Shown in pieces: positions 1-64,000 of a DNA stretch of 64,000 bases (position 1 is the first letter of the stretch; each line of letters begins with the position of its first letter). The notes beneath the pieces were generated by a model. That model was given only the letters and a program-made list of their open reading frames with translations, was not told the origin of the DNA and searched no databases. The stretch comes from Micromonospora echinospora (GTDB taxonomy: Bacteria > Actinomycetota > Actinomycetes > Mycobacteriales > Micromonosporaceae), in NCBI RefSeq assembly GCF_014203425.1, contig NZ_JACHJC010000001.1, positions 2,542,001 to 2,606,000 of the forward strand, in the 5' to 3' direction. The translations under genes and the position numbers were made by a program.

Positions 1-320
1 GCGGCCAGCACTGCGGGCCAGTCCGGGGCGGCCCGGTCGACGCCGCCGAGCACGCCGTGGATGTCGTCGTGCTCCGCGCAGAGCTTCGCCACCGCCTCGG
101 CCAGGCTGCCCTCGGCCCGCAGCTCCTCGAAGAGGCCGTCCTCCTCGGTGGCGGTGTGCGGCATCAGCAGCGCCAGCAGCGCGTCCAGCGCCACCAGAGC
201 GTCCGGGCCGCCGGCCCGCACCGCGCCGCGCAGCAGGCCGGCCGCGTTCGCGATCGCCTCGTGCTCGGCCGAGAGCCGGCCGATCAGCGGGAACTCCCGA
301 CAGCCGCAGTAGTTGCACAC
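1..320 (-). CDS. Hemerythrin-domain protein (3' end outside window)
   Basis: The N-terminal ~106 residues of a small hemerythrin-like protein. It begins GTG with MCNYCGCREFPLIG, a Cys-rich start seen in actinobacterial hemerythrin proteins, then shows the helix histidine/acid motifs AEHEAI, MPHTATEEDGLF and CAEHDDIHGV expected to bind a di-iron centre. Such proteins bind O2 or NO or sense redox. The start is supported by CAGGAGA five bases upstream. It lies downstream of, and on the same strand as, a second hemerythrin/DUF2249 gene, 129 bp away, so the two probably act together. The C-terminus is cut by the window edge. Family call is firm; ligand is inference. Confidence 0.85.
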   Translation of the reverse strand, partial: MCNYCGCREFPLIGRLSAEHEAIANAAGLLRGAVRAGGPDALVALDALLALLMPHTATEEDGLFEELRAEGSLAEAVAKLCAEHDDIHGVLGGVDRAAPDWPAVLA

Positions 321-449
321 TTCGTCTCCTGACCACGAGGGTGGGCGACTCCATCGTGCGTACCGGCAACCTCCGTCAGCAGGGCCGGACGGCCCGGTAC
401 GCCGGGACGGCGGGCCCTGACCCCCACCGCCCGGGCACCGACAGTCTGC

Positions 450-1256
450 TCAGACCGTCAACGGCCGGCGGGAGAGCCGGATCTGCCACACGTCCGGCCC
501 GTCCTGCAGCCACTCGCTGGTCATGCCGTCGCCGTAGCGGGCTGCGACCTCGGCCAGCAGCGGGCGGGGTGCGTGCGGGGCGACCAGCACCAGCGCTCCA
601 CCGGCCGGCAGCGCCTCCAGCGCCGCCAGCACCCGCGCGTGGCGCTGGTCGTGCGGGAGCTGCCGGACGTCCAGCCGGGGATCGATGGTCAGGGTCGGTG
701 CCGCCGCGTCGGCCGGTGCCCGGTCACCACCGCAGCCGCAGCCACCCCCGCCGCAACCGCCGCCTTTCGAGCCTTCCGAGGAGCCGAGCAGATCGTGCAT
801 CCCCTCCAGCAACTTCGCCAGCGAGACGTCGGCCGCGTCCACCAGCAGCGGGACGACCAGGTCGTTCTCCTTGGCCAGGTGGACGGCGAGGAGCGCGGCG
901 AGGGCGCGCGCGGTGCCGGCGAGGCGTACCGGCCGGTTGCCGGTCTCCAGCTCGGCGACCAGGCCGGTGATTGCCTGGTGCTCGTCGAGCATGCCCCGGA
1001 CCAGCAGCTCACCCTCGGCCCGCTCACCGGCGGCGGCGTAGAGGGAGTCCTCCTCGGCGTGCGCGTGCGGCAGCAGTTCGTCGCGGAGCCATCGGAGCAG
1101 TTCGTCGCGGTGCCGGAGCGCCCCGGCGGCGTCACCCTGGTCGGCCGCGGTCAGCAGGTTTCCGACGTGCCGGTCGAGGTCGGCGGCGAGCTGGGCGTGG
1201 TGCCGGACGACGGCCTGCGCGGCCTCGTGGTCGGCCGGGGAGCGTGAGGCGGACAT
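450..1256 (-). CDS. Hemerythrin plus DUF2249 two-domain protein
   Basis: 268 aa. Residues ~1-150 form a hemerythrin-like helical bundle (RHHAQLAADL, LPHAHAEEDSLY, DEHQAITGLV, HLAKENDLVV). A Gly/Cys-rich linker around residues 165-180 carries four cysteines, and the C-terminal ~75 residues resemble DUF2249 (SirA/TusA-like fold, DVRQLPHDQRHARVLAALE). DUF2249 and hemerythrin proteins accompany nitrite/NO reduction genes in many actinobacteria, matching the divergent operon here. The ATG is preceded by GGAGGG; the longer upstream reading frame would run into the divergent promoter and was rejected. Role in NO or O2 handling is inferred. Confidence 0.82.
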   Translation of the reverse strand: MSASRSPADHEAAQAVVRHHAQLAADLDRHVGNLLTAADQGDAAGALRHRDELLRWLRDELLPHAHAEEDSLYAAAGERAEGELLVRGMLDEHQAITGLVAELETGNRPVRLAGTARALAALLAVHLAKENDLVVPLLVDAADVSLAKLLEGMHDLLGSSEGSKGGGCGGGGCGCGGDRAPADAAAPTLTIDPRLDVRQLPHDQRHARVLAALEALPAGGALVLVAPHAPRPLLAEVAARYGDGMTSEWLQDGPDVWQIRLSRRPLTV

Positions 1257-1293
1257 GGAGCCCTCCAGGGTTTTGCGGGTGAACGACGTTGTA

Positions 1294-1307
1294 ACGTTAT
1301 CTAACGT
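1294..1307. promoter_or_regulatory. Inverted repeat overlapping start of HTH regulator gene
   Basis: ACGTTA-TC-TAACGT, perfect 6-bp arms, in the 49-bp gap between the divergent DUF2249 and regulator genes. It touches the GTG at 1306, so if that gene is leaderless the dyad covers the -10/+1 region. Likely operator for the adjacent regulator (autoregulation); inferred. Confidence 0.55.
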
Positions 1308-2013
1308 GGAAACCCCGAGAACAGGGCCGGCCGGCGAGACCATCGACCCGCAACGCCACCGGGCCCTCGGCACCGCCAGCCGGGCCTCGATCCTGGAGTT
1401 CGTGCGCGCCGCCGGCGTCGGCATGACGATCGCCGAGGTGGGGGAACGGACGGGCCTGCACCTGTCCACCGCCCGCGCCCACCTCGACCGCCTGGTCGAC
1501 GCCGGACTGTTGGTCAAGGCGCGGGCCAGTGGGGGCCAGCCCGGACGGCCGGCGTGGCGCTACCGGGTGGCCGTCGCGGAGGCCCCGGCCCCCGCGCCCT
1601 ACCGGGCACTCGCCGCCGCCCTGCTCGACCACCTGTCGCGGCGTGGCCACGGAGACGTCCGGGCGGAGGCCACCCGCGCCGGCCAGGCCTGGGGACGCCA
1701 CCTCGCCGCCGCCACCCCGCCCGGCGGGGAGCCCGTCGATACGCTGCTCGACGTCCTGCGCGGGCTGGGCTTCAATCCCCGCCGACACCGGACGGCCGAC
1801 GGGGCGACCGAGATCCACCTGCACACCTGCCCCTTCCTGGAACTGGTCAACCGCAACCCCGACGCGATCTGCGCCCTGCACGTCGGCGTGGTCCGCGGCA
1901 CGCTCGAACACGCCGGTGCCTCACCGGCCGGCGCCGTGCTCGAACCCTTCGGCGCACCCGACGCCTGCGTGGTGCGGCTGGCCCTGCCGAATATCACCGA
2001 AGAGCCGGCATGA
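1306..2013 (+). CDS. HTH transcriptional regulator with C-terminal cysteines (SufR-like layout)
   Basis: 235 aa. N-terminal winged helix (ASRASILEFVRAAGVGMTIA, then TGLHLSTARAHLDRLVDAGL as the recognition region) resembling the ArsR/DeoR-type HTH of SufR-like regulators. The C-terminal half has Cys in HTCPFLE, AICALHVG and DACVV, a C-x13-C-x31-C pattern that could hold an Fe-S cluster and so sense NO or redox. GTG 1306 was chosen because the upstream ATG (1255) would overlap the divergent gene and its promoter. First gene of an operon with the NnrS-like and copper-protein genes, overlapping the next ORF by ATGA. Fe-S sensing is inference. Confidence 0.72.
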   Translation: METPRTGPAGETIDPQRHRALGTASRASILEFVRAAGVGMTIAEVGERTGLHLSTARAHLDRLVDAGLLVKARASGGQPGRPAWRYRVAVAEAPAPAPYRALAAALLDHLSRRGHGDVRAEATRAGQAWGRHLAAATPPGGEPVDTLLDVLRGLGFNPRRHRTADGATEIHLHTCPFLELVNRNPDAICALHVGVVRGTLEHAGASPAGAVLEPFGAPDACVVRLALPNITEEPA

Positions 2014-3137
2014 ACCCACGGCCGGTCGCCGTACGATGGCGTCTCCCCGTCCTCGCCGCGGGCGGCTTCGCCCTGGTGAGCGGTCTCTACGCCGCCCTGC
2101 TGCTGCTCGGCCTGCCGATGCCCGCGCCTCACGTCCCACTGGAGCAGGTGCACGGCCCGCTGATGGTGCTGGGCTTCGTCGGCACCCTGGTGGCGCTGGA
2201 ACGCGCGGTGGCCCTCGGCACCCGGTGGGCCCTGCTCGCACCCGCCTGCTCCGGCGCCGGGGCGGTGCTGCTGGTGCTGACCGGGCCGAGCCTGCCCGGC
2301 CGGCTGCTGCTCATGCTCGCCTCGGTGCTGCTGCTGCTGATCTACCAGCGGCTGTGGTGGCGGCAGCCCGGCCCGGCGCTGCTGGCCCAGGTCACCGGCG
2401 CGCTGAGCTGGTACGCCGCTACCCTGCTCTGGCTCGCCGGCCTCAGCGTGCCGGAGATCGTGCCCTGGCTGGCCACCTTCGTGGTGGCCACCATCGCCGG
2501 GGAGCGTCTGGAACTCGCTCACCTCACGCTGCCCCGGCACGGCGTCGGCTGGTTCCTCGCCGCCCTCGGCATGCTGACCGCCGGCGCCACCGCCGCCGCG
2601 CTCTGGCCGACCGTCGGGGCGTACCTCTTCGGGGTCGGCCTGCTCGCAACGGTGGCCTGGCTGGTGGTCTGCGACGTCGCCCGCCGCACGGTGCGCGCCG
2701 TCGGCCTCCCCCGCTACGTCGCGGTCGGCCTGCTCACCGGGTACGCCTGGCTGGCGCTGGCCGGCCTGCTGTGGGCCGGCGCCGGGCCGGTCACCGGCGG
2801 CTCCCGTTACGACGCCACCCTGCACCTGGTCTTCCTGGGCTTCACCATGTCGATGATCTTCGCGCACGCTCCAGTGATCCTGCCGGCTGTGCTTCGCCGC
2901 CCACTGCCCTACGGACCGTGGCTGTACGCCCCGCTCGCCCTGCTGCACACCACCCTGACGATCCGGGTCCTGGTCGGCGACGTGCTCGGCGTGCCGGCCG
3001 GGTGGCGCTGGGGCGGCGTCGGCAACGTCCTGGCGGTGCTCGGTTTCGTCGGCGGAGTGGTGGCCGCGTTGGTCCGCGCCGCCCGGCGGCGGACCCGGAC
3101 GGCGGTCGTCCCGCCGGTCGTGCCGGCGGTGCGGTGA
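2010..3137 (+). CDS. NnrS-like polytopic membrane protein
   Basis: 375 aa, almost entirely hydrophobic with roughly 10-12 membrane helices. Histidines occur within or near helices (VHGPLMVLGF, HLVFLGFTMSMIFAHAPVIL), which recall NnrS, a haem/copper membrane protein that counters nitrosative stress. Starts inside the stop of the upstream regulator gene (ATGA) and ends one base into the next start (TGATG), so the three genes are translationally coupled. The NnrS assignment rests on topology, His pattern and context rather than a diagnostic motif. Confidence 0.62.
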   Translation: MNPRPVAVRWRLPVLAAGGFALVSGLYAALLLLGLPMPAPHVPLEQVHGPLMVLGFVGTLVALERAVALGTRWALLAPACSGAGAVLLVLTGPSLPGRLLLMLASVLLLLIYQRLWWRQPGPALLAQVTGALSWYAATLLWLAGLSVPEIVPWLATFVVATIAGERLELAHLTLPRHGVGWFLAALGMLTAGATAAALWPTVGAYLFGVGLLATVAWLVVCDVARRTVRAVGLPRYVAVGLLTGYAWLALAGLLWAGAGPVTGGSRYDATLHLVFLGFTMSMIFAHAPVILPAVLRRPLPYGPWLYAPLALLHTTLTIRVLVGDVLGVPAGWRWGGVGNVLAVLGFVGGVVAALVRAARRRTRTAVVPPVVPAVR

Positions 3138-4459
3138 TGGCCGGCACCCGCGGCGACTCCGCCCCGACCGCGCCCTCGGGCCCGAGGCCCGGGCCGACCG
3201 TCTCGGCAGTCGCGTCGGCCGGTCCCGCCGCCCCGGCCCCCGGCCCGGTGACCGCTCCGGCCGTGGCGGCGGGCCTTCGGCGGGTCGGCTGGCACCGCCG
3301 GGTCGCTGCGCTGCCGTTGGCCTACCTGGCCGGGCTGGTCGTGCTCGCCTTCGTCCATCCGTTCCTCCCCGCGTGGCGCTGGACGGCCATCCACCTGCTG
3401 CTGCTCGGTGCGGTCAGCAACGCCGTCGTGGTGTGGAGCGCCCACTTCGCCGCCGCCGTGCTGCGTGCCCCCGCCCCGGACCGCCGCCGCGCCGAGGCGG
3501 CCCGGCTGGCCGCGCTCAACGTGGGCGTGCTGGCGGTCCTGACCGGCGGCACGGCCGACCGCCCCTGGCTGGGCGTGGCGGGCGCTACGCTGGTCTTCGT
3601 CGCGGTGACCGCCCACCTCGTCGCGCTCACCCGCCGGCTGCGCCGCGCCCTGCCGGCCCGGTTCTCCGTCACGGTCCGCTACTACCTGGCGGCGACCGTG
3701 GCCCTGCTCGCCGGCGTGCCGGTCGGCGCCGGGATGCTGGTGATCGACGACCCGCTGCGCCCCCGGCTGCTGCTGTTCCACGCCCACGTGAACCTGCTCG
3801 GTTGGGTGACGCTGACCGTCCTCGGGACGCTGCTGACACTCTGGCCCACCGTGCTGCGTACCCGGATGGCCGACGGTGCGGTCCGCGCCGCCACCGTCGC
3901 GCTGCCGGTGGCGACGACCGGACTGGTCCTGCTGGGCGTCGGCCTGCTCGCCTGGTGGCGGCTCGTCGCCGCGGCCGGGCTGAGCCTGTTCGCCCTCGGC
4001 GCGCTGATCGCCCTGCGCCCCGCGCTGGCCGTCGCGCGCACCCGCCCCCCGTACGCGTTCGCGTCCTGGTCGCTCGCCGCGGCCGGCGGCTGGCTGATGG
4101 TCGCCCTCGCTGTGGACGCCGCGACGCTGCTGCCCGCTGCGGACCCGGCCGGCGCGGCCGACCGCTTCGGTGCGGTGCTGCTCCCGCTGCTGGTCGGCTT
4201 CGTCGCCCAGGTCCTCGTCGGAGCCCTGACCCACCTGCTGCCCGTGGTGCTCGGCGGCGGACCCGCGCCGGTGCGCCGCCGCGCCGCCCTGCTGGAGCGG
4301 CACGGCCCGCAGCGCGTCGCGATGACCAACGCCGCCCTGCTGGTCCTCGTCCTGCCCACCCCGCCGTTCGTCCGCATCACCACCTCACTGCTGATCCTCG
4401 CCGCGCTGGTGCAGTTCCTCGTGCCGGCCGTGCGGGTCCTGCTCACCGCCCGGAGGTAA
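3137..4459 (+). CDS. Multi-helix membrane protein of copper/nitrite cluster
   Basis: 440 aa. A Pro/Ala-rich cytoplasmic start (~45 residues) is followed by about 10-12 hydrophobic segments. Helix motifs such as LLLFHAHVNLLGWVTLTVLG and ALTHLLPVVL place histidines in the membrane, as in haem-copper oxidase-like or NnrS-like proteins. It is sandwiched between an NnrS-like gene and a NirK-like copper protein gene, so it may pass electrons or metal to the latter. I do not recognise a defined family with confidence; the function is left open. Confidence 0.6.
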   Translation: MAGTRGDSAPTAPSGPRPGPTVSAVASAGPAAPAPGPVTAPAVAAGLRRVGWHRRVAALPLAYLAGLVVLAFVHPFLPAWRWTAIHLLLLGAVSNAVVVWSAHFAAAVLRAPAPDRRRAEAARLAALNVGVLAVLTGGTADRPWLGVAGATLVFVAVTAHLVALTRRLRRALPARFSVTVRYYLAATVALLAGVPVGAGMLVIDDPLRPRLLLFHAHVNLLGWVTLTVLGTLLTLWPTVLRTRMADGAVRAATVALPVATTGLVLLGVGLLAWWRLVAAAGLSLFALGALIALRPALAVARTRPPYAFASWSLAAAGGWLMVALAVDAATLLPAADPAGAADRFGAVLLPLLVGFVAQVLVGALTHLLPVVLGGGPAPVRRRAALLERHGPQRVAMTNAALLVLVLPTPPFVRITTSLLILAALVQFLVPAVRVLLTARR

Positions 4460-4462
4460 CCC

Positions 4463-5815
4463 GTGTCCGCGCGCACCGACGCCCCCGTGCCCCGCCCGCT
4501 CGGCGGAGCAGCCGCGGGTCTCGCCCTCGTCCTCGTCGCCGTCCTCGTCGGGGTCGCCGCCCAACGCGTCTCCGGTGACGCACCCGTCCCCGCCGCCGCC
4601 ACCGCCGTCACCCCGACCGGGCACACCACCACGGTCACCGTGGTCGCCGACGGCATGCGTTTCCACCCCGACCGGATCGACGTGCCCCGGGGTGATCGAC
4701 TGGTCATCGAGCTGACCAACCGGGACAACCGCCGCCACGACCTCGTCCTGGCCTCCGGAGCGAAGACACCGCTGCTGACGCGGGGCGGCGACGCCCGGCT
4801 GGACGCCGGCGTGATCGGGGCGACGGTGGAGGGCTGGTGCTCCCTGCCCGCCCACCGGCAGGCCGGCATGACACTGCGGATCGTCCCGACGGGGGCCACG
4901 GTGGCCGCTCCGACAGGGACGGCCGCGGCGACGGAGGGAACGAGGCCGCGCCTCGATGCCATGGCCGACCCTGGCGCGGCCTTCGTCGCCCGGGACGCCA
5001 CCGCTCCGCCCGTGCCGCCCGGCCGGCTGCACCGGCGTGAGCTGCACGTCCGGGAAGTCGTCCGGGAGGTCGCGCCCGGGGTACGGCAGCGGCTGTGGAC
5101 CTTCGACGGAACCGTGCCCGGCCCGGTGTTGCGCGGCCGGGTCGGCGACACCTTCGAGATCACCCTGGTCAACGACAGCACCCTGGACCACGGCATCGAC
5201 TTCCACGCCGGTGCCGTCGCCCCGGACGAGGTGATGCGCCCGATCGACCCCGGGCAGCGGCTGACCTACCGGTTCACCACGACCCGCGCCGGCATCTGGA
5301 TGTACCACTGCTCGACCATGCCGATGCTGCACCACATCGGTAACGGGATGTACGGTGCGGTCATCGTCGACCCGCCCGACCTGCCCCGCGTCGATCGCGA
5401 GTTCGTGCTCGTCCAGTCCGAGCTCTACCTCGGCCCGGACGGCGAGCCCGGCGACCTGGCCGCGATGCAGGCGGAGCGCCCCGACGCCGTCGTCTTCAAC
5501 GGCTACCCCGCCCAGTACGCGCACCGTCCGCTGCCCGCCCGGGCCGGTGAACGGGTCCGAGTCTGGTTGCTCGACGCCGGCCCCAACCGAGACAGCTCGT
5601 TCCACATCGTCGGCGCCCAGTTCGACACCGTCTACCGGGAGGGGCACTGGGAGAACCGGCCGACCGACCCCGGTGGAGCACAGGTGCTGTCCCTCACCCC
5701 GGCCGGCGGCGGCTTCGTGGAGACGGTCTTCCCCGCAGCCGGGCACTACCCGTTCGTCAGTCACGCCATGGTCGACGCCGAGCGCGGCGCCCGTGGCCTG
5801 TTCGAGGTCCGGTGA
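4463..5815 (+). CDS. NirK-like multicopper protein with extra N-terminal cupredoxin
   Basis: 450 aa, exported: an N-terminal hydrophobic anchor (~residues 15-34), a first cupredoxin domain (~50-135, VTVVADGMRFHPDRIDVPRG), then a two-cupredoxin NirK/laccase-type unit. Copper ligands are visible in GIDFHAG, MYHCSTMPMLHHIGNGM (type 1 His/Cys/His/Met) and YPFVSHAMVD. The NirK region that normally reads GGHGD aligns with VGAQFD, so the catalytic second-sphere His appears replaced by Gln; nitrite reduction is therefore uncertain and another copper oxidase activity is possible. GGAGG lies six bases before the GTG. It overlaps the following YwiC-like gene (GTGA). Confidence 0.78.
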   Translation: MSARTDAPVPRPLGGAAAGLALVLVAVLVGVAAQRVSGDAPVPAAATAVTPTGHTTTVTVVADGMRFHPDRIDVPRGDRLVIELTNRDNRRHDLVLASGAKTPLLTRGGDARLDAGVIGATVEGWCSLPAHRQAGMTLRIVPTGATVAAPTGTAAATEGTRPRLDAMADPGAAFVARDATAPPVPPGRLHRRELHVREVVREVAPGVRQRLWTFDGTVPGPVLRGRVGDTFEITLVNDSTLDHGIDFHAGAVAPDEVMRPIDPGQRLTYRFTTTRAGIWMYHCSTMPMLHHIGNGMYGAVIVDPPDLPRVDREFVLVQSELYLGPDGEPGDLAAMQAERPDAVVFNGYPAQYAHRPLPARAGERVRVWLLDAGPNRDSSFHIVGAQFDTVYREGHWENRPTDPGGAQVLSLTPAGGGFVETVFPAAGHYPFVSHAMVDAERGARGLFEVR

Positions 5816-6579
5816 CCACCATGAACACCGCTGTCGTAGCCGACCGCCCGGTAACGCGCCGCCGCCGCGTGCGCCAGTTCGTCCCACCCCAGCACGGCGC
5901 GTGGGCGATGCTCCTGCTGCCGTACACCGTGGGGGTGGCCTTGGCCGGCCCGCGCTGGCCGCACCTGCCGCTGCTCGGCGCCTGGCTGACCGGCTACCTG
6001 CTGTCGTATTACGCCTTCCAGGCGATCAAGAGCCGTCGGCCGAGCCGCTTTACCCCCCAGCTGCTGGTGTACGGCCTGTTGGCGGCGCCGCTCGCGGCGA
6101 CTGTGGCGCTCGCCCGGCCCGCCGTCCTCTGGTACGCCCCGGGCTACGCCGCGCTGCTGGCGGTCAACGCCGGATACGCCTGGCATCGCCGGGAACGGGC
6201 ACTGCTCAACGACTTGGCCTCGGTGGCGCAGAGCTGCCTGCTGGTCTTCGTCGCGGCGACCATCGCCGGTGTGTCCGTCACCCGGGTCACCCCGGCCTTC
6301 GCAGTGCTCCTGCTCTACTTGTTCGGCACTGTCCTCTATGTCAAGACGATGATCCGGCAACGCGGTGACAGTCGCTTCCTCCGTCTCTCCATCGGATACC
6401 ACGTGCTCGCCCTGACCGCCGTGGTCTGGCTGCTGGATGTGCTGCTCGGTCCGGTCTTCCTGCTGCTCCTGCTCCGGGCCGCGCTGCTGCCGGCACGCCG
6501 GCTCCGCCCTGTGCAGGTCGGGATGATCGAGATCGGGTGCTGCCTGGTCGTTCTGGCCGGGGTGCTTGCGACGCTCTGA
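5812..6579 (+). CDS. YwiC-like integral membrane protein
   Basis: 255 aa with about 7-8 membrane helices. The N-terminal motif FVPPQHGAWAMLLLPY is the family signature of YwiC-like proteins, whose founding member lies beside nitrate respiration genes in Bacillus subtilis. Here it is the last gene of the regulator/NnrS/copper-protein operon, overlapping the preceding stop by GTGA (an in-frame ATG at 5821 is the alternative start). Biochemical function is unknown; the repeated link to nitrogen-oxide respiration genes is the main clue. Confidence 0.8.
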   Translation: MTTMNTAVVADRPVTRRRRVRQFVPPQHGAWAMLLLPYTVGVALAGPRWPHLPLLGAWLTGYLLSYYAFQAIKSRRPSRFTPQLLVYGLLAAPLAATVALARPAVLWYAPGYAALLAVNAGYAWHRRERALLNDLASVAQSCLLVFVAATIAGVSVTRVTPAFAVLLLYLFGTVLYVKTMIRQRGDSRFLRLSIGYHVLALTAVVWLLDVLLGPVFLLLLLRAALLPARRLRPVQVGMIEIGCCLVVLAGVLATL

Positions 6580-6616
6580 CCGGCGCGCCCCCGTCCTCCG
6601 GAGTAGATGTTGTCGG

Positions 6617-6827
6617 GCAGCACGCTGAACGGGATCTTGACCTCGATCCGGCACCGGTGTACGGCTCGCTGGTCACGACCGAGGCGATCTGGACGCCCGG
6701 CGAGCAGTTTCGCCAGCGCGTCGACGAACTGGCCCGTTGGCTCGTCACGTGCTGCCTCCTGCTCGACCCGCAGCGGATCGTGCTGGTCGGCAGGGTGGCG
6801 ACCGAAGCCCAGCCCGCGGTGGTCTGA
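6617..6827 (+). pseudogene. Possible ROK-family C-terminal remnant
   Basis: The + frame here reads VYGSLVTTEAIW... then LLLDPQRIVLVGRVATEA, similar to the C-terminal end of ROK sugar kinases/regulators (LLDPERVVLGG-type motif). No start, no ATP-binding region and no upstream part of the family are present, so if real it is a decayed fragment. The stretch 6828-7101 that follows holds no gene I can support. Confidence 0.3.
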
Positions 6828-7101
6828 GCGGTACGCGGGGCGCGGCTAACCGGCGCCGACGCCAGCCAAGGCCGCTCGGGTAAGCGGCCACGATCTCTGA
6901 CGAACGACCTGTAGGACGCCCGTTCCAGCCTGGCTGCAGCAACCCGGTCACGGGCCCGGGATTGGGGGAGCAGGTTGGGAGCAACAGGGTGCACTGAACG
7001 GCCCTCAACCGCACCGAACGGCACCCAACGGTGCGCAACTGCACCCACCCCGGCCTGCGGCTTCTCGTTTCCGCAGGTCAGAGTCGGTGCAGCGTCCTGT
7101 T

Positions 7102-7146
7102 TCACACCGAAGAGGTCACTGGTTCGATCCCAGTATCGCCCACCAC
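7102..7146 (+). other. Attachment-site scar: 3' 45 nt of tRNA-Val(CAC)
   Basis: Begins at the anticodon loop TTCACAC and continues through CGAAG, the variable loop, the T-arm (ACTGG TTCGATC CCAGT), ATCGCCC and an encoded ACCA. The 5' half (GGGCGAT...) is absent upstream, so this is not a functional gene. A 3'-half tRNA copy next to an integrase is the classic product of site-specific integration into a tRNA gene. Confidence 0.82.
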
Positions 7147-7159
7147 AGATATACGCAGA

Positions 7160-7189
7160 AGAGCCACCCTCGCGAGAGGGTGGCTCTTG
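7160..7189 (+). terminator. Hairpin terminator following tRNA-Val remnant
   Basis: AGAGCCACCCTC-GCGA-GAGGGTGGCTCT, a perfect 12-bp stem (13 with the flanking A/T) and GCGA tetraloop, 14 nt after the tRNA 3' end. Probably the original terminator of the tRNA gene carried along with the attachment site. Confidence 0.75.
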
Positions 7190-7201
7190 CTGATTCCATC
7201 G

Positions 7202-7459
7202 TCAGTTGTCGTTGGGCGTCAGCGGATCGTCAGCGAACGCTTCCCGGATGCGTTGATCCCGCCCGTCCGACCGGTGGGTGTAGAGGTTCAGCGTGGTCGA
7301 CGGCTTCTCGTGGCCCATCACCGCCTGGACGTCGTTGACCGGAACCCCGCGTGACACCAGTTCGGTGGCGTAGGAGTGCCGTAGATCGTGGGAGCGCAGC
7401 GCGTCCGGCGCCATCTTCGCCACGTGAGCGACGGCTTCCCGCTGCCGGTCGGCGGCGCT
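7202..7459 (-). pseudogene. Tyrosine recombinase (integrase), C-terminal fragment
   Basis: About 84 codons survive, containing the box II residues HDLRHSYAT, the GHEK motif and the nucleophile region LNLYTHRSD of phage-type integrases. The N-terminal core-binding domain and the first catalytic Arg are missing; the frame upstream of ~7460 no longer resembles an integrase. Its 3' end points at the tRNA-Val scar 55 bp away, the standard int-att arrangement. Interpreted as the relic of an integrated element. Confidence 0.8.
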
Positions 7460-7838
7460 GGCAGCCTGACCGGGCCTCATCGCCGGAGCTACGGATCGGA
7501 AGGTGGCCATGCAGCCACCCGCACAGCAAGCCCGCCGACGCATCCCGCCCGGGACCGACGTTGACGCCGGGGAGCAGGCCCGTTCCACGATGTGCGGACT
7601 CACGGCGGAGATGGGCTTGAGGCAGAGGAGCGGTACGTGGCAGACGAGGTGTTCCCCAGCGATCTTTCCGGCCACTTTTGGGCAACGCTGGAACACCCGA
7701 CGAAGAGGACCCCAGCATGGATTGGGTCGATGACTCGGAATGACTGGTGGCCCGCTGCCCCAGTGGTGCTGTGGGCGAAACCGCTCACAGCTACTGGTCT
7801 GGCGCTCGTAGCAGGTTGCTCTGGCGTCACCGGATGCC
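7460..7838. other. Gene-poor stretch beside integrase relic
   Basis: No reading frame here has a convincing start, ribosome site or family resemblance. Probably debris of the same integrated element. Confidence 0.5.
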
Positions 7839-8096
7839 CTAGAGCCAATGCTGTCCCTCGTCGCCACGGCTCAGGTAGCGCGCTTGGCCCGTTCGCTTGT
7901 CCACCACGACGGGGACATTGCCGGCCATTGCCTGATGCCAGTCATCAGCTTCGACGTACGCCTTCCCGTTGTAGGGGAAGACGTACACCTCGCCGAGATC
8001 CTCGACGGCGTAGTCCACGATGACCACGGGATGACTGAAGCGTCCTCTGACCTCGGCGTCCAGGAACTGTTCGGCGGTCTTTCGGGCGGCTTCCAT
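7839..8096 (-). CDS. YrhB/Imm35-like small protein (orphan immunity protein)
   Basis: 85 aa. The pattern KTAEQFLDAEV, VVIVDYAVEDLGEVYVFPYN, AMAGNVPVVVDKRTGQARYL matches the YrhB domain (immunity protein 35), whose members neutralise toxins of polymorphic or contact-dependent systems or occur alone. It ends sooner after the VVVDKRTG motif than many family members, so a short C-terminal loss is possible. No toxin gene is next to it; the neighbour is a relic of an integrated element, which may have delivered it. ATG 8096 was preferred over the GTG nine bases upstream. Confidence 0.65.
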   Translation of the reverse strand: MEAARKTAEQFLDAEVRGRFSHPVVIVDYAVEDLGEVYVFPYNGKAYVEADDWHQAMAGNVPVVVDKRTGQARYLSRGDEGQHWL

Positions 8097-8160
8097 TGAG
8101 ATCACCGTCTTAGTATCCCTTCGTCGCCGTGCCATCCACGTGCCGGTGGGACCGGCCCCG

Positions 8161-9099
8161 TCAGCGCGGGTGGTAGACGACCGCGCGGCTGACACCCCAG
8201 ACCGGGCGGATCGACGCGGCGATGCGGCCGCGGTCATCGAGGTCGACGACCTCGCCGTCCGTGCTGACCCCGGCGAGGCTGAGGTCGTGCAGGATGCCGC
8301 GCCGCCACAGCGCCGGGCGGACGCTTCCGTCGGTGGCCTGGGAGCTGGCCAGGATCTCGCCGCGGTTGTTGATCGCCCGCAGCTGGGTGAAGCTGCCGCC
8401 GAGGGTGCCGACGTCCAGAGCGCGGCCGTGCCGCCAGAGGATGCCGCGCTCGAACTGCTGGGCCGAGAACTGCCAGCCGATCACCCAGCCGCGGTCGTTG
8501 AGGGCGTACGTGTTGCTGCGGTCGAAGGGGCCGGCGCCGAGGTCGGTGACCCGGCCACTGTGCCACAGGGCGGCGTGGAAGCCGCCCGGCACGTACACCC
8601 CGCCGGAGACCTGGCCGCGGTCGTTGACGTCGGACACCTCGCCGAGGGCCACGGGCCGGGCACGGCCGTTCGTCCACAGGACGGCGCCTGCGTCGGTGCG
8701 GCCGAGGACCTGGCCGCGGTTGTTGATCGCCACGGGCAGGGTGGACGGGGCGCCCAGCGGCCGCAGGACACCGCGGTGCCAGACGTACCCGCCGGAGCCG
8801 TCGCCGCGGGTGCCGACGACCTGGCCGCGGTCGTTGACGTCGATCGGGTTGAAGGCGCCGAGATCGATCATCCGGCCGCGGCGCCAGAGGAACCCGCGGT
8901 AGGTGCCGTCGGCGGCCTGGGCGCGGCCGACCACGTCGCCGCGGTCGTTCATGGCGCTGGCGTAGCTGCTGTCGCCGCCGAGGGTGCCGAGGTCCACCAT
9001 GCGATAGCCGGCCAAAGCGCCGGGCGCGGCAGACGCGGCGACGGTGGGTGCGGCCGTCAAGGCGGCCGCGAGGAAAGCGGCGGCGAGGATGGATGGCAT
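8161..9099 (-). CDS. Secreted HAF-repeat protein
   Basis: 312 aa. A signal peptide (MPSILAAAFLAAALTAA ... VAASAAPG) is followed by about seven repeats of ~40 residues with cores such as MVDLGTLGGDSS, AMNDRGDVVGRAQ, DVNDRGQVVG and AINNRGQVLG, typical of the extracellular HAF family. These form beta-propeller-like surfaces of unknown function. GGAAGGAG nine bases before the internal ATG fixes this start, 20 codons inside the longest frame. Monocistronic, with the divergent GntR gene next to it. Confidence 0.85.
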   Translation of the reverse strand: MPSILAAAFLAAALTAAPTVAASAAPGALAGYRMVDLGTLGGDSSYASAMNDRGDVVGRAQAADGTYRGFLWRRGRMIDLGAFNPIDVNDRGQVVGTRGDGSGGYVWHRGVLRPLGAPSTLPVAINNRGQVLGRTDAGAVLWTNGRARPVALGEVSDVNDRGQVSGGVYVPGGFHAALWHSGRVTDLGAGPFDRSNTYALNDRGWVIGWQFSAQQFERGILWRHGRALDVGTLGGSFTQLRAINNRGEILASSQATDGSVRPALWRRGILHDLSLAGVSTDGEVVDLDDRGRIAASIRPVWGVSRAVVYHPR

Positions 9100-9375
9100 G
9101 AGACGGCTCCTTCCGGAGCGTCGCCGGACGAACGTGCGCTCAGCGTAGGCGTGTCCCAACGCTCCGCCAGGTTGCCGTCACGAATACGACATTCTCGCCG
9201 TCCGCTACGCGTCACTGGCACGCGATCGTGGGCGTGGCGTCCCCAGGGCAGGACAAAGCGGGCTGTCATCCGAATCGGACCGCCACAAGACCACCAAGAG
9301 GGCGACACTCCGCCGATGTCCGGCAGACCGCCGCCGACGGGTGGCCGCCGGGGAGCAGGTGGCAGACTTGTCGGA

Positions 9376-10041
9376 GTGAACGACGGGGTCGCATCGACTG
9401 TGGATGGTGAGCTGGAGAGCGTCAGTCTGGTGGACCTCGCCGTCTCCCGGCTGACCCGCGAGATCCTCAGCGGCAAGAGCAACCCGGGTGAACGCCTGGT
9501 GGAGGAGCAGCTGACCCGCCGGCTGGGGATCAGCCGGGCGCCGTTGCGGGAGGCGCTGCGACTGCTCGCCCAGCAGGGTCTGGTCGAGCACGTGCCCCGG
9601 CGTGGGGTGCGGGTAGCCACACTGTCGGACCGCGACGTGCGGGAGCTGTACGAGCTGCGTGACGTGCTGGAGCGTTTCTCGGTGCGGGCGGGGATCCCCG
9701 TCGGCCGGGAGGGCGATCTCGCCGCTTTGCGGGCGACGCTGGATCGGATGAGGGAGGCGACCCGGACCGGCAACCGTTTGGCGGTCGCCGAGTCGCACCG
9801 GCAGTTCCACTTCGAGCTGGTGGCGCTCGCCGGCAACCGGCAACTTTCCGCCGTGTACGGTTCGATCCTGGTGAAGTTGCAGCTCTACATGGCAGTCAAC
9901 CTGCGCCGCGAGGCGGAGACGGCGCAGCCGCTGGACGGGGTTCACCGGCACGAGCGGCTGTACGAGGCTGTCGTCGGGGGAGACCCGGAGGAGGTGCTCT
10001 CGGTGCTCACCGGGCACGGAGCCCGCTCGTACCTCGGCTGA
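9376..10041 (+). CDS. GntR-family regulator, FadR/FCD subfamily
   Basis: 221 aa. N-terminal winged helix (SRLTREILSGKSNPGERLVE, then RLGISRAPLREALRLLAQQG) and an all-helical FCD ligand-binding domain with the metal/acid ligand pattern ELRDVLERFSV, SHRQFHFELVALAGN and GVHRHERLYEAV. Such proteins repress carboxylate or amide catabolic operons until an effector binds. It precedes the allophanate hydrolase gene, where a dyad (10127-10145) is a likely operator. GTG 9376 gives the usual length; ATG 9316 is the alternative. Confidence 0.85.
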   Translation: MNDGVASTVDGELESVSLVDLAVSRLTREILSGKSNPGERLVEEQLTRRLGISRAPLREALRLLAQQGLVEHVPRRGVRVATLSDRDVRELYELRDVLERFSVRAGIPVGREGDLAALRATLDRMREATRTGNRLAVAESHRQFHFELVALAGNRQLSAVYGSILVKLQLYMAVNLRREAETAQPLDGVHRHERLYEAVVGGDPEEVLSVLTGHGARSYLG

Positions 10042-10126
10042 GGTGTGGCTCACCAAGGTCGGCCGGACGGCTCGCGCCACGCGCCGTCATATCGTCGTTA
10101 CGTAGCGCGCGGTTTGCTGTAACAGG

Positions 10127-10145
10127 ACAGTCGACAATCGACTGT
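10127..10145. promoter_or_regulatory. 19-bp inverted repeat abutting the allophanate hydrolase start
   Basis: ACAGTCGA-CAA-TCGACTGT, perfect 8-bp arms, ending at the base before the ATG at 10146. There is no room for a ribosome binding site between the dyad and the start. Likely operator for the upstream GntR regulator, blocking transcription initiation directly. Confidence 0.68.
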
Positions 10146-11936
10146 ATGCCAGATCCGGTGGGATCGATCTCCGACCTCCGTTCGGCGTACCGCGATGGCA
10201 GCCTGACCCCGGCGGACCTTGCCGAACGCGTTCTGGACGGGCTCGCCGGGCGCGACAGGGAGCCGGTCTGGATCAGCACGGTCCCGGCCGACCGGCTGCT
10301 TGAGCGCGCCCGGTCGCTGAGCCGTCACGGTGACCCTGCACTGCCGCTGTACGGCATCCCGTTCGCGGTCAAGGACAACATCGACGTGGCCGGCTTGGTC
10401 ACCACTGCGGGCTGCCCCGACTTCGGGTACCTGGCGGCCCAGGACGCTCCGGTGGTGCGCCGACTGCTCGACGCCGGCGCGCTGCTCGTCGGCAAGACGA
10501 ATCTCGACCAGTTCGCCACCGGCCTGACCGGGGCCCGCTCGCCGTATGGCAGTTGTCAGAGCGTCTTCGGCGGCGGCCTGATCTCCGGGGGTTCCAGCTC
10601 GGGCTCCGCGGTGGCGGTGGCGTCGGGCCAGGTCAGCTTCGCTCTGGGTACGGACACCGCCGGCTCCGGTCGGGTGCCTGCGGCGCTCAACGGGATCGTC
10701 GGCCTCAAGCCCACCCGAGGGCTGCTCAGCACCGCCGGCGTGGTCCCGGCCTGCCGCTCGCTGGACTGCGTGTCGGTCTTCGCCGCCGACGTCGCCGGCG
10801 CCGTCGAGGTGCTGCACGCGGCCCGTGCGGTCACCACGGCAGACCCCTGGGGGCGTCCGCTGCCGACGGAGCAGGTGGCTGCCCGCATGCCGGGAACGCT
10901 ACGCCTCGGGGTGCCCGACTCAGCAGACCTGGAGTTCTTCGGCGACACCGGGCAGGAGGTCCGGTTCGCTGCGGGGGTGCAACGATTGCGGACCTTCGTC
11001 GGGTCGACCCGGTCGGTGCCGCTCGGCGCCTTCTTCGACGCGGGCGACCTGCTCTACCGCGGGCCCTGGGTGGCCGAGCGACTCGTCGCCCTGGACGACT
11101 TCCTGCGATCGCATCCGGACTCCGTGCACCCGGTCACCCGGGCCGTGCTGGAGACCGGGCGGCGCCACGACGCGGTCGACGCCTTCCGGGGCCAGCACCG
11201 CCTGCGTGAGCTGCGCGCGCAGGTCGGCCGGCTCTGGCAGGACATCGACGTGCTGGTGGTGCCCACCGTCGGCACCACGTTCACGCTCGACGAGATCGCC
11301 GAGGACCCGATCGGGCGTAACGCCATGCTGGGCCGCTACACCCAGTTCGCGAACCTGCTCGACCTGGCCGCGGTGACAGTGCCCAACGGCTTCACCAGCG
11401 CCGGACGACCGGCGAGCCTGACCCTGGTCGGCCCGGCGTTCACCGACACCACACTGGCCCGCCTGGCCGCCACCCTCACCGAGGGCGAGGCGCCCGGCGC
11501 AGCGGTCGAGGTCGTCCCAGCAGCGGCCGAGCTGCTGGTGGCTGTCGTCGGCCGGCACCTGGCGGGCGAGTCGCGTAACGCCGAGCTGGTCGGGCGCGGG
11601 GCATTCCTCGTCGGCGCCGCCCGCACCGCTCCGCTCTACCGGCTGTTCCGGATGGACACCCCGGACGGCGAAGGGCTGCCCGGTCTGGTGCGGGTGGTGC
11701 CGGACGGGCCCGCCGGCCATTCCATCGAGGTCGAACTGTGGCGACTGCCCGCGCAGGCGGTCGGTGGGCTGCTGGCCGGGGTGCCGGCTCCGCTCTCGCT
11801 CGGCTGGGTCCGGCTGCACGACGGGCGGGACGTGCTCGGCTTCCTCTGTGAGGCGTACGCGACCGGCCCGCCGGCCGAGGACATCAGCGCCGCCGGCGGA
11901 TGGCGGGCGTACCGGGGCGCGCCCGTCCGGCAATAG
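10146..11936 (+). CDS. atzF: Allophanate hydrolase
   Basis: 596 aa, close to the usual ~600. Residues ~1-440 are an amidase-signature domain with the Lys-cisSer-Ser triad visible in FAVKDNIDVAG, GGSSSGSAVAVASG and GTDTAGSGRVP. The C-terminal ~130 residues (VGRGAFLVGAARTAPLYRLF) match the second domain of allophanate hydrolases. The enzyme splits allophanate to ammonia and CO2, the last step of biuret or urea-carboxylase pathways. No urea carboxylase is present, and two biuret-hydrolase-like genes follow, which points to biuret as source. The start directly follows an operator dyad, suggesting a leaderless mRNA. Confidence 0.92.
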   Translation: MPDPVGSISDLRSAYRDGSLTPADLAERVLDGLAGRDREPVWISTVPADRLLERARSLSRHGDPALPLYGIPFAVKDNIDVAGLVTTAGCPDFGYLAAQDAPVVRRLLDAGALLVGKTNLDQFATGLTGARSPYGSCQSVFGGGLISGGSSSGSAVAVASGQVSFALGTDTAGSGRVPAALNGIVGLKPTRGLLSTAGVVPACRSLDCVSVFAADVAGAVEVLHAARAVTTADPWGRPLPTEQVAARMPGTLRLGVPDSADLEFFGDTGQEVRFAAGVQRLRTFVGSTRSVPLGAFFDAGDLLYRGPWVAERLVALDDFLRSHPDSVHPVTRAVLETGRRHDAVDAFRGQHRLRELRAQVGRLWQDIDVLVVPTVGTTFTLDEIAEDPIGRNAMLGRYTQFANLLDLAAVTVPNGFTSAGRPASLTLVGPAFTDTTLARLAATLTEGEAPGAAVEVVPAAAELLVAVVGRHLAGESRNAELVGRGAFLVGAARTAPLYRLFRMDTPDGEGLPGLVRVVPDGPAGHSIEVELWRLPAQAVGGLLAGVPAPLSLGWVRLHDGRDVLGFLCEAYATGPPAEDISAAGGWRAYRGAPVRQ

Positions 11937-11975
11937 GGCGGACAGACAACCGCGATCACGACAGGAGGCGAGAGA

Positions 11976-12665
11976 ATGGGCAGCATCGGGCCGGTCCCGG
12001 CCAACCCCTATCCGTGGCCGTACGACGGCGTGGCGGACACCGCGCATACCGCACTGCTCTGCATCGACTGGCAGACCGACTTCTGCGGACCGGGCGGCTA
12101 CGTCGACGCGATGGGTTACGACATCGGGCTCACCCGGGCCGGTCTGCCGGCCACCGCCCGCCTGCTGGAGCACGCCCGCGCGCTCGGCATGCTCGTCGTA
12201 CACACCAGGGAGGGGCACGAGCCGGAGCTGTCCGACCTCCCGGCGAACAAGCGGTGGCGCTCGGCGCGTATCGGCGCCGAGATCGGCTCGGCCGGTCCGG
12301 CGGGTCGGATCCTGGTCCGGGGCGAGCCGGGCTGGGAGATCGTGCCCGAGGTCGCCCCACTGCCCGGCGAGGTGGTCGTCGACAAGCCGGGCAAGGGTGC
12401 CTTCTACGCCACGAACCTCGACCTGGTCCTCCGGACCCGGGGCATCACCCACCTGATCCTCACCGGTATCACCACCGACGTCTGCGTACACACCACCATG
12501 CGCGAGGCGAACGACCGGGGGTACGAGTGCCTCATCCTCGCCGACTGCACCGGCGCCACCGACAAAGCCAACCACGACGCGGCACTGCACATGGTCACCA
12601 TGCAGGGCGGCGTCTTCGGCTGCGTCACCACATCCGACGACGTCATCGCCGCCACGGCCAAGTGA
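11976..12665 (+). CDS. Biuret amidohydrolase-like cysteine hydrolase (isochorismatase superfamily)
   Basis: 229 aa. The triad Asp-Lys-Cys is seen in [27 protein letters not shown] and GITTDVCVHTTMREANDRG. Blocks such as HTREGHEPELSDLPANKRW and RILVRGEPGWEI closely resemble biuret hydrolase (BiuH), which converts biuret to allophanate and ammonia; ureidoacrylate hydrolase RutB is the nearest alternative, but no rut genes are present. AGGAGG precedes the ATG. Lies 39 bp after the allophanate hydrolase gene that would consume its product. Confidence 0.82.
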   Translation: MGSIGPVPANPYPWPYDGVADTAHTALLCIDWQTDFCGPGGYVDAMGYDIGLTRAGLPATARLLEHARALGMLVVHTREGHEPELSDLPANKRWRSARIGAEIGSAGPAGRILVRGEPGWEIVPEVAPLPGEVVVDKPGKGAFYATNLDLVLRTRGITHLILTGITTDVCVHTTMREANDRGYECLILADCTGATDKANHDAALHMVTMQGGVFGCVTTSDDVIAATAK

Positions 12666-12674
12666 GGTGCGCCC

Positions 12675-13367
12675 ATGCTGACCATCGCCACGGCGCGGCC
12701 CGGTCCGTACGCCTTCGACATCGCCACCACGGCGCTGCTCGTCATCGACATGCAGCGCGACTTCCTGGAACCCGGCGGGTTCGGTGAGAGCCTCGGCAAC
12801 GACGTCGGCCAGTTGCGTTGCACCATCGCCCCGCTCGCGGCGCTACTGGCCGACGCCCGCGCCGCCGGCCTGAACATCATCCACACCCGCGAGGGGCACC
12901 TGCCCGACCTGTCCGACTGCCCGCCGGTCAAACTCCGTCGAGGTGCGCCGAGCATGCGCATCGGTGACCCCGGGCCCAACGGCCGAATCCTGATCCGCGG
13001 CGAGTACGGCCACGACATCGTCGACGAGCTGAGGCCGCTTCCCGGCGAACCGGTCATCGACAAACCCGGCAAAGGTGCCTTCCACGCCACCGACCTGGAC
13101 GCCCTGCTCGCCGAGCGGGGCATCCGCAGCCTCCTGGTCGCCGGGGTCACCACCGAGGTGTGCGTGCACACGACAGTCCGGGAGGCCAACGACCGCGGGT
13201 ACGAGTGCCTCGTGCTCGCCGACTGCGTCGGGTCCTACTTTCCCGAGTTCCAGCGGGTCGGCCTCGACATGATCGCCGCCCAGGGCGGCATCTTCGGCTG
13301 GGTCGCCGACTCGGCGCAGGTGCGCGCCGCGCTGCCCGCCACCCCCGTGTTGCAGCCCTCATCCTGA
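12675..13367 (+). CDS. Second biuret-hydrolase-like cysteine hydrolase
   Basis: 230 aa, a paralogue of the preceding gene with the same triad ([45 protein letters not shown]) and the same [14 protein letters not shown] and [12 protein letters not shown] blocks. It diverges after the Cys region ([14 protein letters not shown]) and in the residues after LPDLSD, positions that shape the substrate pocket, so it may take a related ureide rather than biuret. The ATG is 9 bp after the previous stop with GAGG overlapping that stop. Confidence 0.8.
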
Positions 13368-13379
13368 CCGGGAGTAGTC

Positions 13380-15008
13380 ATGGCCTCCACCACACCCACA
13401 GTCGCCCCGCTCCCGTACTGGGTACGCGGCGACACCAACGCATTCTTCGGCTTCGGCGTCAACGTCCTGGTCAACGTGCTCACCCTGACCGGACTCTGCC
13501 TCGCCGTGGTGAACCTTCCCGAGGGGGAGGTGTTCGGCACGATCCTGCCCGCGCTCGGCATCGCCCTGGTCGCCGGGAACATCTACTACACCTACCTGGC
13601 ACGCCGGCTGGCCCGACGGGAGAACCGCACCGACGTGACCGCTCTGCCGTACGGGCCGAGCGTGCCGCACATGTTCATCGTCATCTTCGTCATCATGCTG
13701 CCGATCTACCTGCGTACCCAGGACCCGGTGCGAGCCTGGGAGGCCGGGCTGGCGTGGGCCTTCATCATCGGCGTGATCGTGCTGATCGGCGCGTTCGTGG
13801 GGCCCTACATCCGCCGGTACGCGCCCCGGGCCGCGCTGCTCGGCACCCTCGCCGGGATCTCCATCACCTTCATCTCGATGAACCCGGCCGGTCAGATGTG
13901 GCGGATGGCCTGGGTCGCCCTGCCGGTCTTCGCGCTGCTGCTGATCGGCCTGCTCACCGACGTGAAACTGCCGTTCAACTTCCCGATCGGGCTCGCCGCG
14001 CTGCTGCTGGGCACCGCGATCGGCTGGGCCGGCGGGGCGATGTCGGTACCGGACGTCACGGCCGCGGCCCGGGACATCGCGGTCGCCGTACCCTCGTTCA
14101 AGCTGGACCTGCTCTTCACCGGGCTGACCGACATGGCGCCGCTGCTGGCGACGGCGATCCCGCTCGGCGTCTACAACTTCACCGAGGGCATGACCAACGT
14201 GGAGAGCGCGGCCACTGCGGGGGACAACTACAACCTGCGCAGCGTGCTGCTGGCCGACGGTGCGGGAGCGGTGATCGGCGCCGCGCTCGGCTCGCCGTTC
14301 CCGCCCGCCGTCTATGTCGGGCACCCGGGTTGGAAGGCGGCGGGTGGGCGCAGCGGGTACTCGATGGCGACCGGTGTGGTGATCGCGGTGCTCTGCTTCC
14401 TCGGCATGTTCGGGCTGCTCGGGGCGATCTTCCCGACGGCGGCCATCGTGCCGATCCTGCTCTACATCGGGCTGCTGATCGGGGCGCAGGCCTTCCAGGC
14501 CACCCCCCGGGCGCACGCCGCCGCCGTGGTCGCCGCGCTGATCCCGAACATCGCGGCCTGGGCTACCGGTCAGATCGACAACGCGTTGGCCGCGGCCGGC
14601 ACCACCGCCGCGGCGGTCGGCGACGACGCGCTCAACGGCGCCGGGGTGATCTACGACGGGCTGCTGGTGCTCGGGCAGGGCGCGATCCTCGCCGGGCTGG
14701 TGCTCGGCGCGGTGGTGGTCTTCATCATCGACAGGCGCTTCGTCCGAGCCGCGATCTTCGCCGGCTCCGGCGCGGTGCTGTCGTTCATTGGGCTGATCCA
14801 CGGCGAGCGGATCGAGTGGAACGCCAACGGCCAGGTGGCACTCGGCTACCTCTTCGTGGCAGTGATCTGTGCGGTCTTCGCACTCGGCCGCCCGACGCCC
14901 CGCGAGCCCGACCCGGAGGAGGGTGATCCGGACCAGCAGCCCGATCGAGCTGACCTCGCCGGCGAGCGGACGGACACCGACCGGAGAACGTCCGCCCTGC
15001 CCGGCTGA
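13380..15008 (+). CDS. NCS2/AzgA-like permease, probable ureide or nucleobase uptake
   Basis: 542 aa with about 12-13 membrane helices and a hydrophilic tail after ~residue 505. The conserved start YWVRGDTNAFFGFGVNVLVN and the helix motif ENRTDVTALPYGPSVPH resemble the xanthine/uracil/adenine permease superfamily. GVYNFTEGMTNVESAATAG corresponds to the family's substrate-site helix (TxG/ExxxNxESA). Position in the biuret cluster suggests uptake of biuret or a related compound; substrate is inferred. Short 12-bp gap to the upstream hydrolase. Confidence 0.82.
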   Translation: MASTTPTVAPLPYWVRGDTNAFFGFGVNVLVNVLTLTGLCLAVVNLPEGEVFGTILPALGIALVAGNIYYTYLARRLARRENRTDVTALPYGPSVPHMFIVIFVIMLPIYLRTQDPVRAWEAGLAWAFIIGVIVLIGAFVGPYIRRYAPRAALLGTLAGISITFISMNPAGQMWRMAWVALPVFALLLIGLLTDVKLPFNFPIGLAALLLGTAIGWAGGAMSVPDVTAAARDIAVAVPSFKLDLLFTGLTDMAPLLATAIPLGVYNFTEGMTNVESAATAGDNYNLRSVLLADGAGAVIGAALGSPFPPAVYVGHPGWKAAGGRSGYSMATGVVIAVLCFLGMFGLLGAIFPTAAIVPILLYIGLLIGAQAFQATPRAHAAAVVAALIPNIAAWATGQIDNALAAAGTTAAAVGDDALNGAGVIYDGLLVLGQGAILAGLVLGAVVVFIIDRRFVRAAIFAGSGAVLSFIGLIHGERIEWNANGQVALGYLFVAVICAVFALGRPTPREPDPEEGDPDQQPDRADLAGERTDTDRRTSALPG

Positions 15009-15089
15009 GTGGGCGAGCCCGGTCGGAAGGTCACGGCTCCCGACCGGGCTGGCGGACGCCCGACCGGACGAATCGAAGGGACGTACCGG

Positions 15090-15485
15090 ATGGAGATCGA
15101 CCGGACCGAGGTCGTGGCCGAGGTGACGGCGGCCTTCGCCGACTACGAGCGGGCGCTGGTCGACGGCGACGCGGACCGGATCTGCGCCTTCTTCTGGGAT
15201 TCCGAGCGGACCGTGCGGTTCGGCCTCGCCGACCACCAGTACGGGTTGGACGAGCAACGCGAGTGGCGGGCCACGCAGCCGCCACTGCCGGCCGGTCGCC
15301 GGCTGGTGGACCCGGCGGTAACCACGTTCGGCCGGGACCTCGCGGTGGTGACCACCCGCTTCGGGTACGCCGGCGGCATGCCCACCGGGCGGCAGACCCA
15401 GACCTGGGTACGCCTGCCCGTCGGCTGGCGGATCGTCACCGCTCACGTCTCCGTTCCACACTGCCCGGTGCGGGGAATTAGCTGA
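15090..15485 (+). CDS. AtzH/HpxZ-like protein (DUF3225, NTF2 fold)
   Basis: 131 aa. The family pattern AFADYERALVDGDADRICAF, TVRFGLADHQYG and GRQTQTWVRLPVGWRIVTAH is that of HpxZ/AtzH-type proteins, which accompany amidase-signature enzymes in oxalurate, s-triazine and ureide catabolism and have been tied to processing unstable carboxylated intermediates. Together with the allophanate hydrolase gene it rounds off the nitrogen-salvage cluster. Start fixed by GAAGGG about ten bases before ATG. Last gene before a terminator-like hairpin. Confidence 0.82.
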   Translation: MEIDRTEVVAEVTAAFADYERALVDGDADRICAFFWDSERTVRFGLADHQYGLDEQREWRATQPPLPAGRRLVDPAVTTFGRDLAVVTTRFGYAGGMPTGRQTQTWVRLPVGWRIVTAHVSVPHCPVRGIS

Positions 15486-15592
15486 TTCGGCGGGCGCGGT
15501 GCCCGGGACGCCGTGATCGTCTCGCTGGAGCGGCCGCTCGGGACACGGCTCCGACTTGAAGCCTAGTCTTGATCCCGCGCCGAGGTCTTGGT

Positions 15593-15614
15593 CCGGCGGC
15601 CGCACGGCCGCCGG
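15593..15614. terminator. GC-rich hairpin between convergent genes
   Basis: CCGGCGGCCG-CA-CGGCCGCCGG, a perfect 10-bp stem located between the ends of the AtzH-like gene (+) and the membrane protein gene (-). Likely bidirectional terminator; no U-tract, as is common in high-GC actinomycetes. Confidence 0.6.
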
Positions 15615-15629
15615 GCGGGAGACGGTGGT

Positions 15630-16259
15630 TCAGGCCGTGACGAGCGCCTGAGCGTGGTCGCGGCGGCCGGCCGTGAACAGACCCGCGGCCAGGCCACCGC
15701 AACCCATCAGCAACAGGATGCCGGACAGGTACGTCGCCCACGGGCTGATGCCGCCGGCGACGAACTCCACGACGATCCAGGCCCACAGCACGGGTCCGGC
15801 CCAGCGCGGCTGCAGCCGCGCGCGGAAGTGGGCGATGGACAGCAGCAGGATGCCGACGACGGTGCAGAGGACACCGAGCATCGTGAACGGGGCGATGAGA
15901 GGCGAGGCCCACTGGGCAGCGAGCAGGTCGGCGTGGGCGTCACGATTGTCGACGTCGCCGGCCATGACGACCTGACCGAGTTGCAGACCACCGACCACGG
16001 TGTGACCGAAGGCGCCGAGCACCGCGAAGATGACGCCGGTGGTCGACAGGCGCGGGTACTGCGGCCGCAGCCACGCGGCCAGCCCCACCGCGCCGACGGC
16101 GAGGGGCAGTTGTGACCAGATCAGCAGTTGCGTCGCGGCGCCCGAGCACCAGCCGGCGTCGGCGATGGCCGCGAGCCAATGACTCTGGTCGTCGGGCAGG
16201 TCGGGTTGCAGCACGAGGAAGCCGAGGCTCAGCACCGCATAGGCGAGGAGACCGGCCAT
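15630..16259 (-). CDS. Hypothetical six-helix membrane protein
   Basis: 209 aa with six hydrophobic segments (for example GLLAYAVLSLGFLVLQ, QLPLAVGAVGLAAWL, FTMLGVLCTVVGILLL). No catalytic motif; layout is like small DUF4386-type membrane proteins. There is no Shine-Dalgarno sequence before the ATG, and a duplicated 40-bp sequence begins only 15 bp upstream, so the native promoter or N-terminus may have been lost. Function unknown. Confidence 0.68.
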   Translation of the reverse strand: MAGLLAYAVLSLGFLVLQPDLPDDQSHWLAAIADAGWCSGAATQLLIWSQLPLAVGAVGLAAWLRPQYPRLSTTGVIFAVLGAFGHTVVGGLQLGQVVMAGDVDNRDAHADLLAAQWASPLIAPFTMLGVLCTVVGILLLSIAHFRARLQPRWAGPVLWAWIVVEFVAGGISPWATYLSGILLLMGCGGLAAGLFTAGRRDHAQALVTA

Positions 16260-16273
16260 CGTCAGGAGGCGAA

Positions 16274-16382
16274 GTGAAGTGACCCCTATTGGCCGGACAC
16301 CTCGATGTGTGTCAGGGACTCTCGGTGGATCTTCTCGTAGGTGTGAAGTGACCCTATCGGCTGGACACCTCGAGGTCTGTCA
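16274..16382. repeat. Two direct copies of a ~40-bp sequence
   Basis: Copy 1 at 16274-16314 and copy 2 at 16343-16382 share GTGAAGTGACCC, then TAT-GG-, GGACACCTCGA and TGTCA, with a 1-base indel and a few changes (about 87% identity). The 28 bp between them is unrelated. Could be ends of a lost insertion sequence or tandem operators; not resolved. Confidence 0.7.
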
Positions 16383-17260
16383 ACAACTCGTCGTCGATCC
16401 TTCGCAGATCGAGCAGCGTCTCCGCTGCTGCAACCGCGGACACCCCGGCGCGACGCTCCCGTGGCGTAGAAGATCATTGGCCGTGTCGGCGGCAGCGGTA
16501 CGGGTCGTCTGGCCCGGGTGCCTCCGCCGGATCATCCGCCGCCATCACGTCGAGCATCCGGACGATGGCCTTGGGAAGTCGGCCCGGCGGGCGAGGTGAG
16601 TGCCGCAACATCGGAAGAAGCTAACGGCGGACCACAGGTACTGGTCCCCTCGATGAGGAGCGACGCGTGCCCGAGCCCAGTGCAGCCGCGTGGGCCGCGA
16701 CCTCTTCGGCGCGCCCGAAGGCGTCGACCTTCGGGCCATCGCCCTGGGATGCACGCTTGCTCATTGCCGATGAGCGGATGCGCGAGGGCGGCGACGCAGT
16801 GTTTCTGGGAATGAGCGCCTGACCGCCTGCGAACGGCTTGTACGTGCGGATGGGCGTTGCGATTGCGTCGAATGTCGTTATATCGGCGTCTTCGCAGAAC
16901 TTCATGGCATCCGCGAGACCGTATCGATCTTCTTTATCTTTCCTCTGGCTCCTGGTAGAAGTGCGACATGCCCTCACGGCGTGTCACGTCACTGTTGGAT
17001 GAGAGCGGATCGCGACGTGCTGGCTCATGGCTGTTGCGCGGGGCGTGCCTCGCCGGTGCGGGCGGCGCCTCGGGTTTCATGATCGGTTGACTGCTGCTCG
17101 CGGTGCTTAGTGCGGGCACCGATTCGGGGAATGGCGCTTTTCGCAGCTGGTCAGGGCAACTCTTCGTACAGCACTGGAGGTGGCTAGAGGTGTCGGTGAT
17201 TGAACTAGCGCATTGCGTGAGCCGGCCTGCCGTTGCCGACGGTGTGACTCCAGACGTGTG
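16383..17260. other. Long non-coding stretch
   Basis: No supported gene in 878 bp. A 40-codon frame at 16968-17090 (+), MPSRRVTSLLDESG... with a hydrophobic end, lacks a ribosome site and is not called. Local T content is higher around 16900-16950 than in the flanking coding DNA. Confidence 0.5.
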
Positions 17261-18994
17261 ATGAGCACACCTGCCGAGGTCGACCGCCTGCTCAGCGCCG
17301 CCGACGAGATCACCGCGCGGGCCGGTCTCGGCCCGGACACCCGGGCGGCCGTTGAGCGGGCCGTTGCCGCTGCCCGTGGCCTCGGCGATCCGGGGCGTCT
17401 GCTGCATGCTCTCGGCCGCGCCACCCTGAACCTCTCTCAGGAGCGGCTCGCCGATGGCGGTGACGTCACTGAGCTGCGGGAACAGGCCGAGGAGGTCATC
17501 GCGCTCGCCGGCGATCTGCTCTCCGATCCGGACCGGCATGCCGACGCCGTGGTCCGCTCCGTGCAGGCGGGCCAGATCCTGGCCGGCAGCGGACTCGTCG
17601 ATCGCGGGCGCGATGTCGTCGAACGGGTGTGGCGGTTGGTCGCGCCCCGGCCCGCCGACGGCCTCGACGCCCGCCGCGCTCGGACCGCGGCACTGACTGG
17701 GCTGGTCACCCTGCGACTCGAGACGGACCCCTCGGTCCTGGGACCGTTAGCCGCCGAGATGGTCGACCTCCAGCGTGGACTCGCCCGCGACACCGGCGAG
17801 GCGGCCGCCGTGATCGACCTGGCGGACGCCCTCGGAATCTTCGCGCGGGTAGCCAGCACTCTGGGGCGGCCGGACCTGATGCGGGTGGCGCTGACCGAAC
17901 AGTACTCGCTGGAACGGATGTTCCAGGGTTCCGGAGCGCAGAAGCGACTAGAGCGGATCGAGGCGTCGCTGGCGCAGCTGCAACAAGCCGCGCCGGAAAA
18001 CCTGGTGGTGCCCGACTCGGGCGCATGGCGGATACGCCGCTCCTACCTGGATCTGCTGGCCCAGCCCTCACCATCCGGCGTCACCGCCGGCGGGTTCGCG
18101 GCGCGGCTGGCGGCGGAGTCGCGCGTGACCGGCCCCGCACCCGGCAACCGCCCGCCCGCTGACCCGTCGGTGATCGCCGATTGTGCCGCCCGGCTCGATC
18201 AGGGAATCTCTCTGGCCGACGCGGACCAGGTCATCGAGGCCGACCGCGTCCTCGCCGAGCTCGCCGACGAGTTGAGCCTGTACGACGGGGCGACGTCGGA
18301 CCCGACCCGGCGGGACGTCCGGCGCCTCTGGTCCGCAGCCCTCTACCAGCGGGCGATGCTCCGGCACCGGATCGGCCACTGCGACGACGCCTGGGACCTT
18401 GCCTGGCTGTCCGTGGTCGTTGCCGTCCGGCGGCACGAGGGCCTGCCACGCGGGACCGCCACCGAGCGGGAGGCGCTGGCCGACGCGGTCACCCACATGG
18501 TCGACGCCGCCGTGGTCGCGGAAGCCACCGGACGTCACGAAGACCAGATCATGCTGCTGTCCGAGGTGATCGACCGCTGCGCGGACGCGGACGCGGCCCA
18601 CCCGCGGCTGCGTCGAATCCTCGGCACGGCCCTGCACAATCTCGCCGCCGCGCTGCTCGAACGCCGGCAGACGGCGACCGCGGCGCCCTTGGCCGAACGT
18701 GCCTACGCCATCCGTCATGATCTGGCCGTGCTGGACCAGCGCGCAGCCTGGGAGTACGCGAACACACTGCTGCTCACCGCCGCCCTCGCCGTCGACCGTC
18801 AGGACTGGCGAATCGCCGTCGAACGTCTCAGCGCAGTTGGGCGGCTGCTGGCTGCCTTACAGACGTACCCGGAAGCGATGGCCGGATATGCAGGACAGCT
18901 CGTCATCGAGGTCACCGCCCAGGCACCCGAACTGGTGGACCGGGCCCGTGCCGCCGGCACCTGGCCATATCAGACTCGGACCCCTCAGGCGTAG
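17261..18994 (+). CDS. Large helical-repeat (TPR-like) protein of unknown function
   Basis: 577 aa, predominantly alpha-helical. The C-terminal ~250 residues contain repeats of TPR/SEL-like spacing (ALYQRAMLRHRIGHCDDAWD, ALHNLAAALLERRQTATAAP, WEYANTLLLTAALAVDRQDW). The N-terminal part is also helical (AADEITARAGLGPDTRAAVE). No enzymatic motif, signal peptide or membrane segment was found; a scaffold or signalling role is possible. ATG 17261 was preferred over the first possible start because MSTPAEVDRLL begins the regular helical region. Flanked on both sides by long non-coding DNA, so monocistronic. Confidence 0.72.
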   Translation: MSTPAEVDRLLSAADEITARAGLGPDTRAAVERAVAAARGLGDPGRLLHALGRATLNLSQERLADGGDVTELREQAEEVIALAGDLLSDPDRHADAVVRSVQAGQILAGSGLVDRGRDVVERVWRLVAPRPADGLDARRARTAALTGLVTLRLETDPSVLGPLAAEMVDLQRGLARDTGEAAAVIDLADALGIFARVASTLGRPDLMRVALTEQYSLERMFQGSGAQKRLERIEASLAQLQQAAPENLVVPDSGAWRIRRSYLDLLAQPSPSGVTAGGFAARLAAESRVTGPAPGNRPPADPSVIADCAARLDQGISLADADQVIEADRVLAELADELSLYDGATSDPTRRDVRRLWSAALYQRAMLRHRIGHCDDAWDLAWLSVVVAVRRHEGLPRGTATEREALADAVTHMVDAAVVAEATGRHEDQIMLLSEVIDRCADADAAHPRLRRILGTALHNLAAALLERRQTATAAPLAERAYAIRHDLAVLDQRAAWEYANTLLLTAALAVDRQDWRIAVERLSAVGRLLAALQTYPEAMAGYAGQLVIEVTAQAPELVDRARAAGTWPYQTRTPQA

Positions 18995-19173
18995 CGCCCA
19001 CACGTTCGGGGCCCGGCCGGCCGCCTTGGGAGCCCGCTCAACATCAGCGGGCCCTCCGCAGCCCGGCCTGACTCGAACGGTGCTGCCACCAGAGCGGGGG
19101 CGCATGGACAAGGATCCCCGGCATCTGGCTGATTGCCCGCACCGCACGCTCAGGGACCCCAGATCGGCAACCG

Positions 19174-19293
19174 CTGACCCGCCGGACCATCCTCGGCCTT
19201 GGCGCAGTGGTCGGTACCGTCGGCGGCATCTGCGGCATCGGCGGCGGCTCCCTGCTCGGCCCCGTTCTCGCCGGTCGCGGCACCCCGATGACA
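19174..19293 (+). pseudogene. TauE/SafE-type permease, short remnant
   Basis: The frame reads ILGLGAVVGTVGGICGIGGG followed by SLLGPVLAGRGTPM, the glycine-rich first half-repeat of TauE/SafE sulfite/organosulfur exporters. Nothing of the remaining seven helices is present, and the frame degenerates after ~19293. A relic in the 18995-19664 non-coding interval. Confidence 0.6.
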
Positions 19294-19664
19294 ACCAGTT
19301 GGCTGCGCCGCAGGGCAGTCACGTTCCGCGCGCGATCCGTTGCCGCGCTCTGCTGCTGCGTGACGTGATGCTGTGTCGGCTGGCGCAGATGCTCTCCGCT
19401 GGTTCCAGGAGGGGAGTTGACCAGTCATTCCGGCGAACGTGTCCGGAGCCACGCGATGCTGGCTGGCTCCAGGGCTTGAAATCCTACTTCCTCGATAGGA
19501 AAATCGGCCCATGCTGCTTGTTCGGCTGTTCACCTCCCGCCGGGTCGTCGACCTGATGCGGGTCGCCGCGCAGCTCTGTCGCGTGGCGTTCCTTCCGGCC
19601 TGAGCGGCAGGGTCGCCATTGTGGGCCACCTGTCGGGAGCCTAGCGAGGACCTTAGGAGGTTGC
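19294..19664. other. Non-coding interval with a doubtful short ORF
   Basis: Contains a 30-codon frame at 19511-19603 (MLLVRLFTSRRVVDLM...) with AGGAAA ten bases upstream, which is too short and featureless to call. The end of the interval carries the AGGAGG of the next gene. Confidence 0.4.
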
Positions 19665-20573
19665 ATGCGTGCGATCGTCGCCGCTCCGGACGCCATCGGC
19701 GGGTTCCGGGTGATCGATGTTCCGGAGCCCGAATCCGGGCCGGGGCAGGTGCTGGTCGAGGTGCGGCACGCCGCCGTCAACGCCGGCGAGATCCGTCACC
19801 TCGATCTCTGGCCGGCCGGACGGGTGCTCGGGCACGATGCCGCCGGAGAGGTGCTGCGCGCCGCCGAGAGTGGCCCTGGTCCCCGTGTGGGAGACCTGGT
19901 GCTCGCCTTCGGGCCGGGCGCGTGGGCCCAACGCGCGGTGTTCGACCTGGACCGCGTCGCGGTGGTACCCCCCGATGTCGACCTGTCCGAGGTTGCCGCG
20001 CTGCCGATGGTCGGCCTCACCGCGCTGCGGACGCTGCGTGAGTCCGGTCCGCTGCCCGGGCGTCGCGTACTGATCACCGGGGCGTCCGGGGGAGTGGGCC
20101 GGGTTGCCGTCCAGCTGGCTCGGCACGGGGGTGCGTACGTGATCGCCGCGGTCGGGTCGGCGTCCCGGGGCGACGGGCTGGCGGCGCTGGGGGCCGACGA
20201 GGTGGTGGTTGGCCTGAAGGGTGTCGGCGACCCGGTTGACGTGGTGCTGGACACCGTGGGGGGCGCCCAGCTGGTGGCCGCGTGGGGCCTGCTCGCGCCG
20301 GGCGGGGTGGTGCACAGCATCGGCTGGGCCTCCGGTGAACCGGCCGTCTTTCCGGTGAACTCGACCTTCGTCCCGGGCGCATCCCGGACGCTACGGTCCT
20401 TCGGCGACACCACCGCCCCGGCCGCCGATCTGGCGTTGCTGGTGGACCTCGTGGCTCAGGGGGTGCTGCGGGCGCCGATCGGCTGGCGCGGCTCGTGGCG
20501 TCGCCTCGGGGTCGCTATCGAGGCGCTGCGGGAACGACGGGTGCCGGGCAAGGTCCTGCTCGATCTGGACTGA
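19665..20573 (+). CDS. Zinc-independent MDR oxidoreductase (quinone oxidoreductase-like)
   Basis: 302 aa. N-terminal GroES-like domain (VIDVPEPESGPGQVLVEVRH) and Rossmann domain with ITGASGGVGRVAVQLARHGG for NAD(P)H. The structural and catalytic zinc ligands of alcohol dehydrogenases are absent and the protein is short, matching the quinone oxidoreductase branch. Reduces quinones or enones; native substrate unknown. The start is firm: AGGAGG four bases before the ATG. Monocistronic, ending at a hairpin shared with the convergent gene. Confidence 0.85.
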   Translation: MRAIVAAPDAIGGFRVIDVPEPESGPGQVLVEVRHAAVNAGEIRHLDLWPAGRVLGHDAAGEVLRAAESGPGPRVGDLVLAFGPGAWAQRAVFDLDRVAVVPPDVDLSEVAALPMVGLTALRTLRESGPLPGRRVLITGASGGVGRVAVQLARHGGAYVIAAVGSASRGDGLAALGADEVVVGLKGVGDPVDVVLDTVGGAQLVAAWGLLAPGGVVHSIGWASGEPAVFPVNSTFVPGASRTLRSFGDTTAPAADLALLVDLVAQGVLRAPIGWRGSWRRLGVAIEALRERRVPGKVLLDLD

Positions 20574-20845
20574 CTGTGAGGCGCAGCGGTGAGTGTCCGG
20601 CGGATCGGTCCCGGCCCGGAGCGGGTCCAGGTCGACCCGCCGACCTTGCGGTCGACCAGCACCGCGCCCGGCTCGGGCCGTTCGCGTACCCCCACCCGCT
20701 GAACCGCCCGAAGCAGCGGTCATCAGCCCAGGTGCTCAGAGCGGGCCGGCCGGCCCTGAATCGAGTTGATCCTCCTCGGCATGCCAAGTCAGGGGGTCAC
20801 TTCAAGTCGATTCGCCTTCTGCCGTTGCAGTACCAGCCCGGACCG

Positions 20846-20882
20846 CTCGTAGGGTGCCCGCGCGACGCGAGCACCCTACGAG
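20846..20882. terminator. Bidirectional terminator hairpin
   Basis: CTCGTAGGGTGC ... GCACCCTACGAG, a perfect 12-bp stem with a 13-nt loop; flanking CCAGCC and GGCTGG could extend it. It sits 30 bp from the stop of the convergent sugar dehydrogenase gene. The rest of 20574-20912 holds nothing recognisable except AGGGGGTCACTTCAAG (20791-20806), noted separately. Confidence 0.75.
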
Positions 20883-20912
20883 GGCTGGCGGTGCCGGATT
20901 CCCGGCTCGCCC

Positions 20913-22652
20913 TCAGCTCGTGGGGCCGGACGCCGCCCCTCCGAGGGTCACCTTGAGGATCTTCTCGTTGCTGTTGTTCGGGGTGCTGTCCTTGTCTCCG
21001 CCGGTGCTTGTGGTCAGCCACAGGTTGCCGTCGAGGGTCGGTTCGACGGTGCGCAGCCGGAAGTACGTCCCGACGAAGTACTGCTGGATGTTGGTGAGCG
21101 TGTTGCCGCTGATCTCCGCACGGTACATCCGGTTGCCACGCAGGCAGGCGATGTAGAGCACGTCCCGGACGATCGCAATGCCGCTGCACGAGGCCTCGGC
21201 CACCGGGTACGTCCGGATCGGGGCCCTGAAGTTCGGGTTGGCGCAGTCGCCGGAGGTGCCCTCGCAGGCGGGCCAGCCGTAGTTGCCGCCCTTGACGATG
21301 ATGTTGGTCTCGTCCGCGACGTTGTTGCCGAACTCCTGCTCGAAGAGCCGGCCCTGGGAGTCGAAGGCGAGTCCCTGCGGGTTGCGGTGGCCGTAGCTCC
21401 ACACGTAGTTGCCGAAGGGGTTGTCCGCCGGCACGGTGCCGTCGGGGTTGAGCCGCAGCACCTTGCCGCCCAGGTTGGTGGTGTCCTGGGCCACGTCCGG
21501 GTTCTGTCCGTCGCCGGCGGCGGCGTAGAGCTTGCCGTCGGGGCCGAATCGCAGCCGGCCGCCGTTGTGGTACTTGTTACGCGGGATTCCCGTGACGAGC
21601 ACCTGCTCGGTGTTGGTTTGCAGCGTGCCGTCGTAGCGGATGCGCACGATCCGGTTGTCGGTCGTGGTGGTGTGGTAGATGTACAGCCAGCGGTCGGTGG
21701 TGAAGTTGGCCGAGACGGCCAGCCCGAGCACGCCGCCCTCGCCGTTGGTGCCGGCCACGTTCGGCACGGTGCCGATGCTGTGCTTGTCGGTGCCGTCCGG
21801 GTTCATGGCGACGATGTCGAACAGGTCGCGCCGGCCGTAGAGGACCGTGCCGTCGGGCAGTTGCACCAGGCCCCAGGGCAGGTCCTTCTCGGTGGTGATC
21901 GCCGTGGCGCCGCAGACCGGGCTCGTGCAGCCCGAGCCGGTGTGCGCGGTGACCGCGACGCTCGCGCCCGAGACATTGCCCTGGGCGTCACGGGCGGTCA
22001 CGGTGTACCGGTAGTCGGTGTCGGGCGTCAGCCCGGTGTCGGTGAACGTGGTCGCCGGCGGGTTCCCGGCGGTGCCGGTGGTGGAGCCGACCGCCGTACC
22101 GTTGCGCAGGATGGTGTAGCCGGTGACCGCGACGTTGTCGGTGGAGGCCGACCAGGTGAGGGTCACGGCCGTGCCGTTGACAGTCGCGGCCAGGTTGGTC
22201 GGCGTGCTGGGCGGAGACGTGTCCTGCTGGCAGAACGGCGGGGTGACCGAGAGCGTGGAGCTGGCCTGCGAGACGTTGCCGGCGGCGTCGCGGGCGTTGA
22301 CGTACCAGCCCCAGGTGACACCCTGCACGACGCTGAGCGTGGCGGTCAGCGTCCGTCCCGAGACCGAGGTGACGAGCTGGCCGTCGTGGTAGATGTCGTA
22401 GAAGGCGACGCCGACGTTGTCCCGGGAGGCGTACCAGGCGAGCGTGACAGACTGGCAGGTCAGCCGGGTGCGGCGCAGGCCGGTCGGCCGGGTGGGCGGG
22501 CTGGTGTCGGCGGCGAGCCGGGCCGCTTGCTGGCTGCCGGTCGCCGGTGCGGCCGGCGCGGCGTTGGCCGGTACGCCGGTCACGACGGTGCCGGCGCAGA
22601 TCAGCAGGGCGAGCGGGACGCGGTGTCGGAGCTGATGAGGACTAATCCGCAC
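20913..22652 (-). CDS. Secreted PQQ-type sugar dehydrogenase-like protein with two Fn3 domains
   Basis: 579 aa. A signal peptide (ends around VPANAAPA), two fibronectin type III modules (~50-140 and ~145-240, each with TSPP.TPT.L..T starts and W/Y core residues), then a glucose/sorbosone dehydrogenase beta-propeller (~250-570) with LPWGLVQLPDGTVLYG, GGVLGLAVSANF, NKYHNGGRLRFGPDGKLYAA and YVWSYGHRNPQGLAFD. The family uses PQQ and calcium to oxidise sugars or acts on glycans. GTG start with GGAAGGAAAG upstream. In a likely two-gene unit, 27 bp after the SMP-30-like gene on the same strand. Confidence 0.85.
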   Translation of the reverse strand: MRISPHQLRHRVPLALLICAGTVVTGVPANAAPAAPATGSQQAARLAADTSPPTRPTGLRRTRLTCQSVTLAWYASRDNVGVAFYDIYHDGQLVTSVSGRTLTATLSVVQGVTWGWYVNARDAAGNVSQASSTLSVTPPFCQQDTSPPSTPTNLAATVNGTAVTLTWSASTDNVAVTGYTILRNGTAVGSTTGTAGNPPATTFTDTGLTPDTDYRYTVTARDAQGNVSGASVAVTAHTGSGCTSPVCGATAITTEKDLPWGLVQLPDGTVLYGRRDLFDIVAMNPDGTDKHSIGTVPNVAGTNGEGGVLGLAVSANFTTDRWLYIYHTTTTDNRIVRIRYDGTLQTNTEQVLVTGIPRNKYHNGGRLRFGPDGKLYAAAGDGQNPDVAQDTTNLGGKVLRLNPDGTVPADNPFGNYVWSYGHRNPQGLAFDSQGRLFEQEFGNNVADETNIIVKGGNYGWPACEGTSGDCANPNFRAPIRTYPVAEASCSGIAIVRDVLYIACLRGNRMYRAEISGNTLTNIQQYFVGTYFRLRTVEPTLDGNLWLTTSTGGDKDSTPNNSNEKILKVTLGGAASGPTS

Positions 22653-22679
22653 GGGTGCTTTCCTTCCCGGGGTTCTTGG

Positions 22680-23747
22680 TCAGTTCGGGTAGCCGGGGAC
22701 GTTGAGCCGCACGCTGTACAGGCCCGAGTCGTTCGTTCGGCCGGAGGTGATGTAGAGGGTCTGCCGGTCGGGTCCGCCGAACGCCACGTTGGTGGTGCCG
22801 GTGCCGCCGGAGCGGATCGTGCCGAGCTGCGCGCCGGCGGGCGAGTAGACGTGGATCAGCCCGTCCGAGCCGGAGGCCCAGTACACGTTGCCGGCGCAGT
22901 CGATGGTGACCCCGTCGGGACCGCCGAGGTAGTTCACGAAGACGCTGCGGGCGCCGGTGCTGCCGTCGGGCTGGACGACGTACTTGTAGATCTTGTTCTC
23001 GGAGTAGGCGCCCACGTAGAGCGTGCTGCCGTCCGGGGAGAGCGCGATGCCGTTGGGTTGCCGCAGCCGGTCGTCCACCAGCGACACCTGGCCGCCGGAG
23101 ACGCGGAAGACACTGGTACGTCCGCTCATCTGATCGGGTCGGTTGCCGCGCTGGAAGTTGGGGTCGGTGAAGTAGACGACGCCGTCGGAACGGACCGTGA
23201 CGTCGTTGGGTGAGTTGAACGTCCGGCCCTGGTAGTCGGCGGCGACGGTGCTGCGGGCCCGGTCGCTCAGCCGGTATGCGGAGACGTTCCGCTGGTCGTG
23301 GGTGGCGGCGATGATCTGCTGGGCGTCGGGGCTGAGTGCCAGGCCGTTGCTGCCGGCGTTGGCGATGAAGGTGTCGAAAGTCGCCGGCGGGGTGAACCGG
23401 CGGATCGTGGAGGGCTGCACGTTGTTCGACCCGGTGCCCGCGGCCATGTCGGACATCAGCAGGTAGCCGCCGTCGGCGATCCAGACCGGTCCTTCGAGGA
23501 ACGAGAACCCGCCCTGGATCTTCGTCGCGGACACGGAGCTGGCCGGCAGTGGTGGGCCGTACCCGGTGCCGCCCGGGCAGACCCCGGGGGGCGCGCCGGG
23601 TGGGCCGGCGAGCGGGTAGGTGTGAACGTTCACACGAGCGGCGTCCCGAGGTGCCGGGGGTGCGGGTGCGGCGCCGGCGGGGCCTGGTGCGGTGGTGAGC
23701 GCCAGGCACAGGCCGGTGAGAGCGGCCATGGTTGGACGCCAGGTCAT
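22680..23747 (-). CDS. Secreted SMP-30/gluconolactonase-like protein
   Basis: 355 aa. A signal peptide (MTWRPTMAALTGLCLALTTA ... GAAPAP) is followed by a six-bladed propeller with FLEGPVWIADGGYLLMSDMA, NGLALSPDAQQIIAA, FNSPNDVTVRSDGVVYFTDP and QPNGIALSPDGSTLYVG, the metal-site blades of SMP-30/lactonase proteins. It could hydrolyse a lactone produced by the downstream sugar dehydrogenase. Start chosen at the ATG with GGAG seven to ten bases upstream, 21 codons inside the longest frame. Confidence 0.84.
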   Translation of the reverse strand: MTWRPTMAALTGLCLALTTAPGPAGAAPAPPAPRDAARVNVHTYPLAGPPGAPPGVCPGGTGYGPPLPASSVSATKIQGGFSFLEGPVWIADGGYLLMSDMAAGTGSNNVQPSTIRRFTPPATFDTFIANAGSNGLALSPDAQQIIAATHDQRNVSAYRLSDRARSTVAADYQGRTFNSPNDVTVRSDGVVYFTDPNFQRGNRPDQMSGRTSVFRVSGGQVSLVDDRLRQPNGIALSPDGSTLYVGAYSENKIYKYVVQPDGSTGARSVFVNYLGGPDGVTIDCAGNVYWASGSDGLIHVYSPAGAQLGTIRSGGTGTTNVAFGGPDRQTLYITSGRTNDSGLYSVRLNVPGYPN

Positions 23748-24046
23748 CGGGTACTCCAATCGGAATCGGTGAATGCGGGGCCCGTGGTTGGCTGGACCGG
23801 CCCTGGCCACCGACGCCTTCTATTGATCATCATCGATGCATATATGACGCAGCTTAGGCGAGGAAGCGGCGTCCCGCATCAGTTCTCCACGATCACCTTC
23901 GACGCATGCCCCGAAGGTGCCCGATGACCTGGCCGGGTCGGTGGGGTCCGGCCCCCACCGACCCCGGTACACGGGTCGCTCAGCCCGTCGTGCCGGTCGC
24001 TGAGCTTCCAGACCTGGTCACCCGGTACGTCACGGTGGTGCCGCTC

Positions 24047-24244
24047 CAGAAGTGGAAGGACGCCGGCGTGACCGGGTACGACGTGCGCCGGGTCGACGCT
24101 GCCGGCGCCCCGTACCCGGTGACCGGGTTGAGCGCGGACACTCCGTACGCCTTCGTGGTGACGGCCAAGGTGGTTTGGAGGTTGCCCCGCGGGCAGGCGG
24201 CCTCGGTCTCTGCAACGACCTGCAGCGCGGTCCGCAGCGACTGA
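24047..24244 (+). pseudogene. Fibronectin type III domain remnant
   Basis: The frame reads KWKDAGVTGYDVRRVDAAGA ... LSADTPYAFVVTAKVVW ... ASVSATTCS, recognisably the second half of an Fn3 module of secreted glycosidases. There is no signal peptide or catalytic domain; the upstream part (from 23906) does not resemble any family. A relic; the interval 23748-24286 otherwise has no gene. Confidence 0.55.
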
Positions 24245-24286
24245 GGCGCCGCTCAGAGCTCCATGACGGTGGCTCTGGAATATTCA

Positions 24287-24315
24287 TTGCCAACCGTGGA
24301 CGCCGCCCCTACCGT
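24287..24315 (+). promoter_or_regulatory. Sigma-70-type promoter ahead of short ORF and tRNA array
   Basis: TTGCCA (24287-24292), 17-bp spacer, TACCGT (24310-24315): a good match to actinobacterial housekeeping promoters (TTGACN-N17-TANNNT). Drives the small ORF at 24350; whether read-through reaches the tRNA array past the terminator at 24499 is unknown. Confidence 0.55.
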
Positions 24316-24349
24316 GAATTGAACACCGAACCAACCCGAGGAGCTCCCC

Positions 24350-24481
24350 GTGTTGCAGTACGCCTCCACCGAAACCACGCGGTTCATGCCGCGCGGCGGT
24401 CTCGTGCTGTCCTCGATCGGGCGAGCCCACGACCTGTGCGCGAGCGAGCAGAACTGGAAGCCGGGGTGGCGGCGCGTATAG
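24350..24481 (+). CDS. Possible 43-aa protein upstream of tRNA array
   Basis: GTG start with GAGGAG seven bases upstream, 43 codons (MLQYASTETTRFMPRGGLVL ... QNWKPGWRRV), stop TAG, then a rho-independent terminator 17 bp later and a promoter 34 bp before it. The complete transcription/translation frame argues for a real small gene although nothing in the sequence is recognisable. It is the last element before tRNA-Trp and may belong to the same acquired segment. Confidence 0.45.
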   Translation: MLQYASTETTRFMPRGGLVLSSIGRAHDLCASEQNWKPGWRRV

Positions 24482-24498
24482 CGCCAGCGCAAGCTGCG

Positions 24499-24534
24499 AA
24501 GCCGCCCACCCCGCCAGGGACAGGGCGGCTTTTT
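24499..24534 (+). terminator. Rho-independent terminator before tRNA array
   Basis: AAGCCGCC ... GGCGGCTT followed by TTT: an 8-bp stem plus a short U-run, 17 bp after the small ORF and 24 bp before tRNA-Trp. Confidence 0.72.
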
Positions 24535-24557
24535 CGTTACCCGCACACAAACTCCAC

Positions 24558-24630
24558 AGGGGCGTAGCTCAACTGGTAGAGCATCGGTCTCCAAAGCCGA
24601 AGGTTGCAGGTTCGAGTCCTGTCGCCCCTG
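24558..24630 (+). tRNA. tRNA-Trp(CCA)
   Basis: Acceptor AGGGGCG/CGCCCCT fully paired, anticodon loop CTCCAAA, T-arm GCAGG TTCGAGT CCTGT, discriminator G. No encoded CCA. First tRNA of the array; looks intact. Confidence 0.93.
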
Positions 24631-24697
24631 CTTCTCGTCCCGGCTGCGGCCGGCGGCGTCGCAGATTCTCAACTCCACAGTGGATGGCACAGCAATA

Positions 24698-24729
24698 CCC
24701 CGGCCGGCGCCTGCGCGTGCCGGCCGGGG
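24698..24729 (+). terminator. Strong GC hairpin between tRNA-Trp and tRNA-Pro
   Basis: CCCCGGCCGGC ... GCCGGCCGGGG, an 11-bp perfect stem (13 with a G-T and a C-G pair), no U-tract. It could end the tRNA-Trp transcript or act as a processing structure within the array. Confidence 0.5.
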
Positions 24730-24738
24730 GCATTACCT

Positions 24739-24814
24739 CCGGGACGAGGGAGACGGCTGACCCGCTCGCTTTGGGAGCGAGAGAGACGGGGTTCGACACC
24801 CCGGTCCCGGACCA
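24739..24814 (+). tRNA. tRNA-Pro(TGG)
   Basis: Acceptor CCGGGAC/GTCCCGG paired, anticodon stem CTCGC/GCGAG, loop TTTGGGA (anticodon TGG), T-arm CGGGG TTCGACA CCCCG, encoded ACCA. Intact; one of three array members with CCA. One base separates it from the next tRNA. Confidence 0.9.
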
Positions 24815-24815
24815 T

Positions 24816-24888
24816 GGGGTTGTAGCTCAGCTGGTAGAGCGTCGGCACGGCACGCCGAAGGCCGAGGGTTCGAGTCCCTTCTACTCCA
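24816..24888 (+). tRNA. tRNA-Ala(GGC) with C33
   Basis: Acceptor GGGGTTG/CTACTCC with one T-T mismatch and the G3-U70 alanine identity pair present. Anticodon loop ACGGCAC: anticodon GGC, but position 33 is C instead of the near-universal U. No CCA. Possibly impaired in decoding. Confidence 0.82.
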
Positions 24889-24897
24889 CGTACCGAT

Positions 24898-24966
24898 GCC
24901 CTCCTGGCGTACCCGGCAGCGTACGGGGGTGGATTCCCGAGGACTCCATTCAAGTCAGGGAGGGCG
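24898..24966 (+). tRNA. Degraded tRNA-like unit
   Basis: Paired termini GCCCTCC/GGAGGGC, a D-arm-like segment (TGGCGTACCCGGCAGCG) and a central hairpin CGGG/CCCG, but the T-arm is only GACT/AGTC with a loop lacking TTCGA. Spacing fits a tRNA in the array; anticodon not assignable. Confidence 0.35.
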
Positions 24967-25014
24967 CGTAGGCGGATTCCTGGGCGAGCGGCCCGCGATC
25001 CCCGCCAGATCCAT

Positions 25015-25088
25015 GGGCCGTTGGAGCAAGCTGGCAGCTCACCTGGTTCTCAGCCAGGAGGTTACGGGTTCGAGCCCCGTACGGCCTA
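25015..25088 (+). tRNA. tRNA-Glu(CTC)
   Basis: Acceptor GGGCCGT/ACGGCCT (one G-U), D-stem GAGC/GCTC, anticodon stem CCTGG/CCAGG with loop TTCTCAG, T-arm ACGGG TTCGAGC CCCGT, discriminator A. No CCA. Structurally intact. Confidence 0.87.
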
Positions 25089-25103
25089 CGCACAAAATGC
25101 CAT

Positions 25104-25176
25104 GCGGTCGTGGTGAACTCGGCGGACACGTCGGTCTTCCAAACCGAAGAAGCGGGGTCGGTGCCCGCCGACCGCT
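25104..25176 (+). tRNA. tRNA-Gly(TCC), unusual T-loop
   Basis: Acceptor GCGGTCG/CGACCGC perfect, anticodon stem TCGGT/ACCGA, loop CTTCCAA (TCC), discriminator T. The T-stem GCGGG/CCCGC is good but the loop is GTCGGTG instead of TTCRANY, so tertiary structure may be weak. No CCA. Confidence 0.78.
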
Positions 25177-25250
25177 CAGCCATTCCCGGGTGCTCTTTCG
25201 GATCGGGAGGACGCAGCTTCAACTCGTCGCCACCGCTCTCTGCGGATCAC

Positions 25251-25325
25251 GCCTCGGTAGCCCAACTGGTAGGAGGCAGCGCCTTCAAACCGCGCGCAGT
25301 GCGGGTTCGAATCCCGCTCGGGGCA
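25251..25325 (+). tRNA. tRNA with CAA anticodon but no long variable arm
   Basis: Acceptor GCCTCGG/TCGGGGC (two G-U), D-arm GCC/GGC with an enlarged 12-nt loop, anticodon stem GCGCC/CGCGC with a C-C mismatch next to the loop, loop TTCAAAC, T-arm GCGGG TTCGAAT CCCGC. CAA would read Leu UUG, yet the variable loop is only GCAGT; leucine tRNAs normally have a long arm, so amino acid identity is doubtful. Confidence 0.7.
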
Positions 25326-25331
25326 CTCACG

Positions 25332-25358
25332 CCGCTGGTTCGATCCCCGTCGTCCGCT
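25332..25358 (+). tRNA. tRNA 3' fragment
   Basis: GCTGGTTCGATCCCCGT followed by CGTCCGC looks like a T-arm and acceptor 3' strand with no 5' part. Remnant within the array; it abuts the ribosome site of the HNH fragment. Confidence 0.3.
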
Positions 25359-25395
25359 CGCACGGATCACCGGCCACGACAGAAAGGAGGGCCCG

Positions 25396-25512
25396 CTGGA
25401 CGCCGTTCTCGTCCTCAACGCCGGCCTGGGACCGCTGCACCGGGTCCCGATCAAACACGCGATCCGGATGCTCATGCGCCAGGTCGCCGAGATCCACGAA
25501 GCCGAGCCGGAT
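25396..25512 (+). pseudogene. HNH endonuclease, N-terminal fragment
   Basis: A perfect Shine-Dalgarno AGAAAGGAGG lies five bases before a CTG codon that opens DAVLVLNAGLGPLHRVPIKH and AIRMLMRQVAEIHEAEPD. This is the N-terminal region of actinobacterial HNH endonucleases (VLVLNA..PL..V....A..L). The Cys/His metal-binding and HNH catalytic parts are absent: the frame runs straight into a tRNA-like unit and tRNA-Met. Either truncated by tRNA insertion or a relic of a homing-type nuclease carried by the array. Confidence 0.65.
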
Positions 25513-25555
25513 CGGCAGCTCGCAGGCAGCCGGTTCGAGTCCGGACGTTGGCTCT
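25504..25555 (+). tRNA. Truncated tRNA-like unit lacking anticodon arm
   Basis: Termini GAGCCGG/TTGGCTC pair (two G-U) and CCGG TTCGAGT CCGG forms a T-arm, but only 19 nt separate the 5' acceptor strand from the T-arm, so D and anticodon arms have collapsed. Overlaps the end of the HNH fragment frame. Confidence 0.35.
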
Positions 25556-25560
25556 TACAT

Positions 25561-25636
25561 GCCGACGTAGCTCAGGTGGTAGAGCGGCCGGCTCATAACC
25601 GGCAGGTCCCCGGTTCGACACCGGGCGTCGGCACCA
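25561..25636 (+). tRNA. tRNA-Met(CAT)
   Basis: Acceptor GCCGACG/CGTCGGC perfect, anticodon stem GCCGG/CCGGC, loop CTCATAA, T-arm CCCGG TTCGACA CCGGG, encoded ACCA. Fully paired 1-72 means elongator type or tRNA-Ile2 (lysidine) rather than initiator. One base precedes tRNA-Leu. Confidence 0.92.
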
Positions 25637-25637
25637 C

Positions 25638-25721
25638 GCGCTCGTGGTGGAACTCAGGTAGACACGCCGGCCTCAGAAGCCGGTGCCGAGAGGCGTGGGG
25701 GTTCGACTCCCCCCGAGCGCA
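25638..25721 (+). tRNA. tRNA-Leu(CAG)
   Basis: Acceptor GCGCTCG/CGAGCGC perfect, anticodon stem CCGGC/GCCGG with loop CTCAGAA, long variable arm TGCCGAGAGGCGT, T-arm GGGGG TTCGACT CCCCC, discriminator A. Intact class II tRNA; no CCA. Confidence 0.93.
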
Positions 25722-25735
25722 CGTAGCAAGGCCAT

Positions 25736-25808
25736 GGGGTCGTAGCTCAGTTGGTAGAGCGCTGCTTTCGCAATGCAGAGGCCGGCGGTTCGACTCCGCC
25801 CGATTCCA
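25736..25808 (+). tRNA. tRNA-Ala(CGC)
   Basis: Acceptor GGGGTCG/CGATTCC with the G3-U70 identity pair, anticodon stem CTGCT/TGCAG (one T-T mismatch), loop TTCGCAA, T-arm GGCGG TTCGACT CCGCC. No CCA. Confidence 0.88.
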
Positions 25809-25904
25809 CGTCCCTCGCCCCGTCTCCGGCTTTACGGGGGAACCACGAGGACCAGGTGCCCGCTCGCGAGGACTCGCGACGACGCCGTCACATCAGCCGG
25901 CCAA

Positions 25905-25959
25905 GCCCTGTCGGTCCAGCGGAGTGGACGCCCGCCTGTCGAGCGGGAGACCCGGCAAC
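25905..25959 (+). tRNA. tRNA-Asp(GTC), 3' truncated
   Basis: GCCCTGT, D-arm GTCC AGCGGAGT GGAC, anticodon stem CCCGC/GCGGG with loop CTGTCGA (GTC) match actinobacterial tRNA-Asp. The T-arm and 3' acceptor strand are missing: the next tRNA starts six bases later. Non-functional. The preceding 25809-25904 spacer shows no clear element. Confidence 0.6.
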
Positions 25960-25964
25960 ACCAT

Positions 25965-26037
25965 GCCCCCGTGGCTCAGGGGATAGAGCACTGGATTACG
26001 GATCCAGGGGTCGCGCGTTCGAATCGCGCCGGGGGCA
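25965..26037 (+). tRNA. tRNA-Arg(ACG)
   Basis: Acceptor GCCCCCG/CGGGGGC perfect, anticodon stem CTGGA/TCCAG, loop TTACGGA, T-arm GCGCG TTCGAAT CGCGC, discriminator A. A34 would be edited to inosine. No CCA; intact. Confidence 0.93.
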
Positions 26038-26042
26038 CGTAT

Positions 26043-26115
26043 TGGGATGTGGCGCAGTCGGTAGCGCGCCGGTCTGGGGGATTGGAGGTCGCCGGTTCGA
26101 ACCCGGCAATCCCAA
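26043..26115 (+). tRNA. tRNA-Pro(GGG)
   Basis: Acceptor TGGGATG/AATCCCA (G7-A66 mismatch), anticodon stem CCGGT/ATTGG (two G-U), loop CTGGGGG (GGG), T-arm GCCGG TTCGAAC CCGGC. No CCA. Slightly weakened but likely recognisable. Confidence 0.85.
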
Positions 26116-26125
26116 CTCCTGGTGA

Positions 26126-26293
26126 GGCCACCCGACAGGTGACGGGTGCCGCCTCGAAAGCGGACAGGGCCGCAAGGCCTCGCGCATCGAAGCCGAGATC
26201 GAGAAGTGTGAGGTTGTGTGCGCGAACGACCACCGACGTCGGACTGCGCGCACCCAGAGATGGTTCGCCTCGGCGAACCTCAAGCGCCGCTAG
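26126..26293 (+). pseudogene. HNH endonuclease, C-terminal fragment
   Basis: The frame ends KASRIEAEIEKCEVVCANDHRRRTARTQRW ... LKRR-stop in two quoted halves: KASRIEAEIEKCEV and VCANDHRRRTARTQRW. This is the C-terminal end of a small HNH nuclease family in which KCEVVCANCHRRRT is conserved; here the metal-binding second Cys is Asp. No start codon or upstream HNH residues survive. Its TAG stop (26291-26293) is formed by T8-A9-G10 of the downstream tRNA-Lys, so the tRNA overlaps the coding end. Different family from the 25396 fragment. Confidence 0.65.
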
Positions 26294-26356
26294 CTCATGG
26301 GGTAGAGCTGCCGACTCTTAATCGGTAAGTGCAGGGTTCGAGTCCCTGGCGGCGTA
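26284..26356 (+). tRNA. tRNA-Lys(CTT)
   Basis: Acceptor GCGCCGC/GCGGCGT (G1-U72), D-stem GCTC/GAGC, anticodon stem GCCGA/TCGGT, loop CTCTTAA, T-arm CAGGG TTCGAGT CCCTG, discriminator A. No CCA. Overlaps the end of the HNH reading frame. Confidence 0.9.
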
Positions 26357-26363
26357 CCGACTT

Positions 26364-26436
26364 GCCCCGCTGGCTCAGCGGACAGAGCACCCGCCTCCTA
26401 AGCGGCAGGTTGCTCGTTCGATCCCAGCTCGCGGCA
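26364..26436 (+). tRNA. tRNA-Arg(CCT), degenerate stems
   Basis: All arms in register with anticodon loop CTCCTAA (CCT), but mismatches occur in the acceptor (C4-C69, C7-T66), the anticodon stem top (C-C) and the T-stem GCTCG/CCAGC (C-C). T-loop TTCGATC is normal. Probably decaying. Confidence 0.78.
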
Positions 26437-26440
26437 CAGA

Positions 26441-26514
26441 CGCGCGTTCGGTCATGGGTAGGCCCCTAGCCTTTCAAGCTGGTGAAGCGGGTTCGAGTCC
26501 CGCACGCGCGACCA
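26441..26514 (+). tRNA. tRNA-Glu(TTC)
   Basis: Acceptor CGCGCGT/ACGCGCG perfect, D-stem GGTC/GGCC (one weak pair), anticodon stem CTAGC/GCTGG, loop CTTTCAA (TTC), T-arm GCGGG TTCGAGT CCCGC, encoded ACCA. Confidence 0.88.
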
Positions 26515-26536
26515 TTCCGGCAGTCGCCGGAGCAAT

Positions 26537-26609
26537 GGAGGGGTCTCGGCGGCCACGGGAGCCCGTCGGAACCGGTGTCGAGGGCGGAAGCCGAACCCCA
26601 CCCCTTCCG
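26537..26609 (+). tRNA. Degraded tRNA-Ser(GGA)-like unit
   Basis: GGAGGGG with 3' CCCCTTCC, a serine-like D-region (TCTCGGCGGCCACGGGAGCC) and a loop TCGGAAC carrying GGA, followed by a long variable-arm-like stretch. The anticodon stem pairs poorly and no TTCGA T-loop exists. Confidence 0.3.
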
Positions 26610-26614
26610 CGTAT

Positions 26615-26686
26615 GCCCGCGTAGCTCAACGGGAGAGCACCTGGTCCACACCCAGGGGGTCGGAGGTTCGACACCTTCCGCGGGCA
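26615..26686 (+). tRNA. tRNA-Val(CAC) with C33
   Basis: Acceptor GCCCGCG/CGCGGGC perfect, anticodon stem CCTGG/CCAGG, loop TCCACAC (CAC) with C instead of U at position 33, T-arm GGAGG TTCGACA CCTTC, discriminator A. No CCA. Same anticodon as the attachment-site tRNA remnant at 7102 but a different sequence. Confidence 0.85.
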
Positions 26687-26706
26687 CTGGCCTTCGGGCC
26701 GAGGTT

Positions 26707-26777
26707 GTGGCTGTAGCTCAATGGCAGAGCGCCGGGTTGTGGCCCCGGAGGTGCCGGGTCAGTACCGGCCAGTCACC
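26707..26777 (+). tRNA. tRNA-His(GTG), atypical
   Basis: Acceptor GTGGCTG/CAGTCAC (one G-U), anticodon stem CCGGG/CCCGG, loop TTGTGGC. The T-stem GCCGG/CCGGC is intact but its loop is GTCAGTA, not TTCRANY, and position -1 is T rather than the G that histidyl-tRNA synthetase requires (C73 is present; G-1 could be added post-transcriptionally). Confidence 0.8.
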
Positions 26778-26780
26778 CCA

Positions 26781-26865
26781 GTGGGTGCGCCACCGATGGA
26801 GAGGTGGGGCGGCCTGTAAAGCCGTTGCGTTCAACGCTCAAGGGGTTTGATTCCCCTCACCCGCA
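26781..26865 (+). tRNA. tRNA-Tyr(GTA)
   Basis: Acceptor GTGGGTG/CACCCGC (one G-U), anticodon stem GCGGC/GCCGT, loop CTGTAAA, long variable arm TTGCGTTCAACGCTC, T-arm AGGGG TTTGATT CCCCT. Class II, intact, no CCA (ACC then T). Confidence 0.9.
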
Positions 26866-26868
26866 CCT

Positions 26869-26932
26869 GCCCACGTAGCTCAGCGGATAGAGCACCAGCG
26901 GGTTGTCGGAGGTTCGAGTCCTTCCGTGGGCG
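26869..26932 (+). tRNA. tRNA-like gene lacking an anticodon arm
   Basis: 64 nt. Acceptor GCCCACG/CGTGGGC perfect, D-arm GCTC AGCGGATA GAGC intact, T-arm GGAGG TTCGAGT CCTTC good. Between A26 and the T-stem only 13 nt remain instead of ~22, and they cannot form a stem with a 7-nt loop. A 9-nt internal deletion of an otherwise well-preserved tRNA. Confidence 0.65.
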
Positions 26933-26936
26933 CCTT

Positions 26937-27007
26937 GGTCGTGTGCCCGAGTGGTCAGGGAGCGGTCTGCAAAACCGCGTACGCCGGTTCGAATCCGGTC
27001 ACGGCCT
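26937..27007 (+). tRNA. tRNA-Cys(GCA)
   Basis: Acceptor GGTCGTG/CACGGCC (one U-G), anticodon stem GCGGT/ACCGC, loop CTGCAAA, T-arm GCCGG TTCGAAT CCGGT, discriminator T (U73, cysteine identity). No CCA. Last tRNA of the array. Confidence 0.92.
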
Positions 27008-27173
27008 CGGCTGCCATCCACCGCGGACTGCAAGCCGACTCACCCACCCGGACCCGGACCTGGCGGTTCCGGGCAGTGTCGCTGGCGGCGAGGGCGGTCG
27101 GCGAGGAATGATCGGGGTACCCGCGGACTGCCCGCAGCAGCCCACGGCGCAGCAGAAGGGCGGGTCGACGCCG

Positions 27174-28130
27174 ATGACGCCGACGCAGCTACGGGCCTAC
27201 GTCGCTGTCGTCCGGCTGGGTTCCGTCAAGCAGGCCGCCGCGCAGTTGGAGGTCTCCGAGTCGGCGGTCTCGCTGCTCATCGGCCAGCTGCGCCGGGAGT
27301 TCGGAGATCAGTTGTTCACGCGGACGGCGGCGGGACTGGCCTTCACCCCCGGCGGGCTGCGGCTCGCCAGCCGCGCGGCCGAGATGCTGGGCCTGCAGGA
27401 CCGTACGGTTCTGGAGGTCAGTTCGGCGGCACACGGCCGCCGACTGCTGCGGGTCGCCGCGTCCAGCGAGTTCGCCGAGTTCGCCGCGCCGAGACTGATC
27501 GAGCTGTTCGCCAGACGCGCGGCCGACCTCGACGTCGAGCTGAGCGTCTGCGACCCCGGCTCCTTCGAGTCGCTGCTGCTGACCCGGGCCGCGGACATCG
27601 CGATGGGGCCGTTGCCGCCGGTCGCTGATCCGGCGATCTCCTGCCGGCCGATGATGAACTACCGGCTGGTGACGGTCGTCGGCCCGGATCATCCGCTGGC
27701 CGGGGTGTCGGCGTCGCCGGGGCAGTTGCGTGACCAGACCTGGCTGCTCGGGCCTTCGGCCACCGACACCGTGTGCGCTGTCCCGGCGATGCTGCGCCGG
27801 CTCGGTGTGCCCGAGGAGCGACAGCAGATATTCCAGAGCCACGCGGCGGCGCTCGGTGAGGCGCAGCGTGGCCGGGGAATCGCCCCGGCGCTGTCGTTCA
27901 CTGTCGCGCCGGACCTCCGCGGCGGCCAACTCGTGGCGTTGTCCGGACCGCACGCCACGGCCGAGGCGGTATGGCATTCGCTGGTGCTCGTCACCCCCGG
28001 CACACCGTCCGTGGCAGCCGAGCTGTGCCGCTTCGCGTCGACGCCCCGGGCGATTCAGGCGATGATGCGCGGCGTGGGCGTCGCGGTGAACCGTTTCCGG
28101 CCCTCGGTGCACGTGACGCTCTGGAGTTGA
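27174..28130 (+). CDS. LysR-family regulator, probable CO dehydrogenase regulator
   Basis: 318 aa. N-terminal HTH (TQLRAYVAVVRLGSVKQAAA, QLEVSESAVSLLIGQLRREF) and a periplasmic-binding-type effector domain with ELSVCDPGSFESLLLTRAAD. ATG 27174 puts the HTH at the very N-terminus as is usual; ATG 27108 is the alternative. It converges on the cox operon and overlaps the end of coxE by 76 bp. LysR regulators (CutR-type) control CO dehydrogenase genes in other actinobacteria, so that role is inferred here. Begins 166 bp after the tRNA array. Confidence 0.82.
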   Translation: MTPTQLRAYVAVVRLGSVKQAAAQLEVSESAVSLLIGQLRREFGDQLFTRTAAGLAFTPGGLRLASRAAEMLGLQDRTVLEVSSAAHGRRLLRVAASSEFAEFAAPRLIELFARRAADLDVELSVCDPGSFESLLLTRAADIAMGPLPPVADPAISCRPMMNYRLVTVVGPDHPLAGVSASPGQLRDQTWLLGPSATDTVCAVPAMLRRLGVPEERQQIFQSHAAALGEAQRGRGIAPALSFTVAPDLRGGQLVALSGPHATAEAVWHSLVLVTPGTPSVAAELCRFASTPRAIQAMMRGVGVAVNRFRPSVHVTLWS

Positions 28131-29290
28131 CCGGCGGCGTCCAGCAGGTCCCGGAACGTCGCGGCCGGCAGCAGCCGGTCACAGTAGGGCAGGGCCGCGG
28201 CCATGCCCGCCACCAGGGGAGCGAAGCCGGGGGCGCCGGCCCGCGGGTTCAGCCAGACGATCCGGTGGGCGCGGCGGCTCAGCCGTGCCATCACGGCGGC
28301 GAGTTCGGCCGGTGGGTCGCTGTCCCAGCCGTCCGAGCCGATCAGCACCACCGCCCCGCGAACCGCGTCGCCGTGCGGGGACGCGAGCAGGGCCCGCAGG
28401 TTCGTCGCTATGCACGTACCCCCGAACCGGTCGGTCACGGCGGCGCTGGCGTGTGCGATCGCCGCGGACGCCGACGTGTGGCGCAGCGCGACAGTGAGCC
28501 GGGTGAGCGTCGTGGCGAAGGCGAACACCTCCGCGTCGGTGACCACCGCGAAGGCCCGCAGCAGGTGCAGGTACGCGTGGGCCTGGGCCCGCATCGACTC
28601 GCTGAGGTCGCACAGCAGTACGACCCGGCGCGGTCGGCGTACCTGCCGCTCGCGGACGACCTCGACCGGCTCCCACGCGGTACGACGGGCCCGGGCGATC
28701 GTCGGACGCAGCGCGACCCGCCGCCCGGCCGGGCCCACGGCGTGCCGCCTGGTGCGCCGGGACGGCCAGCGCGCGGCGGCCTCGCGCAGGGCGTCGCCGA
28801 GCAGCTCGACCTGGGCGGCGTCGAGGTCCTCGAACGGCCGGTCGGCGAGCCCGGCGAGAGCGCTGGGCCGTCGCTCGGGCAGCCGCACCCCGGCATCGGA
28901 GGGCTCCTCCTCGGCGACGGGCGCCGGCAACGTCGCCCACGGCAGCCCGCCACCGTCGCCGGTGGCGTCGGTGTCCGCGGGCACCGGCAGGTGGACGTCG
29001 TCCCGGGTGCCCGGCGGGGCCGCGGACCGGGTGAGCGGCAGCGGCGGCGCGTCGGCGAAGACAGCGGCGAAGACGCGGTCGAAGGCGGCGAGGTCGGCGT
29101 GCCGCCGCACGAAGCTGATCCGGGCGGCCCAGTAGAGCGCGCTCGTCTCCCCGGGCGTCCACACGGCGAGCGCCCGGACGAAGTCGCCGGCCTCGGTGAG
29201 CCCGGCGTTCACGCCGGCCCGCCGCAGCCGTCCGGCGAACGCCGTCGCGAACGCCGCGCGGTCGGTGCCGCGCAGCAGACCGGCACTCAC
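28055..29290 (-). CDS. coxE: CoxE-like von Willebrand factor A protein
   Basis: 411 aa. The N-terminal ~200 residues include RVALRPTIARARRTAWEPVE typical of CoxE, and the C-terminal VWA domain keeps the MIDAS pattern: LLCDLSESMRAQAHAYL (DxSxS), RFGGTCIATNL (T) and LIGSDGWDSDPPAEL (D). With the AAA+ protein CoxD it matures the Cu-S-Mo site of CO dehydrogenase. GTG start overlaps the coxG stop (GTGA). Last gene of the operon; its tail of ~25 codons overlaps the convergent LysR gene. Confidence 0.87.
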   Translation of the reverse strand: MSAGLLRGTDRAAFATAFAGRLRRAGVNAGLTEAGDFVRALAVWTPGETSALYWAARISFVRRHADLAAFDRVFAAVFADAPPLPLTRSAAPPGTRDDVHLPVPADTDATGDGGGLPWATLPAPVAEEEPSDAGVRLPERRPSALAGLADRPFEDLDAAQVELLGDALREAAARWPSRRTRRHAVGPAGRRVALRPTIARARRTAWEPVEVVRERQVRRPRRVVLLCDLSESMRAQAHAYLHLLRAFAVVTDAEVFAFATTLTRLTVALRHTSASAAIAHASAAVTDRFGGTCIATNLRALLASPHGDAVRGAVVLIGSDGWDSDPPAELAAVMARLSRRAHRIVWLNPRAGAPGFAPLVAGMAAALPYCDRLLPAATFRDLLDAAGQLQSVTCTEGRKRFTATPTPRIIA

Positions 29291-30105
29291 CGGCGGGTGA
29301 CCCGCCAGGCGATCACCGAGGCGACGACGACGACGATCCCGACGAGCACCGGCACGAGGCGCTTGACGACGGCACCACCGGCGATGTCGAGCAGGTCCAA
29401 CGTCTCCGGCTCGGCGCGGGCGCCGGCCGCCGGCCGATCGGTGGACGCCGACGCGACCACGGGGGCGCCGGCCGCGGTGGCCCCGGGTGGGGTGGCGGAC
29501 CGGGACGCGGCGGGCGAGGCGGCCACGTCGGCGTCGGCGTCGGCCGCGAGGGTACGGGGCGCTGCCGTGGAGGCGTCGGTCCTGGTCGCGGCGGGCGTGG
29601 GCTCGGGCGTGGCGGATGCGCCAGGCCCGCCGGCCGGTGGCGGGGCGGCCTCGCCGGTCTTTTCGGCCGCCAGCATTGCCTCCAGGTTGGTGACGAACTG
29701 GGCGAGCAGCTTGCTCGACACCTCCTTGATCATGCCGCTGCCGAACTGGGCCAACCGCCCCGAGATCTTCAGATCGGTGTCCACGCTGACGACTGTGCGC
29801 TGGTCGTCCGGCCGCAGTTGGGCGGTGACCAGAGCGGACGCGTTCGCCGCCGACCGTCGGTCTCGGCCCTTCGCCTCGATCACCCCCCGGTACCGCTCCT
29901 CGTCCTTCTCGACGAAACGCGCGGTGCCGGCGAACTCGGAGACGACCGGACCGACCTTGACCTTCACCGTGCCCTGGTGGACGTCGCCGTCGACGCCGGT
30001 CAGCTGGGCACCCGGCAGGCACGGCGCGATGCCCTCCAGGTCCGTCAGGACCGCCCACGCCCGGGCGATAGGGGTGTCGACGGTGAACTCGTTGGTGATC
30101 TTCAT
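29287..30105 (-). CDS. coxG: CoxG, SRPBCC protein with C-terminal membrane anchor
   Basis: 272 aa. Residues 1-150 form a START/SRPBCC domain (MKITNEFTVDTPIARAWAVL, DLEGIAPCLPGAQLTG, VKVGPVVSEFAGTARF). A ~75-residue Ala/Pro/Thr-rich linker leads to one membrane helix (VLVGIVVVVASVIAWRV). CoxG tethers CO dehydrogenase to the membrane and delivers electrons to the quinone pool. ATG overlaps the coxD stop (ATGA). Confidence 0.88.
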   Translation of the reverse strand: MKITNEFTVDTPIARAWAVLTDLEGIAPCLPGAQLTGVDGDVHQGTVKVKVGPVVSEFAGTARFVEKDEERYRGVIEAKGRDRRSAANASALVTAQLRPDDQRTVVSVDTDLKISGRLAQFGSGMIKEVSSKLLAQFVTNLEAMLAAEKTGEAAPPPAGGPGASATPEPTPAATRTDASTAAPRTLAADADADVAASPAASRSATPPGATAAGAPVVASASTDRPAAGARAEPETLDLLDIAGGAVVKRLVPVLVGIVVVVASVIAWRVTRR

Positions 30106-30971
30106 GCCGGCCTCTCCTGGTGTGCGGCGAGCGCGGCGGCGACGGCGGCGCGGTCGTCGGGGGTCTTGGCGATGGCGCCGATGGTCCGGACGACGTCGTC
30201 GGCGGCGAGGTCGGCGGCGCCGAGCACGGACAGTGCGGCGACCCAGTCGATGGCCTCGGCCATACCGGGCGCCTTGTCCAGGCCGAGGGCGCGTACGTCG
30301 CCGACGAAGGCGGTCGCCGTGCCGATCAGCCGCTCGGTCGCGCCCGGCACGGCCCGCCGGACGATCTCCGTGGCGCGGCCCGGCTCCGGGAACTCGATCC
30401 AGTGGTACAGGCAGCGTCGGCGCAGTGCGTCGTGCAGGTCGCGGCTGCGGTTGGAGGTGAGTACCACGACCGGCGGCGTGGTCGCGGTGAACGTACCCAG
30501 CTCGGGAATGGTGATCCCGGACTCGCCGAGGAACTCGAACAGCAGCGCCTCGAACTCGTCGTCGGCCCGGTCGATCTCGTCGATCAGCAGCACCGGTGGA
30601 ACCGGTCCCGGGTGGCGTACCGCCCGCAGGATCGGCCGCTCCTGGAGGAACTCCACGGCGAACAGGTCGGCGTCGGTGAGCGAGGCGTGCCGGGCCTCGG
30701 CCAGCCGGATGGCGAGCAGCTGCCGCTGGTAGTTCCATTCGTACAGCGCCTCACCGGGGGTCAGGCCCTCGTAGCACTGCAGCCGGATCAGCGTCGTGTC
30801 CAGCGCGCGCGCCAGCGCCTTCGCCGCCGCGGTCTTGCCGACGCCGGGCTCGCCCTCGAGCAGCAGCGGCTTGCCCAGTTCCAGCGCGAGGAAGACGGCC
30901 ATCGCCATGCCGTCGTCGGCCAGGTAGTCGACGGCTTCGAGTCGGCGCCGAACGGCAAGGGGGTCCTTCAC
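30102..30971 (-). CDS. coxD: CoxD, MoxR-family AAA+ ATPase
   Basis: 289 aa. Walker A LLLEGEPGVGKTAAAKALAR, Walker B PPVLLIDEIDRADDEFEALL, sensor 1 VVLTSNRSRDLHDALRRRC. The sequence after Walker A (LDTTLIRLQCYEGLTPGEAL) is characteristic of CoxD, which drives insertion of sulfur and copper into the CO dehydrogenase active site together with CoxE. GTG 30971 overlaps the upstream stop (GTGA); longer frames upstream are shadows. Confidence 0.9.
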   Translation of the reverse strand: MKDPLAVRRRLEAVDYLADDGMAMAVFLALELGKPLLLEGEPGVGKTAAAKALARALDTTLIRLQCYEGLTPGEALYEWNYQRQLLAIRLAEARHASLTDADLFAVEFLQERPILRAVRHPGPVPPVLLIDEIDRADDEFEALLFEFLGESGITIPELGTFTATTPPVVVLTSNRSRDLHDALRRRCLYHWIEFPEPGRATEIVRRAVPGATERLIGTATAFVGDVRALGLDKAPGMAEAIDWVAALSVLGAADLAADDVVRTIGAIAKTPDDRAAVAAALAAHQERPA

Positions 30972-31546
30972 CGCGCCTCGCCCGCGAGGAGCCGCCGGTA
31001 GTCCGCGCGGGTGTCCACGTCGATCGGCACCGGCCCGTCCACGGGTATCTCCGTGACCGGATGCCGGCCGGAGTGTAGCAGCTTCCACACCGCCTTGTCG
31101 CCGTGCAGGACACGCAGCTCCGGCAGGACGTCGCGGGCGAACCAGAACGGGTGCCCCAGACCGTCGGCGTACCGGCACACCGCGAGCGGGGTGGTCGCCG
31201 CCGCGACCCGGCGTACGTCGGCGGCCCGTACGCCTGGCTGGTCGCCGAGCAGGAGCACGAGCCCGTCGGCGCGCGGGTCGACCGCCTGCGTCGCGGCGCG
31301 GATCGACGAGCCGCAGCCCGTGCTGAACTCGGCGTTCTCGACGACCTGGACCCCGGTCAGGTCCACCCGTTCGCGGACCAGGTCGGCGGCGCCGCCGAGG
31401 GTCACCAGCACCTGGTCGAAGGCGCACGAACGGGCCAGGTCGAGGGTGGCGTCGAGCAGCGTCCGCCCGCGGTACGGCAGCAGCTGTTTGGCCTCGCCGA
31501 GGCGCACGGAGGCCCCGGCGGCCAGGACCAGGCCGGTCACGAACAC
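30968..31546 (-). CDS. MobA-like nucleotidyltransferase (molybdenum cofactor cytidylyltransferase)
   Basis: 192 aa. The motif GLVLAAGASVRLGEAKQLLP (GxxG-R-GxxK) and GLVLLLGDQPGVRAADVRRV mark a MocA/MobA-type NTP transferase, which attaches CMP to molybdopterin to give the MCD cofactor used by CO dehydrogenase. GTG start two bases after the coxF stop; GTGA overlap into coxD. Confidence 0.87.
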   Translation of the reverse strand: MFVTGLVLAAGASVRLGEAKQLLPYRGRTLLDATLDLARSCAFDQVLVTLGGAADLVRERVDLTGVQVVENAEFSTGCGSSIRAATQAVDPRADGLVLLLGDQPGVRAADVRRVAAATTPLAVCRYADGLGHPFWFARDVLPELRVLHGDKAVWKLLHSGRHPVTEIPVDGPVPIDVDTRADYRRLLAGEAR

Positions 31547-31548
31547 GG

Positions 31549-32415
31549 CTACGCCGCCACGTACCGGTCGAGGCAGCCGGGGCAGCAGAACCAGTGGTCA
31601 GTGCCGTCGATCTGCACGTGCGGGGTGTCCGGCCCGATCAGCACGGTCATTCCGCACACCGGGTCGATGGCCTGCTGGGGGAGCGCGACGGGCGTTGCGG
31701 GGGAGGAGGAGAGGCCGTCCACGCGGAGCGCCCGCACCACCTCGGCCATGATCGACAGCGCGATCTCCTGCGGTGAGCGCGCCCCGATCTCCAGCCCGGC
31801 CGGGGTCCGGACCCGGGCGCGTTCGGCGTCGGTCAGCGTCAGCTCGTCGAGCACCGCGGCGCCGCGGGTACGGCTGGCGACAAGCGCGATGTGGCCCACG
31901 CCGGCATCCAGCGCGGCGCGGATGGCGTCCTGCTCGCCCTTGCCGAGGCCGGCCACCACGACAGCTGTCGCGCCGGAGTGGTCACCGGACGTCACCACCT
32001 CGAAGTCGAGGAAGGCGGCCAGGGTGGCCACCGCCGCGCTGATCGGCGTGTCGCCCACCAGACCGAGCACGGGCGCGGGCAGCACCGGGCGCAGGAAGAT
32101 CTCCAGCGCGCCGCCCGAGTGGCACGGGTTGACCACGACCCGCGCTCCCGGGGTGTCGGGGAAGGCGGGCGCTCCGTCCGGCAGGACCCGCAGCAGCAAC
32201 GCGCTGCCGTCGCGGAGGGCGTCCAGGGCAGCCGCCCGCACCGAGTTCTCGGCGCACACTCCGCCGACGAAACCCTCGATGGTGCCGTCCGGCAGGATCA
32301 CGGCGTCGTCGCCGGGCCGGGCCGACGTCGGGTCCTGCGCCCGGACCACTGTGGCGTGCACGAACGGCGCGCGCGAGGCGGTCAGATCACGCGTACGGCG
32401 GGCGATCGTCGTCAT
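31549..32415 (-). CDS. coxF: CoxF: XdhC/CoxI-family protein with C-terminal YHS-type metal site
   Basis: 288 aa. An XdhC-type N-terminal region (VHATVVRAQDPTSARPGDDA, GTIEGFVGGVCAENSVR) and a Rossmann domain (PVLGLVGDTPISAAVATLA). The tail AIDPVCGMTVLIG ... HWFCCPGCLDRY is a YHS/TRASH-like module with four cysteines that may handle copper. XdhC proteins bind Moco and assist its sulfuration. AGGGAGG five bases before ATG 32415. Confidence 0.85.
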   Translation of the reverse strand: MTTIARRTRDLTASRAPFVHATVVRAQDPTSARPGDDAVILPDGTIEGFVGGVCAENSVRAAALDALRDGSALLLRVLPDGAPAFPDTPGARVVVNPCHSGGALEIFLRPVLPAPVLGLVGDTPISAAVATLAAFLDFEVVTSGDHSGATAVVVAGLGKGEQDAIRAALDAGVGHIALVASRTRGAAVLDELTLTDAERARVRTPAGLEIGARSPQEIALSIMAEVVRALRVDGLSSSPATPVALPQQAIDPVCGMTVLIGPDTPHVQIDGTDHWFCCPGCLDRYVAA

Positions 32416-32425
32416 GGCCACCTCC

Positions 32426-34812
32426 CTAGACCGGCGGGCGGGCGTTGCCGCGCATCGCGTCCCACACGCGTGAGGGCGTCAACGGCATGTCGGCATGCCG
32501 TACGCCGAAGGGTTCCAGGGCGTCGACGATCGCGTTGACGATCGCGGGCGGGGACCCGACGGTGGCAGACTCGCCCACGCCCTTCGCGCCGATCGGGTGG
32601 TGCGGGGACGGGGTGACGGTGAAGCCGGTCTCCCAGTCGGGCACCTCCAGCGCGGTCGGCAGCAGGTAGTCCATGAGCGACGCGCCGAGGCAGTTGCCGT
32701 CCTCGTCGAACGCGATCATCTCCATGAGGGCCATGCCGACTCCGTCGGCCAGCCCGCCGTGGACCTGCCCCTCGATGATCATCGGGTTGATCCGGGTGCC
32801 GCAGTCGTCGACGGCGATGAATCGGCGCACCTTGACCTGCGCGGTGCCGGGGTCGATGTCCACCACGCAGATGTACGCCCCGTGCGGATACGTCAGGTTC
32901 GACGGGTTGTAGCAGATCTGCGCCTCCAACCCGCCCTCGATGCCCTCGGGCAGGTCACCGGCGCCGTGGGCCCGCATCGCGATGTCCTGGATCGTCACGC
33001 TCTTGCCCGGGTCGCCCTTGACCCGGAAGGAACCCTTGTCCCACTCCAGGTCGGCGACCGAGACCTCCAGCATGCCGGAGGCGATGATCCGGGCCTTGTC
33101 GCGGACCTTGCGGGCGACCAGCGCCGCCGCGGCGCCGGAGACGGGGGTGGACCGGCTGCCGTACGTGCCGAGGCCGAACGGCGTGTTGTCGGTGTCGCCG
33201 TGCAGCACGTCGATGTCGTCCGGCGGAATGCCGATCTCCTCGGCGATGATCTGCGCGAACGTCGTCTCGTGCCCCTGGCCCTGGGACTGCACGCTGAGCC
33301 GGACCACCGCCTTGCCGGTCGGGTGCACTCGCAACTCGCAACCGTCGGCCATGCCCAGGCCGAGGATGTCCATGTCCTTGCGCGGGCCGGCGCCGACGGC
33401 CTCGGTGAAGAACGCGATCCCGATGCCCATCAGTTCGCCCCGGGCCCGCTTCTCCTGCTGCTCGCGCCGCAGGTCGGCGTAGCCGGCCATCTCCATCGCC
33501 AGCCGCATGGTCGGTTCGTAGTCGCCGGAGTCGTACACCCAGCCGGTCTTCGTCGTGTACGGGAACTGCTCCGGCCGGATGAAGTTCTTCAGCCGCAGCT
33601 CGGCCGGGTCCATGCCCAACTCGTCGGCGAGGCAGTCGACGATCCGCTCGACGAGGTAGACGGCCTCGGTGATGCGGAACGAACAGGCGTACGCCACGCC
33701 GCCGGGTGCCTTGTTGGTGAAGACCGCTGTCATCTTGCAGTACGCGGCCTCGATGTCGTAGCTGCCGGTGAAGACCCCGAAGAAGCCGGCCGGGTACTTC
33801 ACCGGGGCGGCGGTGCCGTTGAAGGCGCCGTGGTCGGCGAGGACGTTGGTGCGGATGGCCAGGATCTGGCCGTCGCGGGTCGCCGCGATCTCACCACGCA
33901 TGATGTAGTCGCGGGCGAAGCCGGTGCTGATCAGGTTCTCGAAGCGGTCCTCCATCCACTTCACCGGCTTCCCGGTGACGATCGACGCCACGATCGCGCA
34001 GACGTACCCCGGATAGATCGGCACCTTGTTGCCGAAGCCACCGCCGATGTCCGGCGAGATCACCTGGATCTTGTGCTCGGGAATCCCCGCCACCAGGGCG
34101 TAGAGGGTGCGATGCGCGTGCGGCGCCTGCGTGGTGGACCAGAGGCGCAGCTTGCCCTCGACGGCGTCGAAGTCGGCGACCGCCCCGCACGTCTCCATCG
34201 GCGCCGGGTGCACCCGGGGATAGACCAGGTCCTGGCTGACCACGACGTCCGCCCGGGCGAACACCGCCGCGGTGGCCGCTTCGTCGCCGGTCTCCCAGTC
34301 GAAGCAGTGGTTGTCGGTCTTGCCCTCCAGATCGTCGCGGATCACCGGGGCGTCCGGCTCCAGCGCGCGGCGGGCGTCGACGACCGGATCGAGGACGTCG
34401 TACTCGACGTCGATCAGCTCCAGCGCGTCCCGCGCCGCGTACCCGTCCTCGGCGACGACGAACGCCACCTCCTGACCCTGGAACCGCACCTTGTCGGTGG
34501 CGAGCACGGCCTGCACGTCGTTGGAGAGCGTCGGCATCCAGGCCAGACCCTGCTCGGCCAGCATCGCCCCGGTCACGACCGCCTTGACGCCGGGTGAGGC
34601 CTCGGCGGCGCTCGTGTCGATGCTCAGGATCCGCGCGTGCGCCACCGGCGAGCGGAGGATGGCCAGGTGCAGCATGCCGGGCAGCCGGACGTCGTCGACG
34701 AACCGGCCCCGGCCGCGCACGAACCGCGGATCCTCCTTCCGCAGCATGCGGCCGTATCCGACCGGCTTCTGGTCGTTGTCGTGGAAGGTGTCCACGCGCT
34801 CGTGCACGGTCG

Positions 34813-34816
<4 letters not shown>
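32426..34816 (-). CDS. coxL: Aerobic CO dehydrogenase large subunit, form I
   Basis: 796 aa. The molybdenum-copper active-site loop reads GGVAYACSFRITEAVYL, with AYACSFR (Cys at residue 378) the diagnostic form I motif; form II enzymes have AYRGAGR. Other Moco-contact motifs present are DIGGGFGNKVPIYPG, SQGQGHETTFAQIIAEE and GAKGVGESATVGSPPA. Oxidises CO to CO2. ATG overlaps the coxS stop (ATGA); the 124 upstream codons in the same frame are coxS shadow. An intact key Cys implies a working enzyme for CO as an energy source. Confidence 0.96.
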
Positions 34817-35361
<545 letters not shown>

Positions 35362-35363
35362 GA

Positions 35364-36236
35364 TCAGCTCCTCGCCCGTTCCACGGCCCGGCGCAGGGTC
35401 CGTCTCGTCAGCTCGTCGGCCAGGTGCCGCTTGTAGTCGGCGCTGCCCCGCTGGTCGGTGGCCGGCTCGCAGCTACGCGCGGCGATCGCACCGGCCTGCT
35501 CGAAGAGGCTTTCGCTGGGCGTCTGCCCGCGCAGCGCCGTGGAGATCTCCGGAATGCCCGTGGTGTTCGGGCCCACTGCGGCCAGACCGACCCGGGCGTC
35601 GGAGATCACGTCGCCGTCGAGCCAGACCGCCGCGCCGGCCGAGACCACCGCCCAGTCGCCGGCCCGGCGCTCCACCTTCTCGTAGGAGCTGCCGCAGCCG
35701 GGCCGCACCGGCAGCCGCACCTCGACCAGGATCTCCCCGTCACCGACGGCCGTCTCGTACGGCCCGACGTGGAACTCCTCCATGGACAGCACCCGTTCAG
35801 CGCCGCCCGGCCCGCGGATCACGCAGCTCGCGTCCAGGGCGGTGCAGACGGCGGAAAGGTCCTCCGACGGGTCCGCCTGGCACAGGGAGCCGCCCAGTGT
35901 GCCGCGGTTGCGCACGATCGGATCGGCGATCACCCGCTCGGCGTCGGCGAAGATCGGAAAGGCCGCCGTCAGGGTGGCGGACTCGAGCAGCTCCCGATGC
36001 CGGGTCAACGCGCCGATGCGCACCTCGCCGGGGCCCGCCTCGATGTAGCCGAGCTCGTCGTGGAGATCGTTGATGTCGATGAGATAGTCGAAACTGGCCA
36101 GCCGCAGCTTCATCATCGGCAGCAGGCTGTGCCCGCCAGCGATCAGCCGCGACGTGCTGCCCAGCCGTTCCATCAGGCTGATGGCGTGGTCCACACTGGT
36201 GGCTCGCTCGTACTCGAACGGGGCCGGCACCTGCAT
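35364..36236 (-). CDS. coxM: CO dehydrogenase medium (FAD) subunit
   Basis: 290 aa. FAD-binding motifs RLIAGGHSLLPMMKLRL and NRGTLGGSLCQADPSEDLSA, then the CODH flavoprotein C-terminal domain (WAVVSAGAAVWLDGD, VGLAAVGPNTTGI). First gene of the cox operon with strong GGAGGTG seven bases before ATG. The divergent XdhC gene starts about 120 bp away; the gap has a 22-bp dyad. Confidence 0.94.
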   Translation of the reverse strand: MQVPAPFEYERATSVDHAISLMERLGSTSRLIAGGHSLLPMMKLRLASFDYLIDINDLHDELGYIEAGPGEVRIGALTRHRELLESATLTAAFPIFADAERVIADPIVRNRGTLGGSLCQADPSEDLSAVCTALDASCVIRGPGGAERVLSMEEFHVGPYETAVGDGEILVEVRLPVRPGCGSSYEKVERRAGDWAVVSAGAAVWLDGDVISDARVGLAAVGPNTTGIPEISTALRGQTPSESLFEQAGAIAARSCEPATDQRGSADYKRHLADELTRRTLRRAVERARS

Positions 36237-36290
36237 ATCGCACCTCCGGAAGTCGTCAATGTGGTGCCGGCTCCCGCGGAAGTCAACGCC

Positions 36291-36312
36291 GACCTAAGCA
36301 AGTCCTTAGGTC
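36291..36312. promoter_or_regulatory. 22-bp dyad in the divergent cox/XdhC intergenic region
   Basis: GACCTAAG-CAAGTC-CTTAGGTC, perfect 8-bp arms with a 6-bp spacer, 55 bp from the coxM start and 41 bp from the GTG at 36353. Position and symmetry fit a regulator operator (for example the LysR at 27174), controlling both directions. Confidence 0.6.
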
Positions 36313-36352
36313 GCCGTTGACGGTGTCGCGGCCGCTCACGGATGGTGCGACT

Positions 36353-37426
36353 GTGCGAGACATCGTCGACGGGCTGACCGCGTGGCGTGCCGCCGGCGTC
36401 GGATTCGCCGTCGCGACAGTCGTCCGTACCTGGAAGTCGGCGCCCAGACCGCCGGGCGCGGCCATGGCGGTAGGCGCCGATGGTGAGGTCGTCGGCAGCA
36501 TCTCGGGAGGGTGCGTCGAGGGCGCGGTGTACGAGCTCTGCCGGGAGGCGATACGGACCGGCCGGGCCTGCACCGAGACCTATGGTGTCGGCGACGACGA
36601 CGCCTTCGAGGTGGGCCTGACCTGCGGTGGCACGATCGAGGTGCTGGTCCAGCCGGACGTCGTGCTGACCGAGCCCGACGCGGTGTTCGCCGCGATCCGG
36701 GCCGGTGCGCCGGTGGCGACCGCGTCGGCCGGGAATGCCCAGCTGGTGGTCTGGCCCGACCGGGTGGCCGGCACCCTCGGCGCCGCCGACCTGGACCGCG
36801 CGGTGGCGCGGCAGGTCGAGGGCATGCTCGCCCTCGGCAGCACCGGAACCATCCAGCTCGGTACGCGCGGGCAGCAGCGGCACGACGAGGTGTCCGTGTT
36901 CGTCCAGTCGTACCTGCCGCCACCACGGATGATCGTGTTCGGCGCGATCGACTTCGCCGTCGCGGTGGCCCGGATCGGCCGGTTCCTCGGCTATCACGTC
37001 ACGGTGTGCGACGCCCGTCCGGTGTTCGCCACCCGCAAGCGCTTTCCCGACGCCGACGACCTCGTCGTCCAGTGGCCGCACACGTACCTGGAGTCGACGG
37101 TCGTCGACGGGCGCACGGTGCTCTGCGTCCTCACCCACGACCCGAAGTTCGACGTCCCGCTGCTCGAGGTCGCCCTGCGCACCCGGGCCCGCTACATCGG
37201 CGCGATGGGCAGCCGCCGTACCCACGCCGACCGGCTGCGTCGCCTGCGCGAGGCGGGTGTCGACGAGGCCGCTCTCGCCCGGCTCTCCTCGCCGATCGGG
37301 CTCGACCTGGGGGCGCGGACGCCGGAGGAGACCGCCGTGGCGATCGCCGCCGAGTTCGTCGCCCTGGCCGCGGGAGGCTCCGGCCGACGGCTGACGGACC
37401 TCGACACCCCGATCCATCACCGCTGA
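36353..37426 (+). CDS. XdhC/CoxI-family Moco-handling protein
   Basis: 357 aa. N-terminal XdhC_CoxI domain (VRDIVDGLTAWRAAGVGFAV, GSISGGCVEGAVYELC, TCGGTIEVLVQP) and Rossmann XdhC_C domain (PPPRMIVFGAIDFAVAVARI, YIGAMGSRRTHADR, PIGLDLGARTPEETAVAIAA). Such proteins protect and sulfurate Moco for CODH/xanthine dehydrogenase-type enzymes. Divergent from coxM. GTG 36353 matches family starts; TTG 36317 and GTG 36323 are in-frame alternatives that come close to the dyad. Confidence 0.86.
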   Translation: MRDIVDGLTAWRAAGVGFAVATVVRTWKSAPRPPGAAMAVGADGEVVGSISGGCVEGAVYELCREAIRTGRACTETYGVGDDDAFEVGLTCGGTIEVLVQPDVVLTEPDAVFAAIRAGAPVATASAGNAQLVVWPDRVAGTLGAADLDRAVARQVEGMLALGSTGTIQLGTRGQQRHDEVSVFVQSYLPPPRMIVFGAIDFAVAVARIGRFLGYHVTVCDARPVFATRKRFPDADDLVVQWPHTYLESTVVDGRTVLCVLTHDPKFDVPLLEVALRTRARYIGAMGSRRTHADRLRRLREAGVDEAALARLSSPIGLDLGARTPEETAVAIAAEFVALAAGGSGRRLTDLDTPIHHR

Positions 37427-37446
37427 CCGGGCCGGCGGCGTACTCG

Positions 37447-38550
37447 TCACCCCCGGCTCAGGCCGAGTGCCTCGTCCACCCGGTCCAGCACCGTCACGTC
37501 GTCGTGGCCGACACCGCGCAGCAGGTCGATCGCGGTCGCCCGGATCTGCCCGACGATCATGGTGACCGGCAGCGGCGGATCGGTCCGCAGCAGGCCCGCG
37601 GCGATCCGGACCGCCTCCAGCGCCGCCGCGTCGGCCCGCTGCGCGTGCCGGTCGGCGTCGGCACCGGTGAGGTCGTGGGCCATGGCCTCACCAGCCGACC
37701 GTACGGCGGAAGTCAGCGCGCCGATCGCGGCGGCCAGCTCCGGCGGCGTGGCGGTGTGCCGGCGGGTCAGGGTCACGCCGGCCCGGGCCAGCACGCGGAT
37801 GTTGCGGGCGGCGTAGTCGAGTTGCCGCAGTGTGGCCTCCACCTCGACGAGCTTGCCCAGGTGCCGGCGGCGCAGTCCCAGCCGTAGCGTCTCGCCGGTG
37901 GCGAGCACCGCGGCCTGCATCTCGGCAACGCAGTCGTCCACCTGTCGCGCCCGGTCCAGCGCGGCGCGGGCGGCGTCCTCGTCGCAGCCGCGCAGCGCCG
38001 CGTTGACCTGGTCGAGCAGGTCGGCCAGGTCGGTGTAGCTGCGCCGGGCCTGGGCCACCAGTGGTGCCAGCGGGTCACGGGCGGCCATGAGCTGGCTGGC
38101 GGCAAGCGCCACGGCGCCGCCGATGAGCGCGTCGACGAAGCGGAACGGCATCAGCGTCCCGTTCGGCGCGGAAACCACGACCAGGTACATGGCCGAGACG
38201 CTGGCCTGCACGACCAGGGCGCGGCGGGCCCCGATCACCACGAGCGTCGTGGTGGTCAGCAGAAGCACCAGCAGGACCGTCTCGGTGCCCGGGCCCAGCG
38301 CGTACACCAGCAGCTCCGCGACGAGGACGGCGGCTGCCACGGCGAGCAGGATCTCGACGGTCTGCCGCAGCCGTCGACCGCGGGATTCGCCGAGCACGAC
38401 GAGCGCGGCGGTCGGCGCGAAGAACGGATCCGGGTGACGGATCACCACCGTCGCCACGATCCAGGCGACCACAGCGGCGGTGGTCAGCTCGACCACTGTC
38501 ATCCCGTCGCCACGCAACCGCGCGACGGCGTCGCGCACCCAGGTCCGCAC
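37447..38550 (-). CDS. FUSC-like membrane protein (aromatic acid exporter family)
   Basis: 367 aa. About six hydrophobic helices in residues ~20-180 (VVELTTAAVVAWIVATVVIR, PDPFFAPTAALVVLGESRGR) followed by a long cytoplasmic helical tail, the half-size layout of FUSC/YccS-type proteins. The motif FFAPTAALVVLG is a family landmark. Could export aromatic acids or other organic anions. GTG 38550 with GAGAGG ten bases upstream was preferred; ~77 further upstream codons are not family-like. Confidence 0.72.
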   Translation of the reverse strand: MRTWVRDAVARLRGDGMTVVELTTAAVVAWIVATVVIRHPDPFFAPTAALVVLGESRGRRLRQTVEILLAVAAAVLVAELLVYALGPGTETVLLVLLLTTTTLVVIGARRALVVQASVSAMYLVVVSAPNGTLMPFRFVDALIGGAVALAASQLMAARDPLAPLVAQARRSYTDLADLLDQVNAALRGCDEDAARAALDRARQVDDCVAEMQAAVLATGETLRLGLRRRHLGKLVEVEATLRQLDYAARNIRVLARAGVTLTRRHTATPPELAAAIGALTSAVRSAGEAMAHDLTGADADRHAQRADAAALEAVRIAAGLLRTDPPLPVTMIVGQIRATAIDLLRGVGHDDVTVLDRVDEALGLSRG

Positions 38551-38798
38551 CGGTGGTACCCCTCTCGCCGGGCGGGCCGCACCGGCCGCCGATTGATCTT
38601 CCGCGAGGAGGGCCACTACCCCGGCTGTGACCTGCTCAATCGCTCGGGTGGCGGGCGGAGGCAGGCGAGCCCCCGGGTCGGAGGTGGTGCCTGCTGTACC
38701 CGGGCTGGGCAGCCCGCTGGATGGTCCCCGTTCCTCCAGGTCAATAGCGTTTCTGGTGCGCGCAGCTCCTGCCGACGACACGGAGAGAGGCCACCAGA

Positions 38799-39548
38799 AT
38801 GGGACAGCCCGTCGAACCGGCGGTACGCGTCGAACAACTCACCCGCGTGTACGGCACCGGCCGCAACCAGGTGACCGCGCTCGCGGGCGTCGATGTCGGC
38901 TTCGGCCGGGGGACCTTCACCGCGGTGATGGGGCCCTCGGGCTCCGGCAAGAGCACGCTGTTGCAGATCGCGGCCGGGCTCGACCGCCCCACGAACGGCC
39001 GGGTGGTCGTCGGCGGCACCGACCTGTCCGGGCTGTCCGAGACGCGCCTGACCGAGCTGCGCCGTACCCGGATCGGGTTCGTCTTCCAGGCGTTCAACCT
39101 GATCGGCGCGCTCACCGTCGAGGAGAACATCGTGCTGCCCCTGCGTCTGGCCGGCGTGCGTCCGGACCGGGCCTGGCTGACCCACGTGGTCGAGCGGGTC
39201 GGCCTCGCCGACCGGCTGCACCACCGGCCGGCGGCGCTGTCCGGCGGCCAGCAGCAGCGGGTGGCGATCGCCCGGGCGTTGGCCACCCGCCCCGAGGTGA
39301 TCTTCTCGGACGAGCCCACCGGCGCCCTCGACTCGCGGACCGCGGCGGAGGTGCTGACGCTGTTGCGCGCGGTCGTGGACGAGCACGGGCAGACGGTGGT
39401 GATGGTGACCCACGACCCGATCGCCGCGTCGTACGCGGATCGGGTGCTCGTGCTGGCCGACGGCGCGATAGTCGCGGACCTCCCGCAGCTCGGAGCAGTC
39501 CGGATCGCCGAGCACCTGGCGTCGCTGGACGGGCGGGTCCTCCGATGA
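38799..39548 (+). CDS. ABC transporter ATPase, LolD/MacB type
   Basis: 249 aa. Walker A VMGPSGSGKSTLLQIAAGLD, Q-loop GFVFQAFNLIGALTVEEN, signature LSGGQQQRVAIARALATRP, Walker B VIFSDEPTGALDSRTAA, H-loop VMVTHDPIAASYADR. Partner of the FtsX-like permease encoded next (ATGA overlap); the pair likely expels a peptide, lipid or antibiotic. ATG start with GAGAGGC upstream. Confidence 0.92.
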   Translation: MGQPVEPAVRVEQLTRVYGTGRNQVTALAGVDVGFGRGTFTAVMGPSGSGKSTLLQIAAGLDRPTNGRVVVGGTDLSGLSETRLTELRRTRIGFVFQAFNLIGALTVEENIVLPLRLAGVRPDRAWLTHVVERVGLADRLHHRPAALSGGQQQRVAIARALATRPEVIFSDEPTGALDSRTAAEVLTLLRAVVDEHGQTVVMVTHDPIAASYADRVLVLADGAIVADLPQLGAVRIAEHLASLDGRVLR

Positions 39549-42016
39549 CCGGCCTCGCCGCCCGCCTGCTGCGGCACCGCACCGGCCCCGCCGCCGCGAC
39601 CCTGCTGGCCCTGATCGTCGGCGTGCTGATCCTGGTGGCGATGGGCACGCTCGTCGAATCAGGGCTGCGTTTCCGCCCGGAGCCGCGGCTCTGGGCGAGC
39701 GCCGACGTGGTCGTCGCCAACCGCACGATCAGCCACACGTTCCGGGAGTTCGACGGCGAGACCACCACGAGCACCGTGACGCTTCCCGAGGGCGGCACTG
39801 TGGACGCCGACCTGGTGGACCGGATCCGCCGGGTGCCGGGCGTCACTGCCGTCACCGGCGACGACAGGGTGCTGATCGGCTCACCCGCCGCCGTGGGACA
39901 CGGCTGGGACACGTACGTCTTCACCGGTCGTCCCCTCGCCGCCGGCGCCGCGCCCCGGACCGACGACGAGGTGGTGGTCGACAGCCGGTTGGGCGTGGCA
40001 CCCGGCGACCGCATCGAGTTGGTCGTGGGCGGGATCAACCGGTCGTACCGGGTGAGCGGAACCGTCGAGACCGGTACGGCGGGGGTGTTCTTCACCGACG
40101 CGCAGGCCGCGCGCCTGTCCGCCCACCCGGGCCGGGTGGACGCGATCGGCGTACGGATGGCGGCCGGCGCCGACCTCGGCGCGGTGCGCGAGATCGCGAC
40201 GGCGGCCGGCGCCACGACGTACGCCGGGAAGGACCGCGGGAAGGCCGAGCAGTCGGAGAACCAGGCCGCCCGGAGCTTGCTGGTCGAGGCCGGGTCGGCC
40301 TTCGGCGGGTACGTCGTCCTGCTGATCGTGTTCGTGGTGGCCGGCACCATCGGGCTGTCCGTCCGGCACCGTCGGCGTGACCTGGCGTTGCTGCGCGCGG
40401 TCGCCGCCACACCGGGGCAGGTGCGCCGCATGCTGGTTGCCGAGGCCGCGCTGCTCGCCCTGGCCGGCTCCGCGACCGGCGGCCCGGCCGGCCTGCTGGC
40501 GGCCCGCTGGGTGCACGGCGAACTGGTCGGGCGCGGGTTCGTGCCGGCCGGCTTCCCGATGGCCGGCGGTCTGTTCGCGGTGCCGGCCGCCATCGGTACG
40601 GCGGTCCTCGTGGCGGTGGTCGCCGCGCTGATCGCCGCACGCCGGGTCACCGCCATCAGGCCGATCGAGGCGCTCGGCGAGATCGCCGTCGAACCTCGGC
40701 GCAGCGGCCCGGTACGGCCGATCGCCGGCGTGCTGACGCTGATGGCGGCCGGCAGCTCCGGGGCGTTCACGCTCGGCGCCGCCGGGTCGGCCGGGGCGCT
40801 GGCCGGCGCGGTCGGCATGCTCTACCTGTTCGTCATCGCGGTGGCGCTGCTCGCACCGCACATCAACGCGTACGCGGCACGCCTGCTCACCCCGGTGCTG
40901 CCGCGCATCTGGCGGGCCGGCGGCTACCTGGCCGCGGCCAACCTACGGGCCAACGCGCAGGGCATGGCCACCGTCCTGACCGCCCTCGTGCTGTCCGTCG
41001 GGTTCGGCGGCTCGGTCTGGTTCCTGCAGGACAACCTGGAACGGCAGACCGCCACGCAGAGCAGCGCGGGAACGCTCGCCGAGCGGGTGCTCGTCGCTCC
41101 GGGCGGACTGCCGGCGGACGCGGCGCGGGAGATCCGCGAGGTGGCCGGGGTGCAGGCGGCCACCGGGGTACGCCGCACCCAGGTCGTGGTGCGGGCGCTC
41201 GGCGGCATCGAGCCGGTCGGCGCGCAGTTGGTCGACCCGGCGGACGTCACGTCGACGCTGGACCTCGCCGTGCACAAGGGCACCCTGGCCGACCTGCGCG
41301 CGGGTACCGTCGCCCTGTCCACGATGCAGGCGTCCTCGTCCGGCTGGGACGTCGGCGACAAGGCGAAACTCTGGCTGGGCGACGGCACCCCGGTCACGTT
41401 GAAGGTCATCGCCATCTACGACCGTGGCCTCGGCTTCGGCGACGTCACAGTGGCTGCCGAGACGGTCGCCGGGCACACGGCGGCGAACACCGTCGACGAG
41501 GTGCTGGTCCGCGGCGGCCCGGACGCCGACACCGCGTTGGCCACGTGGGCGGCGGCACGGCCCGGCACCGAGATTCTCGACGCCGCCACCCGTACGCGCC
41601 TGCTCAGCACCGATCTGGCGCTGGGCGCCTGGCTGAACCGGCTGCTGATCGGCGTGATGGTCGGGTACGCGGCGCTGGCGGCAGCCACCACGATGGTGAT
41701 GGCGGCGCTGGCCCGCCGCCGCGAGCTGGCATTGCTGCAACTCGTCGGGGTCACCCGCCGTCAGATTCGCGGAATGGTCCGGGCCGAACAGGCCGGGCTG
41801 CTCGGCACCGCGGTGCTGATCGGCGCGACGATCGCGGTGCTGACGCTGAGCGCGATCGTCAACGGACTGACCGGCAGCCCGATCCCGTACATCCCGCCGC
41901 TCGGGTGGGTGGCGGTGCTCGGCGGTACGACACTGCTGGCGTTGGCGAGCACGGTGTGGCCCGTCCGGCGGCTGCTCAGCGCTTCTCCGATCGACAACAT
42001 CGGCCTGAAGGAGTAG
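39545..42016 (+). CDS. FtsX-like ABC transporter permease
   Basis: 823 aa: an N-terminal helix, an extracytoplasmic domain (~40-230), three helices of an FtsX domain (SVRHRRRDLALLRAVAATPG), a central pair of helices, a second extracytoplasmic domain (~480-660) and a final FtsX domain (ALARRRELALLQLVGVTRRQ). The full-length duplicated layout is that of MacB/LolCE-like actinobacterial exporters. Ends 8 bp from the convergent MarR-fusion gene. Confidence 0.9.
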   Translation: MTGLAARLLRHRTGPAAATLLALIVGVLILVAMGTLVESGLRFRPEPRLWASADVVVANRTISHTFREFDGETTTSTVTLPEGGTVDADLVDRIRRVPGVTAVTGDDRVLIGSPAAVGHGWDTYVFTGRPLAAGAAPRTDDEVVVDSRLGVAPGDRIELVVGGINRSYRVSGTVETGTAGVFFTDAQAARLSAHPGRVDAIGVRMAAGADLGAVREIATAAGATTYAGKDRGKAEQSENQAARSLLVEAGSAFGGYVVLLIVFVVAGTIGLSVRHRRRDLALLRAVAATPGQVRRMLVAEAALLALAGSATGGPAGLLAARWVHGELVGRGFVPAGFPMAGGLFAVPAAIGTAVLVAVVAALIAARRVTAIRPIEALGEIAVEPRRSGPVRPIAGVLTLMAAGSSGAFTLGAAGSAGALAGAVGMLYLFVIAVALLAPHINAYAARLLTPVLPRIWRAGGYLAAANLRANAQGMATVLTALVLSVGFGGSVWFLQDNLERQTATQSSAGTLAERVLVAPGGLPADAAREIREVAGVQAATGVRRTQVVVRALGGIEPVGAQLVDPADVTSTLDLAVHKGTLADLRAGTVALSTMQASSSGWDVGDKAKLWLGDGTPVTLKVIAIYDRGLGFGDVTVAAETVAGHTAANTVDEVLVRGGPDADTALATWAAARPGTEILDAATRTRLLSTDLALGAWLNRLLIGVMVGYAALAAATTMVMAALARRRELALLQLVGVTRRQIRGMVRAEQAGLLGTAVLIGATIAVLTLSAIVNGLTGSPIPYIPPLGWVAVLGGTTLLALASTVWPVRRLLSASPIDNIGLKE

Positions 42017-42024
42017 GTGAGGTG

Positions 42025-43422
42025 TCACCGTCCATCAAACGGACCGTGGCCATCACCAGTGCCCGGGGCGTCATGCGGATCAGGGCGCTCCGCGGTCAGG
42101 ATGGCGGCGCTGACCTCGTGCACGAACGCCCGGACGTCGTCGAACCTGCCGGGATCGCTGTCCTGGCCGGAGCCGTACCACCAGTCGCGCGCCCAGACGA
42201 TGAGGTCCGCCCATCGCGGGAAGGCGGTGATGGTCTGGTCGGCGGCCTGTCGCTTGGACAGTTGCCGGCCGTTGCGCAGGCGCTGGTAGGCCCGGCAGAG
42301 GGTGAGCACCGCGTACGACTGCGCCCCGGGTGGTGTCATCTCGAGCACCCAGGCCGGCCAGTCGCGGACGTGGTCCCGCAGAGCAGCGCGGACGAGGCCG
42401 GGTTCGACGGCGGGCAGCAGCTCGCCTGCCGGCGGTCCCAGCAGCGTACGGCCGTAGTCGTGGACGGCGGCCCAGGTCACGACGCGGTGGGTGGTGGCTG
42501 GTAACAGGTGCAGCGTCTCCCCGGGACTGATCCGGGCGATCATGTGGTCCCGGCCGGGAACGGCGCGCACCGCGTCCAGTGACACGTATTCCACCTCGAG
42601 CCGGCCCGCCCACTGCGGGTGCCGCCGGTCGAGGTCCGCGTGCAGTTCGGCGAGTACGGCGAGGAGCTTCTCGTCCGGGTCACCGGCGAGCACCGCGAGC
42701 AGGTCGAGGTCGCTGCGGTTCACGTCGAAGTCGCCTGCCACGAGCGAGCCGTGCAGGTACAGGCCGAGCAGGCTGTCCGCCAGCGTGCGGCGCCACGCCT
42801 CGCGCAGGTCGGAGAGAACCGTGTCGGGTGGGGCCACCAGGTGATCCTGCGCGGTGGGTCGCCGTGGGGCCACCGATATAGCCGACCCACGCCGCCGTCC
42901 GGCAGCGGTGTACGTGCTACCGGATCCGTCGGTCGCGCCTGTGTCGTCGGTGTGGAGGTGGTCCAACTCGGCGAGGTACATGGCCTGCATGCGGTCGTAG
43001 TGCCGGACCAGCAGTCTGACCTCCTCGACGCTGTAGCCCTCGACGAGCCGTTCCGCCCGCTCGGCGAAGCGCTCGTACGGTCGCTCCAGGTCGGCGACCC
43101 GCTCCGGCCGCAGGGTGACGATGACCCGCCGCCGGTCTGCCGGGTCGCGCTCGGCCGTCACGTAGCCTGCCTGCTGGAGCCGCCGGAGCATGCTGGTGAC
43201 CGCCCCGGTGGTGAGGTTGGTGCGCTCGGCGATCTGCCCCGCGGACGCGGAGCCGCTGTCCGCCAGGTAGTCCAGGCATTCCAGGTCGCTCACGGTGAGG
43301 CCCAACCGCTCCGCGATGGCGTACCGGAACACCATGGACAGCCGCGACATCTCCCGTCCGGCGCGCATGAGGTCGGCGATCGCGGACGTGCGGGCCGTCT
43401 CGTCGGGCATGCCGGCAATCAT
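42025..43422 (-). CDS. MarR-type regulator fused to a nucleotidyltransferase (aminoglycoside adenylyltransferase-like)
   Basis: 465 aa in one uninterrupted frame. Residues ~1-155 are a MarR winged helix (LECLDYLADSGSASAGQIAE, NLTTGAVTSMLRRLQQAGYV, ERDPADRRRVIVTL). After a ~45-residue linker, residues ~205-450 resemble AadA/DUF4111 proteins: GLYLHGSLVAGDFDVNRSDL with the GS...DxD metal motif, and a helical C-terminal domain (SYAVLTLCRAYQRLRNGRQL, ADLIVWARDWWYGSG). ATG 43422 overlaps the stop of the upstream flavin monooxygenase (ATGA). An internal GTG in the linker (HLVAPPDTV), with AGGA upstream, could give a separate transferase. Confidence 0.75.
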   Translation of the reverse strand: MIAGMPDETARTSAIADLMRAGREMSRLSMVFRYAIAERLGLTVSDLECLDYLADSGSASAGQIAERTNLTTGAVTSMLRRLQQAGYVTAERDPADRRRVIVTLRPERVADLERPYERFAERAERLVEGYSVEEVRLLVRHYDRMQAMYLAELDHLHTDDTGATDGSGSTYTAAGRRRGSAISVAPRRPTAQDHLVAPPDTVLSDLREAWRRTLADSLLGLYLHGSLVAGDFDVNRSDLDLLAVLAGDPDEKLLAVLAELHADLDRRHPQWAGRLEVEYVSLDAVRAVPGRDHMIARISPGETLHLLPATTHRVVTWAAVHDYGRTLLGPPAGELLPAVEPGLVRAALRDHVRDWPAWVLEMTPPGAQSYAVLTLCRAYQRLRNGRQLSKRQAADQTITAFPRWADLIVWARDWWYGSGQDSDPGRFDDVRAFVHEVSAAILTAERPDPHDAPGTGDGHGPFDGR

Positions 43423-44666
43423 GCCTCCGGTACCGTGACCCGGTGCAGCCGAGGTAACACGCGGGTCAGCACCCAGTGTGGTGCGGCCGCGCCCCCGGTG
43501 AGGCGGCGCATCAGCCCGGCGGCGGTGTCGACGGCGCGGAAGGCGTAGTCCGTCATCTCGTCCTGGTAGGCGGCGATCGCCTCCTCCGCCGAGGTGGCGC
43601 CCGCCCGCGCCTCGACCAGCCGGCGGCCGAGCAGGGCGGCGTCGCGGAGCGCGGTGTTGCCGCCGTGGGCGCCGAAGGGCGGCATGACGTGTACGGCGTC
43701 GCCCATCATTGTGGCCCGGGGCACCGCCCACCGGTGCGGGCGTCGGCCGGTGGCGAAGAGGTTGAGCACCGTGGCGTCCAGCTCGGCGGTGTCGACAAGC
43801 CGCCGGATGAGCGGGTGGAAGTCCGTACTCAATCGGTCGGCCAGTTTCCACAGCGCCAGCAGGTCCCCGCGGACGTCGGTCGGCAGTTCCTCCTGCCGGA
43901 GCAGCAGTCCCCACATGACGTAGTCGTCGCCGGTGGGCGCGTAGTTGCCCGGGGCCAGGCGTGCGAATGCCTCCTGTGGGCTCTCGCCGAACCGCATGGA
44001 GGTGAAGAAGAAGGCGCTGCCCGGCCGGTCGGCGATGGCCAGGACCCCGCTGGTACGCAGTGCGTCGGGGATGACGCTCTCGCCGTTGCGCAGCAGGGGC
44101 GAGCGGCCGTAGATGCCCGCCATCGAGGTGTTCGCCGGGTCCGCGTCCGGCATGAGCTGCGGGCGCAGGGCTGAGCCGACGCCGTCCGCGCCCACCACGA
44201 CGGTTGCCGCGGCGGCCCCGCCGTCGGAGAACCGCAGCCGCAGCCCTGCCGGGCCGCCGTTCTCCACCGCGACGGCGTCCTTGCCGTAGTGGATGCGCCC
44301 GTTCAGCCCGGACTGCAGGATCGACCGCAGGGTCAGCCGGTCGACCTGGCGGGTCGCCCCCGGCTCGTCCTTGAACGTGATGGTGAAAGCGTCCCGCAGC
44401 CGGCTGTTGGTGAAGCGCAAATGCCCGCCGGGCTCGTCGCCGGTGGCCAGCGCCAGGTGGTACAGCGAGCGGGGCAGGCTCTCCCGAAGCGCCTCCAGCC
44501 CGTACCGGTCGAGAATGATCCGGTAGCCCTGCCGCCGGATGAAGGGGCCCGGATCCCGCTCATAGACGTGCACGTCGATGCCGGCGCGCATCAGGTACTG
44601 GGCGAGGCAGAGGCCGGACAGGCCGGCGCCGGCGATCGCCACTGAGAAGTCCGTCGATGCACTCAT
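43419..44666 (-). CDS. FAD-dependent monooxygenase (PHBH/TetX-like)
   Basis: 415 aa. FAD motif VAIAGAGLSGLCLAQYLMRA, central DG motif VVGADGVGSALRPQLM and GD motif ATMMGDAVHVMPPFGAHGGN of group A flavin hydroxylases. Resembles enzymes that hydroxylate aromatic compounds or inactivate antibiotics; substrate unknown. Expressed from a promoter whose -10 lies inside a palindrome six bases before ATG (no Shine-Dalgarno: leaderless). Coupled by ATGA to the MarR-fusion gene, which probably represses the pair. Confidence 0.87.
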   Translation of the reverse strand: MSASTDFSVAIAGAGLSGLCLAQYLMRAGIDVHVYERDPGPFIRRQGYRIILDRYGLEALRESLPRSLYHLALATGDEPGGHLRFTNSRLRDAFTITFKDEPGATRQVDRLTLRSILQSGLNGRIHYGKDAVAVENGGPAGLRLRFSDGGAAAATVVVGADGVGSALRPQLMPDADPANTSMAGIYGRSPLLRNGESVIPDALRTSGVLAIADRPGSAFFFTSMRFGESPQEAFARLAPGNYAPTGDDYVMWGLLLRQEELPTDVRGDLLALWKLADRLSTDFHPLIRRLVDTAELDATVLNLFATGRRPHRWAVPRATMMGDAVHVMPPFGAHGGNTALRDAALLGRRLVEARAGATSAEEAIAAYQDEMTDYAFRAVDTAAGLMRRLTGGAAAPHWVLTRVLPRLHRVTVPEA

Positions 44667-44672
44667 GCAGTT

Positions 44673-44700
44673 ATCTTAATCATTAAGATGATTTGGGCAA
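44673..44700 (-). promoter_or_regulatory. Leaderless promoter with embedded MarR-type operator
   Basis: ATCTTAATCATTAAGAT (44673-44689) is palindromic (8-bp arms around a central base). Read on the minus strand, TTGCCC (44700-44695), 16-bp spacer and TAAGAT (44678-44673) form a promoter whose -10 is inside the palindrome, 6 nt before the monooxygenase ATG. AT-rich MarR boxes commonly look like this. Confidence 0.72.
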
Positions 44701-44721
44701 GGATCAATGTGAACAGTCACC

Positions 44722-44751
44722 TTGGACGGATACTCAAGTAGCTTGTATATT
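44722..44751 (+). promoter_or_regulatory. Leaderless promoter of PadR gene
   Basis: TTGGAC (44722-44727), 18-bp spacer, TATATT (44746-44751), then CGGCTC and the ATG at 44758: the -10 to start distance of 6 nt predicts a leaderless mRNA. The spacer contains CAAG-TAG-CTTG, a possible autoregulatory site. Confidence 0.65.
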
Positions 44752-44757
44752 CGGCTC

Positions 44758-45141
44758 ATGGGATCAGCTTCGCGTCCCGCGCTACGGGAACCGTCCTACT
44801 TCGTTCTTGCTGCTCTGCTCGGCGGACCGCTCCACGGCTACGCCGTGATCAAGCGGGTCAATGAGCTGTCCGACGGGCGGGTGACCCTCGCCGCCGGATC
44901 GCTGTACTCCGTGATCGACCGGCTGCTCGGCGAAGGGCTCGTCACCGCCGACGGTGAGGAGATCGTCAACGGGCGTGCCCGTCGCTACTACCGGCTCACC
45001 GACGACGGCTGTCGCGTCCTCACCGAAGAGGCCGACCGGCTCGCCCAGGCCGCCCGGGTGGTCATGGACCGCCTGCCGCGCCGCGTCTCATCGCAGGCAA
45101 GTGCCCGTCACCCTTCTACCGCGAGGATCAGACCAGCATGA
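44758..45141 (+). CDS. PadR-family transcriptional regulator
   Basis: 127 aa. PadR winged helix: REPSYFVLAALLGGPLHGYA, LAAGSLYSVIDRLLGEGLVT and GRARRYYRLTDDGCRVLTEE. The short C-terminal helix (EADRLAQAARVVMDRL) would dimerise. Overlaps the membrane protein gene that follows (ATGA), the common PadR/membrane-target pairing. Divergent from the monooxygenase gene. ATG 44758 fits the -10 box 6 nt upstream. Confidence 0.9.
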   Translation: MGSASRPALREPSYFVLAALLGGPLHGYAVIKRVNELSDGRVTLAAGSLYSVIDRLLGEGLVTADGEEIVNGRARRYYRLTDDGCRVLTEEADRLAQAARVVMDRLPRRVSSQASARHPSTARIRPA

Positions 45142-46034
45142 GTTCCGATGTCCTGGAGAAGCGCTACCGGATGCTGCTGCGGGCCTACCCCGCCGACTAC
45201 CGCCGCGAACGCGCCGACGAACTGATCGACACGCTGATCGGCGACGAACCCACCAACCGCCGCTGGCCCAGCCCTCGGGAGGCGGTCTCGCTCGTCCGGG
45301 GCGGCCTGCGGGTGTACGGCGGCGGCACCGCCGCCCGGCCCACCGCCGTGCTGTTCTGGCAGGGCATCCACCTCGGCGCCCTCGCGGTGCTGGCGCTGGG
45401 TGTCCTCATCGGCCTGGACGACATCGTCGAGGCGTTCCAGTTCGGCGGGCTCTCGGACCCCCTGACCGTCCTGCGGAATCAGGGCATCCACGAGATCGTG
45501 CTGATCGCCGCGCTGGTGGCGCTCGTCGCGGGCCGCGCCCGTACCGCTGCCGTCCTGGCGGTGACCGCGGCGGTGGTGCCGACCGTGATCTCGCAGTACC
45601 TGTTCCTCAACGGCCTGCCGCAGTGGTGGGCGCCGGTCGTCGCCACGCCGCTGATCGTGCTGGGCCTGCGGCGTCCGGCGGACGTGCCGCCGGCGCCCCG
45701 GGCCAACGCCGTTCTGGTCACCGCCGGCATCCTCGCCCTGCATCTGATCCCCGCGGGTGGCCTGCGCATGGTCGACGCCGGTCCGCGGATCGTCGCCGCT
45801 CTCATGGTGGTCGCCGGAGTGGCCGCCTTCCTGTGGGTGGCGACGGCTGACCAGCGACTGCTGATCGCCGTCGTCCCCACCCTCCTGCTGGGCACGCTCT
45901 ACCAGCTGGACAACGGCGGGTTGACGGGGGAGATGCTGCGCCGCCCCGACGCGCTGCCGTCCCTGGTCGTCGCGGTCCTCATGGCGGTCGTCGCGGTCGT
46001 CTCGACCCGGCAGCGGCAGCGCACCCGCGCCTGA
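45138..46034 (+). CDS. Membrane protein paired with PadR regulator
   Basis: 298 aa. A cytoplasmic N-terminal segment LEKRYRMLLRAYPADYRRER (a short helical motif shared by many PadR-associated proteins) followed by about eight hydrophobic helices. No catalytic motif. Probably a target of PadR control; possibly part of a stress or envelope response. Translation is coupled to padR by ATGA. Confidence 0.75.
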   Translation: MSSDVLEKRYRMLLRAYPADYRRERADELIDTLIGDEPTNRRWPSPREAVSLVRGGLRVYGGGTAARPTAVLFWQGIHLGALAVLALGVLIGLDDIVEAFQFGGLSDPLTVLRNQGIHEIVLIAALVALVAGRARTAAVLAVTAAVVPTVISQYLFLNGLPQWWAPVVATPLIVLGLRRPADVPPAPRANAVLVTAGILALHLIPAGGLRMVDAGPRIVAALMVVAGVAAFLWVATADQRLLIAVVPTLLLGTLYQLDNGGLTGEMLRRPDALPSLVVAVLMAVVAVVSTRQRQRTRA

Positions 46035-46043
46035 GCGAGAGAC

Positions 46044-46071
46044 GGGCGGTCCGGCCGTGGCCGGGCCGCCC
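46044..46071. terminator. Bidirectional terminator hairpin
   Basis: GGGCGGTCCGGCC-GT-GGCCGGGCCGCCC: 12 Watson-Crick pairs and one T-G pair around a 2-nt turn, 10 bp after the stop of the PadR partner gene and before the convergent epoxide hydrolase gene. Confidence 0.7.
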
Positions 46072-46173
46072 GGGCAAGAAGCGCCGGACCATCGTGGACG
46101 GCAGCAGACCGTGCGTGGGCCTGTCAGCGGATGCAGGCCGACCAGCAGCGGTGCCGCCGGTTGAGCTACTGGA

Positions 46174-47262
46174 TCACCGCACCGCGCTGAAGAAGGTGCG
46201 CAGGTCGGCAGCGAGCAGGTCGGGCTCTTCCTGGGCGAAGAAGTGGCCGCCGACTGTGGGCTCGCGCCAGTGGGTGAGGTTGGCGTAGGTGCGTTCGGCG
46301 AACGACCGGGGCAGGCCGGCGTCCTCCACGCTGACGGTGATCCCGGCGGGCACGGCGACCATTGGCAGATGTGGGGCCAGGCGGTCGTCACGGTAGGGCC
46401 GGAAGGACGTGCCGATGCAGTTGGTGACCCAGTACAGCATCACGGTGGTCAGCAGCTCGTCGAAGCCGAACCGGCGGGAGATGTCACCGCCGCAGTCGCT
46501 CCAGCGCTGGTACTTCTCGATGATCCATGCGGCTAGCCCGGCCGGCGAGTCGCTCAGCGCGGCCGCGAGGGTGTCGGGCCGTGTTTCCTGGAGGATTCCG
46601 TAGCCCCAGTCATCTTGGGCCTTCGCGTCGAGCATGGCGATGAACGCCTCCTCGGCTGGGCTGAGGTCGCCCCTGCGGTCCGCCGGCGGGAACTTGATGT
46701 GCTGCGAGAAGACCCCGATGACCCGATCTGCGTGGCGGGCGCCGAGCCACGTCGACACGCCGGACCCGATATCGCCACCGTAGGCGCCGAAGCGGTCGTA
46801 GCCCAAACGGGTCATCAGCTCAGCCCACACGTCCGCGACAGCCGCCTCGGTCGTCGGGCCCTCGGCGAGTGGTCCGGAGAAGACGAAGCCGGGCAGGCTC
46901 GGTATGACGAGGTCGAAGTCTGCGAGCCGGGACACCAGGGGCAGCATCTCCGTGTAAGTGCTGGGCCAGCCATGGGTCAGGATCAGCGCCGTGGCGTCAG
47001 GCGATGCCGAGCGAACATGAACGAAGTGGACCGGCGCGCCTCGGACCGTGGTGACGAACTGAGGGTACCGATTGAGGGCACGCTCGACCGCGCGCCAGTC
47101 GAATCCATCGAGCCAGTACCGCACCAGACCTGCCAGGTACCCAGGGTCGGTGCCGGCGGCCCACGGCTCACCTGGGGTGGCTGGCGCGAGCCTTGTCCGC
47201 GAAAGCCGAGCCCGCAGGTCGTCCAGGACGGCTTCGGGCACATCGATGTGGAAGGGCGTCAC
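46174..47262 (-). CDS. Epoxide hydrolase (EHN-domain alpha/beta hydrolase)
   Basis: 362 aa. An N-terminal EHN cap segment (VTPFHIDVPEAVLDDLRARL) and an alpha/beta hydrolase core: oxyanion motif LILTHGWPSTYTEML, nucleophile Asp in FGAYGGDIGSGVSTWLGARH, catalytic His in GGHFFAQEEPDLLAADLRTF. Microsomal-type epoxide hydrolases open epoxides to diols. GTG 47262 chosen: it gives the canonical family start, whereas the longer frame begins at TTG. Confidence 0.86.
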   Translation of the reverse strand: MTPFHIDVPEAVLDDLRARLSRTRLAPATPGEPWAAGTDPGYLAGLVRYWLDGFDWRAVERALNRYPQFVTTVRGAPVHFVHVRSASPDATALILTHGWPSTYTEMLPLVSRLADFDLVIPSLPGFVFSGPLAEGPTTEAAVADVWAELMTRLGYDRFGAYGGDIGSGVSTWLGARHADRVIGVFSQHIKFPPADRRGDLSPAEEAFIAMLDAKAQDDWGYGILQETRPDTLAAALSDSPAGLAAWIIEKYQRWSDCGGDISRRFGFDELLTTVMLYWVTNCIGTSFRPYRDDRLAPHLPMVAVPAGITVSVEDAGLPRSFAERTYANLTHWREPTVGGHFFAQEEPDLLAADLRTFFSAVR

Positions 47263-47437
47263 CCGATCATGATTCCATCGCAAGGAGTCACTGGGCAGCC
47301 GCCCGAATGGGCAGGCTGCAGACTCGATCTCCGCTCCCCGGAGGAGCGTGATTCAGGCCGGAACCGCTGCGAGGTGGCACTATCGTGACATTCAGGTCCG
47401 GCAGGCCGCGCCGAACCGGTCCAGGAAGGAAGTTCAC

Positions 47438-48319
47438 GTGCCTTCAGACGTACATCCGGCCTTGGATGTCTTGATGCCCGCGGCGTTCCTGGGCCACGGC
47501 AACCCCATGAACGCCCTCGAGGTCAACCGGTACACCTCCGCATGGAGAGCCTTCGGTGCCGCGGTGCCGCGTCCCCGCGCGATCCTGGTGGTCAGCGCCC
47601 ACTGGTACATCAACGCCACGGCCGTCACCGCGATGCCCCGGCCGAGGACCATTCACGACTTCTACGGGTTCCCTCAGGAGCTGTTCGAGGTGCAGTACCC
47701 GGCGCCGGGGCTGCCCGAACTGGCTGAGGAGGTCAGTGACGTCGTCCATCCGACCTGGGTCGGGGCGGACGTCGACAGTTGGGGCATCGACCACGGCACC
47801 TGGTCGGTGCTGATGCACGCCTTTCCGGACGCGACGATTCCCGTCGTCCAGCTCAGCATCAACGCCGACAAGCCGATGGACTACCACCTTCAACTCGGCG
47901 CCCAGCTCGCCCCACTGCGTCGGCGCGGTGTGCTGATCGTGGCAAGCGGCAATGTGGTGCACAACCTGCGCGGCATGGACTGGGCGCTGACCGACGACGG
48001 CTTCGACTGGGCGCAACGCTTCGACGAGGACGCCAAGGCCCGGATGTTGACCGACCCGGGCGAGTACGCGACCCTCGACGCTCACGGGGACTTCCGCCGT
48101 GCGGTACCGACACCGGATCACTTCATCCCCGCGTTGTATCTCGCCGGTCTGGCCGCCGCCATGGACACCCCCGACACCGAGGTCCTCGTCGACGGCTACG
48201 CCTACGGCTCGTTGTCCATGACGGCCTACACCCTGGGCATGTCCTGTCCACCGGCTGACGGACGAGGCGGATCCCCGCAGCCACCGCCCGGCCTGCCGCC
48301 GGACGGCTCCAATATCTGA
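47438..48319 (+). CDS. LigB-type extradiol dioxygenase (DODA/YgiD family)
   Basis: 293 aa. Metal-binding and catalytic His in [50 protein letters not shown] and [35 protein letters not shown] is the family core. Class III extradiol dioxygenases open catechols such as 4,5-DOPA. GTG start with AGGAAGGA seven bases upstream. Divergent from the epoxide hydrolase gene; no ring-cleavage pathway neighbours. Confidence 0.88.
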
Positions 48320-48452
48320 GGGAGTGCCGGCTGCTGGATGCTCATGGCTCAGCACCGGGGCGGGTCGGTCCGCGAAGTCCGGTGCGTCAACTCGGTTGTG
48401 CGTCGCTGCCCGGCCTGACAGCCTGGCCGCCTCGGTCTGACGAGAGGCGACC

Positions 48453-49430
48453 ATGACGCGGATGTTCTTGCAGCCGGACGACCTTCACGGCCTGGTGTCG
48501 GAACAGTTCGGCTCCGACCGGCGACTCGCTGCCCTGGACCGGCTGACGGGCGGCACCAAAAAGGGCGTCTACCGGCTTCGGCTGGACGACGGGACAACCG
48601 TGATCCTGTACGTGTGGGCCGCGGGCGAGAACTACTGGCCGCCGTCACCGACAGTCCCGGACGACCCGTTCACCGACGCGTCGGGCGCGGATCTCTTCGC
48701 CGCCAGCCACGCGGCGCTCATCGCAGCGGGAGTGCGTGTTCCGTATCTGATGATGATCGACCGGGACAGCAGTCACCTCGACGCCGACATCGCGCTTGTC
48801 GAAGACGCCGGCGCGCTGAAGCTGGACGCGTTGCTGGAACACGACCCCGTCACCGCCGCCGCGCCGCTGGCCGCGCTCGGTGACGCCCTGCGCCGGATGC
48901 ACACCGTCTTCGGTCCGCACTACGGCAAGGTCGCGGCCATTACCGGGGGTGAGGCGTCCCGGGCCCGGCGCGCGGAGGACGTGATCGTCGACCGGGCGCT
49001 CGGCCACCTGGACGCGGCAGCGGCCCGCGACGCCCGGCTGGCCGATGCCCACCAACGGATCACCGCCCACGTACGCCACCTCAGGAGCGCGGTCACCCCA
49101 CGCGAGGAGTACGGGCTGGTGCACGGTGAACTCGGCCCGGATCACGTTCTCGTCACACCGGCCGGTGAAGCCGTCATGATCGATTTTGAAGGGCTGGCGT
49201 ACTTCGATGTCGAATGGGACCACGCCTGGCTGCAGATGCGCTTCGGCGAGTCATATCCGGCGCTGCGCCCGGTCGATCTCGATCCCCACCGGCTGGAGTT
49301 CTACCGATACGCGCAGACGTTGTCCTTGATCGAGGGGCCACTACGGATCGCGGACACCGATTTCCCGGACCGGAAGTGGATGCTGGACCTGGCCGAGTGG
49401 AACATCACCAAGGCGCTCGCCGCGACCTGA
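48453..49430 (+). CDS. APH-like phosphotransferase with altered catalytic motif
   Basis: 325 aa, kinase-like fold of aminoglycoside/homoserine phosphotransferases. An N-lobe (LTGGTKKGVYRLRLDDGTTV) and C-lobe with the catalytic loop LVHGELGPDHVLVTPAGE and metal loop VMIDFEGLAYFDVEW. The usual HGDLxxxN is HGELGPDH: the catalytic Asp is Glu and the metal-binding Asn is His, so it may be inactive or act on an unusual substrate. GAGAGG precedes the ATG. Ends 8 bp from the convergent SnoaL-like gene. Confidence 0.78.
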   Translation: MTRMFLQPDDLHGLVSEQFGSDRRLAALDRLTGGTKKGVYRLRLDDGTTVILYVWAAGENYWPPSPTVPDDPFTDASGADLFAASHAALIAAGVRVPYLMMIDRDSSHLDADIALVEDAGALKLDALLEHDPVTAAAPLAALGDALRRMHTVFGPHYGKVAAITGGEASRARRAEDVIVDRALGHLDAAAARDARLADAHQRITAHVRHLRSAVTPREEYGLVHGELGPDHVLVTPAGEAVMIDFEGLAYFDVEWDHAWLQMRFGESYPALRPVDLDPHRLEFYRYAQTLSLIEGPLRIADTDFPDRKWMLDLAEWNITKALAAT

Positions 49431-49438
49431 CGGCAACC

Positions 49439-49852
49439 TCAGTCGGCCGGGCCGACGTGCGCCGCGAGCAGGCGCCATTCCTCGTCCTGGTCGAGGATCC
49501 ATGTGCGCGTGTAGCGGACCCGGGCGAGAAACGGCTCGCCGGCCAGGGTGCCTTCCAACGTGCCGAGGAACCACGTCACACCGGTGCCGCCGACGACGAG
49601 CACCGTCAGGTCCTCCTCGTCCACCCGGATCATCGTCTGCTGGCCGGATCGGTGCGCGTGCAGGTCGTCCTGCTTGGAGTAGAGACGGCCGTCGGGCCCG
49701 GTGAACACGAGGCGGTCGTCGATCAACCGATCCAACGCCGCGACATCGGAGGACAGTTGGGCGCGTTGAAGACGCCGTTCAGCGGCGCGTAAGTCCTCGA
49801 CCCTGGCGCTGTCCGCGTCGCCGTTCCCAACGGAAAAACCATCGTCCTTCAC
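49439..49852 (-). CDS. SnoaL-like (NTF2-fold) protein
   Basis: 137 aa. EDLRAAERRLQRAQLSSDVA, ALDRLIDDRLVFTGPDGRLY and TWFLGTLEGTLAGEPFLARV ... WRLLAAHVGPAD match the DUF4440/SnoaL-like family of small cone-shaped proteins with isomerase or ligand-binding roles. No ribosome site; TAACTT ends seven bases before the GTG, so the mRNA is probably leaderless. Divergent from the aldo/keto reductase. Confidence 0.78.
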   Translation of the reverse strand: MKDDGFSVGNGDADSARVEDLRAAERRLQRAQLSSDVAALDRLIDDRLVFTGPDGRLYSKQDDLHAHRSGQQTMIRVDEEDLTVLVVGGTGVTWFLGTLEGTLAGEPFLARVRYTRTWILDQDEEWRLLAAHVGPAD

Positions 49853-49895
49853 TGCAAATAAGTTAACAGCGATCTCCGGGAATCGGTATCGGGCA

Positions 49896-49933
49896 GATGA
49901 CCGGCTGTGCAGGTCATCGGGGATGGCTAGTTT
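49896..49933 (+). promoter_or_regulatory. Operator dyad and -10 box of aldo/keto reductase gene
   Basis: GATGACC (49896-49902) and GGTCATC (49912-49918) form a perfect 7-bp inverted repeat with a 9-bp spacer, located where the -35 region should be. TAGTTT (49928-49933) is a TANNNT -10 box 6 nt before GTG 49940, predicting a leaderless mRNA. Confidence 0.55.
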
Positions 49934-49939
49934 CGCCCA

Positions 49940-50803
49940 GTGCCCAACATGATTACTGCGGCGTCCGCAGGCACCTGGACGCTCGGCGACCTGACTGTCA
50001 ATCGGATCGGATTCGGCGCGATGCGCCTGACCGGCAAAGGCGGTGTGGCGAGCGACCGCGAGCGCGTCATCGGCGTGCTGCGCCGGGCGGTCGAACTCGG
50101 GGTCAACCACATCGACACGGCGGCGTTCTACTTCTCGCCACTGCGTTCGGCCAACGAGATCATCAACACGGCGCTCTCGCCGTACGCCGACGAACTGGTC
50201 ATCACCACGAAGGTCGGGCCGGGCCGCGACCCCTCCGGAGAGTGGCTGCCGCTGGCCCGGCCCGACCAACTGCGCGGACAGGTCGAGGAGAACCTGCGCC
50301 AGCTCGGCCGTGACCACCTCGACGTCGTCAACCTGCGCCAGAACGGGCTGGAGTCGGTCGCCGAGCACTTCGGCGCTCTGGCCGACCTCCGCGACGCCGG
50401 CCTCATCCGGCATCTCGGCCTGTCGAACATCCGCCCGCAGCACCTCGCGCAGGCACAGGCGATCGCCCCGGTGGTCTGCGTGCAGAACCCGTACGGCGTC
50501 GACACCCGGCGCATGCACGACCAGTTCGTGCGCACCTGCGGCGAGCAGGGTGTCGCCTTCGTGCCGTTCTTCGCGCTCGCCGGCGACGGACGTGAGGCCG
50601 GTGGCGTGGCGACCAACGAGGCGGTGGCGGCCGTCGCCCGGGCCCACGGGGCGACGCCGGCGCAGGTGCGGATCGCGTGGACCCTCAGCCGCGGGCCGCA
50701 CATGCTGGCCATCCCCGGCACGGGCAACCCCGACCATCTGGTCGAGAACCTGGCCGCCGGGGCGCTGCGTCTGTCCCCCGAGGAACTGGCCGGCCTCGAC
50801 TAG
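49940..50803 (+). CDS. Aldo/keto reductase
   Basis: 287 aa (alpha/beta)8 barrel. Family motifs VNRIGFGAMRLTGKGG, GVNHIDTAAFYFS (catalytic Asp, Tyr), LVITTKVGPGRDP (Lys), LGLSNIRPQHLAQA, LAIPGTGNPDHLVENL (NADPH site). The usual Asp-Tyr-Lys-His tetrad His is Asn-like in LDVVNLRQNGLE, as in oxidoreductases of the YajO/IolS branch. GTG 49940 chosen from the -10 spacing; ATG 49949 is the alternative. Confidence 0.86.
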   Translation: MPNMITAASAGTWTLGDLTVNRIGFGAMRLTGKGGVASDRERVIGVLRRAVELGVNHIDTAAFYFSPLRSANEIINTALSPYADELVITTKVGPGRDPSGEWLPLARPDQLRGQVEENLRQLGRDHLDVVNLRQNGLESVAEHFGALADLRDAGLIRHLGLSNIRPQHLAQAQAIAPVVCVQNPYGVDTRRMHDQFVRTCGEQGVAFVPFFALAGDGREAGGVATNEAVAAVARAHGATPAQVRIAWTLSRGPHMLAIPGTGNPDHLVENLAAGALRLSPEELAGLD

Positions 50804-50850
50804 CGGCGTCCTGCCACGGGTCCACGACTCTCGACGGAAGGTCCCACCCT

Positions 50851-52119
50851 GTGCGGGCAGCGGTCACGTCCCTCGCCACTCCTCCGCCGCACAGCTCATG
50901 GCTCGTGGCCCGAGGACTCGTCCCCGAGCGCGGCCCGCGGCGCGTCCTGGCCGTCGCGACCTTCGTCAACATGGTCGGAATCGGCGTCTTCATGACCAGC
51001 GCCGTGCTCTTCTTCACCCGTTCGGTGGGGCTTCCCCTCGCGCAGGTGGCCCTGGGCATGGGCATCGCGGCACTCGTCGGGATGCTCGCCGGGATTCCGA
51101 CGGGGCATCTCGCCGATCGACGGGGTCCGCGCGAGATCTACCTGCTGACCCTGGTCGTCCGAGCCGTCACCACGGCCGCCCTGATCTTCGTCCACACGTT
51201 CTGGCCGTTCGTCGTCCTGGTCTGCCTCAACCAGCTCGCCCAGTCGGCGGGCGGGGCGTCACGCGGCCCGCTGGTGCGCGGCTTCGGCGGCACGAACCTG
51301 GCCCGGTTCCGCGCCTATCTCCGTTCGGTCGCCAACCTCGCCGGAGCTTGCGGCGCCCTCGTCGCCGGCGCCGCCGTGCAACTGGACACCCGCGCCGCCT
51401 ACCTGACCCTGATCGTCGGCAACGCCGTCAGCTTCGTGGCGTGCGCCGCCGTCATCACCCGGCTGCCGTCACTGCCGCCCATCGCGGTGCCCCACATGAC
51501 CGGACGCTGGATCGCGCTGAAGGACAAGCCGTACATGGCGGTCACCGTGCTCGACGCCGTCATGGGAATTCAGGGCCAGGTACTCGTCTTCGCGCTGCCG
51601 GTGTGGATCATCTCGCGTACCGACGCGCCGCGCTGGTTCGTCGGGGCAGCCGTGCTCGTCAACACCGCGCTCGTGGCGGCGCTCCAGGTCAGGGCGAGCC
51701 GGGGGATCGACACCGGTCCGGCGGCTGGGCGGGCCATGCGTCGCTCCGGGTTGGCGTTCCTGGTGGGGATGGCCCTGATCGCCGCCACGTCGACGATGCC
51801 CGGATGGCTCGCCGTGACGGTGATGACAATGGGAGTCGCCGCGCACACGGTGGGCGAGCTGTGGCACACGGCGGGCTCGCTCGAACTGCAGTTCCTCCTC
51901 GCGCCCCCACACGCGCAGGGGCAGTACACGGGAGTCGCCGGGCTCGGCACGGGCCTGGCCAACGTCGCCGCTCCTTCCATCCTGAGCCTGCTCTGCATCG
52001 CCTGGGGCGCCCCGGGTTGGCTGCTGATGGGCGCCGTCTTCGTCGCGGTCGGTCTGGTCGCCCCGGCGGTCGTCCGATGGGGGCAGCGGACGCGTCCGGA
52101 CCCGGCGGAGGCCGTCTAG
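50851..52119 (+). CDS. Major facilitator superfamily transporter
   Basis: 422 aa with 12 helices. The loop 2-3 motif AGIPTGHLADRRGPREIYLL is the MFS signature and ASRGPLVRGFGGTNLARFRA lies in the next conserved loop. Likely a drug or metabolite exporter, substrate unknown. GTG start with GGAAGG nine bases upstream; 47 bp after the aldo/keto reductase stop, so possibly co-transcribed. Confidence 0.86.
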   Translation: MRAAVTSLATPPPHSSWLVARGLVPERGPRRVLAVATFVNMVGIGVFMTSAVLFFTRSVGLPLAQVALGMGIAALVGMLAGIPTGHLADRRGPREIYLLTLVVRAVTTAALIFVHTFWPFVVLVCLNQLAQSAGGASRGPLVRGFGGTNLARFRAYLRSVANLAGACGALVAGAAVQLDTRAAYLTLIVGNAVSFVACAAVITRLPSLPPIAVPHMTGRWIALKDKPYMAVTVLDAVMGIQGQVLVFALPVWIISRTDAPRWFVGAAVLVNTALVAALQVRASRGIDTGPAAGRAMRRSGLAFLVGMALIAATSTMPGWLAVTVMTMGVAAHTVGELWHTAGSLELQFLLAPPHAQGQYTGVAGLGTGLANVAAPSILSLLCIAWGAPGWLLMGAVFVAVGLVAPAVVRWGQRTRPDPAEAV

Positions 52120-52264
52120 CCAGGCGGCTTCGTCGCGGCATGGTGGTGGGCCCGGCTGACGCCGGCATCAACCAGGTGGTTGACCGCCGCACCCACCGCG
52201 TTCCGCAACGGTCCTCGCCGCGCAGTCGATTCGGTGTACGGGCGCCGGACGGCACGCTTCTGCC

Positions 52265-53173
52265 ATGGCAATCATCGAGGTGGACAGCCTCGTCAAGCGC
52301 TACGGCGGGCACACCGCTGTGGACGGCGTCAGCTTCGCCGTCGAGCAGGGCGAGATATTCGGCATCCTGGGCCCGAACGGGGCCGGCAAGACCACCACTG
52401 TCGAGTGCGTCGAAGGGCTGCGTACCCCGGACGGCGGCACCGTCCGGGTCTGCGGCATCGACCTGCAACGCGACACCGGCGAGCTGCGGCACCTGCTCGG
52501 CGCGCAGCTCCAGGCGAGCGAGCTGCCCGACAAGCTGACCGTCGGCGAGGCGATGGAGCTGTACAGCTCCTTCTACCGCCGGCCGGCCGACTGGCGGGCG
52601 CTCGTCGACACGCTGGGCCTGACCGACAAGCTCGGCACGCAGTTCCGGCGGCTCTCCGGCGGGCAGAAGCAGCGGCTGTCGATCGCGCTGGCGCTGGTCG
52701 GCGACCCGACGGTGGCGGTGCTCGACGAGCTGACCACCGGCCTCGACCCGCAGGCGCGGCGCGACACGTGGGATCTCATCGAGGGTGTCCGCGAGCGGGG
52801 GGTGACGGTCCTGCTGGTCACGCACTTCATGGCGGAGGCGGAGCGGCTCTGCGACCGGCTCGCCGTGATCGACGCCGGCCGCCTCGTCGCGCTCGACTCC
52901 CCGGCCGGGCTGGTGGCGCGCGTCGACGACCGGCAGCGGATCCGGTTCCGGCCCTCCGCGCCGCTGGACCACGCCCTGCTCACCGCGTTGCCCGAGGTCA
53001 CGTCGGTCGAGCGGGCCGGCAGCCAGCTCGTGGTGACCGGTACGGGGAATCTGCTGCTCGCCGTGACCACCGTGCTCGCCCGCCACCAGGTCGTCGCGGC
53101 CGATCTGCGGGTCGAGCAGACCTCGCTGGACGACGCGTTCGTCGCGCTCACCGGCCGCCCGATCGACGCCTGA
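52265..53173 (+). CDS. ABC transporter ATPase (DrrA-like)
   Basis: 302 aa. Walker A ILGPNGAGKTTTVECVEGLR, signature RLSGGQKQRLSIALALVGDP, Walker B VAVLDELTTGLDPQARRDTW, H-loop LLVTHFMAEAERLCDRLAVI, and the C-terminal extension SLDDAFVALTGR typical of DrrA-type drug exporters. Pairs with the ABC-2 permease 9 bp downstream; the two-component genes that follow probably sense the exported compound. Confidence 0.92.
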   Translation: MAIIEVDSLVKRYGGHTAVDGVSFAVEQGEIFGILGPNGAGKTTTVECVEGLRTPDGGTVRVCGIDLQRDTGELRHLLGAQLQASELPDKLTVGEAMELYSSFYRRPADWRALVDTLGLTDKLGTQFRRLSGGQKQRLSIALALVGDPTVAVLDELTTGLDPQARRDTWDLIEGVRERGVTVLLVTHFMAEAERLCDRLAVIDAGRLVALDSPAGLVARVDDRQRIRFRPSAPLDHALLTALPEVTSVERAGSQLVVTGTGNLLLAVTTVLARHQVVAADLRVEQTSLDDAFVALTGRPIDA

Positions 53174-53182
53174 GGAGACAAC

Positions 53183-53923
53183 GTGTCCGCGCTGTTCCGG
53201 CTCACCGCCACCGAGACCAGACTGTTCTTCCGCGAGCCGATGATCGTCTTCTTCGCGCTCGGGTTCCCGCCGCTGCTGCTCGTCATCTTCGGCGCGATCC
53301 CCGCGTTCCGGGAGCCCGACGCGGACCTCGGCGGGTTGCGGACGATCGACCTGTACGTGCCGATCATCGTCGCGCTGGGCCTCGCCATGTTCGCGCTCAA
53401 CAGCCTGTGCCAGCTCCTCGCCACCTACCGGGAGAAGGGTGTGCTGCGACGGATGCGGACCACGCCGGTCCGGCCGGAGGCGATGCTCGGCGCGCAGTTG
53501 CTGATGTCCACCGCCCTGTCCGTGGTGACGATGCTGGTCGCGCTCGCAATCGGCCGGCTGGCGTTCGGCGTACGGCTGCCCCGGCACGTGCCGGCGTACC
53601 TGGCGAGTTACGTGTTGGCCGCGGTGACGATGTTCGCGATCGGGCTGCTCGTCGCCGCGCTCGCGCCCAGCGGCAAGAGTGCCGGGGCGGTCGGGACCGT
53701 ACTCTTCTTCCCGGTCGTGTTCTTCGCCGGCCTGTGGCTCCCGCGCGACAGCATGCCCGGCGTGCTGCGGGCGATCAGCGACTTCACCCCGCTCGGCGCG
53801 GGCGTGCAATCATTGCAGGACGCCACCGCCGGTCAGTGGCCGCAGATGCTGCCCGTGGCCGTGATGCTGGGGTGGACGATCGTGGCCGGAGGGCTGGCCG
53901 CGCGGTACTTCCGCTGGGAGTAG
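53183..53923 (+). CDS. ABC-2 type transporter permease
   Basis: 246 aa with six helices (MIVFFALGFPPLLLVIFGAI, MFALNSLCQLLATYREKGVL, GTVLFFPVVFFAGLWLPRDS). The REKGVLRRMRTTPVRPEAML loop and the late SMPGVLRAISDFTPLGAGVQ motif are hallmarks of ABC-2 permeases. GTG with GAGGAG upstream; three bases before the kinase gene. Confidence 0.9.
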   Translation: MSALFRLTATETRLFFREPMIVFFALGFPPLLLVIFGAIPAFREPDADLGGLRTIDLYVPIIVALGLAMFALNSLCQLLATYREKGVLRRMRTTPVRPEAMLGAQLLMSTALSVVTMLVALAIGRLAFGVRLPRHVPAYLASYVLAAVTMFAIGLLVAALAPSGKSAGAVGTVLFFPVVFFAGLWLPRDSMPGVLRAISDFTPLGAGVQSLQDATAGQWPQMLPVAVMLGWTIVAGGLAARYFRWE

Positions 53924-53926
53924 GTC

Positions 53927-55189
53927 GTGAGCATCGAGGCCGAGCTACGGGCGGAGTTCGACCGCTGGGAGCGCAACGAGAAGGTGTTCTTCGCCGTCCT
54001 GCCGTACGCCCTCCTGTCGCTCTGCACGCTCATCACGCTGGTGCTGCCGTTCTGGGACGTGTCGCTGAACCTCCCGGTGGTGCTCGGGCTCACTGCCGCG
54101 CTCGCGCTCTGGACGGCCGGGTTCCACGCGCACCCGCGCTGGCGGCACAGCGGTTCGCTGACGGGCCTGTACTACGTGGGACTGATCGTGCTCGGGGCGA
54201 GCGTGGTGGCGCTCGCCCCCTGGTACGGCATCTTCACCTTCATCGGCTACGTCCACGCGTTCCTGTTCCTCAAGGGCGCCTGGCGGTACGCCGGGGTCGC
54301 CGCCACGGCGGTGATCCAGGCCGCGTCGTCCACCGGCGGCCTGTCCGGCGCCACAGTGGACGAGTGGCTGGTCCTGTCCCTGGTCATCATCGTGCTGGCC
54401 GCGGCGTTCTTCCGCTTCGCCGAACTGGACGACCGGCGCAACCACAGGCAGAAGCGGGCGCTCACCGAGTTGCACGAGGCGAACGTCAAGCTGGAGGCGG
54501 CGCTCACGGAGAACGCCGGCCTGCACGCCCAACTGCTCGTGCAGGCCCGCGAGGCGGGCGTGCAGGACGAGCGGCAGCGGATGGCCCGGGAGATCCACGA
54601 CACGCTCGCCCAGGGACTCGCCGGCATCCTCACCCAGCTCCAGGCCGCCGAGCAGCACGCCGACCGGGCCGAGGCGTGGCGCCGGCACGTGGACAACGCC
54701 AGGAACCTGGCCCGCGACAGCCTCACCGAGGCCCGCCGGACGGTGCACGCGGTGCAGCCGGACGTGCTCGCCGAGGCCCGACTGCCGGAGGCGATAAGCG
54801 ACGTGACCCGGCGCTGGTCGCAGGTGCACCGCATCGACGCGGTGCTGACCACCACCGGCGACCCGCGGCCGATGCACGCCGACGTCGAAGTGACGCTGCT
54901 GCGGGCCGCGCAGGAGGCGCTCGCCAACGTGGCCAAGCACGCCCGCGCCAGCCGGGTCGGGCTGACCCTGTCGTACATGGAGGATCTGGTGACGCTCGAC
55001 GTACGCGACGACGGGGTGGGTTTCGAGCTCGGCGCCAGGCGCGCCGACGGCGCCGGGGACGGGGGTTTCGGGCTCGCCGGCATGCGGCAGCGGGTGCAGC
55101 GACTCGCCGGGCGGCTGGACATCGAGTCGGAACCCGGCGGCGGCACGGCGATCTCGGCGACCGTGCCGGCCATCCCCGCCGGAGCCTGA
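53927..55189 (+). CDS. NarL-type sensor histidine kinase
   Basis: 420 aa. Five to six membrane helices (residues ~20-170) without a large extracellular sensor, a coiled-coil (~175-215), HisKA_3 with phospho-acceptor His224 in ERQRMAREIHDTLAQGLAGI, and an HATPase domain (AAQEALANVAKHARASRVGL, VRDDGVGFELG, GGFGLAGMRQRVQRLAGRLD). Intramembrane-sensing kinases next to ABC-2 exporters usually respond to envelope stress or the drug exported. GTG start 3 bp after the permease stop. Confidence 0.92.
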   Translation: MSIEAELRAEFDRWERNEKVFFAVLPYALLSLCTLITLVLPFWDVSLNLPVVLGLTAALALWTAGFHAHPRWRHSGSLTGLYYVGLIVLGASVVALAPWYGIFTFIGYVHAFLFLKGAWRYAGVAATAVIQAASSTGGLSGATVDEWLVLSLVIIVLAAAFFRFAELDDRRNHRQKRALTELHEANVKLEAALTENAGLHAQLLVQAREAGVQDERQRMAREIHDTLAQGLAGILTQLQAAEQHADRAEAWRRHVDNARNLARDSLTEARRTVHAVQPDVLAEARLPEAISDVTRRWSQVHRIDAVLTTTGDPRPMHADVEVTLLRAAQEALANVAKHARASRVGLTLSYMEDLVTLDVRDDGVGFELGARRADGAGDGGFGLAGMRQRVQRLAGRLDIESEPGGGTAISATVPAIPAGA

Positions 55190-55191
55190 TC

Positions 55192-55821
55192 GTGATCTCC
55201 CTGTTGATCGTCGACGACCACCCCGTGGTACGCAACGGGCTACGCGGCATGTTCAGCGCCGACCCGCGCTTCGAGGTGCTCGGCGAGGCGGGTGACGGTG
55301 CGGAGGCGATCGTCGCGGGGGAGGCGCTCCGGCCGGACGTGATCCTCATGGACCTGCGGATGCCGCGCGTCGACGGTGTCACCGCCATCCGGGAGCTGGC
55401 GAGACGAGGGGTGCCGGCCCGCGTGCTGGTGCTGACCACGTACGACACGGACAGCGACGTGCTGCCCGCCATCGAGGCCGGCGCCACCGGCTACCTGCTC
55501 AAGGACGCGCCGAGCGAGGAGTTGTTCCGCGCGGTGGAGGCGGCCGCGCAGGGGCAGGCGGCGCTGTCCCCAGCGGTCGCGACGCGGCTCATGCGGCAGA
55601 TGCGGCAACCGGCCTCGGAGCCGCTGTCGCAGCGGGAGCTGGAGGTCCTTGAGCTGGTCGCCCGAGGCTCGACCAACCGCGAGGCGGCGAGGCAGTTGTT
55701 CATCAGCGAGGCGACTGTCAAGACGCACCTGCTGCACGCGTACGCGAAAGTCGGCGTCAACGACCGGGCGGCGGCCGTGGCGGCGGCGTTCTCCCGCGGT
55801 TACCTGACCCCGGAGCGGTGA
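55192..55821 (+). CDS. LuxR/NarL-family response regulator
   Basis: 209 aa. Receiver domain (LLIVDDHPVVRNGLRGMFSA, phospho-acceptor Asp54 in DVILMDLRMPRVDG, Lys in GYLLKDAPSEELF) and a C-terminal LuxR HTH (PLSQRELEVLELVARGSTNR, LFISEATVKTHLLHAYAKVG). Cognate partner of the kinase two bases upstream; likely activates the ABC-2 exporter operon. Confidence 0.94.
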   Translation: MISLLIVDDHPVVRNGLRGMFSADPRFEVLGEAGDGAEAIVAGEALRPDVILMDLRMPRVDGVTAIRELARRGVPARVLVLTTYDTDSDVLPAIEAGATGYLLKDAPSEELFRAVEAAAQGQAALSPAVATRLMRQMRQPASEPLSQRELEVLELVARGSTNREAARQLFISEATVKTHLLHAYAKVGVNDRAAAVAAAFSRGYLTPER

Positions 55822-55874
55822 GCACGACGGCCGGGCGTGGTGCTCAGGACCGCGCCACCGCGGAACACCCCGGC

Positions 55875-56084
55875 CTACGTGCTCGGCGGATTGCGGTGCC
55901 GGTCCGCGATGCCCGACGCGGCGTGGCGCTGCGCGTCATGCCTGCTCCGGTCGGTCGCGGCCTGGCGGACCGCAGCCGAGTCCTCGTCCGGCGAGCGCCT
56001 CGCCCGGTCCCGCCGGGTCACGAAGAACACGAGCGCGGCTACCACCACCAGGGCCACCGCGAGCGACACCACAACCGTCGTCAT
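55875..56084 (-). CDS. Small single-helix membrane protein
   Basis: 69 aa. One N-terminal membrane helix (VVVSLAVALVVVAALVFFVT) followed by a very basic, Arg/His/Asp-rich tail. No recognised family; codon pattern and the clear membrane helix support it as real, but the ribosome site is weak. Lies between the response regulator and mraY on the opposite strand. Confidence 0.5.
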   Translation of the reverse strand: MTTVVVSLAVALVVVAALVFFVTRRDRARRSPDEDSAAVRQAATDRSRHDAQRHAASGIADRHRNPPST

Positions 56085-56276
56085 GCCGTCGACGCTACGG
56101 CGTGCGCGCCAGCGTCGGCGGGTCGCGAAGTACGGCGCGGCGAGGGTCAGGGGCTGCTCCGTGCGCCGCCGGATGGCAAGCTCACGTGTCGTGATCGATG
56201 ACTTCGCGACAGGCCGTCCGCGCGGCGGGCCCGGATCGGTTCGTCAGGCGCAGGTCCGCAAGCCCGGGGTCCGCCC

Positions 56277-57380
56277 GTGAGGGCGATCATCGTCGCGGCC
56301 GCCGTCGCGTTCCTCATCGCCCTGTTCGGTACGCCGGTGGCGATCCGCGTCTTCAGCGCGCTCAAGGCCGGTCAGCCGATCCGGTCCATCGGGCTCGCCA
56401 GCAACGAGGGCAAGAAGGGCACGCCCACGATGGGCGGCGTCGTCTTCATCGTGGCGACGGTCCTCGCGTACGTCGCCGGGCACCTCGCCCTGACCACCCT
56501 GCCCGAGCGGCAGATCGCGCAGGAGGGGCCGACCATGACGGCCCTGGTGCTGCTCGGGTTGTTCGTCTTCTGCGGCGCGGTCGGCTTCTTCGACGACTTC
56601 CTCAAGGTGCGCCGGCGCAACTCCGACGGGCTGTCCGCCAAGGGCAAGCTGATCGGCCAGGCGCTCGTCGGCGGCGGGTTCGGCATGGCCGCGCTGTACG
56701 TGCCCAGCACGAACGGGCAGACGGTGGCCAGCGAGCACATCTCGCTCATCCGCGACATCAGCTGGCTGGACGTCGGCAAGGTCGGCGCGGTCCTGGTCTT
56801 CGTCTTCGTGATCACGGCGATGTCGAACGGCGTGAACCTCACCGACGGCCTCGACGGTCTCGCCACCGGCGCGTCGATCCTGGTGCTCGGCGCGTACTCG
56901 CTGATCGGCTTCTGGCAGTACCGGCACTGGTGCGCCGACGACGGGTACGCCCGCGTGAACGAGTACTGCTACCAGGTCCGCGATCCCCTGGAGATCGCCA
57001 TGATCGCGGCGGCGGCGGCCGGCGCCTGCGTGGGCTTCCTCTGGTGGAACACCTCCCCGGCGCGGATCTTCATGGGTGACGTGGGCGCGCTCGGGCTCGG
57101 CGGCCTGATCGGCGGGCTCGCGGTGGTGACCCGCACCACGCTGCTCTCGATCCTGATCGGCGGGCTCTTCGTCATCATCACGACGACCTGGGTGATCCAG
57201 ATCGTCTCGTACCGGACCACCGGCCGACGGGTCTTCCGGATGGTGCCGTTGCACCACCACTTCGAGTTGGCCGGGTGGAGCGAGTCCACCATCGTGGTCC
57301 GGTTCTGGATCGTGGCAGGCGTCTGCGTCGCGGCCGGCCTGGGCCTGTTCTACTCGGACTTCCTGGCGGCCGTCGGATGA
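56277..57380 (+). CDS. mraY: MraY, phospho-N-acetylmuramoyl-pentapeptide transferase (stand-alone copy)
   Basis: 367 aa, ten membrane helices. Catalytic motifs are intact: [40 protein letters not shown], and [20 protein letters not shown]. Makes lipid I by transferring phospho-MurNAc-pentapeptide to undecaprenyl phosphate. Normally the gene sits in the dcw cluster between murF and murD; none of those genes are near, so this is likely a second copy. Starts GTG without an obvious ribosome site; ends at a perfect hairpin. Confidence 0.94.
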
Positions 57381-57381
57381 A

Positions 57382-57400
57382 GGCCCCGGGATCCGGGGCC
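57382..57400. terminator. Bidirectional terminator hairpin
   Basis: GGCCCCGG-GAT-CCGGGGCC, perfect 8-bp stem filling the 21-bp gap between the convergent mraY and cupin genes. Confidence 0.75.
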
Positions 57401-57401
57401 G

Positions 57402-57731
57402 TCAGCGCTTGGCGACGGTGAGCAGCACCGCGGAGTCTTCGAGCGCCTCCAACGTGTGCCGGCGGTCCGGCACGATCAGCAGATCGCCGGGTGCGCCGTC
57501 CCAGGACGTCTCGCCGGCGCCGAGCCGGACCCGGCCGCGCAGGACGTGGACGGTGGCCTCGCCGGGGTTCTCGTGCTCGCTGAGCATCTGGCCGGCGGTC
57601 AGCGCGATCACCGTCTGGCGGAGCTTGTGCTCGTGACCGCCGTAGACGGTGGAGCTGCTGCGGCCGCTGGAGGAGGTGTGCGCGCGCTCCAACTGCTCGC
57701 GGGCCAGCGCGGTCAGGGATGACTTCTGCAT
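57402..57731 (-). CDS. Single-domain cupin protein
   Basis: 109 aa. Cupin motif 1 TAGQMLSEHENPGEATVHVL and motif 2 GDLLIVPDRRHTLEALEDS; the first motif has His/Glu but fewer metal ligands than usual. N-terminal helix (SLTALAREQLERAHTSSS) and VYGGHEHKLRQTVIAL resemble small cupins tied to LuxR-type or stress regulation. Function unknown. Confidence 0.8.
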   Translation of the reverse strand: MQKSSLTALAREQLERAHTSSSGRSSSTVYGGHEHKLRQTVIALTAGQMLSEHENPGEATVHVLRGRVRLGAGETSWDGAPGDLLIVPDRRHTLEALEDSAVLLTVAKR

Positions 57732-57818
57732 CAGGGTGTCCGTCCTCTCGTCGTACCGGTTCTTCCGAGCCGCTCAACCGGCTCACGTCGACTCTGGCAT
57801 ACCGACGCGGGCTTCCTG

Positions 57819-58598
57819 CTACACGGTCGGCACCACCATCGGGGTGCCGGTGACCGGGTTCGGCATCACCACGCTGGGCAGGCCGAAGACCTCCCGCATG
57901 AGGTCCGCGTCCACCACGTCGGCCGGCGGGCCCTGCGCGACGACGCGGCCGGCCTTCATCGCCACGATGTGATCGGCGAACCGGCACGCCTGGTTGATGT
58001 CGTGCAGCACGGCCACGACGGTCCGTCCCTCGTCGCGCAGCCGGGCGAACAGCGCCAGCAGCTCGTACTGGTGCGTGATGTCCAGGAACGTGGTGGGCTC
58101 GTCGAGCAGCAGGTACGGCGTCTCCTGCGCCAGCACCATGGCGATCCAGACCCGTTGCCGCTGCCCGCCGGAGAGTTCCTCCACGGGCCGCTCGGCCAGG
58201 TCGGTGACGCCGGCAACCGCCATGGCCGACCGGACGGCCTCCTCGTCGGCGGCCCCGCCTGCGCCGCCGAGCAGGGACTGGTGCGGGTAGCGGCCCCGGG
58301 CGACGAGCCGCCGCACGATGATGTTCTCCGGCGCGACGAGGCCCTGGGGCAGGAAGCCGACCTGGCGGGCGAACGGCTTCGGCCGGTGCTCGGCGACGTC
58401 CCGGCCGTCGAGGCGTACCGCGCCCGACGCCGGTGTGAGCAGCCGGACGAACGCCTTCAGCAGCGTCGACTTCCCGCAGGCGTTGGGGCCGACGATCGCC
58501 GTGAACGCGCCGTCCGGCACGGCCAGGCTCACCCGCGTCGACACCACCCGCTCGCCGTAGCCGAGCGTGACGTCTTCCGCGGTCAGACGGCTGGTCAC
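57819..58598 (-). CDS. Iron-siderophore ABC transporter ATPase (FecE/FepC-like)
   Basis: 259 aa. Walker A IVGPNACGKSTLLKAFVRLL, signature ELSGGQRQRVWIAMVLAQET, Walker B LLLDEPTTFLDITHQYELLA, H-loop VVAVLHDINQACRFADHIVA: the FecCD-type siderophore ATPase pattern (GPNxCGKST, FLDITHQ). GTG with GGAGGTGA upstream and a GTGA overlap with the permease gene. Last gene of the operon. Confidence 0.93.
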   Translation of the reverse strand: MTSRLTAEDVTLGYGERVVSTRVSLAVPDGAFTAIVGPNACGKSTLLKAFVRLLTPASGAVRLDGRDVAEHRPKPFARQVGFLPQGLVAPENIIVRRLVARGRYPHQSLLGGAGGAADEEAVRSAMAVAGVTDLAERPVEELSGGQRQRVWIAMVLAQETPYLLLDEPTTFLDITHQYELLALFARLRDEGRTVVAVLHDINQACRFADHIVAMKAGRVVAQGPPADVVDADLMREVFGLPSVVMPNPVTGTPMVVPTV

Positions 58599-59614
58599 CG
58601 TCGTTTCACCTCCATGCCGAGCAGCCAGATGAGATAGCAGCCGCCGATCGCCGTGGTGACCACGCCGACCGGCAACGCGACCGGCGCGAGCAGCAGTTGC
58701 GCGACGAGGTCCGCGGCGAGCAGCAGCACCGCGCCGGTCAGCGCCGCCGGCACCAGGGGTACGCCCGCGGCCCGCGCGAGCCGCCGGCCGATCTGGGGCG
58801 CCGCGAGCGCGATGAACACGACCGGCCCGGCCACCGCTGTCACTGTCGCGGTGCAGCCCACGCCGGCCAGGACCAGCAGCAGGCGGAGCCGGCCCAGGCG
58901 TACGCCGGTGGTGCGTGCGATCTCGTCGCCCAGCGCCGCCTGGTGCATGGCGTGCGAGATCACGACGAGCAGCAGGACGAACAGGCCGATGACGGCGAAC
59001 GGGAGCCGCACCTCGGACCAGTCGACGCCGTTGAGCGAGCCGGCGTTCCACCCGGTCGCGGCGAGCGCCACGTCGATCTCGGCCCGCAGCACGATCCAGG
59101 AGTTGAGCGCGGTCAGCATGGCGTTGACCGCGATGCCGATGACGACCAGCCGGACGCCGCTGAGCCCGGAGTCCAGCGACAGCAGGTAGATGAGCGCGGC
59201 GGCGAGCAGCCCGCCCGCCACCGACCCGGCGGCGAGCTGCCCGGCGGTGCCGTTCAGCACGGTGATCGCGGCGAGCGCGCCGGTGTACGCGCCCGCGTCG
59301 AGACCGATCACGTCGGGGCTGCCCAGCGCGTTGCGGGTCAGGTTCTGGAAGACCGCTCCGGCCAGACCCAGCGCGGCGCCGAAGACCAGCGCGGCGGCCA
59401 CCCGGGGGAGTCGCCACTCCCGGATCACGAAGGCCGCGTCGCCGCCCCGGAACAGGGCGTCGAACACCTCGGCCGGTGTCGCCCACTCCGGCCCGTGGCT
59501 CAGCGTCACCAGCGCGAGGGCCGCCGCGGCCGCGACGAGCCCGGCCGAGACGGCGGCCGAGCGCCGTTCGACCTCGATCGCGAGCCGTCCCGCCCGCAGC
59601 CGCACAGTGCTCAC
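58595..59614 (-). CDS. FecCD-family siderophore permease 2
   Basis: 339 aa, nine to ten helices. Family landmarks: WRLPRVAAALVFGAALGLAG, FQNLTRNALGSPDVIGLDAG, RLGRLRLLLVLAGVGCTATV, VAGPVVFIALAAPQIGRRLA. Forms the channel with the neighbouring permease. GTG start overlaps the stop of permease 1 (GTGA). Confidence 0.93.
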   Translation of the reverse strand: MSTVRLRAGRLAIEVERRSAAVSAGLVAAAAALALVTLSHGPEWATPAEVFDALFRGGDAAFVIREWRLPRVAAALVFGAALGLAGAVFQNLTRNALGSPDVIGLDAGAYTGALAAITVLNGTAGQLAAGSVAGGLLAAALIYLLSLDSGLSGVRLVVIGIAVNAMLTALNSWIVLRAEIDVALAATGWNAGSLNGVDWSEVRLPFAVIGLFVLLLVVISHAMHQAALGDEIARTTGVRLGRLRLLLVLAGVGCTATVTAVAGPVVFIALAAPQIGRRLARAAGVPLVPAALTGAVLLLAADLVAQLLLAPVALPVGVVTTAIGGCYLIWLLGMEVKRR

Positions 59615-60600
59615 AGCGCCGCCGCCCCGTAGCGGCGGACCGCCCAGATCAGCACCGGAGCGCCCAGGAACGCGGTGACGATCGACACCGGAACCTCGCC
59701 AGTGGGCAGCAGGACCCGCGAGCCGACGTCCGCGACGAGCAGCAGGATCGGCCCGAGCAGCATCGAGTACGCCATGATCCACGGGATCGAGTCGACGGCC
59801 AGCCGCCGCGCCAGGTGCGGAACCATCAGCCCGACGAACGCGATCGGGCCGGCGACCGCGGTGGCGACGCCGGTGAGCAGCGTGACGAGCACCAGGACGG
59901 TGACCCGGGTCCGGGTCACGTGGGCGCCGAGCGAGTGGGCGACGTCCTCGCCGAGGGCGAGCGCGTTCAACGGCCGGGTCGCGGCCATCGCGGCGGCCAG
60001 GGCGGCGACTGTCACCAGCACCGGCAGCACCAGCGGCGTCTGCTCGGCGCCGGCCAGCGCCCCGACCGACCAGAACCGGTACCTGTCGAAGACGTCCGGG
60101 AAGCCCAGCCGCAGCCCGAGCGAGACGCCCATCAGCACCCAGCTCAGCGCGACTCCGGCGAGGACCAGCCGCAGGGGTGAGGTCCGCCCGACGGCGTAGA
60201 CGGCGACGGCGGCGAGCGCGGAGCCGGCCACCGCGAGCACGAGCTGCCCGGCCTGCGACCCGGCGACGCCCGCCAGCACGCCCAGGTTGATGGCGAAGCC
60301 GGCCCCGGCTGTCACGCCGAGGATGCCGGGCTCGGCCAGCGGGTTGCGGGTGAGCGTCTGGATCAGCACCCCGGCCGCGCCGAGGGCGGCGCCGACGCAG
60401 ACGCCGAGGATCGTGCGGGGCAGCCGGATGTCGCGTACGACGAGGTGGTCGGTCGTGGCCGCGAAGTCGGTGAGCGCGCGCCACACCTCGACCGGCGCGA
60501 CCGGTCGCGCGCCCACGGCCATGCTCGCGCCCGCCGCGACGACGAGCAGCGCGGCGGACACGAGCAGGAACGCCGCCCGGCGGGGCAGGTCAGTCTTCAA
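59611..60600 (-). CDS. FecCD-family siderophore permease 1
   Basis: 329 aa, nine to ten helices. IRLPRTILGVCVGAALGAAG, IQTLTRNPLAEPGILGVTAG, AVAGPIAFVGLMVPHLARRL and GADVAHSLGAH-like LGEDVAHSLGAHVTRTRVTV identify the family. The frame opens at TTG (60600), overlapping the end of the siderophore-interacting protein gene by 11 bp; a GTG at residue 14 is a possible alternative start. Confidence 0.92.
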   Translation of the reverse strand: MKTDLPRRAAFLLVSAALLVVAAGASMAVGARPVAPVEVWRALTDFAATTDHLVVRDIRLPRTILGVCVGAALGAAGVLIQTLTRNPLAEPGILGVTAGAGFAINLGVLAGVAGSQAGQLVLAVAGSALAAVAVYAVGRTSPLRLVLAGVALSWVLMGVSLGLRLGFPDVFDRYRFWSVGALAGAEQTPLVLPVLVTVAALAAAMAATRPLNALALGEDVAHSLGAHVTRTRVTVLVLVTLLTGVATAVAGPIAFVGLMVPHLARRLAVDSIPWIMAYSMLLGPILLLVADVGSRVLLPTGEVPVSIVTAFLGAPVLIWAVRRYGAAAL

Positions 60601-61405
60601 GCCCGGCGACTCCGCGCTTCCAGTACCCGGTGATCAGTGAGTCGAGGCGGCCGGCGCTCCAGGCGCGTAGCGGCCTGATGTCGTTCGCCTCGCCGGCCGC
60701 GAAGAGGAACGCCCGCCCGGCCGGCAGGCGCAGCGACCTCACCTGCTGCGCGAGCGTGGACCCGGTGGCCGCGCGCACCAGCCACGTCACCGCCACCCCG
60801 TCGCGGTGCGCGAGCGGGTATTCCCGTTCGGCCGGGTCGTCGACCTCGGCGACCACGTGCGCCGACACGTCGGCCGGGGACTCCTCCAGCCATCTGGCGA
60901 CGGCCGGCAGGGCGGTGGCGTCGACGGCGAAGACGTAGTGGTCGTAGCTGTGCGGGAACGCCTTCGCGCCGGGCGGGCCCGCGATCGTCACCCCGTCGCC
61001 CACCGCCGCCGTGTCCGCCCACGCCGACGCGACACCGCCGTCGTGCAGCACGAAGTCCAGGTCGATTTCGCAGGCGGCGGGATCGTAGCGGCGCACCGTG
61101 TACTTGCGGGTGGTCGGCAGCGGGCGGGGCCAGTCGAGCATGCCCCGCCCGTCCGGGACGGGATCGCGCCGGGTGCCGTCCGGATCCGGGAAGACGAGCT
61201 TGACGTGGTCGTCCGCCTGGTAGGTGTGGAAGCCGGCGAGGGCCGGGCCGCCGAGGGTCAGCCGCACCATGCGCGGGGTCAGCCGCCGCCGGGCGACGAC
61301 CCGGACCTCGCGTACGCCGATCGGGTAGCCGATCCGGACCGTGCCACTGCCCGCGCGGTGGTGGGCAACGACCCGGCCGGCCGGGTCGTGACGGTCGACT
61401 GTCAT
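60590..61405 (-). CDS. Siderophore-interacting protein (FAD ferric-siderophore reductase)
   Basis: 271 aa. FAD-binding beta-barrel (TPRMVRLTLGGPALAGFHTY, TRKYTVRRYDPAACEIDLDF, GVASAWADTAAVGDGVTIAG) and NAD(P)H domain (YVFAVDATALPAVARWLEES, AFLFAAGEANDIRPLRAW) of the SIP/ViuB family, which reduces ferric siderophores in the cytoplasm to release iron. ATG overlaps the binding-protein stop (ATGA). Confidence 0.92.
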   Translation of the reverse strand: MTVDRHDPAGRVVAHHRAGSGTVRIGYPIGVREVRVVARRRLTPRMVRLTLGGPALAGFHTYQADDHVKLVFPDPDGTRRDPVPDGRGMLDWPRPLPTTRKYTVRRYDPAACEIDLDFVLHDGGVASAWADTAAVGDGVTIAGPPGAKAFPHSYDHYVFAVDATALPAVARWLEESPADVSAHVVAEVDDPAEREYPLAHRDGVAVTWLVRAATGSTLAQQVRSLRLPAGRAFLFAAGEANDIRPLRAWSAGRLDSLITGYWKRGVAGLED

Positions 61406-62403
61406 CGGGCCAACAGCGGCGCGAATGCCTTGTCGACGGAGTCGAGCGTCCGGAGGGCCGACTCGTACGTCGCCGCTTCCGTGTACTGCAACGGGAACAC
61501 CCGGCCGGCCTTGACCGCGGGCAGGTTTTTCCACAGCGCGGAGTCGAGCACCTGCTTCACCGCCTCGGCGGGGGTGCCGTCGGGCTGCACCGTGTACGTG
61601 ATGGCGTCGGCCTCGCCGAGGCTCGTCGGCAGTTCCTCGATCGCCGGGTACTCGGTGACGTCGAGCCCGCCACCGCCCTTCTCCTTGACCTCGCCGTAGT
61701 AGGTCACGCCCGCGTCCTGGGCGATGTTGGTGCCCCACGAGCCGGCGAACTCCCGGTGGAAGGTGCCCTTGGCGATCTCGCCGTAGCTGCCCACGTGCCC
61801 GAACTTCAGGCCCGCGAGGGCGGCGCCGTACTTGTCCTTCAGTTCCGCGGCCCTCTTCTCGTACGCCTCCTTGGCCGCCTGGAAGTTCGTGCCGCGACCG
61901 GCGGCGTCGGACTGCCGGCGGGACAGCTCGCGCCAGGCGGCGGGCGTGGTGGGGCCGATCGCGACGACCGGCGCGATGCTCTCCAGCCGCTTCATGTCGA
62001 TGCTGCCGAGAGCCGGCTTCGGCACCCCGATCACGATGAGGTCCGGCTTGGCGGCGGCGACGGCCTCGTAGTTGGTCTCGGCAGCCGCCTCGCCGGCGAC
62101 CTTCGGCAGCCGTTCGTAGGTGGCCCGGTCCTGCTCGGCCATCAGCGCCAGGCCGCGCTTCCAGCTCGAGATCCCCACCAGTGCGGCGTCCGCCTCGATC
62201 AGGACCGGCACCGCGTAGCCGGTGGCGACGACCCGCTGGGGGGCGACCGGGATCGTGATCTCGCCGTTGTCGGCGGCGAAGACGCGGGTCGCGGCGTCGC
62301 CGGACTTCGCGGCGGAGTCGCCGCCGTCGGATCCGCAACCGGTGACCACGGTGAGCGTCACCGCGGCGGCGGCGATCACGCGCCAGTGCTGTCGTACGGA
62401 CAT
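61402..62403 (-). CDS. Iron-siderophore binding lipoprotein (FecB-like)
   Basis: 333 aa. Lipoprotein signal with lipobox TLTVVTGCGSDGG, then a type III periplasmic-binding fold (APQRVVATGYAVPVLIEADA, AAKPDLIVIGVPKPALGSID, GGGGLDVTEYPAIEELPTSL). Captures ferric siderophore for the two permeases. GAAGGAA eight bases before ATG. First gene of the uptake operon, behind an iron box and a stem-loop leader. Confidence 0.93.
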   Translation of the reverse strand: MSVRQHWRVIAAAAVTLTVVTGCGSDGGDSAAKSGDAATRVFAADNGEITIPVAPQRVVATGYAVPVLIEADAALVGISSWKRGLALMAEQDRATYERLPKVAGEAAAETNYEAVAAAKPDLIVIGVPKPALGSIDMKRLESIAPVVAIGPTTPAAWRELSRRQSDAAGRGTNFQAAKEAYEKRAAELKDKYGAALAGLKFGHVGSYGEIAKGTFHREFAGSWGTNIAQDAGVTYYGEVKEKGGGGLDVTEYPAIEELPTSLGEADAITYTVQPDGTPAEAVKQVLDSALWKNLPAVKAGRVFPLQYTEAATYESALRTLDSVDKAFAPLLAR

Positions 62404-62435
62404 CTGCCAGTTCCTTCGGGGTCTCAACACAGAGG

Positions 62436-62455
62436 TGCAGCCCTGCTGGGCTGCA
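62436..62455 (-). promoter_or_regulatory. Stem-loop in leader of siderophore uptake operon
   Basis: TGCAGCCC-TGCT-GGGCTGCA, perfect 8-bp stem with a tetraloop, between the iron box and the binding-protein ATG. Could affect mRNA stability or attenuation; no U-run. Confidence 0.5.
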
Positions 62456-62459
62456 GAGC

Positions 62460-62474
62460 TTAGGCTAGCCTTAC
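62460..62474. promoter_or_regulatory. Iron box (IdeR/DmdR1-type operator)
   Basis: TTAGGCTAGCCTTAC is nearly palindromic (TTAGGC-TA-GCCTTA) and matches the core of the actinobacterial iron-repressor consensus TTAGGTTAGSCTAACCTAA. It lies between the divergent uptake operon and AraC gene and overlaps potential -10 boxes in both directions, so iron would repress both. Confidence 0.78.
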
Positions 62475-62487
62475 TTCTGTGGGCGGA

Positions 62488-62529
62488 ATGTCGCCGAGAG
62501 GTCAACCGATGTCGGGGAGAGGTCAGAGC
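62488..62529 (+). repeat. 21-bp tandem duplication before AraC start
   Basis: ATGTCGCCGAGAGGTCAACCG and a second copy beginning at 62509 (ATGTCGGGGAGAGGTCAGAGC) are 17/21 identical and in frame. They may be tandem regulator sites or encode a duplicated N-terminal heptapeptide if translation starts upstream. Confidence 0.6.
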
Positions 62530-62532
62530 GTG

Positions 62533-63381
62533 ATGGTCACCGGCCCGATCACGGCGGATCCGGTCAGCTGCGAGGAGTTCGGCTACGGCCTCGGCCGCCC
62601 CGACGGCATCCTCCTCCTGCGCTACCGGTCGGTGACCCGGCTGGCGTTCGCCGAGAACCGGGAGGACTTCCTGCACCAGCTCTACTGGTCACCCGACGGT
62701 CTGCTCTCCGCCCGCCACGGTCGGCACACCACCTTCCTCGGGCCGGACGAGGTCTTCTGGGTGCACCGGGCCGTGACCCACGAGGTGCACGCGGCGGACC
62801 GGCAGACGGTCTACCGGATCTGCCTGCGCGAGGTGCCCGGTGCCCTCGACGGGCTGGGGGCCGGCGTCGCCACCATCGACGCCGAGGCCGCTCGGCTCGT
62901 CCTCGCGCTCACCACCGCCGGCTACGACGAACGCGACGCCCTCGCCGCCCGCAGCCGCATCATGGCCGGGCTCGCCGCCCGATCCGACCCCGACGACCGG
63001 CAGGCCGGCGGTACGGGCGTCGCGCTGGCGGTCGCCACGGCCCTGGCCCGAGACCCGGGTGACACGACAGGGCTCGCCGAGTGGGCGGACCGCCTGCACG
63101 TCAGCGTCAAGACGCTGCAACGTGACTTCGACCGCGAGTTCGGCATGTCGTACTCGCAGTGGCGCACGAAGCTGCGCCTGCGTGCGTCGCTGGCGCTGCT
63201 GGAGACCCGGCCGGTCGGCGAGGTCGCCCGCCGCATCGGGTACGCCAGCCCGTCCGCGTTCATCTCCGCCTTCGCCAGGGAGTACGGCTACACGCCGGGT
63301 CGCGCCGCCGCGATGCGGCGTACCGCCGACATCCCCGCGCCCCGCGCGGCGAGGAGCTTCCGGCGCCCACCCGTCCCGTGA
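62533..63381 (+). CDS. AraC-family transcriptional regulator
   Basis: 282 aa. An N-terminal cupin-like sensor half (LHQLYWSPDGLLSARHGRHT, FLGPDEVFWVHRAVTHEVHA) and a C-terminal AraC double HTH (LAEWADRLHVSVKTLQRDFD, KLRLRASLALLETRPVGEVA, IGYASPSAFISAFAREYGYT). Divergent from the siderophore uptake operon and sharing its iron box, it probably activates that operon in response to ferric siderophore. ATG 62533 follows GGGGAGAGG; starts at 62509, 62488 or a leaderless GTG at 62479 are possible. Confidence 0.88.
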   Translation: MVTGPITADPVSCEEFGYGLGRPDGILLLRYRSVTRLAFAENREDFLHQLYWSPDGLLSARHGRHTTFLGPDEVFWVHRAVTHEVHAADRQTVYRICLREVPGALDGLGAGVATIDAEAARLVLALTTAGYDERDALAARSRIMAGLAARSDPDDRQAGGTGVALAVATALARDPGDTTGLAEWADRLHVSVKTLQRDFDREFGMSYSQWRTKLRLRASLALLETRPVGEVARRIGYASPSAFISAFAREYGYTPGRAAAMRRTADIPAPRAARSFRRPPVP

Positions 63382-63421
63382 TCAGCCCGGTCCTGCCGAA
63401 AACGGTGGCGCGGTCACCTGC

Positions 63422-64000
63422 TCAGCTCATGGTGGCCTTCGGGGCGCCGCTGCCCGGATCGATCCGGGTCGGACCGGAGGCCGAGGGGCGGATGTCGAAG
63501 TCGAAGATCTCGGTGGGCAGGTAGACCGTCGCGCAGGAGTTGGGGATGTCCACCACGCCGGAGAGCCGGCCCTCGATCGGTGCGGCACCGAGCAGCAGGT
63601 ACGCCTGTTCCGGCTGGTAGCCGAAGCGGGTCAGGTAGTCGATGGCGTGCAGGCAGGCGCGCTGGTAGGCCAGCTGCGAGTCGAGGTACCGCTGTTCGCC
63701 GTCGAGGGTGACGGAGATCCCGGAGAAGGCCAGCCACCGGGAGAACTGCGGCGGGGTGTCGCCCGGGATGAAGATCGCGTTCTCGGCGACGCCGTACGTC
63801 TGCATGCCGTTCTTGATCAGGTCCACGTGCAGGTCGACGAAGCCGCCCATCTCGATCGCGCCGCAGAAGGTGATTTCCCCGTCGCCCTGGGAGAAGTGCA
63901 GGTCGCCGAGGGACAGGTTGGCTCCCGGCACGTACACGGGGTAGAAGACCCGGCTGCCGACTGTGAAATTCTTGATGTCCTGGTTCCCGCCGTTCTCCCG
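63422..64000 (-). CDS. Formamidase/acetamidase family protein (5' end outside window)
   Basis: The C-terminal ~192 residues of an FmdA/AmdA-type amidohydrolase: FTVGSRVFYPVYVPGANLSL, GDLHFSQGDGEITFCGAIEM (metal/substrate region), GFVDLHVDLIKNGMQTYGV, FGYQPEQAYLLLGAAPIEGR and a final VVDIPNSCATVYLPTEIFDF. These zinc enzymes hydrolyse formamide or acetamide to ammonia and the acid. The gene continues beyond the right edge. Convergent with the AraC gene. Confidence 0.93.
   Translation of the reverse strand, partial: RENGGNQDIKNFTVGSRVFYPVYVPGANLSLGDLHFSQGDGEITFCGAIEMGGFVDLHVDLIKNGMQTYGVAENAIFIPGDTPPQFSRWLAFSGISVTLDGEQRYLDSQLAYQRACLHAIDYLTRFGYQPEQAYLLLGAAPIEGRLSGVVDIPNSCATVYLPTEIFDFDIRPSASGPTRIDPGSGAPKATMS

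What the first reader, a model, noticed from the sequence alone, without database searches (positions are those of the whole stretch)
24558..27007. Compact tRNA gene array of mobile-element type
Twenty-two tRNA or tRNA-like units, 16 different anticodons legible in the better ones, lie head-to-tail in 2.45 kb. Most lack the encoded CCA, several have damaged stems and the order mixes isotypes without the usual operon logic. A chromosome of this kind already has dispersed housekeeping tRNAs. Such arrays are known from actinobacterial plasmids, integrative elements and phages, where they may support translation after host tRNA cleavage or codon mismatch. Here the array sits between secreted-protein debris and a CO dehydrogenase locus with no other plasmid or phage gene left.
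Basis: partly seen in the sequence, partly recalled or inferred. Interest (0 to 1): 0.88.

Follow-up and report, generated by a model that had tools for sequence, protein, structure and literature searches.

The report
tRNA array behind all-amino-acid leader peptide
A soil actinobacterium carries a spare, partly decayed set of tRNA genes whose control region encodes a tiny peptide containing every amino acid, which looks like a sensor that would switch the spare tRNAs on when protein synthesis stalls for lack of any tRNA.

Summary
The array is real: 18 tRNA genes by ARAGORN on one strand in 2.45 kb, remnants of about nine more, and the 5' part of an HNH endonuclease gene. All 18 anticodons recur among 51 dispersed tRNAs of this Micromonospora genome, so it is not a housekeeping locus. 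It is a deletion derivative of a known kind, the actinobacterial 'tRNA array unit', also found on phage contigs of the family and on Arthrobacter plasmids. The new part lies just upstream of the given coordinates: a conserved leader with a promoter-like site, ribosome-binding site, 43-codon ORF and intrinsic terminator 25 nt before the first tRNA. A covariance model of it hit 148 of 300 family genomes and, among 394 class genomes, only three Micromonospora. Of 40 hits fetched, 39 precede tRNAs and one rtcB, an RNA-repair ligase; the same genome's rtcB has its own leader. The window's leader peptide contains all 20 amino acids (0 of 5000 random protein windows do). Across 32 dissimilar leaders, amino-acid variety tracks tRNA variety (rho 0.73). 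I propose attenuation that polls every aminoacyl-tRNA and makes replacement tRNAs when any runs short. Architecture is shown; sensing is inferred; there are no expression data.

The parts
24262..24557 (+). conserved leader region of the array cassette (about 296 bp)
   Evidence: Against 32 other arrays: 21 align from about this left boundary at 84-90% identity, 6 over 263-310 bp (72-88%), 5 only over the terminator part or less. DNA search: 79 of 160 Micromonospora genomes at E <= 1e-8.
24287..24315 (+). promoter-like site TTGCCA - 17 nt - TACCGT
   Evidence: TTGNNN-16..19-TANNNT upstream of the leader ORF in 82 of 90 leaders, against 1.1% of shuffled upstreams
24340..24343 (+). ribosome-binding site GGAG of the leader ORF
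   Evidence: read directly; GGAG also in the other 23 chromosomal-array leaders
24350..24481 (+). leader ORF, GTG start, 43 codons + TAG; peptide contains all 20 amino acids
   Evidence: pN/pS 0.66 in frame against 1.01 in both other frames; no NCBIfam or Pfam match
24461..24473 (+). proposed antiterminator strand (last codons of the leader ORF; approximate)
   Evidence: complementary to the 5' arm of the terminator: p = 0.005 against shuffles for the window, 52 of 90 leaders at p <= 0.05; no covariation above shuffles in a fixed register
24498..24534 (+). intrinsic terminator hairpin and T-run; hairpin ends 25 nt before the first tRNA
   Evidence: covariation above all 500 shuffles on alignment A5
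24558..24631 (+). tRNA-Trp(cca), first array unit in the 32 arrays
24739..24814 (+). tRNA-Pro(tgg), CCA encoded
24816..24889 (+). tRNA-Ala(ggc)
24898..24965 (+). tRNA-Phe(gaa) remnant
   Evidence: 83% to a relative's unit, E 3e-17
25015..25089 (+). tRNA-Glu(ctc)
25104..25177 (+). tRNA-Gly(tcc)
25197..25220 (+). tRNA-Gln(ttg) remnant
   Evidence: E 1e-7
25251..25326 (+). tRNA-Leu(caa)
25333..25359 (+). tRNA-Gly(gcc) 3' remnant
   Evidence: E 7e-9
25384..25517 (+). 5' fragment of an HNH endonuclease gene; the HNH domain is missing (approximate ends)
   Evidence: a longer relative, L134:9798-10310, has the Pfam HNH domain at residues 106-147
25519..25554 (+). tRNA-Thr(tgt) 3' remnant
   Evidence: E 5e-11
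25561..25636 (+). tRNA-Met(cat), CCA encoded
25638..25722 (+). tRNA-Leu(cag)
25736..25809 (+). tRNA-Ala(cgc)
25905..25950 (+). tRNA-Asp(gtc) 5' remnant
   Evidence: E 4e-10
25965..26038 (+). tRNA-Arg(acg)
26043..26116 (+). tRNA-Pro(ggg)
26121..26180 (+). tRNA-Ser(cga) 5' remnant
   Evidence: 95% to a relative's unit, E 3e-25
26284..26358 (+). tRNA-Lys(ctt)
26364..26437 (+). tRNA-Arg(cct), the most damaged called unit
   Evidence: 5 of 7 acceptor pairs
26441..26514 (+). tRNA-Glu(ttc), CCA encoded
26521..26533 (+). tRNA-Asn(gtt) 3' remnant (weak)
   Evidence: E 2e-4
26537..26610 (+). tRNA-Ser(gga) remnant
   Evidence: E 1e-14
26615..26687 (+). tRNA-Val(cac)
26707..26780 (+). tRNA-His(gtg), CCA encoded
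26781..26867 (+). tRNA-Tyr(gta)
26869..26934 (+). tRNA-Arg(ccg) with a short internal deletion
26937..27008 (+). tRNA-Cys(gca), last unit in 22 of the 32 arrays
27009..27035 (+). trailer shared with other arrays; probable right edge of the cassette
   Evidence: 17 of 23 other array ends align at least 13 nt beyond Cys, some to about here; the sister-species match of the right flank starts at 27077

Best explanation
The locus is the chromosomal, partly decayed descendant of a phage- and plasmid-type tRNA array, and its transcription is probably controlled by ribosome-mediated attenuation. RNA polymerase starts just after 24287-24315, transcribes a 43-codon leader ORF whose peptide uses all 20 amino acids, and meets a terminator 25 nt before the first tRNA. 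When every aminoacyl-tRNA is available, a ribosome reads to the leader's stop codon and covers the last codons; those codons would otherwise pair with the 5' arm of the terminator, so the terminator forms and the array stays off. When a tRNA runs short (for example after cleavage by a defence or toxin nuclease), the ribosome stalls earlier, the last codons sequester the terminator's 5' arm, and polymerase reads into the array, supplying replacement tRNAs. The same leader family precedes rtcB, an RNA ligase that rejoins cut RNAs (recalled), so replacement and repair would belong to one tRNA-damage response. Shown: array, redundancy, relatives on mobile elements, leader architecture and its tie to arrays and rtcB, completeness of the peptide, terminator covariation. 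Inferred: promoter use, translation of the ORF in the cell, the antiterminator, the trigger, and that this decayed copy still works.
For: Leader specificity: model R1 hits 148 of 300 family genomes (80 Micromonospora, 68 of other genera; 18 of 44 genera) and, of 394 class genomes, only three, all Micromonospora. 40 hits fetched (37 of other genera, three of which repeat training loci): 39 followed by tRNAs, 1 by rtcB. rtcB tie: 43 of 64 listed rtcB loci have a leader 129-654 nt upstream, 12 of the other 21 one at E < 1e-4 in a targeted search; the own genome has leader + tRNA-Glu + rtcB. Peptide: all 20 residues in 43, against 0 of 5000 protein windows (mean 15.0); 24 chromosomal-array leaders average 19.0, 6 phage-type leaders 19.2. 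Of 32 dissimilar representatives, all 9 with at least 16 tRNA isotypes have 18-20 residues and the 17 with ten or fewer have 9-18 (p 2e-5); rho 0.73. In 262 kb of two phage contigs the only ribosome-binding-site-preceded 36-52-aa ORFs (of 175) with at least 19 residues are the two array leaders. Coding: pN/pS 0.66 against 1.01. Promoter-like site 82 of 90. Terminator covariation: 0 of 500 shuffles as high. Nascent-RNA folding: terminator 5' arm sequestered 0.81 with the ribosome mid-ORF, 0.36 at the stop, 66 array leaders. 13 of 18 array tRNAs keep all examined stem pairs although acceptor and anticodon stems differ from host tRNAs at 33-43% of positions. One phage contig carries T4-RnlA-like ligase, PNKP-type and RlaP genes about 4.5-7 kb downstream of its array on the same strand.
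Against: No expression data. Antiterminator pairs show no covariation above shuffles in a fixed register, and only 52 of 90 leaders pass p <= 0.05 for complementarity. At equilibrium the terminator dominates even with the leader strand free (mean 0.76 in 66 array leaders; 0.97 in the window), and only 21 of 66 change by more than 0.3 between mid-ORF and stop. In the nascent-RNA calculation the fall at the stop is partly built in, since the leader strand is removed there; 25 of 66 fall by more than 0.5. Without their last 8 residues 70 array leaders average 16.2 distinct amino acids, and W and K of the window peptide first occur at residues 36 and 37, so late that a stall there would mask the antiterminator strand. 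rtcB-type leaders are not enriched (14.1 against 14.9), and 9 of 64 rtcB loci gave no convincing leader. With a composition-matched null the excess over 29 array representatives is modest (472 against 449, sd 7.6; 4 of 3000 simulations reach it), and several small-array leaders fall below expectation. Most leaders are related, so the counts are not independent. The window array is decayed and may be inert.
Confidence: 0.62

Rival explanations
1. Decaying relic: the array arrived with a phage or plasmid, is no longer useful, and the leader persists only because too little time has passed.
For: Truncated HNH gene and nine remnant units. Arrays fetched from the genus range from 37 down to 3 tRNAs. 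None of the flanking window proteins scanned is a mobile-element gene.
Against: 13 of 18 tRNAs keep every examined stem pair although acceptor and anticodon stems differ by 33-43% from host tRNAs. Leader ORF, promoter-like site and terminator are intact, and the leader is 84-90% identical in 21 other arrays, including ones of 5-6 tRNAs.
Confidence: 0.25
2. The leader responds to general ribosome stalling (for example ribosome-targeting antibiotics made by actinobacteria) and the amino-acid variety is secondary.
For: Antibiotic-sensing leader peptides are well known (recalled; titles and abstract starts). The rtcB branch uses the same leader without extra amino-acid variety. One paper links Rtc repair to survival of ribosome-targeting antibiotics (PMC12606134, search listing with start of abstract only).
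Against: Does not explain why leaders of complete arrays in dissimilar lineages hold 18-20 amino acids while leaders of small arrays hold fewer.
Confidence: 0.2
3. Codon-bias supply: the array adds tRNAs for codons that the element uses more than the host, with constant expression.
For: A classic explanation of phage tRNAs, discussed in PMC10264068.
Against: All 18 anticodons already exist in the host, and a conserved terminator before the first tRNA argues against constant expression. Codon usage itself was not compared here.
Confidence: 0.08
4. Housekeeping tRNA operon of this chromosome.
For: None found.
Against: 51 dispersed tRNAs cover every array anticodon; seven fetched loci of relatives that share one flank contain no tRNA there.
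Confidence: 0.01

Closest known systems
tRNA array units of mycobacterial chromosomes, phages and plasmids (PMC5966550: abstract, Results part 1 of 2 and Discussion read; PMC12803027: abstract, Introduction and section 3.1 read)
   Same: Dense array, anticodons largely redundant with the chromosome, embedded HNH gene common, carried by phages and plasmids, suggested antidefence role.
   Different: Different gene order (Trp first, Cys usually last) and only 18 called tRNAs. In the parts read neither paper describes a leader ORF or terminator. Model R1 found nothing in the mycobacterial, Tsukamurella and Arthrobacter plasmid pieces searched.
Ribosome-mediated attenuators of amino-acid operons (trp, his, ilv type; recalled)
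   Same: Promoter, translated leader peptide, alternative pairing of its last codons with a terminator just before the operon.
   Different: Those leaders are rich in one or a few amino acids. Here one peptide carries all 20, and the operon is tRNA genes rather than enzymes.
RtcR-regulated rtcBA RNA-repair operon (PMC7790460: title and start of abstract in a search listing, plus term counts)
   Same: tRNA damage as the trigger and RtcB as an output.
   Different: There a protein activator (RtcR, CARF domain) senses the signal; here a leader-attenuator precedes rtcB. The terms leader, tRNA genes, tRNA cluster and Actinobacteria do not occur in its main text.
Phage tRNAs that evade anticodon nucleases (PMC10264068: abstract and Results and discussion read)
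   Same: Replacement tRNAs as counter-defence.
   Different: That paper rests on anticodon-loop changes. In the window array loop positions differ less (14 of 126) than acceptor and anticodon stems (33-43%), although 9 of 18 units carry a change at 32, 33, 37 or 38.

Membership tests
tRNA array unit | at least 20 tRNA genes in one region (definition quoted in PMC5966550) | tested here: not met
   18 by ARAGORN; about 27 with remnants. Relatives of the same array carry up to 37.
tRNA array unit | at least two tRNA genes per kb | tested here: met
   18 in 2.45 kb
tRNA array unit | anticodons redundant with dispersed genes | tested here: met
   18 of 18
tRNA array unit | embedded HNH endonuclease gene (common, not universal) | tested here: inconclusive
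   only the 5' fragment remains
tRNA array unit | relatives on mobile elements | tested here: met
   phage contigs with structural genes, one with integrase; Arthrobacter-type plasmids
ribosome-mediated transcription attenuator | leader ORF with ribosome-binding site under coding constraint | tested here: met
   (24 chromosomal-array leaders). Of 40 family hits 39 list an ORF with a ribosome-binding site, and 38 were used
ribosome-mediated transcription attenuator | intrinsic terminator between leader ORF and first gene | tested here: met
   90 of 90 leaders examined; covariation
ribosome-mediated transcription attenuator | mutually exclusive antiterminator | tested here: inconclusive
   supported; not
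ribosome-mediated transcription attenuator | promoter only upstream of the leader | tested here: inconclusive
   promoter-like site in 82 of 90; transcription starts not measured
ribosome-mediated transcription attenuator | read-through changes with translation of the leader | not testable with these tools
   needs an experiment
T-box or other known Rfam leader | match to a curated RNA family | tested here: not met
   no gathering match in the leader; at E <= 10 only a chance-level snoRNA match on the other strand
housekeeping tRNA operon | sole genomic copies of its anticodons | tested here: not met

The most novel reading that the evidence does not exclude
A 'checklist' leader: one short ORF that needs all 20 aminoacyl-tRNAs acts as a universal tRNA-shortage sensor and switches on a complete replacement set of tRNAs, with a sister leader on the RNA-repair ligase RtcB. 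It occurs in Micromonosporaceae chromosomes and their phages, and in similar form before Arthrobacter plasmid arrays (20 of 20 amino acids in 50 and 52 residues).
Probability: 0.55. Interest if true: 0.95.

Novelty: new variant of a known kind. Interest (0 to 1): 0.87.

Why it matters
The purpose of tRNA arrays on phages, plasmids and chromosomes is an open question. A conserved leader that ties arrays to rtcB, and whose peptide lists all or nearly all amino acids when the array is complete, gives a testable answer: arrays are an inducible reserve used when the tRNA pool is attacked. It would be an attenuator that senses tRNA shortage in general rather than one amino acid, and would explain how an element can carry 20 or more extra tRNAs without constant cost. 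It also offers a simple criterion (short, ribosome-binding-site-preceded ORF with 19-20 amino acids) to look for more such sensors.

Tried and rejected
Rejected: housekeeping operon (redundancy). Known riboswitch or T-box. A defined insertion site: left and right flanks are not neighbours in the relatives fetched, so no clean empty site. An anticodon-loop 'armour' signature for this array: loops differ less than stems. Same leader in mycobacterial arrays: L182 and L183 have 93-codon ORFs upstream with all 20 amino acids, but no terminator was found and the length makes 20 easier; the ORFs listed upstream of the first tRNA in phages Dandelion and PegLeg reach only 17 and 18. Streptomyces phage Daubenski was fetched but not analysed further. 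Arthrobacter leaders have the same layout but R1 does not hit them, so homology is not claimed. Equilibrium folding of the switch did not discriminate well. Fixed-register covariation of the antiterminator failed. In alignment A4 the terminator arm was partly fixed by my own search pattern (5 of 57 leaders without the pattern were dropped, and 38 of the remaining 52 were aligned), so terminator covariation was counted on A5 instead (52 R1 hits; fitted to the model, which leans towards it).

Literature (open-licence library only). One search, any two of tRNA array / leader peptide / attenuation: 397 papers; none of the 20 listed holds 'tRNA array', and papers with all three would rank first. 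One search, three of tRNA gene cluster / attenuator / leader peptide / phage: none of 20 listed of 56 holds 'tRNA gene cluster'., RtcB + leader peptide + attenuation: one paper, on an efflux system; one paper, without 'leader peptide'., tRNA array + Micromonospora: one general review. Nothing on this combination was seen.

Full report
WHAT IS THERE. ARAGORN tRNA genes, all on + and all within 24558-27008 of the 64 kb window; Rfam. The window lies at 2542001-2606000 of a 7.13-Mb genome held as one contig. The genus is Micromonospora: several 'same genus' handles have contigs of the same length as named Micromonospora contigs. Of 68 tRNA matches in the genome, 51 lie outside the array, and they cover all 18 anticodons of the array.

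DESCENT. The frame at 25351-25560 holds the start of an HNH endonuclease. Its relatives are annotated HNH endonucleases on three Arthrobacter-type plasmids, 69 loci in genomes and 3 IMG/VR contigs. Only 12 of the 69 genome loci lie in arrays of five or more tRNAs, but the three best matches (84-91%) do. Where an array is present the order is broadly constant: Trp, Pro, Ala, Phe, Glu, Gly, Gln, Leu, Thr, Gly, HNH, Gln, Leu, Thr, Thr, Met, Leu, Ala, Asp, Ser, Ile, Arg, Pro, Pro, Ser, Lys, Arg, Lys, Met, Val, Glu, Asn, Ser, Val, His, Tyr, Arg, Cys, with members missing. The window array follows this order with internal deletions, and the nine remnants sit where the order predicts. Two of the IMG/VR contigs were read in pieces. 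G176 matches M. costi; G175 matches a genome of another genus of the family. From selected larger ORFs (54 of 103 and 63 of 183 called), both give terminase, portal, major head and tape-measure matches (lists capped at 25 families), and G176 has an integrase. In G175, T4-RnlA-like ligase (over Pfam's cut-off, under NCBIfam's), PNKP-type and RlaP genes lie about 4.5-7 kb downstream of the array on the same strand.

CHROMOSOMAL CASSETTES. The 32 arrays hold 3 to 37 tRNAs. All start with Trp, but they were chosen by matches that often cover Trp; 22 end with Cys. Compared with the window, 21 of 32 share about 300 bp upstream of Trp at 84-90% identity, and 17 of 23 align at least 13 nt beyond Cys. 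Their flanks mostly differ: at a threshold of 500 bp several groups of 2-7 share a neighbourhood and the window shares none. Of 145 flanking ORFs listed for 15 such loci, 125 were scanned. The families shown (25 of 55 PHROGs, 25 of 110 Pfam) are mainly ordinary chromosomal ones, with some transposases, one integrase, three 'major tail protein' matches and two matches to phrog_5823, a family also on both phage contigs. What moves the cassette is unknown. Window proteins scanned include a glucose/sorbosone dehydrogenase-like, a gluconolactonase-like, a LysR and molybdoenzyme proteins, and no mobile-element gene.

THE LEADER. The shared 296 bp hold, in order, a promoter-like site (82 of 90 leaders against 1.1% of shuffles), a ribosome-binding site, a short ORF and an intrinsic terminator whose hairpin ends about 20-25 nt before Trp in the chromosomal-array family. 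Among 24 chromosomal-array leaders all ORF lengths stay in frame, and pN/pS is 0.66 in frame against 1.01 in both other frames. Phage-type arrays have a divergent version, as do Rugosimonospora and Plantactinospora. Arthrobacter plasmid arrays have an unannotated ORF and terminator in the same place; one such ORF is 86% identical between two plasmids.

SPECIFICITY. A covariance model (R1, 38 leaders) hits 148 of 300 genomes of the family: 80 Micromonospora, among them the training genomes, and 68 of other genera; 18 of 44 genera. Of 394 genomes of the class only three were hit, all Micromonospora (stricter filters, so weak matches can be lost). I fetched 40 hits, not all: 37 mostly better-scoring ones of other genera and three of the genus. 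ARAGORN finds tRNAs downstream in 39 and rtcB follows in the remaining one. L285, L290 and L319 repeat training loci L125, L118 and L062; the other 37 were not used to build the model.

RTCB. A DNA search with the window leader hits 79 of 160 Micromonospora genomes, including some without an array-long match (for example G008, G012, G048). Twenty such places were fetched. Behind the leader lie a few tRNAs and/or, in many, a gene of about 399 codons; seven read as protein are RtcB-like in sequence, and one was scanned (Pfam E 1e-127). In the window's own genome rtcB (4429634-4430746, minus strand) is preceded by tRNA-Glu(ctc) and a leader with a 38-residue peptide; R1 finds it without having been trained on it. 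So one genome holds two copies of the switch: one before spare tRNAs, one before an RNA-repair ligase.

THE PEPTIDE. The window's 43-residue peptide contains all 20 amino acids. None of 5000 random 43-residue windows of the window's proteins does (mean 15.0). Means: 24 chromosomal-array leaders 19.0; 6 phage-type leaders 19.2 (classed by similarity; two correspond to the contigs read here); 36 array leaders of other loci 16.2; 24 rtcB-type leaders 14.1, a group that includes a few leaders followed by short tRNA runs. Among 32 representatives below 50% identity, the number of distinct amino acids follows the number of tRNA isotypes in the array (Spearman 0.73, p 2e-6). All nine with at least 16 isotypes have 18-20, and the 17 with ten or fewer have 9-18. 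Some array counts there are lower bounds because only about 3.5 kb was fetched, and relatedness is not corrected for. With residues drawn from the pooled leader composition the excess is smaller but present (4 of 3000 simulations reach it). In two phage contigs, 175 ribosome-binding-site-preceded ORFs of 36-52 codons were listed, and the only ones with 19 or 20 amino acids are the two array leaders; in the window none of 23 others has 19.

THE SWITCH. The terminator shows covariation above all 500 shuffles and above slid versions (alignment fitted to the model). The last codons of the leader ORF are complementary to its 5' arm in 52 of 90 leaders at p <= 0.05 (median z -2.0), usually starting about 20 nt before the ORF's end. 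L305, L319 and L320 show matching changes in both strands, but a fixed-register test shows no covariation above shuffles. Equilibrium folding favours the terminator in most states. A calculation on the nascent RNA before the terminator's 3' arm is made gives 0.81 sequestration with the ribosome mid-ORF and 0.36 at the stop in 66 array leaders, a fall that is partly built in. The antiterminator is therefore plausible, not proven.

THE tRNAS. Against host tRNAs with the same anticodon, acceptor and anticodon stems differ at 33-43% of positions, T stems at 25%, T loops at 21% and anticodon loops at 11%, yet 13 of 18 units keep all examined stem pairs. That points to selection for folding over a long divergence. 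Nine of 18 units differ at loop positions 32, 33, 37 or 38; this fits, but does not single out, evasion of anticodon nucleases (idea from PMC10264068).

VERDICT. The array itself is a shrunken member of a known kind. The leader with its all-amino-acid peptide, its association with arrays and rtcB, and its presence on phages were not found described in the searches. The most likely function is an inducible tRNA reserve within a tRNA-damage response; sensing and induction remain to be measured.

Noticed in passing
L233 (rtcB of G179), oriented 880-3207: This rtcB frame is 775 codons long, with an intein-like insert splitting a conserved cysteine region, behind the same leader.
   Followed up: no
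G000:C1:2832988-2834001 (L241): A second rtcB-family open frame in the window's genome, matched in two separate stretches; R1 found no leader in the 3 kb around it.
   Followed up: partly
L173:2777-5494 (G175 phage contig): RlaP, PNKP-type and T4-RnlA-like RNA-repair genes in a row, some 4.5 kb downstream of the phage tRNA array on the same strand.
   Followed up: partly
L157, L158, L164 and relatives: A short form Trp-Pro-Glu-Gly - about 1.3 kb - Arg shared by several species; the gap probably holds rtcB, as in L222 and L224.
   Followed up: partly
L132, L133, L136, L138, L139, L140, L154 flanks: These arrays share one chromosomal neighbourhood, but in L136 and L139 part of it lies on the other side of the array, as if the cassette entered the same region differently.
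   Followed up: no
L182 and L183, several hundred nt before the first tRNA: Mycobacterial plasmid arrays also have an unannotated 93-codon frame with all 20 amino acids upstream, without a visible terminator.
   Followed up: partly
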